Assembly (NCBI GenBank): GCA_012798065.1
Contig: JAAZNW010000094.1
Span: 1-37,633 of the forward strand
Origin: Chloroflexota bacterium
GTDB lineage: Bacteria; Chloroflexota; Anaerolineae; Anaerolineales; Anaerolineaceae
Reading direction: 5' to 3'
Length of the DNA: 37,633 nt
Part shown: positions 1 to 37,633 of the stretch, in pieces
Layout of the letters: each line of letters starts with the position of its first letter
Numbering within the stretch: the first letter of the stretch is position 1
Translations under genes and position numbers: made by a program
The notes under the pieces: generated by a model
The model's database searches: none
What the model saw: only the letters and a program-made list of their open reading frames with translations
What the model was told of the DNA's origin: nothing

Positions 1-183
1 GATGGCAGCGCCCAAATGATCATCACGCAGCATGGCAGGGTAGAGATCGCCAATCGACCATAGACGGTAAGTGGGTGCGGTGACAGTTTGGCACAGGAAG
101 ACCGCTCCGACGGAGAGCAGGTTGTGGTTCAGTTCCAACCCGCGCATCAGGGTGCCGTTGACTGCCAGTTTTACTTTTCTCAT
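1..183 (-). CDS. gamma-glutamylcyclotransferase-like protein (3' end cut by window edge)
   Basis: Only the first 61 codons are in the window, starting at ATG 183-181 and running off the left edge. The protein begins MRKVKLAVNGTLMRG and continues with a TAPTYRLWSIGDLYPAML segment. This resembles the gamma-glutamylcyclotransferase-like fold, in particular the C-terminal domain found with allophanate hydrolases, where NGTLMRG corresponds to the YGTL-type substrate loop. The start lies 10 bases beyond the comM stop, and an AGGA ribosome binding site overlaps that stop, so the two genes are probably co-transcribed and translationally coupled. The catalytic glutamate expected later in the domain is outside the window, so enzyme activity cannot be judged. 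The family call is from motif memory. Confidence 0.6.
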   Translation of the reverse strand, partial: MRKVKLAVNGTLMRGLELNHNLLSVGAVFLCQTVTAPTYRLWSIGDLYPAMLRDDHLGAAI

Positions 184-193
184 TAGCGAAATC

Positions 194-1717
194 CTAAACA
201 TCGCTCACACGCGGCCGGCATTGCAGCGCTTCAGCCAGGTGGATGGTAGAGATGTGCGGGCTGCCAGCCAGGTCGGCGATAGTTCGAGCCAGCTTGAGGA
301 TGCGGTGATAGGCGCGGGCGGAAAGCTGCAGCTGGTTCATAGCGGTGCGCATCAGTCCGCGGCAGGATTCATCGAGAGAGCAGTACTGCCGCACCTGCGC
401 CGGATGCATATCCGCGTTAGAGGTCAATGATGTATTAGCGAAACGCTCGCGTTGGATTTGACGCGCGCTCTCCACCCGGGTGCGAATGACAGCGGAGGGT
501 TCACCCAGGCGTGCGTCGCTGAGCTTCTCGTAATCCACGCGCGGTACTTCCACGTGAATATCGATGCGGTCCATCAGCGGGCCGGAGATGCGCCGCTGAT
601 ACTTGGTGACGATGCCCGGCGCGCAGGTGCAGGCCCGGGTAGGGTCTCCGTAATAACCGCACGGGCAGGGGTTCATGGCGGCGACGAGCTGAAAATTGGC
701 CGGGAAGGTGAGCGTGCCCTGCGCGCGGCTGATGGTAATTATTTTGTCTTCCAGCGGCTGGCGCAGCACTTCAAGGGTGCGGCTGCCAAATTCGGGAAAT
801 TCATCGAGGAAGAGCACTCCACGGTGGGCCAATGAAATCTCGCCGGGGTGCGGCCAGTTGCCACCGCCCACCAGACCTGCGTGGCTGATGGTATGGTGCG
901 GCGCGCGGAAGGGGCGGCTCTTGAGCAGTGGGATACCCTCAGGCAGTGCATCTGCCACTGAATAGATGCGGGTAACATCGAGGGCTTCTTCGAGCGTCAT
1001 GGAGGGCAGGATAGATGGCAGGGCACGGGCCATCAGCGTTTTGCCTGCGCCTGGCGGACCAATCATCAGCAGGTTGTGCGCACCAGCAGCGGCGACTTCG
1101 AGGGCGCGTTTGACGTGTTCCTGGCCCTTGATCTCGCGGAAATCAGTCTGTACCAGCGCGCTGACCTGTTCCACTGCCAAGGCAGGCTGTGGGTCGATGA
1201 TCACCTGACCAACAAGATGCTGGAAAAGGTCAGCCAGAGAACTGACCGGGATGACTTCCAGGTCGGGGAAGATAGCGGCTTCCGGCGCGTCCTCCGCGGG
1301 GACATAAACGCGCTTATAACCCTGGGCGCGGGCGACGGCGGCCATGGGCAGCACTCCGCGGATGTGGCGCACGCTGCCATCCAGCGAGAGTTCGCCCATC
1401 ACCAGGGCGTCTTGCAGGCACTGCGGAGGTAGTTGGCGGTTGGCGATGAGGATACCCAGCGCGATGGGCAGATCGTAGGCTGAGCCTTCTTTGCGCACGG
1501 TGGCTGGAGCCAGGTTGACGCGTACGCGTTTGCGCGGATACTCCAGCCCAGTGTTGCGAATGGCGGATTGGACGCGCTCGCGGCTTTCCTGCACCGAGAC
1601 ATCCGGTAAGCCAACGATGATGATGGGCGGTTTGATGCCGGGTGTGAGATCGACCTCAACATCCACCACGACCCCATCCAAACCGATGACAGCGCAGGCG
1701 TTCACTTTGGCAAGCAT
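194..1717 (-). CDS. comM: ComM/YifB family Mg-chelatase-like AAA+ ATPase
   Basis: A 507-residue protein of normal length for the YifB/ComM family, AAA+ helicases that act on branched DNA and aid natural transformation in some bacteria. The N-terminal Lon-protease-like ChlI domain covers about residues 20-145. The AAA+ core has Walker A GPPGAGKT at 220-227 and Walker B VLFLDE at 301-306. A Cys-rich CPCGYYGDPTRACTC segment typical of the family follows, then the C-terminal Mg_chelatase_C domain to the end. No Shine-Dalgarno motif precedes ATG 1717-1715; instead a consensus promoter lies so close that the mRNA should begin at the start codon. Family identity is very secure. A role in DNA uptake in this organism is inference, since no other competence gene is nearby. 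Confidence 0.96.
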   Translation of the reverse strand: MLAKVNACAVIGLDGVVVDVEVDLTPGIKPPIIIVGLPDVSVQESRERVQSAIRNTGLEYPRKRVRVNLAPATVRKEGSAYDLPIALGILIANRQLPPQCLQDALVMGELSLDGSVRHIRGVLPMAAVARAQGYKRVYVPAEDAPEAAIFPDLEVIPVSSLADLFQHLVGQVIIDPQPALAVEQVSALVQTDFREIKGQEHVKRALEVAAAGAHNLLMIGPPGAGKTLMARALPSILPSMTLEEALDVTRIYSVADALPEGIPLLKSRPFRAPHHTISHAGLVGGGNWPHPGEISLAHRGVLFLDEFPEFGSRTLEVLRQPLEDKIITISRAQGTLTFPANFQLVAAMNPCPCGYYGDPTRACTCAPGIVTKYQRRISGPLMDRIDIHVEVPRVDYEKLSDARLGEPSAVIRTRVESARQIQRERFANTSLTSNADMHPAQVRQYCSLDESCRGLMRTAMNQLQLSARAYHRILKLARTIADLAGSPHISTIHLAEALQCRPRVSDV

Positions 1718-1723
1718 GGATTA

Positions 1724-1752
1724 AGTGTAGAAGTGGAGAGGGAAAAAGTCAA
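1724..1752 (-). promoter_or_regulatory. sigma-A-like promoter of comM, leaderless
   Basis: On the - strand: TTGACT (1752-1747), a 17-base spacer, TACACT (1729-1724), then six bases and the ATG. With standard geometry +1 falls on the A of the start codon, so the transcript should have no 5' leader, in agreement with the absent ribosome binding site. Confidence 0.75.
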
Positions 1753-2047
1753 TCATCTTTTTACTGGTTAATCCCTTTTCATCAGCCCTTGTGAAAGGAG
1801 GATTGCCCTGGCTGGCGGTCTTGGCAATATCTCGACAAGATGCGAACCACAGGAAAAATCGCGTAGCCTGATATGGTGAAAAGTATGTGAGTGAGGGGAA
1901 ACCAGGACACCCTTGCCTGAGTTGGAAAGGCTAGCGGGCTGGCTGACTGACCAGCTGGTGGTCGTTTTATGTAGTATTTATTATGCAGCTGCTGCCTTAA
2001 AAGATATCTGCACAGTTGGACTGGCAGCAAGGGTAGCCGCCACTCGG
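1753..2047. other. intergenic stretch without a recognisable gene
   Basis: Together with the comM promoter this makes a gap of about 330 bases between comM and the DUF1028 gene. A small palindrome, CTCGGT-CA-ACCGAG, overlaps the DUF1028 stop (2043-2056) but has no T-run. An 89-codon open frame on the - strand starts with TTG and has no family resemblance. I see no RNA gene or clear terminator. Confidence 0.5.
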
Positions 2048-2977
2048 TCAACCGAGCAGTTTCCTCACCCGCCGCAGCATGCGCCGGTCATCTTTCAGTA
2101 GACCGGCGGCGGGCAGGCGTTCGAGCAGCAGCAGCCAGTTGGGATTGGCTTGAAACACACGTTTGAGAATGGGCAGGGCTTCCTGCTCCCTGCCGCTATC
2201 CAGCAAGGTGACCACCTGCCAGAAGGGAAGTTCATGCAAATGCGGAGCGAGCGCGGCAGCCTGCTCGTAGGCGCTAAAAGCCTGATCGATAAGCCCCTGG
2301 CTGAGCAGCTCATCACCGCGGTTCATATGTTCATAAGCATGTTGAACGGTGAGCAGGCGGCGTAATTCAACCAGGAGTTCGGAATGGTCTTCAACACGCA
2401 GGTCTACCAGTACCCCTTTCCATGGTTCGTTATGGCTCTCTCCTGATACCACCAGTAAAGCGGCGGATTGTTGACCGCGAATATCTCCTCCCTGAGCCTG
2501 GGCAGCATCCAGCGCGGCGAGCAGGCGGTCTGCAAGCGAACCCTTCGCCGCTTCATATGCGGCGGCCATCGCCGGCCAGACCGTATTACGCAGCATCATA
2601 TTCGCTTGCACAGAATACTGGTAACCAGTTTGGTGACCAGCTTCGGCGATGCAACGTTGCCCTGTATGCACCGCTACTGTGCCTTTTCCATCTACCATGG
2701 CCACCTGGCGCACTTCACGGTTGGCGTCTTTTGCCAGCAGGTTTGCAAGAACAACGGAGGCTGGTTTGCCTTCGCGCATCGCGCTCAATCCCAGCGGGCC
2801 ATAGCTGACTTCAGCCATGGATTGTGTAGCGATGGCGCCTACACCCGGCTCTGCCCAGGCAACGATGGAGCCCGTTGAAAACCAATGCGATTGCACAGCA
2901 ACGCCCAACTCACCGTTCTTGGGGTCTCGGGCGACAATGGAAAAGGTGTGCGCGAAAGGAAAACGTCTCTCTGGCAT
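2048..2977 (-). CDS. DUF1028 (Ntn-hydrolase-like) protein with C-terminal TPR-like tail
   Basis: A 309-residue protein. Residues 6-215 match DUF1028, a family placed in the Ntn-hydrolase superfamily with no settled substrate; recognisable pieces are HTFSIVARDP near the N-terminus and GVGAIATQS near residue 50. The remaining ~90 residues form a helical, TPR-like segment (AYEHMNRGDELLSQG, then AFSAYEQAAALAPH), a fusion also known in this family. A longer open frame exists upstream, but ATG 2977-2975 is preferred because it gives the usual domain N-terminus and has a CGGAG ribosome binding site. It lies 28 bases after the methyltransferase stop, so an operon with that gene is likely. No signal peptide is visible. 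The biochemical role is unknown. Confidence 0.85.
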   Translation of the reverse strand: MPERRFPFAHTFSIVARDPKNGELGVAVQSHWFSTGSIVAWAEPGVGAIATQSMAEVSYGPLGLSAMREGKPASVVLANLLAKDANREVRQVAMVDGKGTVAVHTGQRCIAEAGHQTGYQYSVQANMMLRNTVWPAMAAAYEAAKGSLADRLLAALDAAQAQGGDIRGQQSAALLVVSGESHNEPWKGVLVDLRVEDHSELLVELRRLLTVQHAYEHMNRGDELLSQGLIDQAFSAYEQAAALAPHLHELPFWQVVTLLDSGREQEALPILKRVFQANPNWLLLLERLPAAGLLKDDRRMLRRVRKLLG

Positions 2978-3005
2978 GGAAACTCCGATTGCGGCTGGTT
3001 CTGAT

Positions 3006-3926
3006 TCAGCCCATTTCCTGGTGAATATCCGCGCGGCACCATCGCGCGAATATCGCGGTGGAGAGGAAGCGTTTCGCTGACCGCTCCAGCAAGCCAATCT
3101 CTCCAGCCTGGGTAATGCCTTTAAACCTGGCGGTCATTTCGAGAATGGCGTTGTACATTGTTGCGGCAGAAGCCTTAACGGCGTACGCGGTGAGCTGAAC
3201 AAAAAGCGGGTCAGGGGAGAGGATGGCGCGGCAGGCGGCGAGCAGGTCTGGCAGCAGCTTGTAAAAATCCCATATTTCTCCTTTGGGTCCACGCCCGAAC
3301 TTGGGAGGATCAAGAATGAGAGCATCGTAGCAACTGCCGCGGCGTTGTTCGCGCTGAACAAACTTAAGCGCATCATCCAAGATCCAACGAATCGGGAGTG
3401 AATCAAGCCTGCTGAGGGTTTGGTTTTCACGTGCCCATGTGATAACCTTGCGCGAGGCGTCCAGATGGGTCACCTGTGCGCCAGCCGCCGCCGCTGAGAG
3501 AGAAGCGATGCCCGTGTAGCCGAAGAGGACCAGCACGCGCGGCTTCCCGCCTGACAGGTGGATGACTTTTTCTGCCCAGTCCCATTGGCAGGATTGTTCG
3601 GGGAAGACACCCAGGTGGCGGGAGGAAGAGGTTTTAACCCAAAAAGCGAGTTGCCCATAGCTCAGCTTCCATTGATCGGGCATTTTCTTACGGAATTCCC
3701 AATGACCACCATTTTCTTCGGGGGCGGGTTTATAAAGCGCATCGGCTGCCCGCCACTCATTTTCTGGTAAGGCTCGTTGCCAAACTGCTTCTGCTTCGGG
3801 ACGGATCAAGCGATACGCTCCGAAGCGTTCCAGCTTCATCCCGGCGCCGCTATCCAACAGTTCATAATCCTGCCAGCTGGTCGCCGCTAACAAGCTCAGG
3901 TCAGGAATCGTCATCGGGTGTTCCAT
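3006..3926 (-). CDS. class I SAM-dependent rRNA methyltransferase, RlmI/RlmK-like (COG1092 type)
   Basis: A Rossmann-fold methyltransferase of about 306 residues. The SAM-binding motif I is VLVLFGYTGIASLSAAAAGA, followed by the acidic VTHLDAS strand that holds the ribose. The catalytic-site motif LDPPKFGRGPKGE is characteristic of the RlmI/RlmK group, which methylates 23S rRNA. The PUA-like N-terminal domain of E. coli RlmI is absent, and residues 1-110 look different, so the target base cannot be assigned. The start ATG 3926-3924 is chosen because an extended -10 element lies seven bases upstream; ATG 3914 is the alternative. It is probably the first gene of a two-gene operon with the DUF1028 gene. 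Confidence 0.82.
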   Translation of the reverse strand: MEHPMTIPDLSLLAATSWQDYELLDSGAGMKLERFGAYRLIRPEAEAVWQRALPENEWRAADALYKPAPEENGGHWEFRKKMPDQWKLSYGQLAFWVKTSSSRHLGVFPEQSCQWDWAEKVIHLSGGKPRVLVLFGYTGIASLSAAAAGAQVTHLDASRKVITWARENQTLSRLDSLPIRWILDDALKFVQREQRRGSCYDALILDPPKFGRGPKGEIWDFYKLLPDLLAACRAILSPDPLFVQLTAYAVKASAATMYNAILEMTARFKGITQAGEIGLLERSAKRFLSTAIFARWCRADIHQEMG

Positions 3927-3933
3927 ATAAAAA

Positions 3934-3942
3934 AGTATATCA
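3934..3942 (-). promoter_or_regulatory. extended -10 promoter of the methyltransferase gene, near-leaderless
   Basis: On the - strand TGATATACT (TGn plus TATACT) occupies 3942-3934, seven bases before ATG 3926. No good -35 box is visible, as expected for an extended -10 promoter. The leader would be zero to one base, and no ribosome binding site is present. Confidence 0.5.
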
Positions 3943-3980
3943 GACTTGACCATTTGAGCGCGTATCAATGCGGGGTGGAC

Positions 3981-3986
3981 TATAAT
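3981..3986 (+). promoter_or_regulatory. -10 element upstream of patB
   Basis: A perfect TATAAT lies 35 bases before the patB start. The best -35 candidate, TTGAGC at 3954-3959, is 21 bases away, which is longer than ideal. An AGGAG motif at 4004-4008 may be the ribosome binding site, though its spacing to ATG is long (13 bases). Confidence 0.5.
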
Positions 3987-4021
3987 CCATCATTGACCAA
4001 GAAAGGAGCAGCGAAACGATC

Positions 4022-5158
4022 ATGTTCCAAGCACCTGAACGCAGGAATACCGATAGTGTTAAATGGGGATTGTTCACCGAAGACGTATTGCCCTTATGGG
4101 TGGCGGACATGGATTTTACCTCGCCCCCGGCCGTTATTGAAGCGTTGCAGCAACGGGTAAGCCATGGCGTTTTCGGCTACGCACTGGAATCACAAGAGCT
4201 TAAGGATCTTATTGTGCAGAGAATGAGCCGATTGCACCAGTGGAGAATTTCACCCGAAGATATCCTGTTGGTGCCGGGAGTGGTATCCGGGTTTAACCTG
4301 GTTTGTCAGGCGGTAGTGCACCCGGGAGAATCGATACTGCTGCAACCGCCGGTTTACCCGCCATTTTTCGAAGCGCCGGTCAAAGCCCAAGCGCGCACGG
4401 TATATAACAATTTGCAGCCTGGCGCAGATGGACAGTACCGGGTTGACCTGGATGCGTTCGCCAAGTCAATTGAAAAGGATACGAAGGCTTTCTTGCTGTG
4501 CAATCCGCATAATCCATTGGGCAGAGTATTCACCCGCGAAGAACTGCTTGGGATGGCTGGCGAGTGTTTGCGTCACGAGATGATTATCATTGCTGATGAA
4601 ATCCACTGCGACCTGGTGTACAAAGGGTACCAGCATATTCCGATCGCTTCGCTGGATGATGAGATTGCTGCCAGCACGGTGACACTCATCGCACCAAGCA
4701 AGACTTTCAATATCGCCGGGTTGGATTGTTCGATCCTAATTTGCCAGAACGAAGAGTTACGCAAGCGTATTCTCCATTCCAAACGCGGACTGATGGGCGG
4801 GGTGAACCTACTGGGAATGACTGCGGCTGCAGCAGCCTATCGTGAAGGGGCTTCCTGGCTGAGCGAGGTGCTTGCCTTCCTCGAGAGCAACCGAGAGCAC
4901 TTGATGGCTTACATTGAGCACAACCTGCCACGCATACATATGGTCAAACCTGAAGCGACGTACCTTGCCTGGTTGGATTGCCGGGAGCTGGAACTCGCAC
5001 CAAGCCCGCGCGAATATTTTTTCCAACGTGCCCGGGTAGCCCTCAATGACGGTCGAGATTTTGGAGAACCCGGTACCGGCTTTGTGCGCTTGAACTTCGG
5101 TTGTTCGCGTGAGACACTGGATAACGCGCTCGAACGAATGTGTCACTCACTCTCTTAA
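4022..5158 (+). CDS. patB: PatB/MalY-type PLP aminotransferase, probable cystathionine beta-lyase
   Basis: A 378-residue fold-type I PLP enzyme of the MalY/PatB group, which cleaves cystathionine or cysteine to pyruvate and ammonia (C-S lyase). Recognisable features are the N-terminal NTDSVKW and LPLWVADMDF, the CNPHNPLGRVF segment that contacts the cofactor, ADEIHCDL with the PLP-ring aspartate, and APSKTFNIAGL, in which Lys227 forms the Schiff base. Length is normal for the family. Its 3' end meets the shared terminator with the convergent cold-shock gene, so it is a single-gene transcript. No methionine or cysteine biosynthesis gene lies next to it, so the physiological substrate is uncertain between cystathionine and cysteine. 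Enzyme class is secure. Confidence 0.93.
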   Translation: MFQAPERRNTDSVKWGLFTEDVLPLWVADMDFTSPPAVIEALQQRVSHGVFGYALESQELKDLIVQRMSRLHQWRISPEDILLVPGVVSGFNLVCQAVVHPGESILLQPPVYPPFFEAPVKAQARTVYNNLQPGADGQYRVDLDAFAKSIEKDTKAFLLCNPHNPLGRVFTREELLGMAGECLRHEMIIIADEIHCDLVYKGYQHIPIASLDDEIAASTVTLIAPSKTFNIAGLDCSILICQNEELRKRILHSKRGLMGGVNLLGMTAAAAAYREGASWLSEVLAFLESNREHLMAYIEHNLPRIHMVKPEATYLAWLDCRELELAPSPREYFFQRARVALNDGRDFGEPGTGFVRLNFGCSRETLDNALERMCHSLS

Positions 5159-5163
5159 AAGAA

Positions 5164-5191
5164 AAAAGCAGAGTCGCAAGGCTCTGCTTTT
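5164..5191. terminator. bidirectional terminator between patB and the cold-shock gene
   Basis: Ten-base-pair stem AAAAGCAGAG (5164-5173) with CTCTGCTTTT (5182-5191) around an 8-base loop. The A-run on the left arm and T-run on the right arm let it serve patB (+) and the cold-shock gene (-). Confidence 0.85.
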
Positions 5192-5211
5192 AAGTGGTAT
5201 TCGATTTTTGA

Positions 5212-5424
5212 TTATTCTACAGGTTTAACTTCGGCAGCCTGCAAACCTTTAGGACCTTTCTCGATGGAGAATTCCACCTGTTGCCCTTCCTTAAGAACTT
5301 TGTATCCCTCCATTTCTATTGCGGAAAAATGCACGAAGACATCTTCGGCGTTTTCTCGCCCGATGAAACCGTACCCCTTTGCGGGGTTAAACCACTTGAC
5401 AGTTCCAACAAAACGTTCAGCCAT
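5212..5424 (-). CDS. cspA: cold-shock domain protein
   Basis: A 70-residue single-domain cold-shock protein, an OB-fold RNA chaperone that binds single-stranded RNA and DNA. Both RNA-binding motifs are intact: RNP1 as KGYGFIG and RNP2 as VFVHFSAI. The start ATG 5424-5422 gives the canonical [15 protein letters not shown]-terminus and is served by GGAGAG seven bases upstream; in-frame upstream starts would add a tail unlike the family. A consensus promoter lies about 62 bases upstream, so the mRNA has a moderate 5' leader that can fold into a GC-rich hairpin. Whether it is truly cold-induced is not shown by the sequence; many Csp paralogues are constitutive. Identity is very secure; the exact paralogue name is not. 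Confidence 0.96.
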
Positions 5425-5492
5425 CCTAATACTCTCCATCTTAAATAGTGTTAGCGGAAGGGCGAACTCCCCTCGGCGCCTTTGATATGGTG

Positions 5493-5521
5493 AATTTACC
5501 ATACGCATAAACTGGTGTCAA
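5493..5521 (-). promoter_or_regulatory. promoter of the cold-shock gene
   Basis: On the - strand: a perfect TTGACA (5521-5516), 17-base spacer, TAAATT (5498-5493). Predicted +1 is near 5486, giving a 62-base leader before ATG 5424. Confidence 0.8.
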
Positions 5522-5562
5522 GCAAATGAGGAGCAGCAAAATTTTGTGCGAAGCGGGTGGCA

Positions 5563-5568
5563 TATAAT
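5563..5568 (+). promoter_or_regulatory. -10 element of the TPR gene, leaderless
   Basis: Perfect TATAAT exactly six bases before ATG 5575, so +1 should coincide with the start codon. The -35 region is AT-rich (around 5541-5546) but not consensus. No ribosome binding site is present. Confidence 0.6.
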
Positions 5569-5574
5569 AAAGCT

Positions 5575-6987
5575 ATGAGGAATGAACGTAAATTATGGTT
5601 GCTGTTCTTTTTGCTCCTGCCATTGGGATTTATGGCTTTCCCAAAGGCAGGAGCAGCGCCTGAAAACCTCACCCTGTCTTTGCAAAACGACCGGGCAGCG
5701 CTTGTCAATGGAAATGCGCAGATGGAACTCACGGCGATTCAACAGGCGCTGGAATTCCAGACCTGGCGGGGAGACTTGTGGCAGCGCGCAGGACGATTAT
5801 ACATGGATCAAGGGGATTACCAGAACGCGCTGCATTCGTTTGAGAAGGCTCAAGAACTTGGTCAGCTTGTACCGTTAGGGCAGGTTTGGCTATCTGACAT
5901 GTTGATCGCCAACGGTTATAGCGACGCAGCAAAATATGTATTGCAATCCATCCATACAGACGATGTTTTTATCCTGCTTCAAGCCGCTGCTCTGATGGCG
6001 CCGTTAAACGATCACGAGGGATTGCGCCAACTGCTGCAAAAGGCGTACGCGTCTGAACCAACCAACAGTGAAGTGAATTACCAGATGGGTATCTATTTAA
6101 TGACAGAAGACCCAGGCCGTGCGGTTGCGTACTTTGAACTGGCTAAAAGAGACCAGTCCCGTAAGGCGGCCGCGGTTTATCTGGTTGGGGTCATTCAACA
6201 ATATGGCGTTCTGGAGGACCACGGAGAATGGTTTCTCTACGCTGGGCAAGCGCTGGCGCGGATTAATGAATGGAACGCGGCTTTTCAAGCCTTCTCCAAA
6301 GCGGTGCAGTCGCTGCCAGATAATGCCATCGCACTGGCGTTGTTAGGAGAGTCCCAGTTCCAACTTGGATTGGATGGACGGCAAAACCTCGAGAAAGCCT
6401 GGGAGCTGGACCCTGAAGGAGAAATAACCAACGGAGTGTTAGGGATCTATTACCAGCGCCAGGGCAACCTGGAAAAAGCGCTGGAGCACCTGCGAATTGC
6501 ACAAAAATCAAACCCGTCGGCTGCTATATGGATTCTCGAAAGCGGCAGAACCCTGGCGGCGATGGGGGACCTGGAAAAAGCGCTGACAGAATTTTCTCTT
6601 GCTGTTACCGTGGATGAGAAGAACGCGGATTTATGGCGGGTGTTGGCGGAGTTCTGCGTTTTGCATCGTTATCAGTTAGAAGACGTTGGGTTGCCGGCTG
6701 CTCGGCAAGCATTGACGCTGGAGCCAGATAACCCGGTATTGATGGACTTGCTGGGAACAGTCTACCTGCAATTGGCTGACCTGGATAGCGCAGAACGATT
6801 TTTCCTGCGAGCCCTGGAGCGAGACCCTGAACAAGCAGCCATCCTGATACACCTGGGACAGCTCAACTTGATAAGAGAAGAGAAAGAGACTGCCTTTGGC
6901 TATCTTCGCCGGGCTGAAGCATCTGCCCGCGATTGGCGTCTGCGCGACCTGGCAAACCGCATGTTAAGAGAAAATGGCGCGCAGTAA
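5575..6987 (+). CDS. exported TPR-repeat protein
   Basis: A 470-residue protein with a positively charged N-terminus and hydrophobic stretch (residues 7-22, then FPKAGAAPEN) that looks like a Sec signal peptide or N-terminal anchor. From about residue 50 to the end it consists of TPR-type helical repeats, for example LYMDQGDYQNALHSFEKAQ, YYQRQGNLEKALEHLRIAQ and AMGDLEKALTEFSLAVT. TPRs are protein-binding scaffolds, here most likely on the outer face of the membrane. ATG 5575 is preferred over an in-frame GTG at 5557 because the -10 box overlaps the latter region and the signal peptide starts cleanly at ATG. It precedes a lipoprotein gene. Partner and function are unknown. Confidence 0.8.
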   Translation: MRNERKLWLLFFLLLPLGFMAFPKAGAAPENLTLSLQNDRAALVNGNAQMELTAIQQALEFQTWRGDLWQRAGRLYMDQGDYQNALHSFEKAQELGQLVPLGQVWLSDMLIANGYSDAAKYVLQSIHTDDVFILLQAAALMAPLNDHEGLRQLLQKAYASEPTNSEVNYQMGIYLMTEDPGRAVAYFELAKRDQSRKAAAVYLVGVIQQYGVLEDHGEWFLYAGQALARINEWNAAFQAFSKAVQSLPDNAIALALLGESQFQLGLDGRQNLEKAWELDPEGEITNGVLGIYYQRQGNLEKALEHLRIAQKSNPSAAIWILESGRTLAAMGDLEKALTEFSLAVTVDEKNADLWRVLAEFCVLHRYQLEDVGLPAARQALTLEPDNPVLMDLLGTVYLQLADLDSAERFFLRALERDPEQAAILIHLGQLNLIREEKETAFGYLRRAEASARDWRLRDLANRMLRENGAQ

Positions 6988-6997
6988 ATGGGGAAGG

Positions 6998-7003
6998 TAT
7001 AAT
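6998..7003 (+). promoter_or_regulatory. -10 element before the lipoprotein gene
   Basis: Perfect TATAAT in the short gap after the TPR gene; +1 would be near 7010, 17 bases before GTG 7027. No good -35 box is visible, so it may add to read-through from upstream. Confidence 0.45.
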
Positions 7004-7026
7004 ATTGCAGTCAGGAACAGGCAAAA

Positions 7027-7695
7027 GTGAACAAACCGACTCACCTTTTTTTTCGTTTTTTACTCTTTTGCTGCGCATTGACCCTGACAGGCTGCGAGAA
7101 GATCGGCATTCACTTCCCTCAATCCGGGGCTGTACCCCCGGGCGGACTGTTATTCGAAGATGATTTTTCCCACCCGCCCAATGGCTGGGGATCGATGGAA
7201 ACGAGAGGAGGGGAGATTGAATTTATCTTTGATGGGATGATGATTTCCATCTTCCTCCCGAATTTTATGTACTGGTCTGTGAATGGAAAGGAATTCAGCG
7301 ATGTGAAAGTTAAGGTGGATGCTGTGCTGGCGGATGGTCCACAGGATGATACCTTTGGCGTCATCTGCCGCTTTCAGGACGACCGTAACTTTTACGGATT
7401 TGCCTTGAGCCATGACGGCTATTACGGGGTTTTTAAATATGTGGATGGGAAAATGAACGTGCTATCAAATGAAGGGAATCTGGGATTCAGCGAAGCCATC
7501 CGCACGGGTGGCGTGGTCAATCACCTGGAGGCGACCTGCGAGCGAAACGTTCTTCGTTTGAAAGCAAACGAAACACTTTTAACTGAGGTGATTGATGATC
7601 AGTTTGAATCCGGTAAGGTGGGGCTTTTCGCCGGCGCATATAGCGAGCCTGGCGTGAGGGTGTTCTTTGATAATTTCAAGATATTTCAACAATAA
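7027..7695 (+). CDS. lipoprotein with concanavalin-like (LamG/DUF1080-type) domain
   Basis: A 222-residue predicted lipoprotein. The signal peptide is short and hydrophobic and ends in the lipobox LTGC, so Cys22 should be lipidated by Lgt and exposed by LspA, both encoded in this window. The mature part has the pattern of a jelly-roll carbohydrate-binding or laminin-G-like domain: FEDDFSHPPNGWG, then DVKVKVDAVL, FGVICRFQDDRNFYGFALSHDGYYGVFK and the closing GKVGLFAGAY with FFDNFKIF. Such domains often bind sugars, but no catalytic residue can be assigned. The GTG start is supported by AGGAACAGG just upstream. mtaB begins two bases after its stop, so the two are probably co-transcribed. Ligand unknown. 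Confidence 0.78.
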   Translation: MNKPTHLFFRFLLFCCALTLTGCEKIGIHFPQSGAVPPGGLLFEDDFSHPPNGWGSMETRGGEIEFIFDGMMISIFLPNFMYWSVNGKEFSDVKVKVDAVLADGPQDDTFGVICRFQDDRNFYGFALSHDGYYGVFKYVDGKMNVLSNEGNLGFSEAIRTGGVVNHLEATCERNVLRLKANETLLTEVIDDQFESGKVGLFAGAYSEPGVRVFFDNFKIFQQ

Positions 7696-7697
7696 CG

Positions 7698-8969
7698 ATG
7701 AAAATATTTTTTGATACCGTCGGTTGCAGGCTCAACCAGGCGGAAATTGAGCACCTGGCGAGTGAATTCAGGTCGTCCGGGCACACGATCATCGACACCG
7801 CTGAGGGAGCGGACCTGGTTGTGGTAAACACATGCTAGGTCACTGCAGCCGCGGCTTCTGATTCCCGCCAAAAAGTAAGACAGGCACAGCATGCCGGCGC
7901 TTCGAACATCCTGGTAACCGGCTGCCTGGCCACCTTAGAACCGTCTGAGATTGCAAGGTTGCCCGGCGTCAAGCGGGTGGTTTCCAACCAGGCTAAGCCG
8001 CAAATAGCAGGGCTGGTTATGGGGCAATTGGCGGATTTTGACCTTGAACCGCTGGCCAGGCAGCCTTTGCCTGGAGCGCGCAAACGCACCCGGGCTTTCA
8101 TAAAAGTGCAGGATGGATGTAATAACCATTGCACTTTTTGCGTGACGCGCATCGCTCGCGGTGAAGCGCGCAGTATACCCAGAGATGAGGTATTACGCGA
8201 GGTCAACCACGCCCTCCATGGAGGTAGCCGGGAGGTGGTATTGACGGGTGTGCACCTGGGCTGGTGGGGCCGAGATTTACGCCATGAAGAAACCTTACCT
8301 GACCTTGTGGGCTACCTGTTGGAAAAAACGACGATAGAGCGGCTACGGTTGTCTTCAACTGAACCTTGGGACCTGGATGACCGCTTTTTTGATCTCTGGC
8401 AAGACCCGCGCATGTGCCGCCACCTGCATCTACCCTTGCAGTCAGGTTCAGCGGAAGTGCTCAAACGCATGGCAAGGCGCACTTCACTGGTTGAATATGC
8501 TCAACTTCTCGCGCATGCCAGGGAACGCATTCCGGGGCTGGCAGTGACAACGGATATCATTGTCGGGTTTCCGGGTGAGACGGAAGATGAGTTCAGCGAG
8601 AGCCTGGAATTTGTCAGGTCGATGAACTTTGCTGGCGGGCATGTTTTCAGATACTCCGCCAGACCGGGCACCGCCGCGGCCAGGCTCTCCGGCAGGGTTC
8701 ACGGCACCATCGCTAGAGAAAGAGGTCGGCTGATGCGGCTGGCGCTGGAAAAGTCAGCGCGCCATTACGCAGATGGACAGGTCGGTTGCGAGTTGAAGAC
8801 GTTGTGGGAAGCAGCCGAGCCGCAAGATGGAGGTTGGTTGGTGCGTGGATTGACGGATAATTACCTTCCGGTTACCGCGCAGGCGGGGTCAGACCGAAGT
8901 AACGAGATAGACTGGGTGAGAATAGATGGATATAAAAAAGGCAGCCTGTGTGCCACGATCACCGGGTAA
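7698..8969 (+). pseudogene. mtaB: mtaB, tRNA t6A methylthiotransferase, interrupted by an in-frame amber codon
   Basis: The reading frame from ATG 7698 encodes a 423-position MtaB-like enzyme (radical-SAM methylthiotransferase making ms2t6A37 in tRNA), but codon 47 is TAG (7836-7838). Before it is MKIFFDTVGCRLNQAE and VVVNTC; directly after it the same frame continues VTAAAASDSRQKV, so the stop replaces the single variable residue in the family motif NTCxVT. All other parts are intact: cluster cysteines 10, 46 and 76, the radical-SAM CNNHCTFC (Cys141, 145, 148), and a C-terminal TRAM-like region. Length is normal. Translation ending at codon 46 would yield a useless fragment; restart downstream (for example TTG 7959) would lack the N-terminal cluster domain. 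No ribosome binding site precedes ATG 7698, which lies two bases after the lipoprotein stop. It may be a recent nonsense mutation, an assembly error, or read-through. Confidence 0.85.
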
Positions 8970-8984
8970 CAGAAGAGGAACAGG

Positions 8985-10727
8985 ATGAACGACATCGCGA
9001 AACATCACTGGTGGCAAAAGGCGGTTTTTTACCAGATTTACCCGCGCAGTTTCGCGGATGGTAATGATGATGGCATAGGTGACTTTGCCGGAATGATATC
9101 CAGGCTGGATTACCTGCAGCAACTAGGCGTAGATGCCGTGTGGCTTTCACCTCATTACCCTTCGCCGTATGTGGATTGTGGCTACGATATCTCTGATTAC
9201 CAGGGAGTGGCGCCGGAATACGGCAAAATGCATGATTTCCGCCAGTTCCTGGATGGGCTGCACCAACTCGGCATGAAACTGGTGCTTGACCTGGTGCTGA
9301 ACCATACTTCTGATCAGCACCCCTGGTTTATCGAATCACGCTCCAACCGGCACAACCCCAAACGCGACTGGTATATCTGGAAGGACGGGAAAGAGGGCCA
9401 ACCGCCTACGAACTGGTACTCAACCTTTGGCGGTTCTGCCTGGGAGTATGATAAGCTGACCTCTGCGTATTATTACCATTACTTTTTCAAAGAACAGCCA
9501 GACCTGAACTGGCGTAACCCGGCTGTTAAAGAAGCCATGTTCAACGTGGCGCGTTTTTGGCTGGACATGGGGGTGGATGGTTTCAGGCTGGACGCGATTG
9601 GCACCATTTTTGAAGACGAAAATTACCCTCCCATCCCGGATGGGATGAGCCAGGAGGAGTTGTACCGCCTGGCCCGTAACACCCAGAACCCTGAAGCGGA
9701 TGAAAAAGTGCTGTCGTACTGGGCTCGCATGTACCGCTATCAATCTGATCAACCTGAAGTGCACCACCTGATGAAGGAACTTCGAATACTCCTGGATGAA
9801 TACGAGGACCGGGTGCTGATCGGGGAAACCGACGACCTTGCTTTTTACGGGGACGGAAACGATGAACTGCATCTCAATTTCAATTTTCCTTTGATGCGCA
9901 CCCAAAGGTTGACAGCAAAACATGTGAGGAAAAACCAACAAGAACGGCTGGCTGCCTTGCCAGTTTACGCCTGGCCATGCAATACTCTTGGAAACCATGA
10001 CTCTGCCCGCGTCTATTCTCGATATGGTGATGGAGAAAATAATCCCACTATTGCCAGGCTGAACCTGATGCTGCTGCTGACTTTGCGAGGAACGCCTTTC
10101 CTGTACAATGGAGAGGAGATTGGCATGTCTGACCTCATCATTGAAGACCCCGGCAGGTTTCGCGACCCGCTCAGCCTTTTATACGCTGCGCTGGATCAGA
10201 AAGTGATGGGCTCGGATAAAAAGACCGCAACGCTGACAGGCGCCATGATGGGCAGAGACCGCAACCGTACGCCCATGCAGTGGATGGACGCCCCTCATGG
10301 GGGTTTTTGCCCCGCTGATATAGAGCCCTGGCTGCCGGTGAACTCCGATTACCACACAGGAATAAATGTAAACGCGCAGGAAAAAGACCCGGGCTCATTG
10401 CTGAATTTCTACCGCGCCCTGATTAAGTTGCGAAAGCAGTCTCCAACGCTGCAAACCGGCGCATATGAAGAGATTGACGCGGGAAACGATGAAGTTCTGG
10501 TTTTTCGACGCTGGGATGGCTCAGGCAGTTATATTGTGGCATTAAACTTCAGCGATGCGCTGCAACGGGCGTATCTCCCTGATAACCCCGGCATGAATAT
10601 ATTTAGTAATATTCCCAATTCAGCGGGATGGGAAACTGGCGCTTTACCCTTGTTACCATATCAAGGCGTGATTTTTTCGCAAGAACGAACAGTTGATAAG
10701 CACTCAGGAAAAGGCTTTGGTAGATGA
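8985..10727 (+). CDS. GH13 family alpha-glucosidase / oligo-1,6-glucosidase type
   Basis: A 580-residue cytoplasmic (no signal peptide) glycoside hydrolase of family 13. The (beta/alpha)8 barrel motifs are all present: DLVLNHTSDQHPW (region I), GFRLDAIG with nucleophile Asp203, LIGETDD with acid/base Glu281, and GNHDSAR with Asp339. The QIYPRSFADGNDDGIGD opening and the calcium-like loop near it are typical of oligo-1,6-glucosidase, alpha-glucosidase and trehalose-6-phosphate hydrolase relatives. A short C-terminal beta domain follows residue ~480. The likely reaction is hydrolysis of alpha-linked glucose from short oligosaccharides; the exact linkage cannot be told. The ATG is preceded by AGAGGAACAGG, 15 bases after the mtaB stop. 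No sugar transporter or regulator is adjacent. Confidence 0.92.
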   Translation: MNDIAKHHWWQKAVFYQIYPRSFADGNDDGIGDFAGMISRLDYLQQLGVDAVWLSPHYPSPYVDCGYDISDYQGVAPEYGKMHDFRQFLDGLHQLGMKLVLDLVLNHTSDQHPWFIESRSNRHNPKRDWYIWKDGKEGQPPTNWYSTFGGSAWEYDKLTSAYYYHYFFKEQPDLNWRNPAVKEAMFNVARFWLDMGVDGFRLDAIGTIFEDENYPPIPDGMSQEELYRLARNTQNPEADEKVLSYWARMYRYQSDQPEVHHLMKELRILLDEYEDRVLIGETDDLAFYGDGNDELHLNFNFPLMRTQRLTAKHVRKNQQERLAALPVYAWPCNTLGNHDSARVYSRYGDGENNPTIARLNLMLLLTLRGTPFLYNGEEIGMSDLIIEDPGRFRDPLSLLYAALDQKVMGSDKKTATLTGAMMGRDRNRTPMQWMDAPHGGFCPADIEPWLPVNSDYHTGINVNAQEKDPGSLLNFYRALIKLRKQSPTLQTGAYEEIDAGNDEVLVFRRWDGSGSYIVALNFSDALQRAYLPDNPGMNIFSNIPNSAGWETGALPLLPYQGVIFSQERTVDKHSGKGFGR

Positions 10728-10744
10728 GAGGTTTTTTAGGGTGA

Positions 10745-10773
10745 TTGATCGGCGCATAGAGAAAATGTATAAT
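10745..10773 (+). promoter_or_regulatory. promoter of the KimA-like permease operon
   Basis: TTGATC (10745-10750), 17-base spacer, perfect TATAAT (10768-10773). Predicted +1 near 10780, about 32 bases before ATG 10812. Confidence 0.8.
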
Positions 10774-10811
10774 TCCAGCCTTTGTCATGAAGAAAGTTGG
10801 ATGGAAGGAAA

Positions 10812-12758
10812 ATGAAAATCGAAGAAGGCAGCGGGTCCACCGTTTTTCGCCGGGCAACTGAATATCAACCAGGCAGGAGTTGGAGCCGATTCCTCATCGG
10901 TAGACCACTTTCTACCGCTGATGCCCCACACCAAACCATCGGGAAAGTCTTGGGTTTGGCCGTATTCTCTTCGGATGCGATGTCCTCGGTCGCTTACGCC
11001 CCGCAGGAAATACTGATCATTTTGGCAGCGGCGGGGGTGACCGCCTTTCATCTTTCAGTACCGATCGCGATTGGAATTTGCGCGCTCCTGGCCATCCTCA
11101 TCTTTTCATACGAACAGACTGTACACGCCTATCCAAACGGCGGAGGGTCCTTCATCGTGGCGCGGGATAATATCGGCGCAATACCTGCGCAAATCGCGGC
11201 GGCAGCGCTGCTCACTGATTACATCCTCACGGTCTCTGTGTCCATCTCATCGGGTGTGGCGCAGTTAATTTCTGCCTTCCCGTTGTTTGAGCCCTATAAG
11301 GTGCTGATAGCGGTCAGTTTTGTGTTCTTGATCATGCTGGTGAACCTGCGAGGGGTGAAGGAATCTGGAATTACCTTTGCGATTCCCACGTACTTTTTCC
11401 TCGGGATGATGTATATCAACGTAATTGTCGGATTCATCCGCCTGATTGCCGGCACGCTGGGAAGCGTGGAAGCCCCCCCAATGGATCTTATTTTGCCTGA
11501 ATCTGCCTTGCAGCCGGTGACGCTCTTTCTCGTCCTTAAGGCTTTCGCCAGCGGAACCTCAGCGGTGACTGGTGTAGAGGCGATTTCAGATGGCATCACT
11601 GCGTTTAAAGAACCGCGCAGCAAGAACGCGGGCACCACGCTGATCATCATGGCGCTGATTTTGGGATCGATGATGTTTTCCATCACTTTCTTGGGGAACC
11701 ATGTGGGGGTGATGCCTTCTGAAGAAGAGACCGTCATCTCACAAATGTCTCGAACCATCTTTGAAGGCAGAGGGTTGCTCTACCTTGGCACAATCGCTGC
11801 TACCACCATTATTTTGGTGATGGCAGCCAACACTGCCTTTGCTGATTTTCCGCGTTTAAGCGCCATTGCGGCAGCAGACGGATATTTACCCAGGCAATTA
11901 ACGTACCGCGGCAGCCGCCTGGTGTATTCAAGAGGAATTGCGGCGCTGGCCATTGTGGCTTCTTTGCTGATCATCATATTTCAGGCGAGCGTTTCAAGGC
12001 TGATTCCGCTCTACGCGATCGGCGTGTTTCTCTCATTCACCATATCGCAAAGCGGTATGGCGCGGCGCTGGTGGAAATCAGGCAAGCTCGAACCTGGCGT
12101 GGAAGTGCAGGAACGTGGTTCGCTGCTCAAGTATGACAGCGGCTGGAAACACAAAATGCTCATCAATGGGTTCGGCGCGCTCATCACATTCGTGGTCATG
12201 ATCGTTTTTGCTGTCACCAAGTTTGTAGATGGCGCTTATATCGTTGTTTTCCTCATCCCGGCGTTAGTATTGGGTTTTTCCACCATCCATAAGCATTATT
12301 ACACCCTGGCAAAAGACCTTTCGCTGGAAGAATACGCCCCGCCAGGGCGCATTGTACACCAACGCGTGCTGTTGCTGGTGAGCGGAGTGCATAAAGGGAC
12401 GCTCACAGCGTTGCGCTACGCCAAGACGCTTTCTGATGATGTGACCGCTGTTCATGTGTCCATCGATCCGCTGGAAACCAGGCGCATGCTGGAAAAGTGG
12501 GAGATGTGGGGGGAAGGCTACCGCATGGTTGTAATTGAGTCGCCATTCAGATTGTTCATTGAACCATTGTTGGAATACATTGAGGAAATCGACAAGAATC
12601 GACCGCCGAACGAGATCATCAGCATCATCGTGCCGCAGTTCATCCCCCGGCGTGGAATTGCCAGCCTTTTACATTCGCGCACTGCGGATTTACTGCGTAA
12701 GGTGTTATTATCACGTAAGGATATTGTGATCATGGAAGTGCCATACCTGGTTGATTGA
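10812..12758 (+). CDS. APC-superfamily permease, KimA-like potassium importer
   Basis: A 648-residue membrane protein with about 12 transmembrane helices (residues ~40-470) and a ~155-residue soluble C-terminal domain. The first helix carries FSSDAMSSVAYAPQE, very like the substrate-site helix of KimA (YdaO), the proton-coupled K+ importer of Bacillus. The C-terminal part (RVLLLVSGVHKGTLTALRYAKTL onward) is a UspA-like fold as in KimA. The two genes directly downstream encode TrkA/RCK proteins, which supports potassium rather than amino acids as substrate. ATG 10812 is chosen, with AAGGAA just before it; an in-frame TTG at 10797 is the alternative. Amino-acid transport cannot be excluded, because annotation systems label this group simply 'APC family permease'. 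Confidence 0.82.
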   Translation: MKIEEGSGSTVFRRATEYQPGRSWSRFLIGRPLSTADAPHQTIGKVLGLAVFSSDAMSSVAYAPQEILIILAAAGVTAFHLSVPIAIGICALLAILIFSYEQTVHAYPNGGGSFIVARDNIGAIPAQIAAAALLTDYILTVSVSISSGVAQLISAFPLFEPYKVLIAVSFVFLIMLVNLRGVKESGITFAIPTYFFLGMMYINVIVGFIRLIAGTLGSVEAPPMDLILPESALQPVTLFLVLKAFASGTSAVTGVEAISDGITAFKEPRSKNAGTTLIIMALILGSMMFSITFLGNHVGVMPSEEETVISQMSRTIFEGRGLLYLGTIAATTIILVMAANTAFADFPRLSAIAAADGYLPRQLTYRGSRLVYSRGIAALAIVASLLIIIFQASVSRLIPLYAIGVFLSFTISQSGMARRWWKSGKLEPGVEVQERGSLLKYDSGWKHKMLINGFGALITFVVMIVFAVTKFVDGAYIVVFLIPALVLGFSTIHKHYYTLAKDLSLEEYAPPGRIVHQRVLLLVSGVHKGTLTALRYAKTLSDDVTAVHVSIDPLETRRMLEKWEMWGEGYRMVVIESPFRLFIEPLLEYIEEIDKNRPPNEIISIIVPQFIPRRGIASLLHSRTADLLRKVLLSRKDIVIMEVPYLVD

Positions 12759-12773
12759 AAGGGTTAGAAAATT

Positions 12774-13433
12774 ATGAAAATCATTGTCATTGGGTGCGGA
12801 AGGATTGGGGCTGATCTGGCTTACAATCTTTTTAAAAGGGGACACCAGGTTTCAGTTATCGATGAAAACGCGGCTTCCTTTAAGAACCTCCCTTCTGATT
12901 TTGAAGGAAAGACTCTTGAAGGTGACGCGATCAATCAGGATCTTCTGACGCGCGCGGGAATTCAAACCTGCGATGCGCTGGCAGCTGTCACGAATAATGA
13001 TGCGCTTAACGTGGTGGTGAGCCATGTGGCGAAAAACGAATTTAATGTAAAAAACGTTGTTGCCAGGAATTATGATACGCATTTGCGCTCCATTTTCGAA
13101 ACATTCAATATCCAGGTTATCAGCTCCTCAAGTTGGGGAGCCCAGCGTATTGAAGAACTTCTACTTGACGCAGAAGGGCGAACGGTTTTTTCGGCGGGCA
13201 ACGGCGAGGTTGAGATTTACGAAATTATTATTCCGCCGAGCTGGAATGAGAAAAAAGTCTCTGATCTGGTAACCTGCAGCGAATGCAAATGGCTGGCGGT
13301 TACTAGGGCGGGCAGCGCATTCTTACCAGACCAGGATACGGTCATTAAGGCGGGGGATATATTAACCGTGGCAGCCACGTTTGAAGGAATTACAGAAACG
13401 CGTGAGAACCTCAGAAAAAGGCAGGTGAGTTAA
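12774..13433 (+). CDS. TrkA/KtrA-type RCK protein (NAD-binding), first of a pair
   Basis: A 219-residue cytoplasmic regulator of potassium transport. The N-terminal RCK_N domain has the Rossmann signature GCGRIGADLA and an acidic Asp after strand 2 (VSVIDEN), typical of NAD(H)/ATP-binding TrkA_N domains. The RCK_C domain covers about residues 140-215 and ends in GDILTVAATFEG. Such proteins form rings that gate TrkH/KtrB channels in response to nucleotides or c-di-AMP. No TrkH/KtrB gene is in the window; the immediate upstream neighbour is the KimA-like permease, 15 bases away, suggesting regulation of that transporter or of a Trk channel encoded elsewhere. The ribosome binding site is weak, consistent with coupling to the upstream gene. 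Confidence 0.88.
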   Translation: MKIIVIGCGRIGADLAYNLFKRGHQVSVIDENAASFKNLPSDFEGKTLEGDAINQDLLTRAGIQTCDALAAVTNNDALNVVVSHVAKNEFNVKNVVARNYDTHLRSIFETFNIQVISSSSWGAQRIEELLLDAEGRTVFSAGNGEVEIYEIIIPPSWNEKKVSDLVTCSECKWLAVTRAGSAFLPDQDTVIKAGDILTVAATFEGITETRENLRKRQVS

Positions 13434-13434
13434 T

Positions 13435-14115
13435 ATGTTTGTTGTGATTGCAGGCGGCGGACGAACTGGAGCGCAATTAGCGAAATCGTTGGTCAGCGCG
13501 GGGCATCGAGTGCATTTGATCGAATCGCGAAAAGAGATCCTTGCGCGCATTCATAAAGAAATCCCCACTGAATCCATCATCGCTGGCAACCCTTTGGACA
13601 CCCACACGATGGAGTTAGCGGACCTGATCCACGCGGATGTTTTTGCAGCCACCACTCCTGTGGATGCCGAAAACCTCGCTCTATGTTACGTAGCAAGAGA
13701 AAGATACGACGTGAACCGAACCATTGCCAGGGTGAACAACCCGCGTAACGCGTGGTTGTTCAACAAGATGTTCAATGTGGATGTGGCGGTGAACCAGGCG
13801 GAGATTTTGGCTCACCTGATCGAAGAAGAGATGTCAATGGGCGATATGATGTTATTGCTCAAGCTGCGCCGAGGAAAATACTCGCTGGTAGAAGAAAAAA
13901 TTCCTGTCAATGCAACCGCGGTAGGCATGATGATCAAGGACTTGAAATTACCCGCCAACTGTGTCATCGCGGGAATTATCCGGGATGGTGAGCTTGTGAT
14001 TCCACGGGGAGTGACCACCCTGGCTGCTGAGGACGAATTGCTGGTCTTAACCGACGCAGAAGGCGCCAGGATGGTGGCGGAACTGCTCGATGCGCCGCGC
14101 GTGAAAAACCTTTGA
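13435..14115 (+). CDS. TrkA/KtrA-type RCK protein, second of a pair
   Basis: A 226-residue paralogue of the preceding protein, starting one base after its stop with AGGTGAG as ribosome binding site. The Rossmann loop is GGGRTGAQLA with acidic Glu at the end of strand 2 (VHLIES). The RCK_C domain spans about 135-220 and ends in EDELLVLTDAEG. The two paralogues differ clearly in sequence, so a hetero-oligomeric ring is plausible, comparable to tandem-RCK TrkA proteins where two RCK units are fused. The stop codon overlaps the -35 box of the rpmH promoter. Nucleotide preference and partner channel are not determined by the sequence. Confidence 0.88.
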   Translation: MFVVIAGGGRTGAQLAKSLVSAGHRVHLIESRKEILARIHKEIPTESIIAGNPLDTHTMELADLIHADVFAATTPVDAENLALCYVARERYDVNRTIARVNNPRNAWLFNKMFNVDVAVNQAEILAHLIEEEMSMGDMMLLLKLRRGKYSLVEEKIPVNATAVGMMIKDLKLPANCVIAGIIRDGELVIPRGVTTLAAEDELLVLTDAEGARMVAELLDAPRVKNL

Positions 14116-14140
14116 CCGAATAATGAGGTTGAGGTATAAT
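14112..14140 (+). promoter_or_regulatory. promoter of the rpmH-rnpA operon
   Basis: TTGACC (14112-14117), 17-base spacer, perfect TATAAT (14135-14140): the strongest consensus match in the window, as expected for a ribosomal operon. The -35 box overlaps the stop codon of the upstream RCK gene. Confidence 0.85.
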
Positions 14141-14188
14141 CCAAGTTTGCGAATTTAAGCATTCTGTAATGAATTGAGAGGAAGTGGA

Positions 14189-14359
14189 ATGACCAAGAGG
14201 ACTTACCAACCGAAAATTCGACGCCGTGTTCGTGTGCATGGCTTTCGCGCACGCATGGCTACAGCGGATGGACGCGCGATATTAAAAAGAAGGCGCGCGA
14301 AGGGCCGTCATCACCTGGCGGTTACAATGAACAACCACGTCAAGAAGATCAGCTGGTGA
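14189..14359 (+). CDS. rpmH: 50S ribosomal protein L34
   Basis: A 56-residue, very basic protein of the large ribosomal subunit. It shows the L34 pattern [21 protein letters not shown], and [19 protein letters not shown]-terminal extension of about ten residues (ending in NNHVKKISW) goes beyond the 44-46 residues of E. coli L34. The start ATG 14189 is preceded by GAGAGGAAG; an upstream in-frame GTG-like start would add residues not seen in the family. It heads the conserved rpmH-rnpA-yidD-yidC-jag cluster that often lies near the replication origin. Confidence 0.97.
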
Positions 14360-14425
14360 TTTTTCTGAACGCCCTGGAACGGTGTATCCACAAGATGCTT
14401 TTCAGGATTTCGGACTGGACATCGG

Positions 14426-14785
14426 GTGAAACGGAAGTTCCGATTAACCCAGAAAAATGACTTCAAGCGGGTGCGCCACACAGGTCGATCGTATGCGGAC
14501 CCGCTTGCAGTCCTCGTTTGTGCAAAAGGATTGGCAGAAAATTCACGGGCAGGCATCATCGCGACACGGTCAGTAGGCGGAGCGGTTGAGCGCAACCGGG
14601 TGAAGCGGCAGTTACGGGCTATCATTGCACCATATCTCTCTGAGCTCAAAGACCCTATTGACTTTCTACTCATCGCGCGTGAAAGAACCTCACAAGTGCA
14701 ATTTCAGGAAATTCAAGCAGCAGTTGTTGAACTGCTGGGAAAAGCAGGATTGATTGGCTCAAACAATTATCGCCCAGGAAGATGA
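14426..14785 (+). CDS. rnpA: ribonuclease P protein component
   Basis: A 119-residue protein that partners the catalytic RNase P RNA in 5' maturation of pre-tRNAs. The N-terminal [19 protein letters not shown] and the RNR box [16 protein letters not shown] are diagnostic; the latter binds the RNA subunit. It begins with GTG 14426 and has a GGA ribosome binding site about seven bases upstream, 66 bases after rpmH. Its 3' end overlaps the proposed yidD start. The RNA subunit gene itself is not in this window. Confidence 0.95.
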
Positions 14786-15056
14786 ACACGTTCATGTGGC
14801 TGAGCCACGTCTGCGCGATCTTCCATTTCGATTGGTTAATATACCCCGCATGCCTCTGTTAGGGTTGATCAGGCTGTATCAATGGCTGGTTTCTCCAGCG
14901 TTGCCTGCCAATACCTGCCGTTTTTATCCTTCCTGTTCGCATTACGGCTATCAGGCGATTTATAAACATGGCGCCATTAAAGGTACGATCCTGGCTGTCT
15001 GGCGTGTTTTACGTTGTAATCCTTTTAATCCAGGTGGATTTGACCCGGTCCCGTGA
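14754..15056 (+). CDS. yidD: YidD, membrane protein insertion efficiency factor
   Basis: A small YidD protein thought to assist YidC in inserting membrane proteins. The conserved core lies at residues 33-100: [14 protein letters not shown], then the three-cysteine pattern in [13 protein letters not shown] and [15 protein letters not shown]. The start is uncertain. TTG 14754, with AGGA four bases upstream and a 32-base overlap with rnpA, yields 100 residues; ATG 14850 would give the more usual ~68 residues but has no ribosome binding site. The extra N-terminal stretch is polar and acidic, unlike the amphipathic helix usual in the family, so the shorter form remains possible. Family identity is secure and synteny with rnpA and yidC supports it. 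Confidence 0.9.
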
Positions 15057-15101
15057 CCTCGGTCTAAGGATATCTTCTTAATAATAGGGAACGAAAAAAG
15101 C

Positions 15102-16157
15102 ATGAAAATTCGAAGAATTGGTTTGATCCTGCTATTTGCGCTGCTGGCAGTAACACTCACGGCATGCTCACGCGCCGGTCAGTCTAACAGCTGGTCTGGT
15201 GTGTTGGTGACCGAAGACTACGTGTATTATGCCGGCGGAAGCCAGGTGACCGCGTTGGTTGCCGATAGTGGAAATGTCGCCTGGCAATATCCAGAAAAGG
15301 GTAGCCCCCAACGGCTTTTCTATGCCGAACCTGTGCTCATTGGTGAGCAGTTGATCGTGGTAGATTATGCGCACCAGTTGACCTGTCTAAACGCGAAGAC
15401 TGGTGCAGAAACCTGGAAATTTACACAGGCAGAGGGACGTTATATTGACAGCCCTCTGGTCGTCAATAACATGATTCTGGCGCCGAATACTGATTATTCT
15501 CTTTACGCGCTGGATCTTTCTGGCAACCTCGTTTGGGAGTTTAAAGCCGGGCATGCTCTATGGGCCAGACCCGCATCCGATGGAACCACGGTCTATTTTC
15601 CCTCAATGGATAAATACCTTTACGCGTTAGATGCCGCAACCGGCGCGTTAAAGTGGAAGGTTGCCCTGGATACCACCACTATCTCCCGCCCGTTGTTAGA
15701 GAATGGCGTTCTCTACCTGGGCAATCTGGATGGCACCTTTTTCGCGTTCAATGCGGAAGACGGTACGCGCATCTGGCAGCAAAAGGTGGGCGGCGGTGTG
15801 TGGTCGCAGCCAGTTCTCCATGAAGGGAAGCTGTATTTTGGTGACCAATCCGGGCGGATCAATATTTTGAATAGCGAGAATGGGAAAAGCGTGCAGCAAA
15901 TTGAAACCGACGCGGCAATTGTGGGCACTGGAGCACTGCTGGATGAGGGCCTTGTGTTTGGGAATGAAGATGGCCAGGTCATCCTTGTAGGTTTCAATGG
16001 CGAACGTTTATGGACTCGCTCATTTGATGGCAGCATATACGCAAGCCCGGAACGGCTGGGAAACCGCCTGGTTATCAGCCTGAATAAAAGCGAAAAACCG
16101 TTGATCGCGCTTGATACCAACGGGAATGAAAACTGGTATTACGGCAAAAAGAAATAA
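15102..16157 (+). CDS. PQQ-repeat beta-propeller lipoprotein (BamB-like fold)
   Basis: A 351-residue predicted lipoprotein: signal peptide MKIRRIGLILLFALLAVTLTAC with lipobox LTAC, so Cys22 is the lipidation site. The mature chain is made of ~40-residue beta-propeller blades with the PQQ-like signature: LTCLNAKTGAETWKF, LYALDLSGNLVWEF, LYALDAATGALKWKV, FFAFNAEDGTRIWQQ and LIALDTNGNENWYY. This is the fold of BamB, but there is no sign of a BAM complex here, so the BamB name should not be transferred. It lies between yidD and yidC in the same orientation (45 and 12 bases apart), an unusual insertion in this cluster. A chaperone or scaffold role for exported proteins at the YidC site is inference only. 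Confidence 0.85.
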   Translation: MKIRRIGLILLFALLAVTLTACSRAGQSNSWSGVLVTEDYVYYAGGSQVTALVADSGNVAWQYPEKGSPQRLFYAEPVLIGEQLIVVDYAHQLTCLNAKTGAETWKFTQAEGRYIDSPLVVNNMILAPNTDYSLYALDLSGNLVWEFKAGHALWARPASDGTTVYFPSMDKYLYALDAATGALKWKVALDTTTISRPLLENGVLYLGNLDGTFFAFNAEDGTRIWQQKVGGGVWSQPVLHEGKLYFGDQSGRINILNSENGKSVQQIETDAAIVGTGALLDEGLVFGNEDGQVILVGFNGERLWTRSFDGSIYASPERLGNRLVISLNKSEKPLIALDTNGNENWYYGKKK

Positions 16158-16169
16158 GGACGGATAACC

Positions 16170-16952
16170 ATGTGGGATACCATCATTATTGAACCATTTA
16201 TTAACTTGTTGTTGTGGATCTCCAAGCTGGTAGGTAACTTTGGCCTTGCCTTGATCCTCTTCACCATTCTGACCAGGATTGTGTTGTACCCTTTGACGGC
16301 CAAGCAAATTAAAAGCTCTGCCGCGATGCAGGAACTTCAAAAGGATAAACGGTACATCGAGATTCAAACCAAGTACAAGGGTGATAAGGAAAAGCTCGCC
16401 CAGGAACAGATGAAACTGTACCAGGAAATGAAGATCAACCCGATGGCGTCCTGTCTGCCTACATTGATCCAATTCCCCATTATCATCGGGCTGTACCAGG
16501 CGATGATCCAAACCATGGCCACTGGTCCGCTGGATCTGCTCAACCTGACAAGGCATATTTATCCGAAATTCCTTAGCATTGCAGAGGTGCTTCCCCTCAA
16601 CAGCAAATTCTTATGGATGGATATTGGAATGCCTGAGCGCCTGCACATTCCGGGGTTGAACTTTGGTATCCCTGTGCTGGCGATTGTTGTGGTCATTTCA
16701 ACCTACATCTCAACCAAAATCATGACCCCTCCCCAACAACCTGGCGCTGCTGACCAGGGGGCGATGATGTCCAAGATGATGAATCTGTACATGCCAGTGT
16801 TGATGGGCTGGCTGGCGTGGTCCTTACAATCTGGACTGGCGCTTTACTTTGTAGTGACGAACTTCGTCCAAATTGCCCAGTACGCGATTTCTGGCAAAGT
16901 ACATTGGGATAATGTGGTTTTCTGGAAAAAGAAACCAGAAGGAAAAAAGTAA
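16170..16952 (+). CDS. yidC: YidC/Oxa1 membrane protein insertase
   Basis: A 260-residue insertase of the short type, lacking the large periplasmic domain of E. coli YidC. It starts with an extracytoplasmic tail and the first core helix (LGNFGLALILFTILTRI-like region at ~25-40, where the buried catalytic Arg sits as TRIVLYPL), then the cytoplasmic coiled hairpin rich in Lys/Glu (residues ~45-95) and the hydrophobic helices PTLIQFPIIIGLYQAM, VLAIVVVISTYIS and SLQSGLALYFVVTNFVQIAQY. No lipobox is visible, unlike Bacillus SpoIIIJ. It inserts small membrane proteins alone or with Sec. Position between the lipoprotein and jag is the classic arrangement. Confidence 0.94.
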   Translation: MWDTIIIEPFINLLLWISKLVGNFGLALILFTILTRIVLYPLTAKQIKSSAAMQELQKDKRYIEIQTKYKGDKEKLAQEQMKLYQEMKINPMASCLPTLIQFPIIIGLYQAMIQTMATGPLDLLNLTRHIYPKFLSIAEVLPLNSKFLWMDIGMPERLHIPGLNFGIPVLAIVVVISTYISTKIMTPPQQPGAADQGAMMSKMMNLYMPVLMGWLAWSLQSGLALYFVVTNFVQIAQYAISGKVHWDNVVFWKKKPEGKK

Positions 16953-16980
16953 CGCTGAATCAACTACACTGAGGTGACAC

Positions 16981-17757
16981 ATGAGCACTGAAAAGACAAC
17001 GCTCGAAATTATCGCGCCTACGACTGAAGAGGCGGTGGAGAGAGGTCTCGAGCAATTGGGTCTGACAGAAGACATGGTAGAAATTGAGGTTCTAGATGGC
17101 GGCTCCCGTGGGCTGCTGGGATTAGGCGGCAGGCAATCCAGGGTGCGCCTAACTGTGAAATCATTTGAAACGTTGATCGACGAACACGAGCCAGTTTTCA
17201 CCGGGGACGCTGACAGTGAAGAAATCACATTAGAGCCCTCCTCGGTGCACGCCATAGACCTGGCTGACCTGAGCGAAGAAGACCAGCAGAATGTTAAATC
17301 GGTGAGATCGGTTGTGATTGAGCTTCTTGAGCGAATGCGGGTGAAAGCGGAAGTCTCCGCCAGGTATATCGAACCGCAAGATGAAAAAGACCAAAGGGTG
17401 GTGTTGGTAGATGTTGAGGGAAAAGACCTCAGTATTTTAATAGGCAGAAGGTCTGAAACGCTTAACGCGCTGCAATATATTACCGGGCTGATCGTCAGCA
17501 AAGAACTGGGGCGTTGGGTACCGCTGCTGATCGACATCCAGGGGTACCGTAGTCGAAGAGAACGACAATTACGCCAGCTCAGCAGGCGCATGGCTGACCA
17601 GGCGGTGCAGACTGGGCGCAAACAGACCCTTGAACCGATGCCTGCAAATGAAAGGCGCATCATACACCTTGAACTGCGCGATCACCCCCAGGTTTTCACT
17701 GAAAGCGTAGGAGAAGAACCTTACCGTAAGGTGACTATCGCGCTCAGGAACCCTTAA
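16981..17757 (+). CDS. jag: Jag/KhpB RNA-binding protein (Jag_N-KH-R3H)
   Basis: A 258-residue cytoplasmic protein with three domains. Jag_N spans residues 1-55 (LEIIAPTTEEAVERGLEQLG, ending in GLLGLGG). A KH domain lies at about 105-175, with the GxxG loop as IGRRSE. The R3H domain is at about 190-258, and EPMPANERRIIHLEL contains the R-x3-H signature. KhpB/Jag pairs with KhpA in Firmicutes to bind RNAs and influence cell elongation and division. It follows yidC by 28 bases with a GAGGTGA ribosome binding site, the usual order, and a strong terminator follows 20 bases after its stop, so it ends the rpmH operon. Confidence 0.94.
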   Translation: MSTEKTTLEIIAPTTEEAVERGLEQLGLTEDMVEIEVLDGGSRGLLGLGGRQSRVRLTVKSFETLIDEHEPVFTGDADSEEITLEPSSVHAIDLADLSEEDQQNVKSVRSVVIELLERMRVKAEVSARYIEPQDEKDQRVVLVDVEGKDLSILIGRRSETLNALQYITGLIVSKELGRWVPLLIDIQGYRSRRERQLRQLSRRMADQAVQTGRKQTLEPMPANERRIIHLELRDHPQVFTESVGEEPYRKVTIALRNP

Positions 17758-17777
17758 TCCGTGAATATCGATTGATG

Positions 17778-17806
17778 AACGCCAGGTCAACAGACCTGGC
17801 GTTTTT
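17778..17806 (+). terminator. intrinsic terminator after jag
   Basis: Eleven-base-pair perfect stem AACGCCAGGTC / GACCTGGCGTT (17778-17788, 17793-17803) with the four-base loop AACA and a T-run. It closes the rpmH-jag transcription unit. Confidence 0.9.
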
Positions 17807-17816
17807 CGATGACGGC

Positions 17817-17822
17817 TATAGT
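17817..17822 (+). promoter_or_regulatory. possible -10 element of the pyrimidine phosphorylase gene
   Basis: TATAGT just after the terminator; an overlapping TAAAAT (17822-17827) is an alternative. No convincing -35 box at the proper distance. Confidence 0.35.
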
Positions 17823-17859
17823 AAAATAATCATCCAACCATCAAAGAGACGGAGCGCCC

Positions 17860-19170
17860 ATGAGAGCAGTGGATATTATTATCAAGAAACGTGACCGCAA
17901 GGAAATGACCCGTGAAGAGATTGAGTTTTTTGTGCGCGGAATCGTTAACGGCGAAATCCCAGATTACCAGGTGTCTGCCTGGGCGATGGCGGTACTGCTT
18001 AATGGGATGAGCGACCAGGAGACCACGGACCTGACACTGGCAATGGCGTATTCAGGTGAGGTGCTTGACCTTTCAGGAATCGTACCCATGGAGGTTGATA
18101 AACACTCAACCGGCGGAGTGGGAGACAAGACCACCCTGGTGGTTGAGCCGCTTGTTTCTGCCTGCGGGCTGCCTGTTGGCAAAATGTCAGGCCGGGGGCT
18201 GGGATTCACGGGTGGAACGCTGGATAAAATTGAGTCAATTCCAGGCATGCGCACGAACCTCACGCAGGAGGAATTCAAACGCTTACTGCGCGATGAAGGG
18301 CTGGTATTGGCTGGGCAAAGCGGAGACCTGGCGCCGGCCGATGGCAAACTTTATGCATTGCGCGATGTCACAGGCACTGTGCAATCAATTCCTCTCATCG
18401 CTTCATCCGTTATGAGTAAGAAAATCGCTGGTGGTGCTCAAGGCATTGTGCTGGATGTGAAAGTGGGCAGTGGGGCGTTTATGAAAAACCTGGAAGAAGC
18501 CAGGCAGCTTTCTCGTTTAATGGTGACCATCGGTACATTGAGCGGGCGCAAGGTGGTAGCGTTGCTTTCGGATATGAACCAGCCGCTGGGTCGGGCGGTA
18601 GGCAACGCCTTGGAATTAGTTGAAGCCATAGACACCCTCAAAGGCCGGGGAACAGCCGATTTTACTGAGCATTGCCTGGTGGTGGCTTCACACATGCTGC
18701 TGATTGGTGAAAAAGCGCAAAACCTGGATGCGGCGAGGAAAATGGCAGAAGCGGTGCTGGCAGATGGGAGCGGGTTCGAAAAACTGAAACAACTGGTGAA
18801 GAACCAGGGAGGCGACGCCGCATATGTGGATGACTGCGCTTTATTCCCTCCCGCACCGATCATCCGCGGGGTGCAGTCTCCACAAAAGGGTTACCTGAGC
18901 CGTGTGGACGCGCTGGAGATCGGCGAGGCTTCTGTGAACATGGGCGCAGGACGGAATAAGAAAGAAGATACGATTGACCACCGGGTCGGCATCATTGTGC
19001 ATCACAAGGTAGGTGACCTGGTGCATACGGGTGACGAGTTGTTCACCATTCACGCCAGGGATGAAAGCTCATGGCAAATGGCAGCCAACAGCGTGCTCTC
19101 CGCCTGCCGTTGGCAGGAGCAGCCCTGCGAGCCGCTGCCATTATTTTACGAAGTGATCAAGCAAAAATAA
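17860..19170 (+). CDS. pdp: pyrimidine-nucleoside (thymidine) phosphorylase
   Basis: A 436-residue salvage enzyme that splits thymidine, uridine or deoxyuridine with phosphate to the base and (deoxy)ribose-1-phosphate. The family signature KHSTGGVGDKTTLVVEPL contains the phosphate-binding loop, SGRGLGFTGGTLDKIESIPG the pyrimidine site, and SSVMSKKIAGGA the central helix. The N-terminal helical domain begins DIIIKKRDRKEMTREEIEFFV, and a C-terminal beta domain follows after ~335. Length is normal. The ATG is served by GACGGAGCG. Together with the purine phosphorylase at 25296 it gives a nucleoside salvage capacity, although the two genes are not in one operon. It is probably a monocistronic unit. 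Confidence 0.95.
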   Translation: MRAVDIIIKKRDRKEMTREEIEFFVRGIVNGEIPDYQVSAWAMAVLLNGMSDQETTDLTLAMAYSGEVLDLSGIVPMEVDKHSTGGVGDKTTLVVEPLVSACGLPVGKMSGRGLGFTGGTLDKIESIPGMRTNLTQEEFKRLLRDEGLVLAGQSGDLAPADGKLYALRDVTGTVQSIPLIASSVMSKKIAGGAQGIVLDVKVGSGAFMKNLEEARQLSRLMVTIGTLSGRKVVALLSDMNQPLGRAVGNALELVEAIDTLKGRGTADFTEHCLVVASHMLLIGEKAQNLDAARKMAEAVLADGSGFEKLKQLVKNQGGDAAYVDDCALFPPAPIIRGVQSPQKGYLSRVDALEIGEASVNMGAGRNKKEDTIDHRVGIIVHHKVGDLVHTGDELFTIHARDESSWQMAANSVLSACRWQEQPCEPLPLFYEVIKQK

Positions 19171-19174
19171 AAGA

Positions 19175-19203
19175 TTGATATTTTGAAGTGTTTATGAGAT
19201 AAT
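19175..19203 (+). promoter_or_regulatory. promoter of the T-box-ileS transcript
   Basis: TTGATA (19175-19180), 17-base spacer, GATAAT (19198-19203). Predicted +1 near 19210 gives a leader of about 276 bases before ileS. Confidence 0.75.
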
Positions 19204-19209
19204 TCCGCT

Positions 19210-19470
19210 AAGAAAAGCATCGATGGAAACGAGTAAGCTCGCGTTAACCAACAGCGAGACCGGGTGAGGTGAAAGCCGGGCTGGTGAATGAGCTGAAAAT
19301 CCTTCCGGAGCTGCGACCTGAAAGCCTTGTGCAAGTAAGTGAGCCGGAAATCCGACCGTTACAGTGGATCAGGTCTATTGACAGAATGCACCTGGCAAAG
19401 CGCTCAAGAAAGAGAAGCAGGGTGGTACCGCGGGCCCATTTTCCCGTCCCTGGAGAGGGATGGGATTTTT
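19210..19470 (+). ncRNA. T-box riboswitch, tRNA-Ile responsive, ahead of ileS
   Basis: A complete T-box leader. The conserved T-box AGGGTGGTACCGCGG is at 19419-19433; its TGGT would pair with the ACCA end of uncharged tRNA-Ile. Stem I features are recognisable: AGTAA at 19232-19236, the AGCGAGACCGGG bulge region, and the GGTGAAAGCC distal loop near 19268-19277. On the 3' side of the specifier loop, GAAA is followed by ATC (19299-19301), an isoleucine codon, then CTTCCGGAGCTGCG in the usual place. The terminator is CCCGTCCCT/AGGGATGGG (19443-19451, 19456-19464) with ATTTTT. Uncharged tRNA-Ile should stabilise the antiterminator and switch on ileS. Confidence 0.93.
19443..19470 (+). terminator. 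regulated terminator of the T-box leader
   Basis: Nine-base-pair stem with GGAG loop and a run of five T. Its 5' arm would be freed when the T-box antiterminator forms with uncharged tRNA-Ile. Confidence 0.85.
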
Positions 19471-19485
19471 GTTATCGGAGGAAGA

Positions 19486-22400
19486 ATGTTTAAACCTGTA
19501 TCGCCAAAGCTGGACATCACTGACATGGAATTGAAAGTATTACGCTATTGGCAAACACACGAGATATTTCATAAAAGCATGAGTTCCCGCGAGGGTGGTC
19601 CTGAATATGTATTTTACGAAGGACCCCCAACCGCAAATGGCAAACCAGGGGTTCATCACGTACTGGCGCGGGCCTTTAAGGATATCTTTCCGCGTTACAA
19701 GACCATGCGCGGATACCACGTGTCACGACGCGGCGGATGGGACACCCACGGACTACCAGTCGAAATTGAGGTGGAGAAAAAATTAGGCTTCACCAATAAA
19801 CAACAAATTGAAGACTACGGGATTGACAAGTTTAATGACCTTTGCCGCGAGTCAGCCTTCACTTATATCCAGGAGTGGGAAAAACTCACAGACCGCATTG
19901 GCTATTGGGTGGACCTCACCAACGCTTACATTACCTACACCAATGAATACATTGAATCGGTGTGGTGGATTCTGAAGAGCTTCTGGGAGAAGAACCTCCT
20001 TTATCAGGGGTATAAGGTGGTGCCGTACTGCCCGCGTTGTGGTACGCCGCTTTCAGACCATGAAGTGGCGCAGGGCTATCGTGATGCCCCTGACCCATCG
20101 GTGTTCGTGCGTATGCCGCTGGTTGACACCCCGGGTACCTCCCTGCTGGTGTGGACGACCACTCCCTGGACCTTACCGGCGAACGTAGCGGTGGCGGCAG
20201 GCGCTGAAATTGATTACGTGACTGTTGAGCGGCAAATGGAGGATGTATCCAAAGAGGAGTTGATCCTGGCTGAATCACTGGTGGAACGCGTATTTGCTGG
20301 TGAAACAGTGCAGGTGATGAACCGTTTTAAAGGGAAACGTTTACAGGGGCTGCGCTACCAGCCATTGTTCACATTCCTGCCCGCGGAAAAAAAGGCCCAT
20401 TACGTGGTGCTGGGTGAGTTTGTGACAACAGAAGACGGAACCGGTTTGGTACACATTGCCCCTGCGTTTGGCGCGGATGATATGCAGGTGGCGCTCGAGC
20501 ATGACCTGCCCATTTTGAACACGGTCGCTCAAGACGGCACATTCATCCCGCAGGTAAATCCCTGGGCCGGCATTTTCGTCAAGGACGCTGACCCGCAAAT
20601 CACCCAAAATTTGAAAAACAGGGGATTGCTGTTCCGAGAAGAGACTTATTTGCACACTTACCCCTTCTGCTGGCGATGCGACACGCCGCTGCTATACTAC
20701 GCGCGCCCAACCTGGTATATCCGAACCAGCCAGTATAAAGAACGAATGGTGAAGTTAAACGAAGAAATTAACTGGTATCCTGAACACATCCGTAAAGGAC
20801 GGTTTGGCAACTGGCTCGAAAACAACGTTGATTGGGCTTTGGGGCGGGAACGCTATTGGGGCACACCGCTGCCGGTTTGGCAGTGCGACACCTGCCATCA
20901 ACAGGAATGCATAGGCTCAATTGCTGAGCTATCAGATCGTGCCGGCAGAAACCTCGCGAACGCTAACCTGCATAGACCCGAAGTAGACAAAATCCAATTT
21001 GCGTGTTCTGCATGCGGCGGGAACATGCGGCGCGTCCCCGAGTTGATCGATGTTTGGTTTGATTCAGGCTCAATGCCTGTGAGCCAGTGGCATTACCCGT
21101 TCGAGAACGTCGAAGCGTTTAAGAGCCAGTTCCCAGCGGATTTTATTTGCGAGGCGGTCGACCAAACACGTGGTTGGTTCTACTCGCTGCACGCCATCAG
21201 CACTTTGTTATTTGATGAGAAGTGTTTTAAGAATGTGATCTGCCTGGGTTTGATCTTAGACGGCGAAGGGCAGAAAATGTCAAAATCCCGCAGGAATGTC
21301 ATCGCTCCCTGGTCGGTTATTGAAAAGCATGGCGCTGACGCGATGCGCTGGTACCTTTATACCGCCAGCCCGCCAGGACAGGAGCGGCGTTTCTCCGCAG
21401 ACCTGGTAGGTGAAGTACTGCGTAATTTCACATTGACCTTGTGGAACACCTATTCTTTCTTCGTGACTTATGCCAATCTGGATAAATGGAGCCCCGTACC
21501 AGACGAAAAGGTGGCTTACAGCGCCCTGGATAAGTGGATGCGCTCCAGGCTGCACGCGTTGATCAGAGACGTCACCATAGCGCTTGAAAATTATGATGTA
21601 CTGGGCGCAACCCGGCCGGTGCAGACATTTGTGGAGCAACTCTCTAACTGGTATCTGCGCCGCTCACGCAGACGTTTTTGGAAGAGCGAAAGTGATGCGG
21701 ATAAGAACGCAGCTTACAGTACTCTTTATGAATGCCTGACCGCTCTAAGCAAGTTGCTTGCGCCAACCATGCCTTTTATCGCGGATGAGTTGTACTTGAA
21801 CCTGGTGGGTTCGGTGGATAAAAAGGCATGGGAATCGGTACACCTTGCGCCGTGGCCTGAATTTGACAGCGAGACGATTGACGAGAAATTGAATGACGAG
21901 ATGGAACTGGTTATGAAGCTGACGTCTTTGGGGCACGCTGCGCGCAACAAAGCCAATCGTAAGGTGAGGCAGCCCATCGCAGAAGTGGCTTTTTCTGTGG
22001 GCAGCCAGGAAGAGGAGCGGGTAATAAAGCGTAATGCTGAATTATTGGCGGATGAGTTGAATGTAAAAAAGGTGAGGACGTTGAATGCCGCGGGAGAGGC
22101 GGTGAGTTATACATTAAACCCGTTGCCCAAGCAGTTAGGACAAAAATACGGCAGCCTGTATCCTGAAATCCGCAAGAAGGTTTTAGCGCTGGATGTGGAA
22201 GCCAGCGCACTGAAGCTGCTGGCAGGAGAGAGTTTGCGCATAGAAGCAGGCGGGAATGTTTTGGATATTCTCCCTGAAGAGGTGGAGGTTAGACTGCAGG
22301 CGAAAGAAGGATACTCAGTGGCGTCAGAAGGGGCTTATCTGGCGGCGTTAGTGACTGAATTGACCCCCGACTTGATCAGCGAAGGGTTGGCGCGAGAATT

Positions 22401-22635
22401 TGTGCGCCGGGTACAGGACTTGCGTAAAACAGCAGATCTGGATATCGCTGACCGTATTCGGCTTTATTATAGCGCCACACCTCTCCTGGCGCAGGCGGTT
22501 GAAACTTATCGTGATTACATTATGATGGAGACCCTCGCAGTCGCTTTTCAGGACGGGGGAGCGCCAGAGGGAACGTTTACGGTCACAGATGAGATTGATC
22601 AGGAAAAAGTAACCATACATATCATCAAAGCCTGA
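19486..22635 (+). CDS. ileS: isoleucyl-tRNA synthetase, type 2 (IleRS2), with swapped HIGH motif
   Basis: A 1049-residue class I synthetase that charges tRNA-Ile. The length, the WDTHGLPVEIEVEKKLG segment and the long C-terminal region match the eukaryote-like type 2 group, many of whose members resist mupirocin. The HIGH motif reads GVHH at residues 55-58 (in NGKPGVHHVLA), i.e. first and third positions swapped. KMSKS is intact at 597-601. The editing (CP1) domain lies about 190-400 and includes TTTPWTLPANVAVA and GTGLVHIAPAFGADD with the editing aspartate. Cysteine pairs suggest zinc sites at CPRCG and CDTCHQ. A longer open frame runs into the T-box, but ATG 19486 with CGGAGGAAGA is the proper start. 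Expression is controlled by the T-box. Confidence 0.96.
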   Translation: MFKPVSPKLDITDMELKVLRYWQTHEIFHKSMSSREGGPEYVFYEGPPTANGKPGVHHVLARAFKDIFPRYKTMRGYHVSRRGGWDTHGLPVEIEVEKKLGFTNKQQIEDYGIDKFNDLCRESAFTYIQEWEKLTDRIGYWVDLTNAYITYTNEYIESVWWILKSFWEKNLLYQGYKVVPYCPRCGTPLSDHEVAQGYRDAPDPSVFVRMPLVDTPGTSLLVWTTTPWTLPANVAVAAGAEIDYVTVERQMEDVSKEELILAESLVERVFAGETVQVMNRFKGKRLQGLRYQPLFTFLPAEKKAHYVVLGEFVTTEDGTGLVHIAPAFGADDMQVALEHDLPILNTVAQDGTFIPQVNPWAGIFVKDADPQITQNLKNRGLLFREETYLHTYPFCWRCDTPLLYYARPTWYIRTSQYKERMVKLNEEINWYPEHIRKGRFGNWLENNVDWALGRERYWGTPLPVWQCDTCHQQECIGSIAELSDRAGRNLANANLHRPEVDKIQFACSACGGNMRRVPELIDVWFDSGSMPVSQWHYPFENVEAFKSQFPADFICEAVDQTRGWFYSLHAISTLLFDEKCFKNVICLGLILDGEGQKMSKSRRNVIAPWSVIEKHGADAMRWYLYTASPPGQERRFSADLVGEVLRNFTLTLWNTYSFFVTYANLDKWSPVPDEKVAYSALDKWMRSRLHALIRDVTIALENYDVLGATRPVQTFVEQLSNWYLRRSRRRFWKSESDADKNAAYSTLYECLTALSKLLAPTMPFIADELYLNLVGSVDKKAWESVHLAPWPEFDSETIDEKLNDEMELVMKLTSLGHAARNKANRKVRQPIAEVAFSVGSQEEERVIKRNAELLADELNVKKVRTLNAAGEAVSYTLNPLPKQLGQKYGSLYPEIRKKVLALDVEASALKLLAGESLRIEAGGNVLDILPEEVEVRLQAKEGYSVASEGAYLAALVTELTPDLISEGLAREFVRRVQDLRKTADLDIADRIRLYYSATPLLAQAVETYRDYIMMETLAVAFQDGGAPEGTFTVTDEIDQEKVTIHIIKA

Positions 22636-22639
22636 ACTT

Positions 22640-22664
22640 CTGGGGCTCCGTGGAGGAGCCCCAG
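22640..22664 (+). terminator. terminator-like hairpin after ileS
   Basis: Ten-base-pair perfect stem CTGGGGCTCC / GGAGCCCCAG (22640-22649, 22655-22664) with a five-base loop, four bases after the ileS stop. The following GCTTCTCATCT is only moderately T-rich, so termination may be partial. Confidence 0.65.
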
Positions 22665-22718
22665 GCTTCTCATCTGCATTCTGGGGTAAAATTCAACCAC
22701 TGTCAAATGGAGCCTTAA

Positions 22719-23246
22719 TTGAAGCACTTTTTAAAGAAAACCGTCTGGTTATTTGTTGTGGCTGCCAGTATTGTTACGCTGGACCAGGTATTGAAGAAAA
22801 TTGTAATTACCCACCTCTCCTATGGCGAGGTGTGGTCTCCATGGGAGTGGTTGACACCCTATGCTCGGATTGTGCATTGGAGCAATACCGGTGTGGCTTT
22901 TGGAATGCTTCAGGGCATGAACCCGGTGTTTATTGGACTGGCCGTTCTGGTTTCATTCGGTATTGTCTATTATTACCCTAAGATAGAAAAAAAAGACTGG
23001 ATGATCAAACTGGCGTTGATGATGGAACTCGGCGGCGCGGTTGGCAACCTTGTCGATAGGATCAAGTATGGTCATGTGATTGACTTCATCTCAGTTGGAA
23101 CTTTCCCGGTCTGGAACATCGCTGACGCGTGCATTACTGTGGGGGTTATCATCCTGCTGCTGGGTGTGTGGCTGCAAGAAAAACGAGAGAAAAACGGGAA
23201 AGCAAAAACCACACAGGAGCAGGCGGACAATGAGGTTAGCCCTTGA
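22719..23246 (+). CDS. lspA: prolipoprotein signal peptidase II
   Basis: A 175-residue integral membrane aspartic protease that removes signal peptides from diacylglyceryl-modified lipoproteins. Four hydrophobic helices are visible. The conserved NTGVAFGM loop, GGAVGNLVDR, GHVIDF with catalytic Asp122 and NIADACI with catalytic Asp136 are all present. It starts with TTG 22719, supported by GGAG six bases upstream; no ATG is suitably placed. The C-terminus has a polar tail of ~25 residues. It overlaps the following rluD-like gene by four bases (TTGA). It works after Lgt, whose gene is at 33196, on lipoproteins such as those at 7027 and 15102. Confidence 0.95.
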   Translation: MKHFLKKTVWLFVVAASIVTLDQVLKKIVITHLSYGEVWSPWEWLTPYARIVHWSNTGVAFGMLQGMNPVFIGLAVLVSFGIVYYYPKIEKKDWMIKLALMMELGGAVGNLVDRIKYGHVIDFISVGTFPVWNIADACITVGVIILLLGVWLQEKREKNGKAKTTQEQADNEVSP

Positions 23247-24160
23247 GCTCACAGCGCTGCCAGTTTATCGTGCAAAGCGGAGATGAGAACAGGTTGGATA
23301 AATTCCTGGCCCGGCAATTACCGGGTCAGTCGCGTTCCCGGTTGCAGGCGATTATTAAGGATGGCGGTGTGACAGTTAATGAAACTGTGGCAACAAAATC
23401 AGGGCTGGCGCTGCTGACTGGTGATAAAATCAGCATTTGCATTCCAGAGGTGGTACCGGGTAATCTGGAACCGGAGAGTATCCCGCTTGATATAGTCTTC
23501 GAAAACGAGCATCTGGTCATCATTAACAAACCTGCCGGAATGGTCGTTCATCCAGCCCCAGGCCATGCCAGCGGGACACTGGTGCACGCGGCGTTAGGAA
23601 ATTTTGGAGATTTACAGGGCATTGGCGGCGAAGTACGGCCGGGAATCGTGCACCGCCTGGATAAGGACACTTCGGGGTTGATCATTGTAGCCAAGAATGA
23701 AAAGGCCCACCGCTGGCTCCAAGAACAGTTCCGTTTACGCAAGGTCAAAAAAACTTACCTGGCATTGGTGGATGGAAAACCCCCAACGCCATCAGGCCGG
23801 GTGGAAGCGGCAATCGCCCGGGATGCGGCTCATCGCAAACAAATGACGGTGGTTTCTGATGGCCGGGGACGAGCAGCCATAACGGAGTTTCACACCGTCA
23901 AGCAATTCAACCAACACACCTTGGTAGAAGCACACCCCCTGACGGGGCGTACGCACCAAATCAGATTGCATATGGCGTTTCTGGGCTGCCCGATTGTGGG
24001 TGACCTTGTCTACGGCAGAAAAAAGCCCTCGCTTGATTTGGAGCGGCATTTCTTGCACGCCTACCAGATAAGCATCATTTTACCGGGTGAAAGCGAAGCC
24101 CGAACCTTTCAAGCGGAATTACCCGCTGATTTGCAAACCATCCTGGATCAACTTATCTAA
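23243..24160 (+). CDS. rluD: RluD-family 23S rRNA pseudouridine synthase
   Basis: A 305-residue enzyme that isomerises uridine to pseudouridine in structured RNA, most likely 23S rRNA. It has an N-terminal S4 RNA-binding domain (residues ~15-75, [19 protein letters not shown]) and the RluA-type catalytic domain, with [14 protein letters not shown] carrying catalytic Asp140, plus [11 protein letters not shown] and [12 protein letters not shown]. The TTG start overlaps the lspA stop (TTGA), with GAGG about seven bases upstream, so translation is coupled; the lspA-rluD pair is a common arrangement in bacteria. The exact target positions cannot be inferred, since RluC/RluD paralogues are similar. 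Confidence 0.92.
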
Positions 24161-24173
24161 CGCGGAGAGCCTG

Positions 24174-25217
24174 ATGAAATTGATCGATTTACGCTCGGAT
24201 ACGGTCACCACTCCTACTGAAGAAATGCGCCAGGCGATGGTGGCTGCTGAAGTGGGTGATGATGTATATGGAGAAGATCCCACCGTTAACCGGTTACAGG
24301 AAATGTCGGCTGCTTTATTGGGCAAAGAAGCCGGGTTGTTCGTGCCCAGTGGAACAATGGGGAACCTTCTTTCTGTTTTAAGCGTGTGCAACCGGGGAGA
24401 TGAGGTCATTATGGGCAACCTTGGGCACACCTTTCTTTATGAAGCGGGCGGGATTTCCGCTCTTGGCGGCATATTCGCGCATACGCTGCCCAACCAGGCA
24501 GATGGCAGCCTGATGCTTGAAGAAATTGAAAACGCCATACGGCCGGATAATATTCACGACCCCATCACGCGCATGGTGATACTGGAAAATACGCACAATC
24601 GATGCGGAGGAACGGTGCTCACTGAGAGGTATACTCGTGAAGTGGCAGAATTGGCGCACCGCAATCATCTCCATTTACACCTTGATGGCGCGCGCATCTT
24701 CAATGCCGCAGCAGCGTTGAATATTGATGTCAAGGCTCTCACGGAGCCAGTGGATAGCGTGACCTTTTGCCTGAGCAAGGGGCTGTGCGCACCAGTGGGC
24801 AGCGTGGTCTGTGGGACGAAGGAGTTCATTAAGAAAGGGTTGCGCGTGCGTAAAATGTTAGGAGGGGGAATGCGGCAGGCAGGAATTATCGCCGCTGCCG
24901 GCATTTTTGCCCTCGAAAATATGATCACCAGATTAAGAGAGGATCACCAAAGGGCAACTCTGCTGGCAGAAGGCTTGATGACAGTGCCTGGCATTCACTT
25001 TGAAATAGGCATGCCGCAAAGTAATATGGTTTTTCTTTCGCTCAAGGAAGAGGTCATTTTTTCTGCTCAGGAGGTTGCCGAGCGCTTGGCAAGGCTGGGC
25101 GTCAAAGTGGGTGTGGTTGCTCAGCGCAGGTTTCGCCTGGTGACGCATTATTGGATCACAGATAAAGACGTTGACGAAACAATCCGGGCATTCCGCAGCG
25201 CGCTTTCTGGCGCGTAA
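24174..25217 (+). CDS. ltaE: low-specificity L-threonine aldolase
   Basis: A 347-residue PLP enzyme that cleaves L-threonine or L-allo-threonine to glycine and acetaldehyde. It shows the family opening [43 protein letters not shown], the [11 protein letters not shown] segment with the PLP-pyridine aspartate, and [12 protein letters not shown] with Schiff-base Lys202. Length is normal. A longer open frame exists, but ATG 24174 with CGGAGAG is the homologous start, 13 bases after the rluD stop, so it is likely the third gene of the lspA operon. There is no functional link to its neighbours. Confidence 0.93.
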
Positions 25218-25221
25218 ACAG

Positions 25222-25253
25222 CTGACAATCGCTTAAGGTCATTCTGATATAAT
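25222..25253 (+). promoter_or_regulatory. probable promoter of the purine nucleoside phosphorylase gene
   Basis: CTGACA (25222-25227) and perfect TATAAT (25248-25253) with a long 20-base spacer. The -10 box is convincing; the -35 is weak. Predicted +1 near 25260. Confidence 0.5.
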
Positions 25254-25295
25254 AAAAACAGGTATTCCACTTTGCAGGCAAGCATTGAGGTGAGC

Positions 25296-26141
25296 ATGGA
25301 TTCTTTTATCACGATAAGAGAAATTGATAGTGCTGCGAATTTTATAACCAGGCAAATCGTTGAAAAGCCTGTGGTTGCGCTGGTACTGGGATCCGGGTTG
25401 GGGGGCTTGGCAGAGGCGGTGAATGACGCCAGAATCATTCCCTTTAACCAGATCCCTGAATGGCCGGTATCCACCATTCAGGGTCATTCTGGGCGCCTGG
25501 TTTTCGGGCGGCTTTTCGGGGTGCCGTCCATGGTGATGCAGGGCAGGGTGCATTATTATGAAGGGTACTCGATGGACAGGGTCACCTTCCCGATACGGGT
25601 GATGCAGCGCATGGGCGTGCGCAACCTGGTTCTAACCAACGCGGCTGGCGCCATTAACCCGGATTATGTACCGGGCGATGTGATGCTGCTGACTGACCAT
25701 CTTAACCTTATCGGTATGGGGGGGCAAAACCCTCTGCGCGGACCCAATTTGAACGAATTTGGCGAACGTTTTCCGGATATGAGCCAGCCTTATGACTCCC
25801 TCTTTATCGCTGCCGCCAGGCAGGTAGCGCAGAAACATCACATTAAGCTGCATGAAGGGGTTTATGTTTGTCTGGCTGGCCCTTCGTTTGAATCGCCGGC
25901 GGACCTGCGGTTTCTCAAGATCATCGGGGCGGACGCGGTTGGGATGTCAACAGTACCAGAAAACATAGTGGCACGACACGCAAAGATGCGCGTCCTGGGT
26001 TTATCGGGAATCAGTAATAAAGCCAACCTGGATGGCAGCACGGTCACCACTCACGAAGAGGTCCTGGAAGCCGGAAAAGTGATCGTACCCAAACTGACCA
26101 CGATCATTCGCGGTGTGATTGAAACCCTGGCAGGCGAATAG
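25296..26141 (+). CDS. punA: purine-nucleoside phosphorylase (PNP-I, trimeric type)
   Basis: A 281-residue salvage enzyme that splits (deoxy)inosine and guanosine with phosphate. It shows LVLGSGLGGLAE (phosphate loop), VSTIQGHSGRLVFG, MQGRVHYYEGY, VLTNAAGAINPDY, CLAGPSFESPADLRFLK (with the purine-site Glu) and ADAVGMSTVPE followed by GISNKAN, where the Asn contacts the purine, as in trimeric PNPs of guanosine/inosine preference. ATG 25296 has GAGGTGAG just upstream; an in-frame TTG at 25272 lacks a binding site. It stands alone between its own promoter and the next gene, which begins 38 bases later. Confidence 0.95.
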   Translation: MDSFITIREIDSAANFITRQIVEKPVVALVLGSGLGGLAEAVNDARIIPFNQIPEWPVSTIQGHSGRLVFGRLFGVPSMVMQGRVHYYEGYSMDRVTFPIRVMQRMGVRNLVLTNAAGAINPDYVPGDVMLLTDHLNLIGMGGQNPLRGPNLNEFGERFPDMSQPYDSLFIAAARQVAQKHHIKLHEGVYVCLAGPSFESPADLRFLKIIGADAVGMSTVPENIVARHAKMRVLGLSGISNKANLDGSTVTTHEEVLEAGKVIVPKLTTIIRGVIETLAGE

Positions 26142-26179
26142 GTTCTAGCATTGAATGCATCTTTATTGGTCAAATTATC

Positions 26180-26866
26180 GTGAGCAGTATTCTACGTTTC
26201 CTCGAAAAATATGAGATCCTCATTTTCCTGGTTGCCGGCCTGATCATCCTCGCGTCCGCGAGGAAAACATACGTGGCGTGGCGGGAGTGGTCCAGGAGTA
26301 TTTTCGGGCTGGAAAAAGAACATGCTCAACAGATATTTAACTCGGCTTTAACTGTACTGGTTTTCAGCGTTTTACTGGCAACCGGATTGTTCCTGGTCAA
26401 TACTTTTATCACTCCTGCTGTACCGGGAGTGCAACAATTGCCCACACCCACCATTGACCTGACCGCGCTACCGCCAACTGAAACCCCAGCGCCAACATTG
26501 GTGGTTACTGGGGAAGGGCTGATCCCCACCATTACCTCTTACTTTAGCCGTGGATGTATTCCTGACCAGATTGATTGGACAGACCCGAAAAACGGAGATA
26601 CCCTCTCGGGGAGGGTCGAACTGAAAGGCACAGTAAATATTGAAAACCTGGGCTTTTATAAATATGAGTATTCGCCTTCAGATAGTGATACATGGACAAC
26701 CATCGCTGCGGGAAATGCAAAAATCATTAATGAACCTTTTGGGGGAACGTGGGATACCCGGGCATTAATTCCAGGTGAATACAAACTGCGCCTTGTGGTG
26801 AACGACATCCAAAATAATTCGCTACCAGCATGTGTGATCCTGGTGACCATAAAAGCATCGGAGTAA
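26180..26866 (+). CDS. membrane protein with external Ig-like domain, function unknown
   Basis: A 228-residue protein that I do not recognise by a named function. It has two predicted transmembrane helices (about 12-27 and 55-75), then a Thr/Pro-rich linker (LPTPTIDLTALPPTETPAPT) and a C-terminal beta-sandwich of ~100 residues. The latter contains DWTDPKNGDTLSGRVELKG, GFYKYEYSP, WDTRALIPGEYKLRLVVND, a repeat often seen in exported Chloroflexota proteins. Cysteines near both ends of this domain (GCIPDQ and ACVIL) could form a disulfide, which implies an extracytoplasmic position. The GTG start has no clear ribosome binding site. The next gene starts two bases after its stop, so it heads the GNAT-7TM cluster. 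Confidence 0.7.
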   Translation: MSSILRFLEKYEILIFLVAGLIILASARKTYVAWREWSRSIFGLEKEHAQQIFNSALTVLVFSVLLATGLFLVNTFITPAVPGVQQLPTPTIDLTALPPTETPAPTLVVTGEGLIPTITSYFSRGCIPDQIDWTDPKNGDTLSGRVELKGTVNIENLGFYKYEYSPSDSDTWTTIAAGNAKIINEPFGGTWDTRALIPGEYKLRLVVNDIQNNSLPACVILVTIKASE

Positions 26867-26868
26867 AA

Positions 26869-27408
26869 ATGGCAGAAGTCGAAATTCGCCCCGCGGTATC
26901 AAGCGATATTTCAACATTGGAGAAATTTGACCATACGATTGAAACCACGCATGTATGGCGAGTGGATGGGAGCACCACAAAAGACCGGATTGCAATTGAA
27001 CTCAATGAGGTAAAACTTCCCCGGGTATTGCGATTGAACTATCCGCGCAGGGCAGAACTGCTTAGAAACACATGGACCCGGCATTTGCTTTTCTTAATTG
27101 CCAGTTGTGAAGGCAGCCTGGCAGGGTACCTGACGTTGGATGAAGATAACGATAAATTGTTGGCGGTTGTACACGACCTGGTTGTCAATACCCCATTCCG
27201 CCGCCAGGGTATCGCCAGCGCGCTGGTTTTTTCCGCGAGAGACTGGGTGAAGAAGAGGGGGATGACAAGGATGTTGCTCGAAATACCGGCAAAAAACCAT
27301 GCCATGGTTGAGATGGCCAGAAAATTACGCTTCTCTCACGCCGGTCAGGTGGACAATTTCTACCAAAATGGGGACATGGTGTTGTTTTATTTGAGTGAAT
27401 TAAAGTAG
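26869..27408 (+). CDS. GNAT family N-acetyltransferase
   Basis: A 179-residue acetyltransferase fold. The N-terminus EIRPAVSSDISTLEKF is typical of GNAT motif C, the acetyl-CoA pyrophosphate loop is RRQGIASAL at about residues 112-120 (Q/RxxGxG/A), and the conserved strand before it reads AVVHDLVVNTPFRR. A C-terminal strand pair (GMTRMLLEIPAKN, then LRFSHAGQVDNFYQNGDMVLFYL) completes the fold. The substrate cannot be inferred; the family covers small molecules and protein N-termini. ATG 26869 is preferred, preceded by CGGAG; an earlier in-frame ATG overlaps the upstream gene. It lies between two membrane proteins in a tight cluster (gaps of 2 and 7 bases). Confidence 0.88.
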   Translation: MAEVEIRPAVSSDISTLEKFDHTIETTHVWRVDGSTTKDRIAIELNEVKLPRVLRLNYPRRAELLRNTWTRHLLFLIASCEGSLAGYLTLDEDNDKLLAVVHDLVVNTPFRRQGIASALVFSARDWVKKRGMTRMLLEIPAKNHAMVEMARKLRFSHAGQVDNFYQNGDMVLFYLSELK

Positions 27409-27415
27409 GAAGATG

Positions 27416-29317
27416 ATGGTCAGTAATTGGGTGAATGAAATCATCGCGATAGCCAGGACAATAAGTGAAATCTTAACCGCCGGCATTGCCATTACTGCTT
27501 TTGCGCTGCTGTTATACAGCCTGACGTTCAATCTGCTGGAAAGAGTAGCCAGAACGTTCGCGACAATTATGGTCTGCCTGGTCATCGTGTTTTCTACAGA
27601 ATCATTCGGGGCGACAAGCAAAGACCCGTACATGATCGACTTCTGGTTGCGCGCGCAGTGGGTGGGAATCATCCTGCTGCCTGCCGCCTACCTGAATTTT
27701 TCTGATGCGCTGTTGGCCACTACCGGGCGCCCCTCTCGCTGGCGCCGCAGGTGGGCGATCAGGGCAACTTACCTTTTTTCATTCATCCTGATCTTTTTCC
27801 TGTTTACGCCCTGGTTTCTGGGTGAGTTGGTGCTTGATCAACCGCCTGCTCCTCATCACTTGCCCACAATATATACCCAGCTGTTCATTGTTTATTACAT
27901 CATTATTTTGGTGCTCGCCTGGGTTAATTTTCGGCGAGCCTACCAGCGCACGCTCACACGCACCAGTAAACGGCGCATGTTGTACCTGGCAATCAGCGCG
28001 ATTGGTCCAGTTGTGGGGGCTTTCCCTTTCTTGCTTTACAGCAGCGAGTTCGCCAGTCAATGGACTTTGCTCTTCTGGCTTTTAGCGGCGACAGTATCGA
28101 TCGGGTTGGATATCTGTATCTTTATCATGGCATACGCTGTGGCGTTCTTTGGGGTTCCTTGGCCAGATCGCGTGGTAAAGAGCCGCTTGATCAAATGGAC
28201 TTTAAGAGGACCGATCACCGCTGTTTTGACACTGGGTTTAATGACCCTGGTGAAGCGAGCGAATATTGCACTGGGTACCCCGTATGACGCTTTTGTTCCT
28301 ATAGTGATGGTAGTGACTGTACTGATATGTGAGTACGCCATTACTTTGTTTTTCCCCGCTTTTGAAAGATGGCTGATTTATGACCGAGACGAACAGGATT
28401 TGCGTTTCGTGCTAACACTGGAACAGCGTATTATCACTCGCGGAGACCTGAAACAGTTTATTGAGATGGTGCTTGCGGCTGTGAACGATAGAGCGCAGGC
28501 GCAAGGAGCCTATCTGCTGGAGAAAAATGATGAAGGTTTTACTCTGGTTGAAAAAACTCCTGATTTTTCATTTGACCCGCAACTATTGGAAGAGCTGGAT
28601 TATCTGGAAAGCGCAGGAAATATCCATGAAGAATATGTTGAGTGCCGGTCAGATATCCTGATTCCTTTGCACAACAACAGTAACGGTTCTGGGGAACACC
28701 TCTTGGGATACATTGGTATTACGGGGATCAAAGACATCTCCGCGTTGGCTGCGGAAGACCAGGCTGCGCTGAAGCGGCTGGCGGCGCGTGCTGCGATCGC
28801 CTTGCGCGATCGGCACATGCTGGAGCAGGTTTTTGACACACTGGAGAGATTGGAGCCGCAGGAGGAATTGATTCAAAAACTTCGGGCAGTCAGCAGATTT
28901 GACCAACGCGGTATGATGATGGAAGCCGATTGGATGGAAAAGAAGGAAATGACCACCTGGGTAAAAGGGGCATTAACCCATTATTGGGGAGGACCAAAAT
29001 TAACTGATAGTCCTTTGCTAAAGCTGGAAATCGTAAAAGAAGCCATGGCAAAGCACGACAACAACGAAGTCAATGCTTTGAGAACCGTCCTTCGAAGCGC
29101 GCTTGAACAGCTCAAACCAGAAGGAGAAAGAAAATACACCGGCGAATGGTTATTGTATAATATTTTAGAAATGAAGTTCCTGGAGGGAAAGAAAGTACGC
29201 GAGATTGCTGTAAAATTAGCCGTTTCGGAAGCAGACCTCTATCGGAAACAGAAAGTAGCAATCGAAAAAATCGCGGATCGGCTGGTGCAAATGGAGCTGA
29301 ACACCAGGAATACATAA
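27416..29317 (+). CDS. multi-pass membrane sensor with GAF-like domain and C-terminal HTH-like domain
   Basis: A 633-residue protein with an unusual domain order. Residues ~1-315 hold about eight or nine hydrophobic helices resembling the 7TM region found N-terminal to some histidine kinases. Residues ~345-470 look like a GAF domain (LKQFIEMVLAAVNDRAQAQGAYLLE, then SDILIPL and HLLGYIGITG, ending AARAAIALRDRHMLEQ). No kinase H-box or ATP-binding motif follows. Instead residues ~505-625 form helices ending in WLLYNILEMKFLEGKKVREIAVKLAVSEADLYRKQKVAIEKI (quoted in parts: KVREIAVKLAVSEADLYRK has the pattern of a helix-turn-helix). ATG 27416 is chosen over 27413 because of AGGA spacing. Likely a membrane-tethered regulator; signal and target unknown. 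Confidence 0.72.
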   Translation: MVSNWVNEIIAIARTISEILTAGIAITAFALLLYSLTFNLLERVARTFATIMVCLVIVFSTESFGATSKDPYMIDFWLRAQWVGIILLPAAYLNFSDALLATTGRPSRWRRRWAIRATYLFSFILIFFLFTPWFLGELVLDQPPAPHHLPTIYTQLFIVYYIIILVLAWVNFRRAYQRTLTRTSKRRMLYLAISAIGPVVGAFPFLLYSSEFASQWTLLFWLLAATVSIGLDICIFIMAYAVAFFGVPWPDRVVKSRLIKWTLRGPITAVLTLGLMTLVKRANIALGTPYDAFVPIVMVVTVLICEYAITLFFPAFERWLIYDRDEQDLRFVLTLEQRIITRGDLKQFIEMVLAAVNDRAQAQGAYLLEKNDEGFTLVEKTPDFSFDPQLLEELDYLESAGNIHEEYVECRSDILIPLHNNSNGSGEHLLGYIGITGIKDISALAAEDQAALKRLAARAAIALRDRHMLEQVFDTLERLEPQEELIQKLRAVSRFDQRGMMMEADWMEKKEMTTWVKGALTHYWGGPKLTDSPLLKLEIVKEAMAKHDNNEVNALRTVLRSALEQLKPEGERKYTGEWLLYNILEMKFLEGKKVREIAVKLAVSEADLYRKQKVAIEKIADRLVQMELNTRNT

Positions 29318-29360
29318 GCACGGCTCTGTTTATCGTTTTTTATTGTTCGGAGGGGCTTTT

Positions 29361-30308
29361 ATGGTGGAAATTGTACAGGAAAGGAAACAGGAAGCGAGCA
29401 TTCCAGAGATGGATGAAGGCTGGTGGGCATCAGTTCTCGCGGACGAGGAAAAGTTTTTTCGCGAAAATAAAGAGGTAAACTGCAAACCCTGTGAATCGAA
29501 AACAACCAGCCAACTCGATTGGGACTGCATCAAAGCGGTTTATGCTGATGATGAAGTGGTACTGCTCGAAGTGCAAGGCTATAACCGGGGCGGGCTGCTG
29601 GTGCAGGGTGCAGGCATTCAGGGGTTTGTGCCGGTCTCTCACCTGGTTGACTTTCAGGCAGAGGTCAGTGATGAAGTCCGTCAGCAAAAACTCGCGAATT
29701 ATGTGGGGACATCTCTCTATCTAAAAATCATTGAATGCGATATGGAGAGTGAGCGTGTTGTTCTTTCTGAGAGGGCCGCTCAGGCAGGGGAGGGAAAGCG
29801 CAAGGAATTGTTCACCCAACTTACAGAGGGCACCATTGTTTGCGGTGTGGTGACCAATATCACGGACTTTGGTGTTTTTGTCGATCTGGGCGGGGTCGAA
29901 GGGCTGATCCATGTGTCGGAGTTGTCTTGGGGACGGGTGGAAAAACCATCGCATGTTTTTAAGGTAGGCGAACAGGTTAAAGTCATCGTGTTGCAAGTTA
30001 ATGAAGCCAACTCACGCATCGCATTGAGTCACAAGCGTCTTACGCCTAACCCATGGGAGCGGTTGTCAAAAATATATAAAACAGGCGATGTGGTTTCCGC
30101 TGAACTGACATCAATCATGCGTTTTGGAATTTTCGCAAGGTTAGATGAAGGGGTTGAAGGGCTGATCCACATTTCAGCGTTCCCCGAGACCCTGCGCAAA
30201 ATGAATATCGCCGAGCATTACACTCCGGGTCAAAGAGTGCAAGTGAAGATTTTGCACGTGGATGCAGACCGGCGCAGGCTTGGACTGGGATTGATCAGCG
30301 AAGAATGA
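29361..30308 (+). CDS. S1-domain RNA-binding protein (ribosomal protein S1-like)
   Basis: A 315-residue protein with an acidic N-terminal ~50 residues and three S1/OB-fold domains: about 53-125 (degenerate), 150-222 (GTIVCGVVTNITDFGVFVDL, GVEGLIHVSELSW) and 236-311 (GDVVSAELTSIMRFGIFARL, GVEGLIHIS). This matches short ribosomal protein S1 homologues of non-proteobacteria, which aid translation initiation or mRNA binding. Whether it is the true S1 of this organism or an accessory S1-domain protein cannot be told here. ATG 29361 follows a strong GGAGGGG site. It overlaps ftsK by four bases (ATGA). Leaderless mRNAs elsewhere in the window would not need S1. Confidence 0.88.
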   Translation: MVEIVQERKQEASIPEMDEGWWASVLADEEKFFRENKEVNCKPCESKTTSQLDWDCIKAVYADDEVVLLEVQGYNRGGLLVQGAGIQGFVPVSHLVDFQAEVSDEVRQQKLANYVGTSLYLKIIECDMESERVVLSERAAQAGEGKRKELFTQLTEGTIVCGVVTNITDFGVFVDLGGVEGLIHVSELSWGRVEKPSHVFKVGEQVKVIVLQVNEANSRIALSHKRLTPNPWERLSKIYKTGDVVSAELTSIMRFGIFARLDEGVEGLIHISAFPETLRKMNIAEHYTPGQRVQVKILHVDADRRRLGLGLISEE

Positions 30309-32482
30309 CACCAAGACCCAGCCCGAAGGATAAATTCCCTCCAAAAAAGAATCCCGCTCCGAAAGAATTCGTTCCTCTGGTTGAGCGAATAGACGCCATT
30401 CTGACTCACTTTCGCCAGTTTGGTTGGGACCTGCTTGGCACATTTCTGATTCTGCTCGCCATTCTGACCTCCCTGGGTTTGTTAGGGTTAAGCCGGGGAA
30501 CCCTCATCAATTCCTGGATTACTCTCATCCGCCGGGCATTTGGCTTGGGCAGCTACCTGCTGGTTTTGGTGCTGGTTTTTGTTGGGGTCAGTGTCTTCAG
30601 ACACGCTGCCGGCAAACGGTTTCCATTATCCATTGGCAAAGTACTGGCAATTGAAGGTATGCTACTGGTCCTTCTGCCAATTTTGGCTTTCACCGGCAAC
30701 GTATCGATCGAGCGCGCATATGATGGTCTGGATGGGGGTACTTTTGGGTGGGGGCTGGCACAGCTTCTGATCCCTCTCATTTCAAAACCATTAACCCTGT
30801 TATTTTATTTGTTTTTATTTTTTGTATTCGCTGGGCTCTCTACTGGCTTCTTTCCGCGCGTGCTGGGTAAAGCACGCGCCTGGAGCAGAGGAGAGACAGC
30901 GCATCAGCAGGCGTCAGGCAGAGCGCCTGCCACGAAAATCAGCAAAAGCGAGAAACCTGGTTCAGCGCGGAAAGCAGCCGGGGAAAAACTTGAAAAAACC
31001 GAACCAAGTTCCCTGGTGAGCTGGCGTGACGCTGCCCTCCCTCCAATGAGCCTGCTCTTGAATGACCAAATCATCCCACCGGACCAGGTGCTCATCAAAG
31101 ATAATGCGCGCCTGATCGAGGAAAAACTTGCTGAGTTTGGCGTACCAGTTAAAGTGCTTGGATTCAGGGTAGGGCCTGCTGTAACACAATACGCCGTCGA
31201 GCCTGGCTACACTGAACGCAAAGGCGCGGATGGTGTGGTAACCAGGCAGAAGGTGAAGGTTGCAAAAATCACCAGCCTCCAAGATGACCTGAAGCTGGCA
31301 CTTTCAGCCCAACGACTTAGAATTGAATCCCCTGTGCCGGGAAGATCTTACGTAGGGATTGAAGTCCCGAATGAAGATAACCTGTTTGTACGATTGCGGC
31401 CGATACTGGAATCTGAGACCTTTAGAAAAAAGAAATCACCGTTATTATTGGCGCTTGGCAGAGATGTATCGGGCGAGCCGATACAGGTTGATCTGGAAAA
31501 ATTACCTCATTTGCTCATTGCTGGCACAACTAATTCAGGGAAATCAGTGTGTGTTACCGCGTTAGCCGCCTGCCTGGCGATGAATAACACACCAGATAAC
31601 CTGCGCCTGGTGATGCTGGACCCCAAGATGGTCGAACTGGTGCGCTTTAATGGGCTGCCGCATTTGATAGGGAAAGTGGAAACCGAAATCGATCGCATGC
31701 TGGCGGTGCTTCGCTGGGCGCAAATGGAGATGGATTCACGCTACCGTCGAATGGCGGAGGTACACGCGCGCAATCTGGATACCTTCAACGAGAAAATGTT
31801 GCAGAAAAAAAGGACCCCTCTTCCCAGGATCGTCATCTTTATTGATGAATTGGCTGATTTGATGATTAACGCGCCCGAACAAACCGAACACAGCCTGATC
31901 AGGTTGGCCCAGATGGCACGCGCCACCGGTATGCACCTGGTGGTTGCTACGCAGCGCCCGAGCACAGATGTGGTCACCGGGCTGATCAAAGCCAACTTTC
32001 CCGCGCGAATTTCCTTTGCCATGGCTTCAGCAGTGGATTCTCGGGTTATTTTGGATGCGAATGGCGCGGAAACATTGCTGGGGAAAGGCGACATGCTTCT
32101 GCTTGACCCGGCTCGTTCTGGGTTGCAGCGACTGCAGGGGGTCATTGTGAGCGATGGTGAAATCGAAAAGATAATTGAATATTGGCAATCTGCTGTGCAC
32201 GAAGAAGATGGTGCCCCACCGTGGGAGGGACTGGTGGACAACAGAGAAAATGAGGGGTTCGATGCGCTGCTGGAGCGGGCGACAACGATCGTGCGAGAAA
32301 CAGGCAAGGCTTCAACTTCGCTACTACAGCGCCGTCTGCGTATTGGTTTCCCTCGGGCAGCCCGCTTGATCGATGAACTGGAAGAGATGGGTGTGATCGG
32401 CCCGGCAGTTGGCAGCGGTAAAGAGCGGGAGGTTCTTGAAGTTGAAGAAGAGGAGCCAGAATCAGAAGAAGATGAAGCGTGA
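30305..32482 (+). CDS. ftsK: FtsK/SpoIIIE DNA translocase
   Basis: A 725-residue chromosome-segregation ATPase at the division septum. The N-terminal 180 residues contain about four membrane helices, followed by a short basic linker (~195-240) that is much shorter than in E. coli FtsK. The alpha domain (~250-350) and RecA-like motor follow: Walker A GTTNSGKS at 407-414 and Walker B VIFIDELADLM near 515-525. The gamma winged-helix domain that reads KOPS-like sequences is at the C-terminus (LLQRRLRIGFPRAARLIDELEEMGVIGP), and an acidic tail rich in Glu ends the protein. ATG overlaps the S1 gene stop as ATGA, implying coupling. Family and function are secure. Confidence 0.95.
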   Translation: MTPRPSPKDKFPPKKNPAPKEFVPLVERIDAILTHFRQFGWDLLGTFLILLAILTSLGLLGLSRGTLINSWITLIRRAFGLGSYLLVLVLVFVGVSVFRHAAGKRFPLSIGKVLAIEGMLLVLLPILAFTGNVSIERAYDGLDGGTFGWGLAQLLIPLISKPLTLLFYLFLFFVFAGLSTGFFPRVLGKARAWSRGETAHQQASGRAPATKISKSEKPGSARKAAGEKLEKTEPSSLVSWRDAALPPMSLLLNDQIIPPDQVLIKDNARLIEEKLAEFGVPVKVLGFRVGPAVTQYAVEPGYTERKGADGVVTRQKVKVAKITSLQDDLKLALSAQRLRIESPVPGRSYVGIEVPNEDNLFVRLRPILESETFRKKKSPLLLALGRDVSGEPIQVDLEKLPHLLIAGTTNSGKSVCVTALAACLAMNNTPDNLRLVMLDPKMVELVRFNGLPHLIGKVETEIDRMLAVLRWAQMEMDSRYRRMAEVHARNLDTFNEKMLQKKRTPLPRIVIFIDELADLMINAPEQTEHSLIRLAQMARATGMHLVVATQRPSTDVVTGLIKANFPARISFAMASAVDSRVILDANGAETLLGKGDMLLLDPARSGLQRLQGVIVSDGEIEKIIEYWQSAVHEEDGAPPWEGLVDNRENEGFDALLERATTIVRETGKASTSLLQRRLRIGFPRAARLIDELEEMGVIGPAVGSGKEREVLEVEEEEPESEEDEA

Positions 32483-32511
32483 GACTTTTCGTCATTCCTC
32501 GGATGTCAGAC

Positions 32512-32517
32512 TATAGT
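32512..32517 (+). promoter_or_regulatory. -10 element before the CDP-alcohol phosphatidyltransferase gene
   Basis: TATAGT with predicted +1 near 32524, about 11 bases before ATG 32535. The -35 region is poor. It may start a second transcript covering the phospholipid, lgt and MBL genes. Confidence 0.45.
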
Positions 32518-32534
32518 ACAATCTCTCACTTAGG

Positions 32535-33185
32535 ATGAAAGAATTAATGGAAGAAAAGCATACTGAGCCGTCAGCAAAAAGCACTTGGTCATTAGAAATT
32601 TTCCTGCGGAAGCTGTTTAAAGGCGTCATTGATCCAATCGCCAGTCTATTCATAAAGATGGGATTGAAACCTAACACCATTACAGCGATGGGTTTCATCC
32701 TCACAATCCTGGCGGCATACTTTACCGCCACAGGCAGGTTTCTGATCGCGGGTTTGATTTTGCTGGTGGGAGCGCCGTTGGATGTGGTGGATGGGTCGAT
32801 GGCGCGTTTGAGGGGTGAACCCACCCGCTTTGGAGGTTTCATTGATTCTGTCACCGACCGCTATTCCGAACTGGTGCTGTTGTTAGGATTGCTTTTTTAC
32901 TATGTTCAGCAGCAGAGCTTGAGCGCCTGCCTGCTGACGTTTATCGCGGCGGCTGGCAGTGTAATGGTTTCTTATACCAAAGCACGAGCTGAATCACTGG
33001 GTTTTACAGCCAAGGTGGGGCTGCTTACCCGGGTGGAGCGCATGATAATCATGGTCGCTTTTTTGCTTATAAAAAGACCGATCATCGCTTTGTGGATCAT
33101 CTCCATCGGAGCGAACATCACTGCAATTCAGCGAATGTGGTTTGTTTACAAGCAATCAAAAGAGCAAGTCAATACCGGTACATAG
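32535..33185 (+). CDS. CDP-alcohol phosphatidyltransferase
   Basis: A 216-residue membrane enzyme with about six helices that transfers a phosphatidyl group from CDP-diacylglycerol (or similar) to an alcohol. The complete signature D-x2-DG-x2-AR-x8-G-x3-D-x3-D is seen as DVVDGSMARLRGEPTRFGGF followed by IDSVTD, including the catalytic metal-binding Asp residues. Which alcohol it uses (serine, glycerol-phosphate, inositol-phosphate) is not clear; in position and length it resembles PgsA or archaetidyl/phosphatidylinositol-phosphate synthases. An in-frame ATG at 32547 is an alternative start. lgt follows 10 bases after its stop, fitting a membrane-lipid theme because Lgt uses phosphatidylglycerol as donor. 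Confidence 0.88.
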   Translation: MKELMEEKHTEPSAKSTWSLEIFLRKLFKGVIDPIASLFIKMGLKPNTITAMGFILTILAAYFTATGRFLIAGLILLVGAPLDVVDGSMARLRGEPTRFGGFIDSVTDRYSELVLLLGLLFYYVQQQSLSACLLTFIAAAGSVMVSYTKARAESLGFTAKVGLLTRVERMIIMVAFLLIKRPIIALWIISIGANITAIQRMWFVYKQSKEQVNTGT

Positions 33186-33195
33186 AAGAGGAAAA

Positions 33196-34014
33196 ATGAT
33201 AAACGGTTTCACGATTTTTGGCATAAAGATTTACTTCTACGCGTTAATTATCATTGCCGGGGCTTTGCTGGGCGCGGTTGTGTCCTCGCGGGAACTCCGG
33301 CGGCGAGGGCTTGACAAGGATATCATTTGGGACCTGCTGCCGTGGGTGCTGATTGCAGGAATCATTGGGGCACGCATCTGGCATGTGTTAACCCCTGATT
33401 CCACCATGCTCATAGATGGAAAGAACCCATACTTTATGAGACCCATTGAGATGCTCAATATTCGCAATGGAGGGTTGGGCATCCCCGGCGCGGTGATGGC
33501 TGGTGTGCTGGCGCTGTGGTTTTACTGCAGAAAAAAGAAACTCGCCTTTTCTCGATTACTTGATGTGATAGCGCCCGGGTTGGCGTTGGGGCAGGCGATT
33601 GGCAGGTGGGGCAACTTTTTCAATCAGGAGGTCTACGGGCTGCCCTCTAACCTCCCTTGGGCGATTAAGATCGATGAAGCTCACCGCCTGCCGGGGTACG
33701 CAAATATTGAACGCTACCATCCGACATTTTTATACGAATCGATATGGAACATCCTCAACATGCTGGTGCTGCTGTGGATCGCGCGAAAATTCGAAAGTAA
33801 ATTAAAGCCTGGAGATGTTTTTTTGGTGTATTTAATCATCTACCCCTTTGGCAGGTTCTTATTGGAGTTTATTCGCATTGTGCATTCGCCAATCGCCGGG
33901 ATCAACAGCAACCAGTGGTTAATGGCGGTCATCGCCGTGGCGGCTGCGATCACTTTATTGGTACGGCACCTGCCAAAAAAGCCGGCAGTTAATCCAAATC
34001 CAACAGATGATTGA
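33196..34014 (+). CDS. lgt: prolipoprotein diacylglyceryl transferase
   Basis: A 272-residue membrane enzyme that transfers diacylglycerol from phosphatidylglycerol to the lipobox Cys of prolipoproteins. The Lgt signature GRWGNFFNQEVYG is at residues 136-148, with the essential Arg137, Asn140 and Glu145. About seven helices are evident, and RYHPTFLYES and the late FGRFLLEFIR match the family. ATG 33196 has AGAGGA five bases upstream; an earlier in-frame ATG would overlap the previous gene by 44 bases. It acts before LspA (22719). The membrane-lipid gene directly upstream may supply its phosphatidylglycerol substrate. Confidence 0.95.
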   Translation: MINGFTIFGIKIYFYALIIIAGALLGAVVSSRELRRRGLDKDIIWDLLPWVLIAGIIGARIWHVLTPDSTMLIDGKNPYFMRPIEMLNIRNGGLGIPGAVMAGVLALWFYCRKKKLAFSRLLDVIAPGLALGQAIGRWGNFFNQEVYGLPSNLPWAIKIDEAHRLPGYANIERYHPTFLYESIWNILNMLVLLWIARKFESKLKPGDVFLVYLIIYPFGRFLLEFIRIVHSPIAGINSNQWLMAVIAVAAAITLLVRHLPKKPAVNPNPTDD

Positions 34015-34033
34015 CAGAAGGGAAAATTCGGGC

Positions 34034-34777
34034 ATGTCAGTGGTGACAATTCTTGGTTCAGCGAATGCAGTGCCCAAAATTGGGCAGGATAACACCCACC
34101 TTCTCATCCAGGCAAATCATAAAACGGTGATGGTCGATTGCGGGGACAATCCCGTGGCCAAGCTGGCTGCCGCTGGTTCTCATATTAACCAGGTCAATGA
34201 CCTCATTTTGACTCACTTCCACGCGGACCATATGGGCAGCCTGCCGCTGTTGATTATGGACATGTGGTTGGAAAAAAGAGAATCTCCATTAACGATTCAC
34301 GGATTGGAGATAACTTTAAGCAAAGCCAGGTCGCTGCTCGAAGTGTTCAACTGGCAGGATTGGAAGGGGATGTTCCCGGTGAATTTCAACGTGATCCCTG
34401 ACGCGGGTCATGAAGGGTTCATTTTGGATGAAGACCTGGCCATCAGCACCTTGATGGTGCAGCACCTTGTTCCGACTATCGGTTTGCGAATAGAGATAAT
34501 GGGGAAGAAGGTCATTGCGTATTCCTGTGATACGGAACCCTGCGAAAACGTGTTGAAACTGGCCAGCCAGGCAGATGTACTTCTACAGGAAGCCGCGGGA
34601 GAGGGCAAGGGGCACACATCACCAGCCCAGGCAGGCTGGTTGGCTACGCGTGCCGGGGTGAAAAAACTCGTGCTGATTCATTATGACAGCCGAATTGATG
34701 AAGAGCGGTTGCTGGCGGATGCCAGAAGTGAATTCACCGGGGAAGTGGTTCTGGCAAAGGATATGATGCTGGTGTGA
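34034..34777 (+). CDS. MBL-fold metallohydrolase, RNase Z/AtsA-like
   Basis: A 247-residue metallo-beta-lactamase-fold hydrolase. It has the two-metal site LTHFHADHMG (HxHxDH), a later His in VQHLVP, an Asp in SCDTEPC and the final His in LIHYDS. The starting TILGSANAVP and glycine-rich strand resemble RNase Z and the AtsA arylsulfatase-like branch. The long exosite arm that binds tRNA in true RNase Z is not evident, so tRNA 3' processing should not be assumed. ATG 34034 is preferred, though the gene could also start at 34007, overlapping lgt. It is convergent with the HNH gene: one base separates the two stops. Confidence 0.85.
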   Translation: MSVVTILGSANAVPKIGQDNTHLLIQANHKTVMVDCGDNPVAKLAAAGSHINQVNDLILTHFHADHMGSLPLLIMDMWLEKRESPLTIHGLEITLSKARSLLEVFNWQDWKGMFPVNFNVIPDAGHEGFILDEDLAISTLMVQHLVPTIGLRIEIMGKKVIAYSCDTEPCENVLKLASQADVLLQEAAGEGKGHTSPAQAGWLATRAGVKKLVLIHYDSRIDEERLLADARSEFTGEVVLAKDMMLV

Positions 34778-34778
34778 C

Positions 34779-35282
34779 CTACCAGCCCTCCAGAAATTCA
34801 TTCCACTCTACATTTTCATGCAGGTAACGCGCAAAAATATACAGCGCGGATTGCGGTGGTTCTTTGGGCTGTCTCATCAGTGACATGCCAGTTTCTGAGA
34901 GCGCGCGCCCGCCTTTCTGGTGGTTGCAGAATGAGCAAGCGGTAACCAGGTTGGACCAATCATGCGCACCGCCGAGGTGCTTGGGAATTACATGGTCAAT
35001 TGTGAGCGTGGTATTGGACTTACCACAATACTGGCAGGTGTAATGGTCACGCCGAAAAATTTCTCGCCGTGAAAGAGTCACTTTCGGGCGAGGAGGATGG
35101 ACCATGCGGGATAAACGTATAACGGAGGGGATGGGGTAAGCGTTTTGGGTGGTGTGTATCCAACCACGACCGTCAAGGATGAGGGTGGCTTTATCAGTAA
35201 GCATGAGACAAACAGCGCGTTGACAATCACACACGTTGACCGGCTGAAAGTTGGAGTTTAACACCAGGACAGGGTTTTCCAT
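34779..35282 (-). CDS. HNH endonuclease family protein
   Basis: A 167-residue stand-alone HNH nuclease. The zinc ribbon/HNH core is at residues 83-121: CQYCGKSNTTLTIDHVIPKH, with catalytic His97 in DHVIP, then SNLVTACSFCN (Cys116, Cys119) and the closing NHQKGGR. The N-terminal 60 residues (VLVLNSNFQPVNVCDCQRAV) are typical of a widely spread bacterial group often listed simply as 'HNH endonuclease'. Such proteins are frequent single genes outside defence islands. Start ATG 35282-35280 gives this N-terminus; a longer frame upstream would cross the promoter. No ribosome binding site is present; the -10 box is 15 bases upstream. No methyltransferase or toxin partner lies beside it. Substrate unknown. 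Confidence 0.9.
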   Translation of the reverse strand: MENPVLVLNSNFQPVNVCDCQRAVCLMLTDKATLILDGRGWIHTTQNAYPIPSVIRLSRMVHPPRPKVTLSRREIFRRDHYTCQYCGKSNTTLTIDHVIPKHLGGAHDWSNLVTACSFCNHQKGGRALSETGMSLMRQPKEPPQSALYIFARYLHENVEWNEFLEGW

Positions 35283-35297
35283 AAGATAATAAAAATG

Positions 35298-35303
35298 ATT
35301 ATA
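35298..35303 (-). promoter_or_regulatory. -10 element of the HNH gene, very short leader
   Basis: TATAAT on the - strand, with 15 bases between it and ATG 35282. Expected leader about 9 bases, without a Shine-Dalgarno motif. No good -35 box. Confidence 0.45.
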
Positions 35304-35412
35304 GCACGATGAAAATGGGTTGAGATGCTTTCGTGTAGTCATTTAGGTTGCCAACAGGCAGGCGATAAACTAGCAACCTGATAAGTATCAGCGGAAGCAT
35401 ATTTACTGCTGG

Positions 35413-35418
35413 TATAAT
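35413..35418 (+). promoter_or_regulatory. -10 element of tyrS
   Basis: Perfect TATAAT with predicted +1 near 35425, a leader of about 26 bases, and AAAGGAGG (35438-35445) just before the start. The -35 region is not consensus. There is no T-box in this leader, unlike ileS. Confidence 0.6.
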
Positions 35419-35450
35419 ATGCCTGCTAACATCATGTAAAGGAGGCCGCA

Positions 35451-36665
35451 ATGAATCTCAATGAACAAGTCGACTATCTGATGCAGGGCACAGAATACGG
35501 CGACGAAACACTGAAACAAAAAATGGCGGATGAGCTGCGAAATCGGCTCCATACCTGCCAAAAGGAAGGAAGAGCGCTGCGCGTTTATTGCGGCTTTGAT
35601 CCAACAAAAGCCGATTTGCACCTCGGGCATACCGTACCGATGCGGAAACTAAGGCAGTTCCAGGAACTGGGACACGAGGTAACATTTCTTATTGGCAATT
35701 ACACTTCATTAATCGGTGACCCTTCAGACAAGGATAAATTGCGCCCTCAACTCTCGCCTGAGGAAATCGCTGCCAACGCCCAAACCTATGCTGAACAGGC
35801 GTTTCGCATTATGGAAGAAGGGAAGACCCGCATCCGGTATAACGCCGAATGGCTTGCAGGGCTGAGCTTCGAGGATTTAATCCGTCTTGGGTCTAACTTC
35901 ACCCTTCAGCAATTCTTGACCCGCGAGAACTTCAAGCTGCGTTGGGAAAAGGGCGACCCGGTATTCTTACACGAAACTTTTTATTCTTTGATGCAGGGTT
36001 ATGATGCGTATATGCTCAACGCAGATGTTCAAATAGGCGGGACAGACCAGCTTTTCAATATTATGACCGCGGCGCGGAAAATCATGGAATTCCTGGGCGC
36101 TCAACCGAATATCGCCATCATCCTGGGCATTTTACCCGGAACAGATGGAGTGGTGAAGATGAGCAAATCCCTGGGCAATCATGTGCCAATCAACACGGAT
36201 GCCGCGGATATGTACGGGAAAATAATGAGCATACCGGATAGCGCCATGCCGGTGTACTACAGGTTGGTGACCCCATTAACCCCACCTGAGATAAAACATA
36301 TAGAGGACGGTGTGCGGACGGGAAGCATGCATCCACGAGATGCCAAGATGCGTTTGGCCAGAGAGATCACCGCGGCTTTTTACGGGGCTGAGGAAGCTCA
36401 AAAAGCGGAAAAGTCGTTTGTAGACACTTTTCAGAAGGGTGGTATTCCGGAAGAACTGCAGGTAATGAAAGTGTCTCCATCCAACACCATTCTGGAGATA
36501 CTGCTTCTCACCAACCTGACGAAAAGCAAAAGTGAAGCCAGGCGGCTGATCGAGCAAAAAGGGGTGCGTTTCGATGGTGAATTGATCGAGGACCCTTCTG
36601 CCACACCTGCAAAAGAGGGTGTGCTGCAGGCAGGCAAGCGCCATTTCGTACGGATCGTCTTTTAA
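35451..36665 (+). CDS. tyrS: tyrosyl-tRNA synthetase (TyrZ type)
   Basis: A 404-residue class I synthetase that charges tRNA-Tyr. The HIGH motif is HLGH at residues 57-60 and KMSKS is at 236-240. The tyrosine site DVQIGGTDQLFN is present, and a C-terminal S4 RNA-binding domain covers about 340-404 (LLTNLTKSKSEARRLIEQKG, then GVRFDGELIEDP). The KMSKS form and length place it with the TyrZ-like group rather than E. coli-type TyrS. A canonical AAAGGAGG precedes the ATG. It is transcribed alone and ends in the bidirectional terminator. Confidence 0.96.
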   Translation: MNLNEQVDYLMQGTEYGDETLKQKMADELRNRLHTCQKEGRALRVYCGFDPTKADLHLGHTVPMRKLRQFQELGHEVTFLIGNYTSLIGDPSDKDKLRPQLSPEEIAANAQTYAEQAFRIMEEGKTRIRYNAEWLAGLSFEDLIRLGSNFTLQQFLTRENFKLRWEKGDPVFLHETFYSLMQGYDAYMLNADVQIGGTDQLFNIMTAARKIMEFLGAQPNIAIILGILPGTDGVVKMSKSLGNHVPINTDAADMYGKIMSIPDSAMPVYYRLVTPLTPPEIKHIEDGVRTGSMHPRDAKMRLAREITAAFYGAEEAQKAEKSFVDTFQKGGIPEELQVMKVSPSNTILEILLLTNLTKSKSEARRLIEQKGVRFDGELIEDPSATPAKEGVLQAGKRHFVRIVF

Positions 36666-36680
36666 ACTTAGTAAAAGCAA

Positions 36681-36715
36681 AAAACTGGCAGGGTTCGAAC
36701 TGCCAGTTTTTTTTT
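36681..36715. terminator. bidirectional terminator between tyrS and the PBP-like gene
   Basis: Eleven-base-pair stem AAAACTGGCAG / CTGCCAGTTTT (36681-36691, 36700-36710), loop GGTTCGAA, then nine T. The A-run on the left makes it work for the - strand gene too. The T-run overlaps that gene's stop codon (36714-36716). Confidence 0.92.
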
Positions 36716-37633
36716 ATTCCGAGAGCGAGGCTGTGGCTGAGAGTAGAACTGTTCTGCCTATTTCGCGTGCGGTTACCGCCGGCGTGTTTTCAAGCGCCAC
36801 TACAATGGTCAAAGGTGCGCCTAACCAGTCAGAAGGTGTGCCGGCAGCATACCAGGACACGGAGGTGCCTTGGTACGCTGCGCTGGCTGAAACCTCCCAA
36901 CCGGGATAATTACCCGAAGTAAGCATGGTCGCCGCCAGTTCTGGCTCAAAGTTCGGTAAAATCCTCGGCGCTTGCCCTTGTTCGAAAAGGTGCCAATCTA
37001 TTTGGTTTGGAGAAAACGCCGTGGCAATACGAGGGGCAATAACCCTGCCGCTATTGGAAAGACTGGCTACCGCTACCGCTACCTGCGCTGGTGAAAGCAG
37101 AATCCCTGCCTTTCCAGAAAAAAGGTCAGAATAGCTGGCGACTGATTCAGGCAGGATGGGTACGCTTACTTCGAGGGGTAGTAACAATTCCTGATCAAAA
37201 CCCACGTCTTTGTATAACTTGAGGGTATCACCCAGCAGGGTTGAGCGGCTGATGGTACTGAGCGCTTTTACACACCCGGAAGAGACCAGATCACCCCAGT
37301 TGGGATTGGCTGGCGGTTGAATGGCGCAAGTGAATTCATCTTCCGCCGTTGTGTTCCAGGGGTAATCAGGCACCGCGGATGATGGGGTGTATTCAGCGAG
37401 AAAACGCGCTAAAAGGATTCCTCCAGTCACCCCTCCTGGAGGGTAAAGCGCCTGGGTCGCCCGGTTGAGGAGAGGAGCATTTTTATCTTCCATCCAGGTT
37501 TGCCATTTCTCTTCCAGTTCGTTGGCATTGAAAGTCGGCGAAGTTGACATGACAATAATCTCACCGCTTTCAGCGTTCAGGAGCACAACCGCGCCGGTAT
37601 AGGGAGCCATCGCTATGTCTGTAATTTGCTGTA
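36714..37633 (-). CDS. penicillin-binding-protein-like transpeptidase domain, catalytic motifs lost (5' end cut by window edge)
   Basis: The C-terminal ~306 residues of a PBP2/FtsI-like protein; the frame continues beyond the window (QQITDIAMAPYTGAVVLLN). The domain landmarks are clear: GAVVLLNAESGEIIVMSTSP, NRATQALYPPG, LLSPAQVAVAVASLSNSGRVIAPRI, and IVVALEN near the end. But the three catalytic motifs are absent. Where YPPGSTFK is expected it has YPPGGVTGG, so both nucleophile Ser and Lys are Gly. The SxN motif region reads SSGCVKA, and the KTGT region reads YQGTSVSWY. The open frame is otherwise intact. It is therefore likely a non-catalytic PBP-like protein with a structural role, not a peptidoglycan cross-linking enzyme. 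N-terminal anchor and possible partner genes lie outside. Confidence 0.85.
   Translation of the reverse strand, partial: QQITDIAMAPYTGAVVLLNAESGEIIVMSTSPTFNANELEEKWQTWMEDKNAPLLNRATQALYPPGGVTGGILLARFLAEYTPSSAVPDYPWNTTAEDEFTCAIQPPANPNWGDLVSSGCVKALSTISRSTLLGDTLKLYKDVGFDQELLLPLEVSVPILPESVASYSDLFSGKAGILLSPAQVAVAVASLSNSGRVIAPRIATAFSPNQIDWHLFEQGQAPRILPNFEPELAATMLTSGNYPGWEVSASAAYQGTSVSWYAAGTPSDWLGAPLTIVVALENTPAVTAREIGRTVLLSATASLSE

Follow-up and report, generated by a model that had tools for sequence, protein, structure and literature searches.

The methylthiotransferase MtaB (also YqeV or TmtB; NCBIfam model TIGR01579) acts on t6A37 of tRNA. In Bacillus subtilis, ms2t6A is described on tRNA-Lys(UUU) (PMC10702137), and inactivation of mtaB there had, as of 2017, no identified phenotype (PMC5372745). 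A gene of this family lies in the window, i.e. the whole stretch of 37,633 nucleotides analysed here (contig JAAZNW010000094.1 of the Chloroflexota assembly GCA_012798065.1). It resembles MtaB in domain order and in its six cysteines, but its codon 47 is a stop. Probably, this stop arose by a real and recent nonsense substitution, in a genome (G000) that gave no other mtaB, although other readings of the same codon have to be weighed.

The gene occupies positions 7698-8969 (+) as a 423-codon frame of the MiaB/RimO family, with an ATG start, a TAA end and a single internal stop. This TAG (7836..7838, +), evident in the sequence, in the ORF translation and in a genome-wide UPF0004 search, is the sole interruption of the frame and occupies the variable position of the NTCxVT motif, directly after C46 (N44-T45-C46-stop-V48-T49). 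All six cysteines at family positions, counted on the sequence and its translation, are present on the plus strand: C10 (7725-7727), C46 (7833-7835), C76 (7923-7925) and the radical-SAM cysteines C141, C145 and C148 (8118-8141). In the MtaB family, cysteines at these places are the ligands of two clusters. The 5′ piece (7698..7835, +), 46 codons from the ATG to the stop with C10 and C46, matches positions 1-45 of the 98 in Pfam UPF0004 (45.4 bits). The 3′ piece (7839..8969, +), 376 codons plus the TAA with the four other cysteines, has the MtaB model TIGR01579 as its best NCBIfam match (positions 44-415 of 416, 299.7 bits) and a Pfam Radical_SAM match of 84.3 bits, in which CxxxCxxC corresponds to C141, C145 and C148. 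It gives no Pfam match to TRAM at E<=0.001, yet the TIGR01579 alignment still runs to the penultimate model position. A UPF0004 match spanning the stop scores 80.5 bits, over the cut-off, with one TAG inside it. One family thus continues from the first half into the second, a pattern far from that of a chance frame. Taken separately, the two pieces score 299.7 and 34.5 bits with TIGR01579, whose curated cut-off is 357.05; the intact gene of a relative in the same genus (G005) reaches 365.1 bits, over that cut-off, and the name MtaB is thus borne out. The original prediction of an in-frame TAG within NTCxVT of an otherwise intact mtaB with six cysteines is therefore confirmed by the sequence, by UPF0004 and by TIGR01579. 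Past the stop, the first in-frame ATG, GTG or TTG is a TTG at codon 88 (7959..7961, +; ORF 7959-8969). It is located beyond C76, so that a protein re-initiated there would have none of the three N-terminal cysteines. Judged from its sequence, the reading frame predicts that no full-length active MtaB is made.

The genome is a draft of 2,179,166 bases in 147 contigs, 91.02% complete with 4.6% contamination. It encodes three UPF0004 proteins, namely the window mtaB, RimO on C83 (439.2 bits, cut-off 356.95) and MiaB on C125 (391.1 bits, cut-off 355.3). The second mtaB for which a search had been proposed was thus not found in this 91.02% complete assembly by the UPF0004 search with NCBIfam scoring. 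Plasmids gave no DNA match, and an exact pattern search of viral contigs returned no species-mate. Named relatives in public genomes belong mostly to Anaerolineales and other Chloroflexota and show at most 58% identity over the 3′ part of mtaB. The upstream neighbour (7027..7695, +), lipoprotein-like by eye and without a Pfam match, has a tblastn match at all 14 same-genus mtaB loci, shorter in one of them (L021). Downstream lies an alpha-amylase family gene (8985..10727, +; Pfam Alpha-amylase, 435.3 bits), a relative of which adjoins mtaB at nine of the 14 loci (L005-L010, L012, L017 and L021). Since these neighbours are conserved, the window mtaB stands at its usual place and is not a moved copy. 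A scan of the window with Rfam gave nothing at gathering scores. Separately, the one relative among viral contigs, a 30 kb contig of a viral collection (L160, IMGVR_UViG_3300026075_000029) ends, at its positions 1-204, in an mtaB fragment with 83% identity over 46 residues, from which the codon-47 site is absent. Unrelated sequence follows the fragment directly, as in a chimera or an insertion into mtaB.

Across the family, 147 genomes including G000 were surveyed for mtaB matches at E<=1e-90. Such matches occur in 128 of them (G000 counted), 131 altogether, and only the window gene contains a true internal stop. The stop is private to G000, the orthologues being intact, with no internal stop in the 130 other matches (one of which, in G120, is a fragment lacking the codon-47 site). 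The mtaB of G031, flagged for an inner TAG, was set aside, the TAG being its terminal stop. Two genomes deserve separate mention. In G007, a same-genus genome 68% complete, no match was found at E<=1e-90. G116 was rejected as a case of mtaB loss: it also has no match at this threshold, yet it carries an mtaB-like gene split over contig ends (C1:1-435 and 3572967-3573737), perhaps a circle opened inside the gene. The codon table was built from 57 loci, of which 56 gave the gene (L210 was lost to the motif search). It leaves out two extra, divergent MtaB-like genes of the same-genus genome G011 (L048 on C152, L049 on C116), which are 42% identical to the window mtaB, lie on short contigs, carry Cys at the variable position of NTCxVT and may be paralogues or contamination.

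In the 56 aligned rows, codon 47 specifies Ala in 41, Thr in nine and Ser in five, the remaining row being the TAG of the window. The proposed alignment of mtaB from related genomes thus gave a clear outcome, with a TAG conserved in none of the 55 other rows. Within the genus, 13 of the 14 relatives with an mtaB locus have an Ala codon (GCN) and one has Ser TCA. In the tree, G011 (GCA) is the closest row and G005, G006 and G009 (all GCG) come next, with starred support, the bootstrap being not fully settled. The ancestral codon was therefore likely Ala (GCG or GCA), and TAG is at least two changes away from it. For this reason a single change from Ser TCG to TAG, as had been suggested, is not the most economical history; TCG occurs in two of the 56 rows and in none within the genus. 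A TCG intermediate, making each step single, is possible. The same codons bear on a second reading, in which the 147-contig draft conceals a sense codon and a working MtaB, either by an error of assembly or consensus or by adopting the variant of a minority strain. This reading is considered unlikely, if worth serious attention. It is favoured by the draft state of the genome with the completeness and contamination given above, by the preservation of the remainder of mtaB and by the isolation of this stop among 131 matches. If the organism had one of the Ala codons seen in its closest relatives, however, two bases would have to be wrong, and a single wrong base would need an own codon such as the rare Ser TCG. 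Internal stops were also found in none of the 66 ABC_tran and 15 Radical_SAM domain matches in the genome (one of the latter is the domain of mtaB itself, located after its stop), which counts against an error but is weak evidence on the error rate.

The state of the gene limits the age of any loss. Among 88 near-invariant columns, defined by an identity of 97% or more across the other rows, the window mtaB departs at one, and each of 14 same-genus rows shows zero or one departure. Its tip branch in the tree (0.56) compares with 0.58 for its sister. Neutral drift was simulated as random substitutions without selection on 87 of these positions, insertions and deletions being ignored. Under these conditions a gene with no new stop and one departure at most is expected in 28% of cases at 0.01 changes per site, in 5% at 0.02 and in fewer than 1% at 0.03. 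Compared with this simulation the gene has decayed little, so that any loss of function would fall within about 2% neutral divergence per site, a figure that does not imply calendar time. The absence of decay is just as compatible with an error or with leaky decoding.

Other interrupted genes in the genome provide a point of comparison. An open-frame scan of the window and 20 further stretches (430,560 of 2,179,166 bases, about a fifth of the genome) yielded 14 in-frame stops, mtaB included, without a nearby restart and uncovered by another long ORF. For the other 13, separate pieces of up to 200 residues were compared with Pfam. In one of them a single family continues across the stop. This is a peroxiredoxin gene of C132 (L194, minus strand, 16742-16035), with a TGA at 16494-16496 and the reading FTFV-stop-PTE; it covers AhpC-TSA positions 1-40 before the stop and 42-123 after it. 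The TGA site presumably corresponds to the peroxidatic cysteine (FTFV-U-PTE). The genome also encodes a SelB match on C147 (338.6 bits, cut-off 242.25) and a separate tRNA-Sec with anticodon UCA (C62:18084-18179). Folding of 56 bases from the TGA, a fold test and not a SECIS search, gives z -1.95, with nine of 200 shuffles as good; Rfam matches in this region are weak only, far below gathering scores, and Rfam on four further stretches of the genome found one tRNA. Selenocysteine peroxiredoxins are a known family (PMC1794560), and the UGA in this gene is likely read as selenocysteine, on sequence grounds. Of the remaining stops, nine have at least one piece without a Pfam match, and three were dismissed as neighbouring genes with pieces in different families (L180 15828, a TAG; L185 2285; window 15054). 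At the last of these sites, a YidD gene (window 14754-15056, Pfam 102.1 bits) is closely followed, in frame, by a beta-propeller gene, which makes the stop a normal boundary between two genes. A codon-usage scan for broken genes listed 37 candidates and was abandoned as too weak, mtaB itself scoring about zero downstream of its stop (0.005) and going unlisted. Its six TAG rows, one of which is the only other TAG in the open-frame scan, comprise two with different families on either side and four with at least one unmatched piece. The other genes with a conserved in-frame TAG that might have accompanied mtaB were consequently not found among those examined, i.e. about a fifth of the genome by scan and the ABC_tran and Radical_SAM families. 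As the open-frame scan recovers the recoded-looking UGA of the peroxiredoxin, the approach can find such stops, and mtaB does not look like one.

A third reading is read-through of the TAG. The means might be a suppressor or odd-shaped tRNA, the insertion of pyrrolysine or of selenocysteine at UAG, or leaky termination that yields small amounts of MtaB. Read-through gains from the preserved sequence downstream of the stop, from the apparent recoding of UGA in the same genome and from the Cys at the variable position in the two divergent copies of G011. It gains also from reports of widespread in-frame stops in bacterial genes whose dN/dS is below 1 (PMC7918605), of a UAG-decoding tRNA-Sec in some species and of allo-tRNAs with unusual shapes (both PMC10778597). 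The decoding machinery speaks against it. The proposed search for a suppressor tRNA-CUA or PylT found a CUA anticodon in none of the 42 tRNA genes (Rfam tRNA model, anticodons by ARAGORN; in a genome 91% complete, and odd-shaped tRNAs could escape both programs). The anticodon of the tRNA-Sec is UCA, and the best match to PylS, the pyrrolysyl-tRNA synthetase, scores 16.4 bits against a cut-off of 178.15. RF1 is complete (500.2 bits, cut-off 423.25), and TAG serves as a terminal stop: among 236 ATG-started ORFs of at least 250 amino acids in the 430,560 bases scanned, the final codon is TAG in 27, TAA in 114 and TGA in 95. No strong stem-loop follows the TAG: 57 bases from it give z +0.83 in the same fold test (again not a SECIS search), with 166 of 200 shuffles as good, as opposed to the negative value at the peroxiredoxin UGA. 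Rfam matches around the TAG are weak only, far below gathering scores. The codon is shared by no relative. Collectively, read-through of any kind appears very improbable. Where a nonsense mutation, an assembly error and a suppressor had been offered as three options, the suppressor has lost ground (no CUA tRNA, no PylS, an intact RF1) and the two others still stand. An elaborate variant is more doubtful again, to the point of being barely credible: the UAG, which adjoins a cysteine ligand of an iron-sulphur cluster in MtaB, would be read through at a low level, and a feedback loop would place this read-through under the control of MtaB itself. It would follow from the alteration of tRNA decoding by the 2-methylthio group on A37, and in the ms2i6A case the absence of this group is described as lowering amber suppression (PMC5372745).

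A nonsense mutation and a sequence error together hold most of the probability, with the nonsense mutation clearly the more likely of the two. In the proposed mechanism of a nonsense substitution, RF1 would read UAG as a stop after 46 codons. The resulting short peptide would lack the radical-SAM domain and one of the three N-terminal cysteines, and no MtaB enzyme would be made. The tRNA-Lys(UUU), a gene for which is present in the genome (L054), would then stop at t6A37, the 2-methylthio group not being added. The original prediction that ms2t6A would disappear from the tRNAs reading ANN codons is too broad in this respect, given the B. subtilis case, and only a narrower form of it stands. 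We infer all three of the underlying points, namely that the TAG lies in the DNA of the organism rather than in the assembly alone, that UAG terminates translation there and that a tRNA is affected. Against a nonsense substitution stand the single draft assembly, in which a sequence error is possible, and the distance of two changes from the likely ancestral Ala codon. Three genomes of the same order (G039, G046 and G059; 97, 93 and 100% complete) give only 261-269 bits with the MtaB model, a range to be compared with the 268.1 bits of MiaB and 245.1 bits of RimO in G000. These model scores suggest that MtaB may be absent there too. Together with the lack of an identified phenotype in B. subtilis, these three genomes make a loss plausible and mild.

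An in-frame stop in mtaB was not found in titles or the beginnings of abstracts among the literature matches listed. The literature on UAG and selenocysteine likewise gave no paper with the genus term among the matches listed. The nearest general comparison is with the in-frame stops of bacterial genes in Belinky et al. 2021 (PMC7918605). The mtaB stop is alike in being single, in the constraint on the rest of the gene and in its young age on the tree; it differs in occurring in one genome, whereas that study focused on stops common to at least two species to limit artefacts. With genes for selenoproteins and pyrrolysine proteins that contain a recoded stop, it shares a position inside an iron-sulphur enzyme, beside a cysteine ligand, but it differs in that no matching tRNA, synthetase, downstream stem-loop or codon conservation was found. 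As a nonsense allele, mtaB would add another case to the likely losses of tRNA modifications that a cell can do without. It serves mainly as a negative example to set against the recoded-looking UGA peroxiredoxin of the same genome, the contrast between the two being one of matching tRNA and of folding at the stop.
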